DNA from: a virus
Direction: 5' to 3' (one strand)
Length of the DNA: 22,240 bases
IMG/VR virus record: IMGVR_UViG_3300043446_003330
Span: 1 to 22,240 of that record
Part shown: in pieces, positions 1-22,240 of the stretch
How the letters are laid out: every line of letters starts with the position of its first letter
Numbering within the stretch: the first letter of the stretch is position 1
Position numbers and translations under genes: made by a program
Notes under the pieces: generated by a model
Seen by the model: the letters and a program-made list of their open reading frames with translations, nothing else
Databases searched by the model: none
Told to the model about the DNA's origin: nothing

Positions 1-143
1 TCTGGATCCCATCCACCCTGTTCAATAGTATTTGGTATGTTTACAACTTGTATAGTTCTACCAACTATTTTTGGTGGAGTAGTTTCACCAAGCCAAATTG
101 AACCAATATACCCGATTTCTCTAACATCATATTCGGCTGCCAT
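1..143 (-). CDS. Unknown late protein, N-terminal 47 codons only
   Basis: This is the start of a gene that runs off the left edge. It opens with ATG (141-143), one base after the stop codon of the 940-aa gene, so it is almost certainly co-transcribed with it. The visible peptide begins MAAEYDVREIGYIGSIWLGE and continues with a polar, beta-prone stretch (TTPPKIVGRTIQVV). No SD sequence is evident just upstream, so translation may be coupled to the preceding gene. I do not recognise the family. From position, directly after three related structural genes, it is probably another virion protein, but that is inference from context only. The frame is open to base 1 with no stop. Confidence 0.6.
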   Translation of the reverse strand, partial: MAAEYDVREIGYIGSIWLGETTPPKIVGRTIQVVNIPNTIEQGGWDP

Positions 144-144
144 A

Positions 145-2967
145 TTACCAATTCAATCTTATTTTTATTAATAAATCGTCATCGGATGTTTTCTTGATTG
201 GTTTACTTAATTTTGCGATTGCGAGTAATTCTCGTTTATCGTTATAAAGTCCAACCGAAGTAACATATGTGACGGGTTCTTTTTGGAAACAAGAATTAAG
301 AAGTTTTCCTTGTTCCACCGGATTTGAAGATGAACTTACAAATGTTGGATTATTACTATAATTTGCATTTGGTGGAGAAACTCTCACAAAGTAATGATTT
401 GTTGTTTTATATTTTACATTTCTTGCTTTAATATGTGAACCAAGAACACCCGAACCACTAATAGAAGTATAGAGTTTATAAGCATTATCACCCGCAATAT
501 TACTTCCTGTTACGGTGTTGAATTTAAGTAAAGTATTTAACTTTGTTGGGTCAAATACCATAACACCAAGATTAGGATAGAACTTACCATAAGTTGTTAA
601 GTTTGTACCTGTTCCACTCGAATGAATACCATAATCTAAACTTCCACTAACAATATCATATGACAAGTAAGGGTCGTTTGTACAAGAATAATCTTCTGAT
701 TTATCACCTGAATTATCTATGAATGTATAAACAACAGAGCCAGATGGTTGTACATTACTACCCGTATGGACATTGTTTGCATAAGATGCTCCATTCAAAG
801 GTCTCAATGCGATTTCAAAGTTACCTGGATCTATTCTATCACTCAAAGCATTACGGTAGAAGTTTATAACATAAACGTCTTCCGATTCCGATTCTACTCC
901 TGAGTTATAAAACTTAAATGTTCTTTCTGGTTCTTCAAGTGCAAGTAATCTATATTGTGAATATATTGCCCTTGTTGATGTGTCATTTGTTTCTCCAGAT
1001 GACCACAAAGAACCAGAACCCTTCATATTACCGTAAGCAACAGCAAAATAAGGTGTTGAGTAACAATCACAATCGGTTACTTCGTAGTAGTATTCTTTAG
1101 AAGCAGTTGATTGTAATGAACTTGTTAAGTAACAATTTATAGACTGTGATAAATTAAATAAACCACGAGTATTTGAAGTTACTTTTCCGTCCACAATATC
1201 TTTTCCAAGTATAAGTGGATGATAAACTTTTATAGATTCATCTTGACAATCACCGCGTAATGAGAAAGGAATATATGGATCTAATTTATGACCGATTGGT
1301 ATATTAAGTCCAGGAGGTATTCCATCTGTATAAATTTCGGTAGAATCTGTAAACTCCGATGAACCAGGACATTTTACTCTTACCTTAACAATATTATATT
1401 GTTTGCAACCACACGGGTCTTTTGGATCTAAAATAACACCAGCATCAACATAAATTTCTTCACACTTACATTGTTGTAAGTTTCTCTTACTTTCATCAAA
1501 TACAGGATTTGAATAAATTGGTGCTGAGTCCGAAATACGTGTTACGGTTACTATCTTTGTAAAGATATTATTTTTATCACATCTGTAAACGTATGTTTTT
1601 ACATTTGTAAATGTTGTTCTTACTACTTGACGAATTCCTTTGTAACATGGATTACTTGGAATGGTTTCTAATCCAAATGTTATAGTTTCAGGATTACCAA
1701 CTTGTTGGAATCCTGTTTCAGAATCAAGTGTATATCCAGTTGGTATTGTTACTCCATTAAATAAACTATCATCAAATGTTGTTCCAATATTCCATGTATC
1801 TACACAAGGAGTTGTTCCACCACCACCTCCGGTAGTAACACAATCACCTTCGGATTCACAACTTGCTTTGACCGCTCTTGATATTGTGGCCACGCCACCT
1901 GATGTTACAAAGTTGATACTATCAAGTATTTTTATACCTGTTTGTATTTGTCTTGATTCATTTCCAATTGTAATACCAGTCGGGTACTTATTATTAAAGT
2001 ATTCCGTGAAAGTTGTATAAACTAATCTTGGCGTATTTCCACTAAGTTGATTTGCATTAGGAGAAATTACTCCGGTATTACCACAATTATCTGACCACTT
2101 TCCATCATAAACTTTTAATGTTTCGGTTGATGATGCCAAACGTGGATCATTTATTGGGAACGTGTTTAATGTGCCGGTTTTATCAACAAAAGAATCAGAA
2201 CTCTTAACAATAAATGAACCAAGAGTAATATTATCTAAATCATAATATTGTTTAATTACTGCCTTCTTACCACCACCTGGACAATTTTCATAATACTTAG
2301 ATACCATTGCTTCGGCTATCTGAATCCATCCTACAAATGTTTCTCCCGTAGGACAACATTTGAATACTTCAGCAACCAAAATACATTGTTTTGCATTTAA
2401 AGCAATAGGAGCAAAATCAGAATAAGGAGGTACTATTGTTTGAGATATATTTGCCTTTACTTCTTTTATAGTACCAATACGATAGGTTGGATTCGTACAT
2501 GGGGACAACTCTGGTATAGGTGTTGGACCGACTGGACCACCTACTCCAACATTTGTTCCACCACCACCTACTATTGTTCCACCGCCTGTAACGGGTCCTA
2601 TTGTTGGAGTTCCAGGTAATGTAGGATTTGTTCCTACTACGGGTGTTATACCACCACCTGTAACAGGTCCTATTGTTGGAGTTCCAGGCAATGTAGGATT
2701 TGTTCCTATTGCCGGAGTACCACCACCGACGGGAATACCTCCACCAGTTCCACCCCCCGGTCCTTTACCACCTTGATTACCTGTTCCTGGTGTAAGAGAA
2801 CCACCGCCTGTTCCAGATGTTAATAACAAAGTTTGGATAGCGTTACCGAGTTGGGCAGCTAAAACTGTATTGTTATTACTTGCAGCCAACTGTTGTGCTT
2901 GTTGGAGCTGGAGTAAAGTCTGATTATCGATGGTATCTAAAATATTTAAGTCCGGATTAGTTGCCAT
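145..2967 (-). CDS. Large cysteine-rich virion structural protein with the shared C-terminal module (third paralog)
   Basis: A 940-aa protein in three parts. Residues 1-50 are helical and Gln/Ala/Leu-rich. Residues about 50-150 are a Gly/Pro/Thr linker holding a 24-residue repeat (GTNPTLPGTPTIGPVTGGG, twice). Residues about 155-600 are beta-rich with many cysteines, including KCC, CKC, PCGC and DCDC; I count about 22 Cys in the whole protein. Residues about 605-940 are the module shared with the 367- and 355-aa neighbours, with landmarks ASKEYYYEV, FAVAYGNMKGSGS, TRAIYSQYRLL, VTGSNIAGDNA, YSNNPTFVSSSSNP and TSVGLYND..ELLAIAKLSKP. In this module it is closer to the 367-aa protein than to the 355-aa one. 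It is probably a tail-associated or surface protein, judged from its position after the baseplate genes and its composition. No catalytic motif is seen. The ATG at 2967 has only a weak upstream purine run (AAGATAG). Confidence 0.8.
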   Translation of the reverse strand: MATNPDLNILDTIDNQTLLQLQQAQQLAASNNNTVLAAQLGNAIQTLLLTSGTGGGSLTPGTGNQGGKGPGGGTGGGIPVGGGTPAIGTNPTLPGTPTIGPVTGGGITPVVGTNPTLPGTPTIGPVTGGGTIVGGGGTNVGVGGPVGPTPIPELSPCTNPTYRIGTIKEVKANISQTIVPPYSDFAPIALNAKQCILVAEVFKCCPTGETFVGWIQIAEAMVSKYYENCPGGGKKAVIKQYYDLDNITLGSFIVKSSDSFVDKTGTLNTFPINDPRLASSTETLKVYDGKWSDNCGNTGVISPNANQLSGNTPRLVYTTFTEYFNNKYPTGITIGNESRQIQTGIKILDSINFVTSGGVATISRAVKASCESEGDCVTTGGGGGTTPCVDTWNIGTTFDDSLFNGVTIPTGYTLDSETGFQQVGNPETITFGLETIPSNPCYKGIRQVVRTTFTNVKTYVYRCDKNNIFTKIVTVTRISDSAPIYSNPVFDESKRNLQQCKCEEIYVDAGVILDPKDPCGCKQYNIVKVRVKCPGSSEFTDSTEIYTDGIPPGLNIPIGHKLDPYIPFSLRGDCQDESIKVYHPLILGKDIVDGKVTSNTRGLFNLSQSINCYLTSSLQSTASKEYYYEVTDCDCYSTPYFAVAYGNMKGSGSLWSSGETNDTSTRAIYSQYRLLALEEPERTFKFYNSGVESESEDVYVINFYRNALSDRIDPGNFEIALRPLNGASYANNVHTGSNVQPSGSVVYTFIDNSGDKSEDYSCTNDPYLSYDIVSGSLDYGIHSSGTGTNLTTYGKFYPNLGVMVFDPTKLNTLLKFNTVTGSNIAGDNAYKLYTSISGSGVLGSHIKARNVKYKTTNHYFVRVSPPNANYSNNPTFVSSSSNPVEQGKLLNSCFQKEPVTYVTSVGLYNDKRELLAIAKLSKPIKKTSDDDLLIKIRLNW
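2585..2708 (-). repeat. 72-bp tandem repeat, two copies, inside the Gly/Pro-rich linker
   Basis: Two copies of a 52-bp core, at 2585-2636 and 2657-2708, are spaced 72 bp apart (24 codons). They differ at two positions that I can see. They encode the repeated peptide GTNPTLPGTPTIGPVTGGG in the linker of the 940-aa protein. The period is a whole number of codons, so gain or loss of a copy keeps the frame. Flanking DNA (about 2500-2830) is also simple in composition (ccacca/ggtgg-like), encoding Gly-rich sequence. Confidence 0.85.
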
Positions 2968-2978
2968 AATTTTCTATC

Positions 2979-4046
2979 TTAATAATCTAATTTAACCTTA
3001 ATTACCAATTCTCTATCAAAAGACTTGCGTACTGGTTTGCTTAATTTAGCAACTGCCAATAATTGTTGGTCATCATCGTATAATCCAACAGACGTAACAT
3101 ATGTCTGTGGATTTAATTTCATCGAATCATATTTTAACTTTGCAGAACTTCCCGAATAGAAACTTGGATTGTTTGAATAATTGTATTCACCATTAAACAA
3201 TCTTACAAAGTAATATGTTGAAGAAATTGCCTCACTCGTTCTACCTTGAAAAGCATTTGAAGATGTATTATATGATATAGCACCACTAATGGATGTAAAC
3301 ATACGAAGTGCGTTTGTTTCACCACTAGCAGTTGCTGGTGTACGTTTTGTATTAAACGAAGCACTAGCATCTAATGCCTTTCCATTCAATAAAATTATAC
3401 CGTTATCGGGATAAAAAAGACCCCACGGCGTTGTATCTGCTGTGTAAATTCCATTTGCTATCGAACCACTACGGATGTTATAAACTCTACCACCTTGCTG
3501 AGCAAACTCAGTTGTTGATGCAGTTGAATCATCGATAAGTGTTATTATATCAGCTCCAGTAGAAATAGAAGCAGAACCTGCCGCATCTAATTTACCGATA
3601 GAAAGTTGCCAAGTCTTTGTGTCAACTTTATCTTTGAATCTAGCACGATTAACATTAACAACGTATATGTGTTCGGAACTTTCACCATTTTCAAATGTAA
3701 ATGAAGTTTGGTTTGCTGGTAGAAGTAATTGACGGTATTGTGTATAAACTGCTTTTGTTGGGTAATCATAAAGATTTTGGTCAGCTGAACCTGTTGAGGA
3801 TCCACTACCAATCAAATCACCATAAGCAACACTAAACTGTGCCTCAGCTCCTTGTATATTCGATTGACTATTGTAAACTTCGTAGTAATAACGTTTTTGG
3901 TTTGCAGATTGTGCAGAACTTGTAAATACACTAATCAACGAAGCCTGACTTTTTGACCATAGAGGGGCTGTAACGATTTCCTTTTGATTCGGAGATACAT
4001 CACTTCCATCTATAAACGGTTTAAATGTTGGTGTTAAATCTGCCAT
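2979..4046 (-). CDS. Virion structural protein, second paralog of the triplicated module
   Basis: A 355-aa protein made almost entirely (residues about 35-355) of the module shared with both neighbours. Landmarks are YYYEVYNSQS, FSVAYGDLIGSGSS, TKAVYTQYRQLLL, HIYVVNVNRARFKDKVD, YFVRLFNGEYNYSNNP and TYVTSVGLYDDDQQLLAVAK. It is the most diverged of the three: the TGSNIAGDNA stretch found in the other two is replaced by an Ala/Thr-rich one (ATASGETNALRMF). It is rich in Ser, Gly, Thr and Tyr and has no Cys that I can see, unlike the 940-aa paralog. Four bases separate it from the stop of the 367-aa gene, so it is in the same transcript. No strong SD is visible before the ATG at 4046. Role inferred: tail or baseplate surface protein. 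The family is conserved but functionally unassigned as far as I know. Confidence 0.8.
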   Translation of the reverse strand: MADLTPTFKPFIDGSDVSPNQKEIVTAPLWSKSQASLISVFTSSAQSANQKRYYYEVYNSQSNIQGAEAQFSVAYGDLIGSGSSTGSADQNLYDYPTKAVYTQYRQLLLPANQTSFTFENGESSEHIYVVNVNRARFKDKVDTKTWQLSIGKLDAAGSASISTGADIITLIDDSTASTTEFAQQGGRVYNIRSGSIANGIYTADTTPWGLFYPDNGIILLNGKALDASASFNTKRTPATASGETNALRMFTSISGAISYNTSSNAFQGRTSEAISSTYYFVRLFNGEYNYSNNPSFYSGSSAKLKYDSMKLNPQTYVTSVGLYDDDQQLLAVAKLSKPVRKSFDRELVIKVKLDY

Positions 4047-4050
4047 AGTA

Positions 4051-5154
4051 TTAATACTCTAATTTTACAGTAATTGATAATTCGCCACTAAAAGATTTTT
4101 GTATTGGTTGACTTAATTTTGCAACCGCTAATAATTCATTTGAATCGTTATACAAACCAACTGATGTTATGTATGTTAATGGTTCAAATTTAAATGTTGT
4201 ATCAAACAACTTGTTTTGGTCTGCCGGATTGGAAGATGAACTTACATATGTTGGGTTGTTAGAATAATTGAATTCATCATTGTAAACCCGAACAAAGTAA
4301 AAATCTTGTTCTTTAATATCTACGGCACGAGCGGTAAATCCAGATGAGTTTATTAAAGCAGAACCACTTATCGATTTAAATAACTTCATTGCATTATCAC
4401 CGGCAATATTACTTCCGGTTACAGTATTGAAACTTGCAGAAGCATTCAATGAAGCGGCGTCTACAATGATAGTACCCAAATCAGGATAAACCAATCCATA
4501 ATAATGTGGATTCGTTGGGTTATAAATTCCACCTTCGATTGTACCACTTACAAGTGCTCTAACATTTGATGGAACACCACCGTAACCAAGTGTATCGGTT
4601 GCATCACCACTATCATCTATAAGAGTAATTATTTTATTTGAAGATGATATAGCAACATTACTTCCTGTGTAAACACTATTTCCATATGCTTTTCCATTTA
4701 ATTCGGCTATCGAAATTTCAAAATTACCTGGATCTAATTTGTCTCCAACTTTAACTCTATCAAAATTGATAACATAAAAATCATCTATTTCTGTTGAAGT
4801 TGAATCTTTGTGTTTGAAAGTTGTTTCATTTGGATCCAAACAAAGTAGTCTGTACTGCGAATAAATTGCTCGTGTAGGAGTATCACTTGTTTCCCCACCA
4901 GAATTTAACGAACCAGAACCACTTATGTGTGCATAAGCAACAGAAAATACAGATTGGTCATCACAAGCAGAAGAAGCCGAAGACCAAACTTGATAGTAAT
5001 ATTGTTTAGATGCAGTATTTTGTGTTGAACTTGTGTAAAAAGTAAGCAATTCACCTGTTCCGTCAGCCCAAAGGCCGCGAGTAAAAATTATTTTTTCGGT
5101 TAAATCTTTTGCTCGTTCTATACTTTTATACACATTTGCTTTATTGATAGCCAT
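4051..5154 (-). CDS. Virion structural protein, first paralog of the triplicated module
   Basis: A 367-aa protein. After about 32 N-terminal residues it consists of the shared module: TASKQYYYQVWSSASS, FSVAYAHISGSGS, TPTRAIYSQYRLLCLDP, DPGNFEISIAELNG, VTGSNIAGDNAMKL, YSNNPTYVSSSSNP and TSVGLYNDSNELLAVAKLSQP. Large blocks match the C-terminal third of the 940-aa protein nearly residue for residue. The ATG at 5154 has a clear SD (AAAAGGGAT), and the 38-bp gap before it holds GATAAATA, one mismatch from a T4 late promoter. It is therefore likely to be translated efficiently in its own right. There is no enzymatic motif, signal peptide or membrane segment. I infer a particle surface role from its position downstream of the baseplate wedge genes and the Ser/Gly/Tyr-rich, beta-prone composition. 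Exact function is unknown. Confidence 0.8.
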   Translation of the reverse strand: MAINKANVYKSIERAKDLTEKIIFTRGLWADGTGELLTFYTSSTQNTASKQYYYQVWSSASSACDDQSVFSVAYAHISGSGSLNSGGETSDTPTRAIYSQYRLLCLDPNETTFKHKDSTSTEIDDFYVINFDRVKVGDKLDPGNFEISIAELNGKAYGNSVYTGSNVAISSSNKIITLIDDSGDATDTLGYGGVPSNVRALVSGTIEGGIYNPTNPHYYGLVYPDLGTIIVDAASLNASASFNTVTGSNIAGDNAMKLFKSISGSALINSSGFTARAVDIKEQDFYFVRVYNDEFNYSNNPTYVSSSSNPADQNKLFDTTFKFEPLTYITSVGLYNDSNELLAVAKLSQPIQKSFSGELSITVKLEY

Positions 5155-5178
5155 GTTTATCCCTTTTATTAATTACCT

Positions 5179-5186
5179 TATTTATC
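5179..5186 (-). promoter_or_regulatory. Possible T4-type late promoter (-10 box, one mismatch)
   Basis: On the minus strand this reads GATAAATA against the T4 late consensus TATAAATA. It lies in the 38-bp gap upstream of the 367-aa structural gene, about 25 bp before its ATG, followed by a good SD. A gp55-like sigma factor is encoded in the same window, which makes this promoter class plausible. In DNA this AT-rich, one-mismatch copies are common by chance, so the support is only positional. Confidence 0.22.
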
Positions 5187-5192
5187 AATAAC

Positions 5193-5846
5193 TTAAACAG
5201 CAGAACTAATTGTAATAGGAATAACAACTCTACCGCCTGTGTTATTACCACTTATAATCAATTTGGTTGTCTTTGTTTGTCCAGTAGTATTTGGTTTGTA
5301 CTGTAATGTTATAGTTGCACCCGTTGTTCCATTTCCTGTAAACTGTGCACTAACAGAATTTGCTATTTGATTGAATCCTGTGCCGGTTGGTTGCGCTCCC
5401 TGGAAGGTTACGAATGTTGAATCCAAAATTGTAGCGGTATATGTTGGATTTAATTCATTTCTTGGGGTTGTTACCTGACCATCACTTAGACTTGTTGCTA
5501 TTGTTATAGTTGCTGTAGCATTTGCTCCTTGACCTAATGTTATAGATGTAGGATTCGCAGTTACTAATGGCAAATAAAGTTCACCCTTTGGAAGTGTAAT
5601 AAGTTTATATTTCATTACTTGTGTTTCATCTGGTACTGCCTCAGTTACTGGCATACTTTCGATTGCAACGCCGTAATAATTTTTTCCAAGTGGATGGGCT
5701 GGATTCCACAAATCATAATCTACTTCGTCATCTGCTAAAGCAAATTGTGTGATTTTGAATGCATTTCTACCTTGAGCAAGAAGCTCTCTTCCTTTTTTTG
5801 TAAGAATGGCATCTACTGTAATTGAGGTGTTATCTAAATAACCCAT
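5193..5846 (-). CDS. Conserved phage structural protein with Ig-like C-terminal half
   Basis: A 217-aa protein. Residues 1-95 form a conserved head with the landmarks ITVDAILTKKGRELLAQG, FKITQFALADDEVDYDLW and DETQVMKYKLITLP. This matches, from memory, a hypothetical structural family common in aquatic T4-like phages. Residues about 105-217 are a Thr/Ala/Gly-rich beta region (ITLGQGANATATITIATS, ITLQYKPNTTGQTKTTKLII) typical of a bacterial Ig-like fold, often found on virion surfaces. The ATG at 5846 is preceded by a strong SD (AGGAG, 7-nt spacing). The 60-bp gap upstream is the longest in the window and holds a possible promoter. It stands at the head of the block encoding the three paralogs. 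Role inferred: baseplate or tail surface component; no enzymatic motif. Confidence 0.75.
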   Translation of the reverse strand: MGYLDNTSITVDAILTKKGRELLAQGRNAFKITQFALADDEVDYDLWNPAHPLGKNYYGVAIESMPVTEAVPDETQVMKYKLITLPKGELYLPLVTANPTSITLGQGANATATITIATSLSDGQVTTPRNELNPTYTATILDSTFVTFQGAQPTGTGFNQIANSVSAQFTGNGTTGATITLQYKPNTTGQTKTTKLIISGNNTGGRVVIPITISSAV

Positions 5847-5880
5847 GTGATACTCCTAATGAAAATTGTTATTGTTTACT

Positions 5881-5909
5881 ATTATAAATATATGTTTTCA
5901 AAATTTCTA
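5881..5909 (-). promoter_or_regulatory. Possible sigma70-type promoter ahead of the surface-protein block
   Basis: On the minus strand a perfect TATAAT (5881-5886) lies 17 bp downstream of TAGAAA (5904-5909, 4 of 6 matches to TTGACA). This puts a start point near 5875 and a leader of about 30 nt that includes the AGGAG of the 217-aa gene. The upstream hexamer overlaps the stop codon of the 1332-aa gene. It sits in the longest intergenic gap of the window. AT-richness makes a chance match quite possible. The same spot holds TATAAATA on the plus strand, which faces no gene. Confidence 0.3.
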
Positions 5910-8900
5910 TTCTGAAGCAGAAGAAAATCTTTGGTCTGTTGTTATTTCATTTGGGTCAACAATATACAACTCGACCACCGCTTTTCCGTCTGGTGTGTTT
6001 GTAGTATCTACTCCTATATCAGGTCCAGTTACTTTTGAACCTTCAAATCTATGATTGCGGATAGACTTTGATAAATTTGTTGGATTTAAGTAACTTGAGG
6101 TTACTAATGAATATGCAGAGTAGTCTCCATTTGCATAATCCAAGTCATTAGAGTAGGTGAAACTAAAGGCACTATAATAATTATCCTGTGGATAAGATTG
6201 AATCTGTTCAAAATAAGCTGTAGCAAAAAGTGAATCATTCGATTGTGTTACCCACCCAGCACCATATCCATAATCTATCAAAGTAGAACTTTTAGAAACA
6301 AATGTACGAGCGTAATTTATATCAAAATTTGTGTCTAAATTAGCATAATCAAACAAATTGTTATACTCACCATTTATATTTGATTTCAAATCACTATAAA
6401 GTGTTGTTACTATTGGTTCATAATCGAGATTTATAGAACTTGAAGTTGCCTTTATAGAAGAAGCATATCGTTTATATTCAGATATAGGTGTTGGTCTGAA
6501 TCCACCTCTCGAAGAACTTATTTGTGTTGTGTATTGATTGTTCTTCATCTTAGGTGATGGTGGCATATCAACATCACTAGCATATTCTTCAATTCTATCA
6601 GCAACTACTTCGTTTACAATGTTGTATTCACCTTCTATATTTTCTACCGAACTACCTTCATCATCAAAACCAAATTTCAAAACAGAAACATAAGAATTAA
6701 CACTAACGATTGGTGTTGCAGATGAAGATAATTCATTTGTATCTTGTACTGTTTTCTCAGGTGAATCAGCTGAAAAGTTTTTCATTACACGAACTTTTGA
6801 ACGTTCGAGTACGTTTGGTTCTACAACCACACCCAATATTTCGTTTACTCTTGCAGGTAATGTTTGACGTATTTGATCAAACACACTAAAATCAAAAGCA
6901 GAAATCAATCTTATGTAGGCCGTGAAGTCATTCTTATTCGGATATTTTTGCCAGTATTCTCTAGCAAACCACTTCAAGCGTGGGTATTCATCTGAATTTA
7001 TATTTGAATACTCACCGAAATAATCATCTATTTCTGCGTTTCCTATTGCCTCGTAAATGTCTTCGTTTATTACATTTTGAGGTGAGAAGGCAACCATCAA
7101 CTTATTACTATCAATAGAGAACTTATCGAAAGCAGAAATTTCAACGGAACGATTCATATCAAGTCCTCCAATTAGAGAACCAGAATCTACCCGTACTTTC
7201 TCAGAAAATGGAGTATTGTTACCGACGGTGGCAACTTCCATGTTGTATGTTTCAACTATTGATTCGAATGCTCCTGAGTCAAACGAGTTGAAGTATGCTA
7301 ATTTTGGAGATGTTTCAAATGTAGATTTAGTTTGGTCTGGATGACTACTTGACAAACTTGTTGTTACTGCAACATCAAAAGGTTGCCAGAATTTCCATTG
7401 TGCTTGTAAATCATAAAAAGAAGATGTATCTGTATTTCCATTGTAAGATCTTGCAGCCAAAACATGATTATTAAAAGCTGTTTCACTTAACTTAGAAGAC
7501 CAATATCTTAATTCAAATATTGAACCAGAAAGTATCTTGTTTGTTTGTGAATTTGAACCAGAACCAATAAATAATTGTCCATCCGATGACCAAGCACGGT
7601 TATAACTTCCACTTATACTTCCAGTTATGAATATACTAGCGGAACGTTCTACTGCTATTTTTCCATACTTTGCAGTCTTTAAGAAGAAATCATATTGTTG
7701 ATTCGAACCAGTAGTATCATATGAACCACTCCTACGAATCATAATATTTAACGGTACATCATCGTATAAATACTCATCATAAAATGAAGCAGACTTATAT
7801 GTTGTACCATCACCAATGTAGAATGTAATAGTTCCTTTTTCTACATCGGTTCCATTTTTGTTTACCGTAACAAACCAGTCAACACGAGAACCTGAATTCT
7901 TCTGTAAAAGAGTTTGGTGAGGATCTAATGTATAGGAGTACAAATCATTGGGTTCCATTTTCCAACGGAATGTGATTGACTCTGGGTATCTCCAAATACT
8001 TTGTGCATTATTTACTCTCTCCCATGGCACTCTAACATGATGTTGACGTGTTGGTAGTGGATAACTACCGGAGAAATTCAAGTAGTATGTGTGTTTTTCC
8101 CACTCGGCTCTCGGTATTACACCTAAATCAGCATTATCTGGTCCACCAAATTCTCGAATACTAAGTAATGTTTGTGGAATACCATAGGCAGCAAGAAGTG
8201 CCTTTATACTACGAGCCGTTCCTTTTGTTTTGTAGATGTAAGGAAGATTATTGTAGATGCGTCTCCATACTTCCTTTGTTCTTTCTTCTTCAGATTTAGC
8301 AAGGTATTTGTTTGTTGTGGTCTTACCAGTCCAAACAGGTTCACCACTACCACTCACACCAAGAGCATATTCCCAAAGGTCTTTTGCTTGTGTTCCATGA
8401 GATAATGTCCACCCAAGATTTCTCGTTGCTTCATAAATGAGGTCTTGTGATAAACCATCTTTAGGATGTTCTTCTCTCAAGTTCTTTTTGAGAATGTGGT
8501 CTGTATAAAGATACATGATGTCAAAATGTTGACCAACCATGTTTACAAATGTTACAAACTGTTGATTCTCATTATCGTCCCGCAAGTATTCTGGTATTGC
8601 TTTATCAAGTGAATTGTAATTTGAAAGATCATAATTACTTGCGCTTACAATTAAATTATCATACCAATCTTGAGCTTCGGAAGAACCCGTGCTGTATAAT
8701 TTGAATTTTCCTTCTTTTGTTGCAATATGATAATCACTTGCTGTTACATTTACTTCATATTTTGGATATGGTGTGATAGAAGAAGATACTTGACTTGTGT
8801 AATAATTACTCGAAGTCGTTTCATAATACAACCATTTTTCAAAATCATCAAATCCAGATACAACTTTATCCTTTAAACCTTGAATTTTTATCTTGTTTGC

Positions 8901-9905
8901 AGAAACAGATCCAGTGTAAGTGTTTAATAATGAAAGTTGATTGTTATAATATTCAACTAAACCTGTTTTATAGAAAAAGTTTTCTAATCTTTCTTGAGCG
9001 GATGAATAAAATACAAAGTTTGAAAACTCTCTAAAATCAACATTTAGTTTTACAGGAGAGTTACTACCTGAAATATATCTGTTAAGTATTTCTTGTGATG
9101 TTTGGACGTTTGCAGATAGAATATCATTCCAAGATTTGTAATCAGTCTCGGAAGTTATCCAATAATCATAATCTACTTCAAAGTTTGGACCACTAATGTA
9201 TTCGGTATCTCTTTTTATTTCTTCTGGAATAATTACCACTGTATCAATCCAGGGTTTCATTATTTGGGAAGAAATCCAACAAGTAAATAATTGATCAATA
9301 TCGGCTGGTAATTGATCGTATAATCTCACATATAGATACGTTGGGTCACCATCAGATGTTACATTTATAACATCTACTATTTTATTTTCACCAAAGTTTA
9401 TAACTACTGGCAGTAGATACTTCGAAGGACTTAAATAAGATAAAACAAATTCACTTATTTGTTTTTTCCCAATATTATCCGTCGGTGTTTGTAATTTTAG
9501 TTTTAATTCTTTTCTATCAGCAGATATACTATCTACAAATAAACGTTGATTATTTACATTACCTACTAAATTAGAAAGAAAATTATAAACTATTCTGTAT
9601 GGTCCGGGTGTCAATGATAGACCATTTTTACCGGCATCACGATGTATATCTAATGAAAGAATCTTTTTATTATTTTTAATTTCCTCTAACGTCCAAGTAT
9701 TTACATCGTAAATAGAACCAATATATGAAGTATTCGGTAAAAAGGCATGAAATTCTACACTATTAACAAGTTCGCCTGTTTGTGGTGATAATTCAAATTT
9801 AGGAACAACAATTTTCTTTTCTTGTTTTAGATCAATACGAGTTCCACGAATAGATTTATTCGTTGACAAAATTTCTTCTATATTTTTATACTCAAAGTTT
9901 GCCAT
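5907..9905 (-). CDS. gp7/P2 gpI-like baseplate wedge protein with embedded LamG-like lectin domain
   Basis: A 1332-aa protein, longer than T4 gp7 (about 1030 aa) and in the equivalent place after gp25 and gp6. Residues about 535-580 carry the signature of gp7, P2 gpI and related tail proteins (EVWRRIYNNLPYIYKTKGT, then SIKALLAAYGIPQTLLSIRE). Residues about 636-815 look like a concanavalin/LamG-type lectin fold (SITFRWKMEP, TITFYIGDGT, AWSSDGQLFIGSGSNS, IFELRYWSSKLSETAFNNHV). Residues about 975-1040 hold a second typical tail motif (FDQIRQTLPARVNEILGVVV followed by EPNVLERSK). The C-terminal 250 residues are Tyr/Ser/Asn-rich and probably an extended beta region. Known for the family: it links the wedge to the hub or tail fibres. 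Inferred: the lectin domain faces outward and may bind glycans. The ATG at 9905 lies about 14 nt after AAGG, a rather distant SD. The stop codon is TAG. Confidence 0.75.
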   Translation of the reverse strand: MANFEYKNIEEILSTNKSIRGTRIDLKQEKKIVVPKFELSPQTGELVNSVEFHAFLPNTSYIGSIYDVNTWTLEEIKNNKKILSLDIHRDAGKNGLSLTPGPYRIVYNFLSNLVGNVNNQRLFVDSISADRKELKLKLQTPTDNIGKKQISEFVLSYLSPSKYLLPVVINFGENKIVDVINVTSDGDPTYLYVRLYDQLPADIDQLFTCWISSQIMKPWIDTVVIIPEEIKRDTEYISGPNFEVDYDYWITSETDYKSWNDILSANVQTSQEILNRYISGSNSPVKLNVDFREFSNFVFYSSAQERLENFFYKTGLVEYYNNQLSLLNTYTGSVSANKIKIQGLKDKVVSGFDDFEKWLYYETTSSNYYTSQVSSSITPYPKYEVNVTASDYHIATKEGKFKLYSTGSSEAQDWYDNLIVSASNYDLSNYNSLDKAIPEYLRDDNENQQFVTFVNMVGQHFDIMYLYTDHILKKNLREEHPKDGLSQDLIYEATRNLGWTLSHGTQAKDLWEYALGVSGSGEPVWTGKTTTNKYLAKSEEERTKEVWRRIYNNLPYIYKTKGTARSIKALLAAYGIPQTLLSIREFGGPDNADLGVIPRAEWEKHTYYLNFSGSYPLPTRQHHVRVPWERVNNAQSIWRYPESITFRWKMEPNDLYSYTLDPHQTLLQKNSGSRVDWFVTVNKNGTDVEKGTITFYIGDGTTYKSASFYDEYLYDDVPLNIMIRRSGSYDTTGSNQQYDFFLKTAKYGKIAVERSASIFITGSISGSYNRAWSSDGQLFIGSGSNSQTNKILSGSIFELRYWSSKLSETAFNNHVLAARSYNGNTDTSSFYDLQAQWKFWQPFDVAVTTSLSSSHPDQTKSTFETSPKLAYFNSFDSGAFESIVETYNMEVATVGNNTPFSEKVRVDSGSLIGGLDMNRSVEISAFDKFSIDSNKLMVAFSPQNVINEDIYEAIGNAEIDDYFGEYSNINSDEYPRLKWFAREYWQKYPNKNDFTAYIRLISAFDFSVFDQIRQTLPARVNEILGVVVEPNVLERSKVRVMKNFSADSPEKTVQDTNELSSSATPIVSVNSYVSVLKFGFDDEGSSVENIEGEYNIVNEVVADRIEEYASDVDMPPSPKMKNNQYTTQISSSRGGFRPTPISEYKRYASSIKATSSSINLDYEPIVTTLYSDLKSNINGEYNNLFDYANLDTNFDINYARTFVSKSSTLIDYGYGAGWVTQSNDSLFATAYFEQIQSYPQDNYYSAFSFTYSNDLDYANGDYSAYSLVTSSYLNPTNLSKSIRNHRFEGSKVTGPDIGVDTTNTPDGKAVVELYIVDPNEITTDQRFSSASE

Positions 9906-9919
9906 TATTATTTAGTACC

Positions 9920-11104
9920 TTATGGGAATAGAGGGAAACTCTTTTTGTTCTTTATTACTTCTAATTGAGTTTTTAATTGATCCAATTCAACTAATTTATT
10001 TCTAAGATCCTTTATTTCAGAATCCTGAGCGGCGTTTGCTGCATTAGATTGTGAAATAACATTATTTGACAAATTATCAATTGCACTTGAAATCGATGAT
10101 ACCTGTGATTGTATATTCTTCTCAATGTCATTGAGTTTTGTGTCAATTTGTTCTTGAAGGTTTTTATTTGTTTCCTCTAATGTTTGTATCGTATTAGATT
10201 TATTCGCACTTTCCAATGCAAGTGCAGTCAATGATTCATCTATTCTAACCTCGGCATCTATCTGGTCTTGTATAATGTCATTCTTAACAACCAACATATC
10301 TTCGAGTGATGCAATTTTTGCTTTTAAAGCAACAACAGAATTTCCATCTTCATTTATTAGATTACTTAAATCACTTAAAAATTTCTTTGTAGCGTTATCG
10401 TTACCAGCAGCTATATCTGTTGCCGCAGCTTCCGATGCCTTTCTTAAAACATTTTCTTCTGCAGATACTGCGTCCGGTAACGATGAAAATTCAGTTTTAA
10501 CTATGTATCTGAAGTCTTCTTTGAAAAATCTCTCATCTAATATTGGTACTCGTATTCTACCTTTATTTTTAAAGATATTTTTAAATGATTTAATTCTATC
10601 ATCTGTGTCTCTTTCTAAATCGGAAGTTTCGTCATAATATTCTTTAGAACTTTCTTTTATTAACTTATCAAGTATAGTTCTTAATTCTTCCGATGGCAAT
10701 GTTCCGTTCTCACTACCTGTTAATATTTTTCGTATTACAAAATTGAAAAATGGATCTGCTGGTTCTTGTTCTATGTTGTTTAGTATGCTGGTAATACTTT
10801 CAATTGTACCACCAGTTGTTCTCACATCTCTAAGTTTTTTATTCAACCGTAATTGTTCTTCGATATATTTTCTTGCATTTGAATAATCTACTGATCCACG
10901 AAATGATTTAAATCTTTCGAGTAACAAAGTTTTTTCTGTTTTCGTATCAATTTTTTGTTGACGTAACTGAATTCCCTCTTGTTTAAAGAAGTTTCTAAAA
11001 TCACTTGGAGATTCAAAATGCAAACCATTGTAATTTTTAAGCAATGTCATGGATTGCATTTCATCAACATTTTCCAGATATAAAAACTCTTCAAGAGTAA
11101 TCAT
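9920..11104 (-). CDS. Coiled-coil protein of the baseplate operon, function unknown
   Basis: A 394-aa protein. Residues 1-240 are mixed, charged and mostly helical, beginning MITLEEFLYLENVDEM, with no motif I recognise. Residues about 240-385 form long heptad-like helices rich in Asn, Gln, Ser, Asp and Leu (KAKIASLEDMLVVKNDIIQD, ESANKSNTIQTLEETNKNLQ, SEIKDLRNKLVELDQLKTQL), which suggests a parallel coiled-coil stalk. It ends in a short SFPLFP tail. Its ATG overlaps the stop of the DNRLRE-type gene (ATGA) and has AAGG 8 nt upstream, so the two are translationally coupled. It lies between the gp6-side and gp7-side wedge genes, so a structural linker, short fibre or assembly chaperone in the wedge is the likely kind of role. 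Position alone supports this. No T4 counterpart is evident. Confidence 0.65.
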   Translation of the reverse strand: MITLEEFLYLENVDEMQSMTLLKNYNGLHFESPSDFRNFFKQEGIQLRQQKIDTKTEKTLLLERFKSFRGSVDYSNARKYIEEQLRLNKKLRDVRTTGGTIESITSILNNIEQEPADPFFNFVIRKILTGSENGTLPSEELRTILDKLIKESSKEYYDETSDLERDTDDRIKSFKNIFKNKGRIRVPILDERFFKEDFRYIVKTEFSSLPDAVSAEENVLRKASEAAATDIAAGNDNATKKFLSDLSNLINEDGNSVVALKAKIASLEDMLVVKNDIIQDQIDAEVRIDESLTALALESANKSNTIQTLEETNKNLQEQIDTKLNDIEKNIQSQVSSISSAIDNLSNNVISQSNAANAAQDSEIKDLRNKLVELDQLKTQLEVIKNKKSFPLFP

Positions 11105-12267
11105 CTTGTAACCTTAAAATAATAGTTGTTATCGAAGACTTGAACGTTATTTCCTCCGTCAGTTTCTGTTTTTACCACTATACGATAAAATCTTTCAGGT
11201 TGGAATGAATCCATCCATAAATTGAAATAACTACTTGTACCGTCACAACTTATTTTTGAGCCGGTATAATTGAATGGGAGTATTACCTCATCGGTATGAG
11301 CATCTCTTACCTCATAATAAGACGATGATGGTAAATAATAATTTTTAGTGTAATACGATTGAGTAGTGTATTGTTTTTGTGGGAATCTTTGATTTGCATA
11401 GATTCTTATCTTTGCTTTTTCGCTTTCCGAATAATACTTCTTTAGTTTTACATTTATAAGAAGATCATCAGGATTTACTGGTGATAAACTTCCAGTTGAA
11501 AATGTTGAATCATCCCAAACTACATGAAGTCTTGGAACATATATTGTATTACTATCTGTACTGAAGAATTTTAGACTTCTAAGATTATCGTATGAAGCTT
11601 CAATATCATTACTGAATTTTAAGATTAGTCCATCGTTTTCAAATCTACCTGATCCAGTTATCCATTTTTTTACGATTTGGGTTACGTCCATGTAAACGTC
11701 GGAAGTTTGGAATGAGAATGATTGTGTACATTCTACATTATCAAAATCCCACCATGTTCCACCACCTTCTGTTGTGAAATAAGAAGATGTTACATTAGCT
11801 GATATAGATCCAAATATTAAATTCGCATCAACCCATGTTTGAGAAATCATATCCCATTCATAACTTGATGTTAAAGGTGGTATGTCCCATTCTGTTCCGT
11901 TTGTTTTTGAGAATCTATATTTCCAAGAAACGCCATCGGTTGTTATCGGTTTATTGTAGTATTTTCCAGTTCCATTTGTCCAAGAAGAACTTAAAGGATA
12001 AGCATAAACTTTATATTCCTGCGGTATTTCTCTTACTTCTGCCGTTCTTAATTCCAAATAATACTTTGCATTTGAAGATATTTTTCCAGAATTTACTTTA
12101 CTTTCGATGTCAGAAACATCAAACTTCATTACAACTCTACTGTTATAACGAGAGGAAGACCCAACTGTTTGATGAGAAATTTCAAGAACCTGATCTGTCC
12201 CTGTGTTAAGAGATTCAGTTCTTTCATATATCGTTGAATCGAATTTTGAATAAATCGTATGTATCAT
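11101..12267 (-). CDS. DNRLRE-type beta-sandwich baseplate/tail protein
   Basis: A 388-aa protein. Residues about 5-255 fit the DNRLRE-type domain seen in many secreted and cell-wall proteins: an N-terminal extended-strand motif (STIYERTESLNTGTDQVLEI), then SRVVMKFDVSDIESKV, AKYYLELRTAEV, YKVYAYPLSSSW and the closing MDVTQIVKKWITGSG..NDGLILKFS and LKFFSTDSNTIYVPRLHVVW. Residues about 270-388 form a second beta region (YYLPSSSYYEVRDAHTDEV, ERFYRIVVKTE). Known: DNRLRE-like folds are carbohydrate-binding-like beta sandwiches, and close relatives occur, from memory, in aquatic T4-like phages as virion proteins. Inferred: a wedge or peripheral baseplate component, possibly with a binding surface. 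The start overlaps the gp6 stop (ATGA), with GAGGG 8 nt upstream. It has no obvious T4 counterpart. Confidence 0.7.
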   Translation of the reverse strand: MIHTIYSKFDSTIYERTESLNTGTDQVLEISHQTVGSSSRYNSRVVMKFDVSDIESKVNSGKISSNAKYYLELRTAEVREIPQEYKVYAYPLSSSWTNGTGKYYNKPITTDGVSWKYRFSKTNGTEWDIPPLTSSYEWDMISQTWVDANLIFGSISANVTSSYFTTEGGGTWWDFDNVECTQSFSFQTSDVYMDVTQIVKKWITGSGRFENDGLILKFSNDIEASYDNLRSLKFFSTDSNTIYVPRLHVVWDDSTFSTGSLSPVNPDDLLINVKLKKYYSESEKAKIRIYANQRFPQKQYTTQSYYTKNYYLPSSSYYEVRDAHTDEVILPFNYTGSKISCDGTSSYFNLWMDSFQPERFYRIVVKTETDGGNNVQVFDNNYYFKVTR

Positions 12268-14162
12268 CCAAATGCCCTCACTCTACCGATGATGTCATTA
12301 TCAGGATATTTTATTTCAAAAATTGACGGGTCAAGAGATGGAAATATAATTCCATCTTTTGTTGCATTTTGAATATCGTATGCGTGTTTTGAATACCCTA
12401 ATGTTGTATCATATAAATTAGTTATTTTAACATCAACTACTGTTTGTACTCCTTCAACTTTATCTAATTCGGTGAAAATATTACTAATAACAATTGGTTG
12501 GTTTATTTGCCATTTCTTTATATCAAAGTATTGTTTTAGTTTATCTATACACCTCAAAATAACTTGATTACCATTTTGGTCAGGTAATGTTATAATATCA
12601 AACTCCAATCCAATATTGATAATATAAGCATCTTTTATGTTGATTGCATCTGTCAATATTCTGTGATAGTTTAAGTATGTTTTTAAATTTTCTTTTGTTG
12701 CGTCATTTATAGTTGTGAGTTTATTATTTCCATCATATCCCAAAACATAGAAATTTAAAGCAAGATCATTCTGTATTCTGTCACTATTGAATACAGAATC
12801 ATTTGTTAATTGAGTATCTTTAGTGATATATGCTTTTGCAATAGAACCATATTTTTGCGGCATACTATAAGCACGTATAATATAATCTTCTTTTGTTACA
12901 GCACGATTCTGTGAAGCAAAGTAAGCAAGTGCATTTTGACGTATTTCGTTTATGTCTTCTTGTGTTTTACCACCAGTAGCTGGTTCTGGATTTATTACTG
13001 CTAAACTACTAATACATTGTGTGTATAAATCGGAATCTAATCCTGTTTCATCGATTAAAAGAGACCTCGATATAATTCTAGTTACGGTTTCACTTGGAAC
13101 ATTATCTTGTACGCCACCACCAGTTGTATAGTATAGTGTAATGTCTGTATTATTTGGTGCTAATCCGTATGTTTTAGTGTACAAGAAATTTGAAGGATCA
13201 ATATCAGCTGAGGTTGAAGACTCTATACCCGATAAAGAATTTCCTACTAAATCTGGATTAGGTATAAGTAATTCATCATCTAAATCAGAAACGCCGGCAC
13301 CAAATTGTATTTCAAATACATTTTCACTCGTCTGTCTTGAAATAAATCTTCTTGAAATCTTACGAAGTTTTAAAAGATATGGTGTTTCTGTTCTGTGATT
13401 ACTAAGTTGTCTATCATTTCTTGAAATATTTGGAGTTGGTTCAAAGATAGTATCTTGTGCCAAATAAGGAACATGATACCATTTATTTCCATCGGAATCA
13501 ATTCCATACAAAATTTCAATTAAATTTGGAACATTTTCAAGACTTATTTTATCGTATGGTTTTGGATCTTTAAAAGAAAAGAGTTTTGATTGTATAACAC
13601 CAGATATTGCGTTTGTTTGTTTTCTTAATAGCCAAAATGTTACTTCACCTGTAATGTCATCTATTTCATATGGTGTTACTTCTGTTGGATCGAAAGAACT
13701 ACTGAATTTAAAATCAAGATAATCGATAGTTCTGAATTCAGTTGTGTTATTATTTGTTTCGGCAGCAACTACCATTCCTGGTTCGATAGCAAAAGTATAT
13801 GAATAATCAGGGACTATCTCACTACCAACTGTTTTAGAAGGAACAATTTGAAACACATCTAATTTTACATTAGAAGCAATACTATTTTTTGGTTTATATC
13901 CAAGAGATTGAGCAATATTTAAAATATTTTGTCTTTCGGATGCTTGTAATACAAGGGATTCTTGTAAAGTTACATCTGTGTAGTATGACAAAACGTCACC
14001 CACATATGCAGCCATTTCCAAAAACATCATACCAGGAGATGTTTCATTAAAATCTTGGTATGTATTTGGAAAATAATTTTTTGCAAAATCTATAAGATTC
14101 TGCTTCAGAGAAGCAAAATCTCTCGATAAATAACGAATATCTTTCTTTACTAAATCAGCCAT
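12264..14162 (-). CDS. 6: gp6-like baseplate wedge protein (baseplate J family)
   Basis: A 632-aa protein, close to the length of T4 gp6 (660 aa). The N-terminus is characteristic: DIRYLSRDFASLKQNLIDFA, NETSPGMMFLEMAAYVGDVL and SYYTDVTLQESLVLQASERQ, then ILNIAQSLGYKPKNSIAS. A later block (QFGAGVSD) is typical of baseplate J proteins, followed by TGGKTQEDINEIRQNALAYF and AVTKEDYIIRAYSMP. Known: gp6 forms the ring that joins neighbouring wedges around the hub and takes part in the conformational switch at sheath contraction. The gene follows gp25 with an 8-bp overlap and has GAGG 9 nt before its ATG. The order gp25-gp6 is the same as in T4. No truncation or missing segment is apparent. Confidence 0.92.
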   Translation of the reverse strand: MADLVKKDIRYLSRDFASLKQNLIDFAKNYFPNTYQDFNETSPGMMFLEMAAYVGDVLSYYTDVTLQESLVLQASERQNILNIAQSLGYKPKNSIASNVKLDVFQIVPSKTVGSEIVPDYSYTFAIEPGMVVAAETNNNTTEFRTIDYLDFKFSSSFDPTEVTPYEIDDITGEVTFWLLRKQTNAISGVIQSKLFSFKDPKPYDKISLENVPNLIEILYGIDSDGNKWYHVPYLAQDTIFEPTPNISRNDRQLSNHRTETPYLLKLRKISRRFISRQTSENVFEIQFGAGVSDLDDELLIPNPDLVGNSLSGIESSTSADIDPSNFLYTKTYGLAPNNTDITLYYTTGGGVQDNVPSETVTRIISRSLLIDETGLDSDLYTQCISSLAVINPEPATGGKTQEDINEIRQNALAYFASQNRAVTKEDYIIRAYSMPQKYGSIAKAYITKDTQLTNDSVFNSDRIQNDLALNFYVLGYDGNNKLTTINDATKENLKTYLNYHRILTDAINIKDAYIINIGLEFDIITLPDQNGNQVILRCIDKLKQYFDIKKWQINQPIVISNIFTELDKVEGVQTVVDVKITNLYDTTLGYSKHAYDIQNATKDGIIFPSLDPSIFEIKYPDNDIIGRVRAFG

Positions 14163-14664
14163 TGTAAACTGCCTCTTCGATGGTCAAATTGCCTGTGTCT
14201 GATATAAATATCTGAATCGGCAAATATATGTTTGTTCCGCTAACATATACCTTCAAAGTTATACCAACAGCATGACTTGGATCGTCCACTCTACCGTCTT
14301 CACCCATGTTTATATTTACATCCAATTCTTCTATTAAAAGAAAAGGCATCCACGTTCCTATTGCATCGGTTATTTCATTTTTCAAACTAGTTTGAAACTC
14401 TTCTTCGCTACTGATATTTTCAAATAATATTAATCTGAGTTGTGTTCCAAACTCAGGTAACATATATCTCTCACCCTTTGCAGTTAGAAGTAGGTTTTTC
14501 AAGTTAGAATAAACCTGATTTCTATTGGTGTAACTTTGAAAAAATACACCATTAGGATTATTAAATGGTATAGTTACACCAATTGGTTTTGCAAATCTTG
14601 TATCAACTTTTTGTTCAGTTGGTACTACAATGTTCTTTCTTCTGAAAAATGAAGCTCCACTCAA
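14155..14664 (-). CDS. 25: gp25-like baseplate wedge protein (GPW/gp25 family), TTG start
   Basis: A 169-aa protein against 132 aa for T4 gp25; the excess is mostly N-terminal. The family core is clear: RNQVYSNLKNLLLTAKGERY, MLPEFGTQLRLILFENIS, EEEFQTSLKNEITDAIGTWM and PFLLIEELDV. It includes the conserved E-F-G-(T/S) and L-F-E features. Known: gp25 docks on the gp6/gp7 wedge core and helps start sheath assembly. The reading frame begins with TTG at 14664, not ATG. A good SD (GGGAG at 14672-14676, 7-nt spacing) precedes it, and the next in-frame ATG is about 67 codons downstream inside the conserved core, so TTG is the likely start. It overlaps gp6 by 8 bp. Confidence 0.93.
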   Translation of the reverse strand: MSGASFFRRKNIVVPTEQKVDTRFAKPIGVTIPFNNPNGVFFQSYTNRNQVYSNLKNLLLTAKGERYMLPEFGTQLRLILFENISSEEEFQTSLKNEITDAIGTWMPFLLIEELDVNINMGEDGRVDDPSHAVGITLKVYVSGTNIYLPIQIFISDTGNLTIEEAVYNG

Positions 14665-14676
14665 TTTTTATCTCCC
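14665..14676 (-). promoter_or_regulatory. Ribosome binding site that fixes the TTG start of gp25
   Basis: On the minus strand GGGAG (14672-14676) is followed by a 7-nt A/T-rich spacer and then TTG. This is one of the clearer SD sequences in the window and supports the non-ATG start. Confidence 0.7.
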
Positions 14677-15093
14677 TTTTTTCTCATTTATTTTTGCCAT
14701 CAATGCAGAATAGTCACGGGTAAGTGCCTGTGCAACTTCAGGTGCTACTACATTTGGATCTACACCCCGTGGCATTGCTCCCATATTATTTGAAAAGGCA
14801 TTCAATGAATCAGTTGTAAATCGCATTTCCATGTCATCACCTTCAGTAATTAAACTTTGTTCCATAGAACGACGAGTTTCATCAAGTAAAGCTTGAATAC
14901 TTGTTAAGCCTGTTTTTGATTGAGGTGGTGTTTTCTTTGTAACTTTGTTTGCTTCCTTTACAAGATTCATACCATGTGATAAAACCTTACGGTCATCTTT
15001 CTTTTGATTTTCGGTAAGTTTCTTGTCAAGTGCATATTCTATTTCCTCACGAATAATAGAACGAATTTGTTTTAAAAAATTTGATGTGTCCAT
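14668..15093 (-). CDS. Small charged helical protein of the baseplate operon, function unknown
   Basis: A 141-aa protein I do not recognise by name. Residues 1-50 are helical and charged (FLKQIRSIIREEIEYALDKK), the type of start seen in small phage virion-associated proteins. The middle is basic and polar. Residues about 85-141 hold MEMRFTTDSLNAFS, a Gly/Pro-containing turn (MGAMPRGVDPNVV) and the helix PEVAQALTRDYSALMAKINE. It has no Cys and no membrane segment. The ATG at 15093 has GGAG 5 nt upstream, and an exact TATAAATA lies about 46 bp upstream. It sits between the tail-associated hydrolase and gp25, so a hub or wedge accessory role is likely but unproven. I considered T4 gp53, which maps nearby in T4 and is about 196 aa, but see no LysM-like feature to support that. 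Confidence 0.65.
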   Translation of the reverse strand: MDTSNFLKQIRSIIREEIEYALDKKLTENQKKDDRKVLSHGMNLVKEANKVTKKTPPQSKTGLTSIQALLDETRRSMEQSLITEGDDMEMRFTTDSLNAFSNNMGAMPRGVDPNVVAPEVAQALTRDYSALMAKINEKKGR

Positions 15094-15103
15094 GATAACT
15101 CCG

Positions 15104-16537
15104 TTATGTAATTTGTTTGAGTATTGTTGACAAACTTGTATTTATATTTTTTTTGTTTTTATTCACCGAGTCAAGATATGTACTAATTGTTGGTGTAATA
15201 TTATATTTTGCATTTAGTCTATTTGTAGATCTATTTACATCACCTGTAATTTTTCCAAATACAACATAATCGTTTTTACCACAAAATTTTGAAATACTTT
15301 GGGCTTTGACAGCAATTTGAGTTCCATTTCTATCATTAGCCCCACTAGTATTTCCACCGATAGTAATCATATTTCCACTATTACTGAGATAAACACACGT
15401 TTCTACGTGGGTACTGGTACCAACTGATACCGTTGCCATACCCCAATCTAAACCCAATAAAAAATTTAAAAGTTTTTGACCCGCAGGTAATAATTCTCCT
15501 TTTTCTTTGAAGTGATAACCTTTTACAAATATCGCTCCAACACCGTTTGAATTATAATTTTCTGGATTATTAGGCAACCAAGAATTTTGAAAAGCTATTT
15601 TTCCGTCTTTATTATTTTTTATTGTTGCTGGTGCATTAACTAAGCCTTTTCCTGCTAGATTTCTATGGTAAACGTCAACATTAACGGTATTTCCTCCTGA
15701 TCTAGATAATCCTGCACGATTTGTTAAAAAATCTGTCCAAGCACCACACCAATACGGCTCATCTGCCCATGAAGGATTTTGTTGAAAAATTCCAATAGAA
15801 GTTCCAGTACCACGATCATATACCATACTATTATTAAGTATCATCATATGCTGTTCTGTATTTTCTTCTGCAACATAAGGTACTTTATCATTAAAAATAC
15901 CTACTTGTGGAACATTCATAGCAATTATTACATCCCAAACTGATTTTATAGATATTCCTTTTGTTAAAGTATTCCAATCTGCTCCAAATTTATATTTAAC
16001 AAATCCTTTTATAGATTGTATTGCAGTATTTTTTTCGTTTTCTTTTTTTCCGTCCTTTGTAGTTGGTCCAACTACCGCACGATATGCCCAATACGAATTA
16101 TCGTTTACTTTACCTTGTTCAATATAAGAAGTGACACGTACACCAGTTCCAACGGGTGATGAATTTATTTTTAAATCCTTTACAACTTCTTGTGTTTGAG
16201 CTCCACTATTATCAACTGTTGCTGGTGCAGATTCTGGACTATTTAAGGATTTTTCTTTAGCATCCTCTTTTTTTAATTCCGCCTCTGGTTGTGCAGATGA
16301 TGTAGTCTGTGTCTGTGGAGGTTCTGATTTAGTTGTTCCATCTTGTTCTCTTTTCTTTTTTTCGTCTTCTATTTTTTTTATATTATCGAGAACATCACCA
16401 AAATCATCGGTTCGTATATCATCAACAATTAAAGATTCATCTTTATCTTCTTCATATACAAAATCCAAAAGTTTTACTTTTTCTTCCTCAGTTACATCCG
16501 GATTTTCGGTTTCTATATTTGCAATTAATAATGGCAT
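15104..16537 (-). CDS. Probable tail-associated peptidoglycan hydrolase, CHAP/NlpC-like cysteine peptidase
   Basis: A 477-aa protein next to the spike gene. Residues 1-130 are acidic, then Ser/Thr/Gln/Pro/Lys-rich and probably disordered. Residues about 240-425 resemble the CHAP/NlpC-P60 class: a predicted nucleophile in PYWCGAWTDFL (Cys near residue 264), a predicted His in STHVETCVYLS (near residue 377), then GNMITIGGNTSG, which resembles the TIEGNT-type strand after the CHAP His, and a closing strand KNDYVVFGKI. The Cys-His spacing (about 113) is longer than in compact CHAP domains, apparently because of an insert. Known: such enzymes cleave amide or peptide bonds in peptidoglycan. Inferred: it makes the local cell-wall opening during DNA injection, replacing the lysozyme domain that T4 carries inside gp5. 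No signal peptide is seen, as expected for a virion protein. The SD is weak (GTGAG). A peptidase relative lacking activity cannot be excluded. Confidence 0.62.
   Translation of the reverse strand: MPLLIANIETENPDVTEEEKVKLLDFVYEEDKDESLIVDDIRTDDFGDVLDNIKKIEDEKKKREQDGTTKSEPPQTQTTSSAQPEAELKKEDAKEKSLNSPESAPATVDNSGAQTQEVVKDLKINSSPVGTGVRVTSYIEQGKVNDNSYWAYRAVVGPTTKDGKKENEKNTAIQSIKGFVKYKFGADWNTLTKGISIKSVWDVIIAMNVPQVGIFNDKVPYVAEENTEQHMMILNNSMVYDRGTGTSIGIFQQNPSWADEPYWCGAWTDFLTNRAGLSRSGGNTVNVDVYHRNLAGKGLVNAPATIKNNKDGKIAFQNSWLPNNPENYNSNGVGAIFVKGYHFKEKGELLPAGQKLLNFLLGLDWGMATVSVGTSTHVETCVYLSNSGNMITIGGNTSGANDRNGTQIAVKAQSISKFCGKNDYVVFGKITGDVNRSTNRLNAKYNITPTISTYLDSVNKNKKNINTSLSTILKQIT
15139..15146 (-). promoter_or_regulatory. 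Candidate T4-type late promoter, exact TATAAATA
   Basis: The minus strand reads TATAAATA exactly, the -10 element recognised by T4 gp55-containing polymerase; no -35 element is needed in that system. It lies in the last codons of the hydrolase gene, about 46 bp upstream of the 141-aa gene, and would give a leader of about 40 nt containing its GGAG. It could drive the 141-aa gene-gp25-gp6 run. It is the only exact match I noticed on the coding strand. A few matches are expected by chance in 22 kb this AT-rich, and I noticed three on the opposite strand. Confidence 0.38.
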
Positions 16538-16541
16538 ACTA

Positions 16542-17906
16542 TTAACTCACATTAACTTCAGGAGTTTGTGGAACGAAAGTAGGATTAGGGTTAGGTTTCG
16601 CATCTCCAGCTTGATTATTCGTACCTTCTGTATATTGAGTATTATTTCCTTGCTTTCTTTCTGTTGCCGCATCTTTATCTCGTTGAGAAGCTCCTCCTGG
16701 ATTTTCATTTAGGAAAACAAGATTACTAGGTAGTTCACGTAATTTCTGTCTTAATCCTTTTAAATCAGATTTAACCATAAAAAAATCAGATGCATTTATA
16801 GGCACACCCGATGGTCCAACACCAGTTGGGTGTGTTTCTTTTGTTATGTGTTCTATTAATTTATCTATTGTATCACAAAGATTACCCAACCACTCTAAAG
16901 TCCTGTCTCCTAACAATACAGGCGAAACAGCATTTATACCCAAACTAATTTTATTACTTTCAACTTCAACTACTTGTTTTGCATCAAGTGAAATTGCCTT
17001 TTCAGAAGAAAGTCCTATACCTTCTTTTGAAAAAGCAATCAATTCTTGTTTACGAGCGTTAAATATAATCCTATCTGATGCTATAATAACTTGATTGCCA
17101 GCAAATTTATTTTTGTTAAATAAATCTACACTCTTATCTTTTATAGAAGGAGTGTAAGTTGATGCTGGTGTGAATTTTACTTCTTGTCCAGATGCCAACC
17201 ATATAGAGGCATCATCTTCATCTGGATTCTCAAGAATAAATTCGTTGAATGGTTTTTTCTTTGGATTTGTTCCATTAGAAATAATAAGAATTGGATTGCC
17301 TGTGTCACCCAATCCTTTCTTCCAAATAGGTTTTGTAGGATAGTTTCTTTTCTCATTTACGGTTGAACCAAAACGAATTGATTGTCCCCATCTGCCTTCG
17401 AGAATAATATCACCCGAATAAGGTTGAATGGGATAGACATCGAGACGTTCTGGAAAGGCAGGGTCGATAGTAGTAGATACTTGAAGTCTGCTTTTTACCT
17501 TGTTGGATATACCATCTTGGGCATTTTCTCTTGAATTTTTATCTTTAGTGCTGGTGTCTTTTAGGTATTCCGTTATACCTGGTAATCCATTGTGATGAAC
17601 AGAACTTTGTACCGATACAGGATTTGTGTAGTAATATTCTTGTGATACTCTTCCAGCACTATTATATGCAGTAGGTGCCTTCATAAGTACAACAACTTCA
17701 CCGGCAACTGGTATATTTTTTAGATTTACATCTAATGCCCTTGCTTGGATTTTATCGTTAGCTGCTTGTGAACCATAAGGACCAACTAGTTTACAGATAA
17801 TAGTGTATAATTTTTCTTTATCCTTTCCACTAAAATCTACATCAACAACTTCAGCAGTTACGAGTTCATAATCTTGTCCGGCTAATATCGTCTTTGATGG
17901 ATTCAT
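16542..17906 (-). CDS. 5: gp5-like baseplate hub/central spike protein without lysozyme domain
   Basis: A 454-aa protein. Residues about 10-95 form an OB-fold-like beta domain as at the N-terminus of T4 gp5 (LVTAEVVDVDF, KLYTIICKLVGPYG, IPVAGEVVVLMKAP). Residues about 155-215 hold the hub-type block VYPIQPYSGDIILEGRWGQS followed by IRFGST. Residues about 230-330 are short repeating beta strands (IWLASGQEVKFTP, NQVIIASDRIIFNARKQ, AISLDAKQVVEVESNKISLG) consistent with a spike beta-helix, and the conserved HPTGVGPSGVPIN follows. The C-terminus is Asn/Gln/Pro-rich. Known: gp5 trimers form the membrane-piercing spike at the tail tip. T4 gp5 carries a lysozyme domain in the middle; none is seen here, and the next gene encodes a cysteine hydrolase. 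The ATG at 17906 has GAGGAG 10 nt upstream and lies inside the preceding gene (41-bp overlap). Confidence 0.82.
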   Translation of the reverse strand: MNPSKTILAGQDYELVTAEVVDVDFSGKDKEKLYTIICKLVGPYGSQAANDKIQARALDVNLKNIPVAGEVVVLMKAPTAYNSAGRVSQEYYYTNPVSVQSSVHHNGLPGITEYLKDTSTKDKNSRENAQDGISNKVKSRLQVSTTIDPAFPERLDVYPIQPYSGDIILEGRWGQSIRFGSTVNEKRNYPTKPIWKKGLGDTGNPILIISNGTNPKKKPFNEFILENPDEDDASIWLASGQEVKFTPASTYTPSIKDKSVDLFNKNKFAGNQVIIASDRIIFNARKQELIAFSKEGIGLSSEKAISLDAKQVVEVESNKISLGINAVSPVLLGDRTLEWLGNLCDTIDKLIEHITKETHPTGVGPSGVPINASDFFMVKSDLKGLRQKLRELPSNLVFLNENPGGASQRDKDAATERKQGNNTQYTEGTNNQAGDAKPNPNPTFVPQTPEVNVS

Positions 17907-18252
17907 CTACTTTTATCTCCTCTTGGCTCTCACTTATAGATTTTATTTCTTTAAGAAGATTATCTTTTTCTTCGTCTGTTAAGAATGAATTACCTTCTTC
18001 ATTCTTATTAGAGACCATTCTTTGAACAACTGCTGCCATTTTTACAAGATGTTCATCGTTCTTAACGGCAACTTCCATATAATCTTTGATAACAGGTACA
18101 AGAAGAGCAGCGTCACTTATGTTTGTAATAAGTGGTTTTAAATCAGCAATAAGAAGATTGATTTGTCTATCTTTCTTCTTTTGATTCTCGTAAATATCCT
18201 TTAATAAATCCGAGAATTTTTTACTTCCAAATATTTCTGCATCAAAGTTCAT
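17866..18252 (-). CDS. Small helical protein overlapping the spike gene, function unknown
   Basis: A 128-aa, almost wholly helical and charged protein beginning MNFDAEIFGSKKFSDLLKDI. It has a central more hydrophobic stretch (LIADLKPLITNISDAALLVP) and an acidic C-terminal half (FLTDEEKDNLLKEIKSISES). It has no Cys and no clear membrane helix. Its last 41 bp overlap the first codons of the gp5-like gene in another frame, which points to translational coupling; the spike gene's own SD (GAGGAG) lies inside this gene. The start has only a distant GAGGA (about 20 nt away), so it may itself be coupled to gp55, which ends 14 bp upstream. Tight linkage to the spike suggests a hub partner or assembly chaperone, but this is inference. 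I do not know the family's function. Confidence 0.65.
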   Translation of the reverse strand: MNFDAEIFGSKKFSDLLKDIYENQKKKDRQINLLIADLKPLITNISDAALLVPVIKDYMEVAVKNDEHLVKMAAVVQRMVSNKNEEGNSFLTDEEKDNLLKEIKSISESQEEIKVDESIKDDISRTRL

Positions 18253-18266
18253 ATACTATAATTATA

Positions 18267-18992
18267 TTAATCCTCAATAATATCTCTAATATCATACCAA
18301 GATAGTTTTGCTATATTAGTGCCATCTGTATATTCTTTATACAGTTTCATGTAGATGATTTTTATCTTTGTTATTACGTTTGTGATGTATTGTGATTTTA
18401 CACCCGTTCTCTCTCTTATCAGTATGTATATTGCCTTTTTGTTATAGTTTTCTATATTCTCACGGGTTTTAAACAAATAAAGAACTGAATCTGCTATTTG
18501 TATATCCCGTTGTTTGGAGAAAATTAAAGCAAGATATTTTTCCATGACTTCCACGAACATATTTATGAAATCACTTTGTTCGTCTATTAATTCACTACGA
18601 ACTTGTTCGTTCACCACATTGCGTTCTGTGTCAATCATTTCTATATCATGTTTTGCTTTAAACTGATAGTAGTTTTTATTATTTTCAGCAATTAGATAAT
18701 TCTTAGCAACTATGGAGAAATAAGAAAATGCTTTTCCATTTTCTTCCTTATACTTACAAAGTTTTTCGTGTAAGAATGTTACCACCTCATGTTTTACATC
18801 TTCGTGAGAAACATCAAAGTTATAAAACTTAAAACGGTGAATCATTATCTCTGCTAATTTATAAAAAGCAGGGTGAATTTTCTTCGTGTAAATTATATTT
18901 CTTGTTACAGAATCTTCACAGTTATTATACTCTATAATAGCATTTTCGGTGTCCTTTGTGAAATAGACATTTTGTTTTTTACGTGTTGCCAT
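18267..18992 (-). CDS. 55: gp55-like late-transcription sigma factor
   Basis: A 241-aa protein (T4 gp55 is 185 aa). It fits the gp55 family in layout: a helical N-terminus with IHPAFYKLAEIMIHRFKFYN, then VKHEVVTFLHEKLCKYKEEN and GKAFSYFSIVAKNYLIAENN. The latter resembles the sigma region 2-type segment (aromatic-rich, F-S-Y-F) that melts the promoter. The C-terminal half is a further helical region (KAIYILIRERTGVKSQYITN). Known: gp55 replaces sigma70 on host RNA polymerase and recognises TATAAATA late promoters, working with gp33 and the sliding clamp gp45 in T4. Neither of those partners is visible here. The ATG at 18992 has GAGG 6 nt upstream. The gene lies just before the spike and baseplate genes, which are likely targets. 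Confidence 0.8.
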   Translation of the reverse strand: MATRKKQNVYFTKDTENAIIEYNNCEDSVTRNIIYTKKIHPAFYKLAEIMIHRFKFYNFDVSHEDVKHEVVTFLHEKLCKYKEENGKAFSYFSIVAKNYLIAENNKNYYQFKAKHDIEMIDTERNVVNEQVRSELIDEQSDFINMFVEVMEKYLALIFSKQRDIQIADSVLYLFKTRENIENYNKKAIYILIRERTGVKSQYITNVITKIKIIYMKLYKEYTDGTNIAKLSWYDIRDIIED

Positions 18993-19000
18993 ACTCTACC

Positions 19001-19333
19001 TCACTCCTCATCTCTTAAAGTTGTCATGTAACCAAGCACCGACGGAGATGAATTATTTTCAGTCTCACCTTGTTCTATATCAAGGTAGCTTGCAATATCG
19101 TTAATTATCTTTTTTAATTCTTTGAAGAATATACCTACCTCATCGTCCGATTCAAACGCACCTCTTCTATCTAATTGTTTTAAGTAAGAAGTTTGACTTA
19201 AAACTCTATTTCTCATTGCAAGTATAAACTCTTCATTTTGTTTTGATATTTCTTCGAGTTTACTATACTTGTTATAAAGATTATAATTTACAAAAACAGA
19301 TGCCGCTAACAATAACAACACTATTATTACCAT
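19001..19333 (-). CDS. Small N-terminally anchored membrane protein, function unknown
   Basis: A 110-aa protein. Residues 2-18 form one hydrophobic helix (VIIVLLLLAASVFVNYN) directly at the start, followed by a charged helical region that would face the cytoplasm or periplasm. A conserved-looking block reads LKQLDRRGAFESDDEVGIFF followed by KELKKIINDIASYL, which recalls, from memory, a small phage family found near gp55 genes. The helix could be an anchor or an uncleaved signal; no cleavage site or lipobox is evident. The ATG at 19333 has a strong SD (GAGAGG). It lies between the ClpP-like protease (2-bp gap) and gp55 (8-bp gap), so all three are co-expressed. Function is not known. Confidence 0.7.
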   Translation of the reverse strand: MVIIVLLLLAASVFVNYNLYNKYSKLEEISKQNEEFILAMRNRVLSQTSYLKQLDRRGAFESDDEVGIFFKELKKIINDIASYLDIEQGETENNSSPSVLGYMTTLRDEE

Positions 19334-19335
19334 AT

Positions 19336-20046
19336 TTATCCTCTCCCCAAGCTTGTTTTGTTATCTAGACTAGCGGCATCCGATGTTTTTCGAATGTTGT
19401 TAGGTTCTATAATTGAATCAATTACACCTAATTCCAACGCTTCTTGTGGTGAAATATAATAATCTTTTATGGTTATATCTCTCCAAAATTTCTTATCCTT
19501 ATTTGAATTATCACTCATAATCGTAACAAGGATTTCTTCTAACTTCTCCATGTGTTGTACGTTAGCCTTCATATCCGAAGACTTACCATAAATACCCGAA
19601 GACATTTCATGGAACATGATTGTACTATTCTTTGAAGCTGCACGAATTCCTGTTCCTGAACATAAGATAAGTGCTGCAGCAGACATTGCTCTTCCTCGGC
19701 AAATCGTATTAACTTTAACATTCAAACTTTGTATGAAGTCAATAATACCTAATGCCTCATAAACATCCCCACCGTCAGAATTCAAAATAATGTTTATAGG
19801 ATCATTCTTTTTCTCTTCTGGACGCATATGTAATATGCCTCGTATTCTTAATATAAGGTCATATAAAGTACCGTCCATAATATCGCCAAATATCAATACA
19901 CTTGAAGTTTCATAGTCAAATCCATAATCTATTTGAGTAAGTGCTTCTTTCCATTTAAGTGGCAATTCATCAGAAGACTGAGAATCTTTGATAACTGTTC
20001 TTTTTTGTTCTAATTCGTCATCATACATATTATTCATAGCTCTCAT
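19336..20046 (-). CDS. clpP: ClpP-like serine protease
   Basis: A 236-aa member of the ClpP/S14 family. The core runs from FGDIMDGTLYDLILRIRGIL through NIILNSDGGDVYEALGIIDF to GVIDSIIEP. The catalytic triad is intact by alignment from memory: Ser in GRAMSAAAL (near residue 122), His in MFHEMS (near 146) and Asp in KDYYISPQEAL (near 195). The N-terminus (about 40 residues) and C-terminus (about 25 polar residues) extend beyond the core. Known: ClpP forms tetradecameric chambers fed by ClpX/A unfoldases. Phage-encoded versions may act on host or phage proteins, and some phages use ClpP-fold enzymes as prohead proteases. The ATG at 20046 overlaps the previous stop (ATGA), but its AAAGG touches the codon. 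The ATG at 20037 has AAAGG at 9 nt and may be the true start (233 aa). Confidence 0.88.
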   Translation of the reverse strand: MRAMNNMYDDELEQKRTVIKDSQSSDELPLKWKEALTQIDYGFDYETSSVLIFGDIMDGTLYDLILRIRGILHMRPEEKKNDPINIILNSDGGDVYEALGIIDFIQSLNVKVNTICRGRAMSAAALILCSGTGIRAASKNSTIMFHEMSSGIYGKSSDMKANVQHMEKLEEILVTIMSDNSNKDKKFWRDITIKDYYISPQEALELGVIDSIIEPNNIRKTSDAASLDNKTSLGRG

Positions 20047-20420
20047 CCTTTCTTTTTTTTAGATTTATTCTTTGATAGTTTCGAGAATTCTATAACAATC
20101 TTATCATCAATCGACTGTTTTTTCTTTTTAGGTTTATCCGATTTTTTAATTTCGGTAGGTGGTAGTGTACCAAATAAATTCTCTTGAATCTCACCTTTAT
20201 GATACACATTTCCTTCGGAATCAACAAATTCATTCATAAACTTCCATCCTCTCGGATAACCACTTGACTTTTTATTTTCAGGCATTGGCAATGAATTTGC
20301 CGTACACTTCCAACAAAGAACTTTTGTTATGTTATCGTCAACAAGAACTTTTTCATAACAAAACTTCCCTTTAAAATATTTACTCTCTGATGTTCTATTT
20401 TCACAAGTAATATACTTCAT
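20043..20420 (-). CDS. Small protein with Cys pair (possible zinc knuckle) and Lys-rich tail
   Basis: A 125-aa protein. Cysteines at about residues 6, 21, 36 and 39 (the last two as CWKC) could form a zinc site, although the first pair is spaced 14 residues apart rather than as a CxxC knuckle. A conserved-looking middle (SGYPRGWKFMNEFVDSEGNV, then YHKGEI) matches, from memory, a hypothetical family in aquatic T4-like phages. Residues about 90-125 are very basic (KKSDKPKKKKQ, LSKNKSKKKKG) and may contact nucleic acid or acidic protein. The ATG at 20420 has no clear SD. Its stop overlaps the ClpP-like gene's start (ATGA). Function is unknown; an expression or host-takeover role is a guess from size and charge only. 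Confidence 0.7.
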   Translation of the reverse strand: MKYITCENRTSESKYFKGKFCYEKVLVDDNITKVLCWKCTANSLPMPENKKSSGYPRGWKFMNEFVDSEGNVYHKGEIQENLFGTLPPTEIKKSDKPKKKKQSIDDKIVIEFSKLSKNKSKKKKG

Positions 20421-20424
20421 ATTA

Positions 20425-21543
20425 TCATCTAATAAATGGTCGTGTTGGTTTCCACGGATTTTCTATAACCACATTTGGTTTTGTTTCATCGTAGAATTCA
20501 TCAATGTTATTTGTATTTTCATCTTCGCTCAATATACTAACTTCTTCGTTGTTTTCCAACTTTTTATTTTTCTTTGTTCTCTTTGATTTTATTACCACCC
20601 TATCTAAAGGTGGATTATCTACCGATTGTGTTACAGAGTCAGTTATTTGATCATTTATAGCGGATGGGAAACTTTGGACAGGTTCTTCATACCCGATTCC
20701 AATCTCTTGTCCAATTTCACTCAAGTCATCCAATGATTCATTTTGTTTTTCTTTTGAACTCAAATGATTCGCTGCGATAACCAAACTAACCGCGAGTGGG
20801 TCAAATACAATAACAAGAATAAGAATAAACCAATTAACCACATTATCCATCGGTATGCCGGTTATTCTACTCAAGTAAAGAAGTGGACCTAATTCTGATG
20901 AGAATGATTCATTTGTTACTGTAAGTTTTGTTTGGTCTATCTTTGCAATAGAATCTGAAAGTGCAAACGATTTTTGAGTCAAGGTAGAAATATCGTTGTT
21001 TAGATTTTCCGATGACTTATCAATAGATGTTATATTTTTTGATAGACCATTTGTACCACGTTTCTGTGTTAGTTGTTGTGTGTAAGCATTTTGTTGTGAT
21101 ACACGAATTTGGTCGAGTGATTTTAGACGATTATTTTTATCTTCTATTGCTTTATCAACTTGTGCTTTTTGTTCACCAAATAATTTCTTCTTTTGGTCAA
21201 GTAAAACCATTTCGTTTTGTGCTTTATAGATTACCTTTGCGGTTTCCTGATATGAGTTCGTTAGATACCCATAAACACCAATAGAAGTAATTGCCATAAG
21301 GACTACGGCGGCAGAAAGAAGATAGGCTTTGAAAAGAAGACGGAGTGTTTTAAAGTGGTCGTGTAGGAATGTTACAACAACAAGTTTGGAAAGTTCTAAC
21401 ATTGCTGCCATACCAACAACAGACCAAGAACCACCTGAAAATAATTTGGATATACCGAATACAGAATAATAACCTGAAAATGTAGCTAATCCAATCGCAC
21501 AAAACCAAATAAGGTTTTTAAGGTTGAATAGTTTAGATAACAT
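20425..21543 (-). CDS. Four-helix membrane protein with a large coiled-coil loop
   Basis: A 372-aa protein from the chosen start. Three hydrophobic helices lie near the N-terminus (around LIWFCAIGLATFSGYYSVFG, VVGMAAMLELSKLVVVTFL and AYLLSAAVVLMAITSIGVYG). A region of about 130 residues that looks like coiled coil follows (KAQNEMVLLDQKKKLFGEQK through NNDISTLTQK). A fourth helix (NWFILILVIVFDPLAVSLVI) and a polar tail with a basic patch (KSKRTKKNKK) end the protein. The frame is open to 21612, but the ATG at 21543 (MLSKLFNLKNL) is preferred: GGGAAA lies 5 nt upstream, it overlaps the UVDE stop by only 11 bp, and the longer version adds a polar stretch without a good SD. It is not a holin-sized protein. 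The architecture (membrane ends, coiled-coil domain on one side) suggests a scaffold or sensor in the host membrane. Function is unknown to me. Confidence 0.72.
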   Translation of the reverse strand: MLSKLFNLKNLIWFCAIGLATFSGYYSVFGISKLFSGGSWSVVGMAAMLELSKLVVVTFLHDHFKTLRLLFKAYLLSAAVVLMAITSIGVYGYLTNSYQETAKVIYKAQNEMVLLDQKKKLFGEQKAQVDKAIEDKNNRLKSLDQIRVSQQNAYTQQLTQKRGTNGLSKNITSIDKSSENLNNDISTLTQKSFALSDSIAKIDQTKLTVTNESFSSELGPLLYLSRITGIPMDNVVNWFILILVIVFDPLAVSLVIAANHLSSKEKQNESLDDLSEIGQEIGIGYEEPVQSFPSAINDQITDSVTQSVDNPPLDRVVIKSKRTKKNKKLENNEEVSILSEDENTNNIDEFYDETKPNVVIENPWKPTRPFIR

Positions 21544-22240
21544 TAGCATTTCCCATTGTTTTACGATATTCGAGTAGTGCCAGTTCTTTTGCTTTACATT
21601 CCAACATAACATCTACGTCATATCCATAAGTATTTATTTCTTCCAAAATGTAGTCTGCATGAGCTTGTGGCTTATCCTTTGGATTACCAGATTCCTTTGG
21701 TTTGGATGACGAGTAATGAACTACGGGGATGATACTATCACGCCAAGTTGACATAGCAAGTTCAAGAGCTTCTTGTTCAGTTAAATCACCTGTGTTGAAT
21801 GTATGATGGTGGTAATCAAACACAATTGGAATACCGATACGTTCATGGATATACATCAAGTCTTTTACACTATACATACTTGCTTTATCATCGTTTTCAA
21901 CCGTAAGACGAGATTTGACAGAGTGTGACAATTTGTCATAGTTGTCACAAAATCTCTGCATACTTGCAATTTTATCACCGTATGTTCCGTTACAATGAAT
22001 GTTTATCTTGTTGTATGGTGAGTTATAGAGTCCTAATAAATCAAGTACCTTACCGTGATTTTCTAGGTCGATAATAGTGTTCTGAACTACTTTCTCATTA
22101 GGTGAACAAAGTACGTTAAACGGGCCAGGGTGACACCCTAAACGAACGCCATTGGATTTTGCGTACTCACCAGTACGTTTCATTACCTCTGCAATTTCTT
22201 CGATGTTAGGGAGGTTTTCTATACCATATTCAGATGCCCA
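21533..22240 (-). CDS. uvsE: UV DNA damage endonuclease (UVDE), N-terminus cut off by window edge
   Basis: The frame is open from 22240 to the stop at 21533 (235 codons visible; the true start is outside). It is a TIM-barrel UVDE family enzyme, which nicks DNA 5' of UV photoproducts to start excision repair. The metal-ligand set I expect from the family is present: His in RLGCHPGPF, His in ENHGKVLDL, His in KINIHCNGTYGDK, Glu in LTVENDD, Asp and His in VFDYHHHTFN, His in VVHYSSSK, His in QAHADYI and Glu in MLECKAKE. The Lys that, as I recall, is modified two residues before the VVHYSS His in Thermus UVDE appears to be Val here. Phage UVDE probably repairs phage DNA or keeps a sunlit host productive (inference). 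It overlaps the start of the membrane protein gene by 11 bp. Confidence 0.9.
   Translation of the reverse strand, partial: WASEYGIENLPNIEEIAEVMKRTGEYAKSNGVRLGCHPGPFNVLCSPNEKVVQNTIIDLENHGKVLDLLGLYNSPYNKINIHCNGTYGDKIASMQRFCDNYDKLSHSVKSRLTVENDDKASMYSVKDLMYIHERIGIPIVFDYHHHTFNTGDLTEQEALELAMSTWRDSIIPVVHYSSSKPKESGNPKDKPQAHADYILEEINTYGYDVDVMLECKAKELALLEYRKTMGNANVI

Follow-up and report, generated by a model that had tools for sequence, protein, structure and literature searches.

A proposed slot for exchangeable enzymes beside the spike gene of a viral baseplate operon, with a putative CHAP-like hydrolase and a candidate docking peptide

In phage T4, the lysozyme, a glycosidase, lies inside the gp5 spike polypeptide. 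In the viral record analysed here (IMG/VR IMGVR_UViG_3300043446_003330; its 22,240 bases are called the window), a baseplate operon is carried on the minus strand, and a spike-type gene is followed by a separate gene for a putative cell-wall hydrolase. A sequence-only reading had described this as a spike and a hydrolase divided between two genes, with a change of enzyme class. The question is what kind of arrangement this locus represents. The order of the operon is a 128-aa protein, the 454-aa spike-type protein, a 477-aa protein, a 141-aa protein, gp25, a gp6-like wedge protein and further tail proteins. Both open reading frames in question were confirmed in position and strand, as was the Cys264 codon, and a gap of 4 bases separates the spike gene from the 477-aa gene. 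The latter sits among tail and baseplate genes, with the spike on one side and gp25/gp6 on the other.

16542..17906, minus strand: 454-aa spike-type protein (candidate gp5-like); open reading frame with OB-like N-terminal strands, beta repeats, a helical region and a disordered C-tail
15104..16537, minus strand: 477-aa putative cell-wall hydrolase (the slot enzyme), recognised from the open reading frame and its relatives
14668..15093, minus strand: conserved 141-aa protein, the downstream slot edge in most relatives, coming after slot enzymes of differing class
14155..14664, minus strand: gp25 baseplate wedge protein (context; Pfam GPW_gp25, E 6.5e-9)
12264..14162, minus strand: gp6-like baseplate wedge protein (context; PHROG baseplate wedge subunit, E 1e-18)

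The identity of the spike rests on its position, on weak matches of its homologues to DUF2345 (5 of 33, best E 0.0027) and to a baseplate PHROG (3 of 33, best E 0.0026), and on OB-like strands at its N-terminus, where OB-fold matches were obtained from a fold search with a low-confidence AlphaFold model (33 sequences). The comparison of T4 gp5 with the spike profile gave no significant match. With position and weak matches as its basis, the label ‘gp5-like’ is thus a reasonable reading rather than proven homology. No large helical insert was seen in the same low-confidence model, and no lysozyme family was found by Pfam and PHROGs in the spike alone or in its 33 homologues. A T4-type lysozyme hidden in the spike is therefore rejected, and the earlier statement that the spike lacks this domain stands. 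Spike homologues are common, being present in 57 viral loci; among isolated phages, they occur in Microcystis phage Mel-JY01 (62%) and Flavobacterium phage immuto (29%). In four of the loci (L017, L019, L021 and L023), the spike genes encode 767-854 aa with long C-terminal extensions, and the L023 spike contains collagen-like repeats.

In P2- and Mu-like phages, the gp5-type spike usually carries no lysozyme. Separate spike and hydrolase genes are ordinary and the T4 fusion is the special case, so the split itself is not the remarkable feature that it had been taken for. The window resembles T4 gp5 in having a spike-type protein in a baseplate operon and a putative muralytic function at the tail tip. 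It differs in that the enzyme has its own gene and a CHAP-like domain, and in that comparing the spike with gp5 gave no significant match in sequence.

What, then, is the 477-aa protein? It gave no direct match in Pfam, NCBIfam, PHROG or the PDB, and tblastn found no relatives of the enzyme among 50,697 phage records. Its close relatives are few (L002-L006, 55-100% identity), and two divergent ones, L149 and L150 (31-34% identity), were reached through L015. The third codon position varies most in this gene (0.45 vs 0.17-0.28); codon-position differences were used as dN/dS was saturated. An AlphaFold model of the enzyme built from four sequences had a mean pLDDT of 37, and its fold search gave no match below E 2. 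Owing to the low model confidence, the fold searches with the enzyme and spike models are used as evidence for the OB-like matches of the spike N-terminus and for nothing further. The residues on which the assignment depends are as follows.

15248..15775, minus strand: residues 255-430, predicted CHAP/NlpC-like catalytic domain, interrupted by an insertion that lies between Cys and His (aligned by hhalign with two CHAP profiles; column permutations as controls)
15746..15748, minus strand: C264 codon, predicted nucleophile in WADEPxWCG; invariant in 6/6 and aligned to the CHAP Cys
15407..15409, minus strand: H377 codon, predicted catalytic histidine; invariant and aligned to the CHAP His in the HVG motif
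15350..15352, minus strand: N396 codon in GGN, predicted third residue; invariant and aligned to the CHAP GGN/EGN
15833..16150, minus strand: residues 130-235, conserved family-specific region ahead of the catalytic domain (63-80% identity in close relatives)

With hhalign, residues 220-440 scored 33.2 against a three-sequence CHAP profile (L021, L035 and L056, each past the Pfam CHAP cut-off), compared with a mean of 13.7 and a maximum of 25.5 for 300 column permutations, and 9.7-16.0 for decoy families. Against a 51-sequence TIGR02594/CHAP profile, made from L052 and domains collected from bacterial genomes, the score was 26.5, a narrow margin above its 300 permutations (mean 13.4, maximum 25.2); decoys from five other protein families reached 9.5-15.1. 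With both profiles, the real score exceeded all 300 permutations, and C264, H377 and GGN were aligned. C264, H377 and N396 are invariant in 6/6 relatives, down to 31% identity, and the six window-type sequences also share the surrounding W257-A-D-E-P-x-W-C264-G and G394-G-N396-T, as well as H342. The CHAP/NlpC-like Cys-His arrangement reported earlier for the adjoining gene is, therefore, beyond chance.

The profile comparison that had been suggested against these families thus succeeded with the two purpose-built profiles, while no curated CHAP or TIGR02594 model in Pfam or NCBIfam was matched above its cut-off by the 477-aa protein. Its relative L006 reached E 0.0089 and 16.3 bits against TIGR02594, for which the cut-off is 70.55. 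The C-terminal part likely belongs to the CHAP/TIGR02594 (NlpC/P60) superfamily as a remote member; since no library names the protein, the assignment is at the superfamily level and falls short of close family membership. It is like the TIGR02594/CHAP/NlpC-P60 cysteine hydrolases in that the WC, HV and GGN motifs align. Unlike them, it stays below every curated cut-off and has an extra conserved N-terminal region (residues 130-235, with no Pfam match, where W150, R153 and others are invariant in six family members). It also has a Cys-to-His spacing of 113 residues, the result of an insertion whose length in L149 is even greater. By analogy, a CHAP-type Cys-His arrangement implies amide or peptide bond cleavage, and to that extent the peptide or amide cut proposed earlier would be supported.

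The locus becomes clearer when the relatives of the spike are considered. The genes after the spike were read in all of them, and representatives were scanned for domains. A putative enzyme gene lies downstream of the spike in 57/57 viral loci, and its class could be assigned in 43. By locus, and with counts that are non-independent as many loci are near-identical contigs, the slot holds the window-type CHAP-like enzyme (7), GH19 (12), GH19+M15 (14), GH19+NAGPA (2), GH19+CHAP (1), CHAP (4), M15/VanY (3) or a weakly NAGPA-like protein (14). Two of the three M15/VanY loci, L057 and L058, additionally encode Phage_lysozyme2+NAGPA. At least seven architectures are represented. On the downstream side, the slot mostly ends at the 141-aa gene; some lineages have additional genes that separate the spike from the slot enzyme. 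The GH19 assignment is firm: the slot GH19 profile matched bacterial and phage GH19-type structures at E 2e-33 to 1e-18, the phage GH19-type endolysin structures being at 1e-18 to 1e-24, and P0003 lies past the Pfam GH19 cut-off.

The ‘change of enzyme class’ is, accordingly, too narrow a description, as relatives with the same spike have GH19, Phage_lysozyme2, M15/VanY, CHAP and NAGPA domains in this position. The idea of one glycosidase-to-peptidase switch relative to T4 was rejected, since both classes are present in the same slot. The GH19, M15 and NAGPA slot proteins, including WWT39505.1 of Mel-JY01, share the locus, the gene order and, in many cases, a tail peptide with the window enzyme, while their catalytic domains are unrelated to its own. 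A few of these loci deserve mention on their own account. In L058 (2018-6494), three consecutive hydrolase genes follow the spike, namely M15, M15/VanY-like and Phage_lysozyme2+NAGPA. The Mel-JY01 protein at the gp25 position (L066, 15080-15583; WWT39507.1) is publicly labelled ‘tail lysozyme’, a legacy and potentially misleading name; the slot GH19 of this phage is the likelier lysin. In immuto, gp115 (L067, 12906-14021) occupies the slot position and is annotated as ‘DNA repair ATPase RecN’. Its sequence looks like a coiled-coil, and no enzyme domain is evident in it; in this distant relative, the slot enzyme may thus have been lost or relocated.

The shared part of these proteins lies in the N-terminal tail.

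16391..16537, minus strand: residues 1-49, conserved N-terminal peptide common to GH19 slot proteins (candidate docking tag; blastp, conserved island)
16388..16429, minus strand: residues 37-50, core motif IVDDIRTDDFGDVL (D-x-R-x-D-x-F-x-D), from a profile of seven slot proteins
16274..16390, minus strand: residues 50-88, variable low-complexity linker (identity drop, composition, repeats)
16223..16270, minus strand: residues 90-105, second motif KEDAKEKSLNSPESAP; K90, K94, K96, P101 and A104 invariant in six family members

The tail had been described as a long disordered N-terminus. This holds for residues 50-88, which consist to 85% of K/R/D/E/S/T/P/Q/N/G and whose identity to L008/L009 is 37-39%, compared with 59-65% in the preceding part; residues 1-49 and ~89-129, in contrast, are conserved islands. 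The linkers of several slot proteins are built of short tandem repeats (L012, 7664-7787; TSG in L150; PVVTP in L149), which could allow their length to change rapidly. Residues 1-49 share 45% identity with the first 49 residues of the GH19 protein L011 (blastp, E 1.6e-9) and are also similar to the slot proteins of L012 and L066 (Mel-JY01), whereas the catalytic parts of the 477-aa protein and these GH19 proteins gave no BLAST match. A 14-residue motif profile was trained on seven slot proteins and then run on the remaining ones. For the resulting D-x-R-x-D-x-[FW]-x-D pattern, 11 held-out slot proteins (L020, L026, L028, L018, L053, L041, L039, L052, L019, L023 and L058b) scored 9.5-25.2, and the best of 329 controls, which were other proteins from the same loci, scored 8.9. 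The 11 cover GH19, GH19+M15, GH19+CHAP, Phage_lysozyme2+NAGPA and one NAGPA-like protein. L021 (CHAP) was borderline at 7.7, and the profile scan found the motif missing or degraded in L030-L038, L017, L034, L035, L047 and L044. The second motif, as a regular expression, was found in 17/47 slot-region proteins and 1/351 controls. Ordinary common descent explains some of the motif sharing, as several motif-bearing proteins have GH19 in common with each other and with the training set; the strongest cross-class cases are, for this reason, the window type against GH19, L019 (NAGPA-like) and L058b (Phage_lysozyme2+NAGPA).

As the relatives keep the spike and place differing enzymes at the same position, often behind a similar floppy front, a plug-in enzyme slot at the tail tip is suggested. 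The account that we hold to be probable is that of a virion-associated lysin slot with an exchangeable catalytic domain and a conserved docking peptide. The 477-aa protein would be the virion-associated peptidoglycan hydrolase that fills this slot of the baseplate operon. Its N-terminal peptide (residues 1-49, with the second motif at ~90-105) would dock on the central hub/spike or on a neighbouring baseplate protein, while the flexible linker would keep the catalytic domain loose and let it reach the wall. After penetration of the outer membrane by the spike, the CHAP-like Cys264/His377/Asn396 domain would cleave the wall at amide or peptide bonds. In related phages, the front end would often be kept and the catalytic part exchanged. 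The tethering to the hub, which the sequence-only reading had tentatively attributed to the tail, gains from a conserved peptide that is common to enzymes of other classes; the docking itself we infer.

The slot enzyme might instead be an endolysin for the release of progeny, its gene merely lying within the baseplate operon and its disordered N-terminus having a regulatory or export role. In G004, a contig of 177 kb that encodes a window-type enzyme, no GH19 homologue, GH24, Amidase_2, CHAP, M15_4 or M23 was found elsewhere, so in this lineage the enzyme might be the endolysin or serve both roles; the search is a weak one, however, as the window enzyme is itself invisible to Pfam and the contigs are possibly incomplete. 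Mel-JY01 argues the other way: its slot holds a GH19 of 343 aa with a tail, and a second GH19, of 200 aa and lacking the tail, is encoded elsewhere. The pair fits a virion lysin for entry together with an endolysin for release. Moreover, whatever the enzyme class, the slot has the spike gene on one side and the baseplate wedge genes on the other, and the common front peptide has no obvious use for a free lysin. We regard a release function as unlikely.

Another view would make the 477-aa protein a structural component of the baseplate whose CHAP-like fold is degenerate and inactive, given the long Cys-His insertion, the extra conserved region 130-235 and the want of any family above cut-off. 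The invariance of C264, H377 and N396 down to 31% identity speaks against decay, as do the plainly catalytic families found at the same locus in relatives, and we consider this quite improbable. A further proposal places the target in the capsule or exopolysaccharide rather than in peptidoglycan and makes the slot a general surface-degrading module. Several slot proteins do carry NAGPA (phosphodiester glycosidase) domains, which need not act on peptidoglycan. However, CHAP, M15/VanY, GH19 and Phage_lysozyme2 domains are, as a rule, peptidoglycan-active in phages, and a CHAP-like fold implies amide bonds; such a target appears very improbable for the slot enzyme.

Within the virion-associated lysin slot, a more specific role of the N-terminal peptide can be advanced tentatively. 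It may be a dedicated loading tag of the contractile tail, a short motif by which the hub/spike would recognise unrelated wall-degrading enzymes and have them mounted on the same tail tip, like the T6SS RIX/MIX and eCIS signals. In T6SS, RIX/MIX effectors carry a conserved N-terminal loading element before variable catalytic domains (PMC10435454). Similarly, conserved N-terminal signal peptides precede the exchangeable catalytic parts of eCIS payloads (PMC11495950), and conserved N-terminal anchors precede those of phage tailspikes (PMC12692247). The likeness to all three is one of arrangement, with no sequence relationship claimed. The Anabaena myophage A-1(L) has lysozyme, endoglucanase and peptidase domains fused to its hub (PMC10966104); it is like the present system in having wall-degrading activities on a myophage tail, and unlike it in that here a separate, exchangeable protein would provide them. 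The open-access literature searched yielded no account of tail lysins with such a tag. If the tag is real, a phage lineage could alter the chemistry with which it breaches the wall, exchanging the enzyme and keeping the mounting peptide, and the matching of entry enzyme to host wall would be directly testable at one locus. The tag would also be a handle for locating unannotated tail lysins beside spike genes.

Some other genes of the window were noted in passing. A ClpP-type serine protease is encoded near the baseplate genes (19336-20046, minus strand; Pfam E 7.9e-32; PHROG head maturation protease). The translation of 21533-22183 (minus strand) resembles, as judged by eye, a UvdE-type endonuclease. 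Three consecutive genes on the minus strand (145-2967, 2979-4046 and 4051-5154) have a common C-terminal region (NYSNNP...YVTSVGLYND...LLAIAKLSKPI...KIRL), which suggests that they are tandem paralogous tail or fibre proteins.
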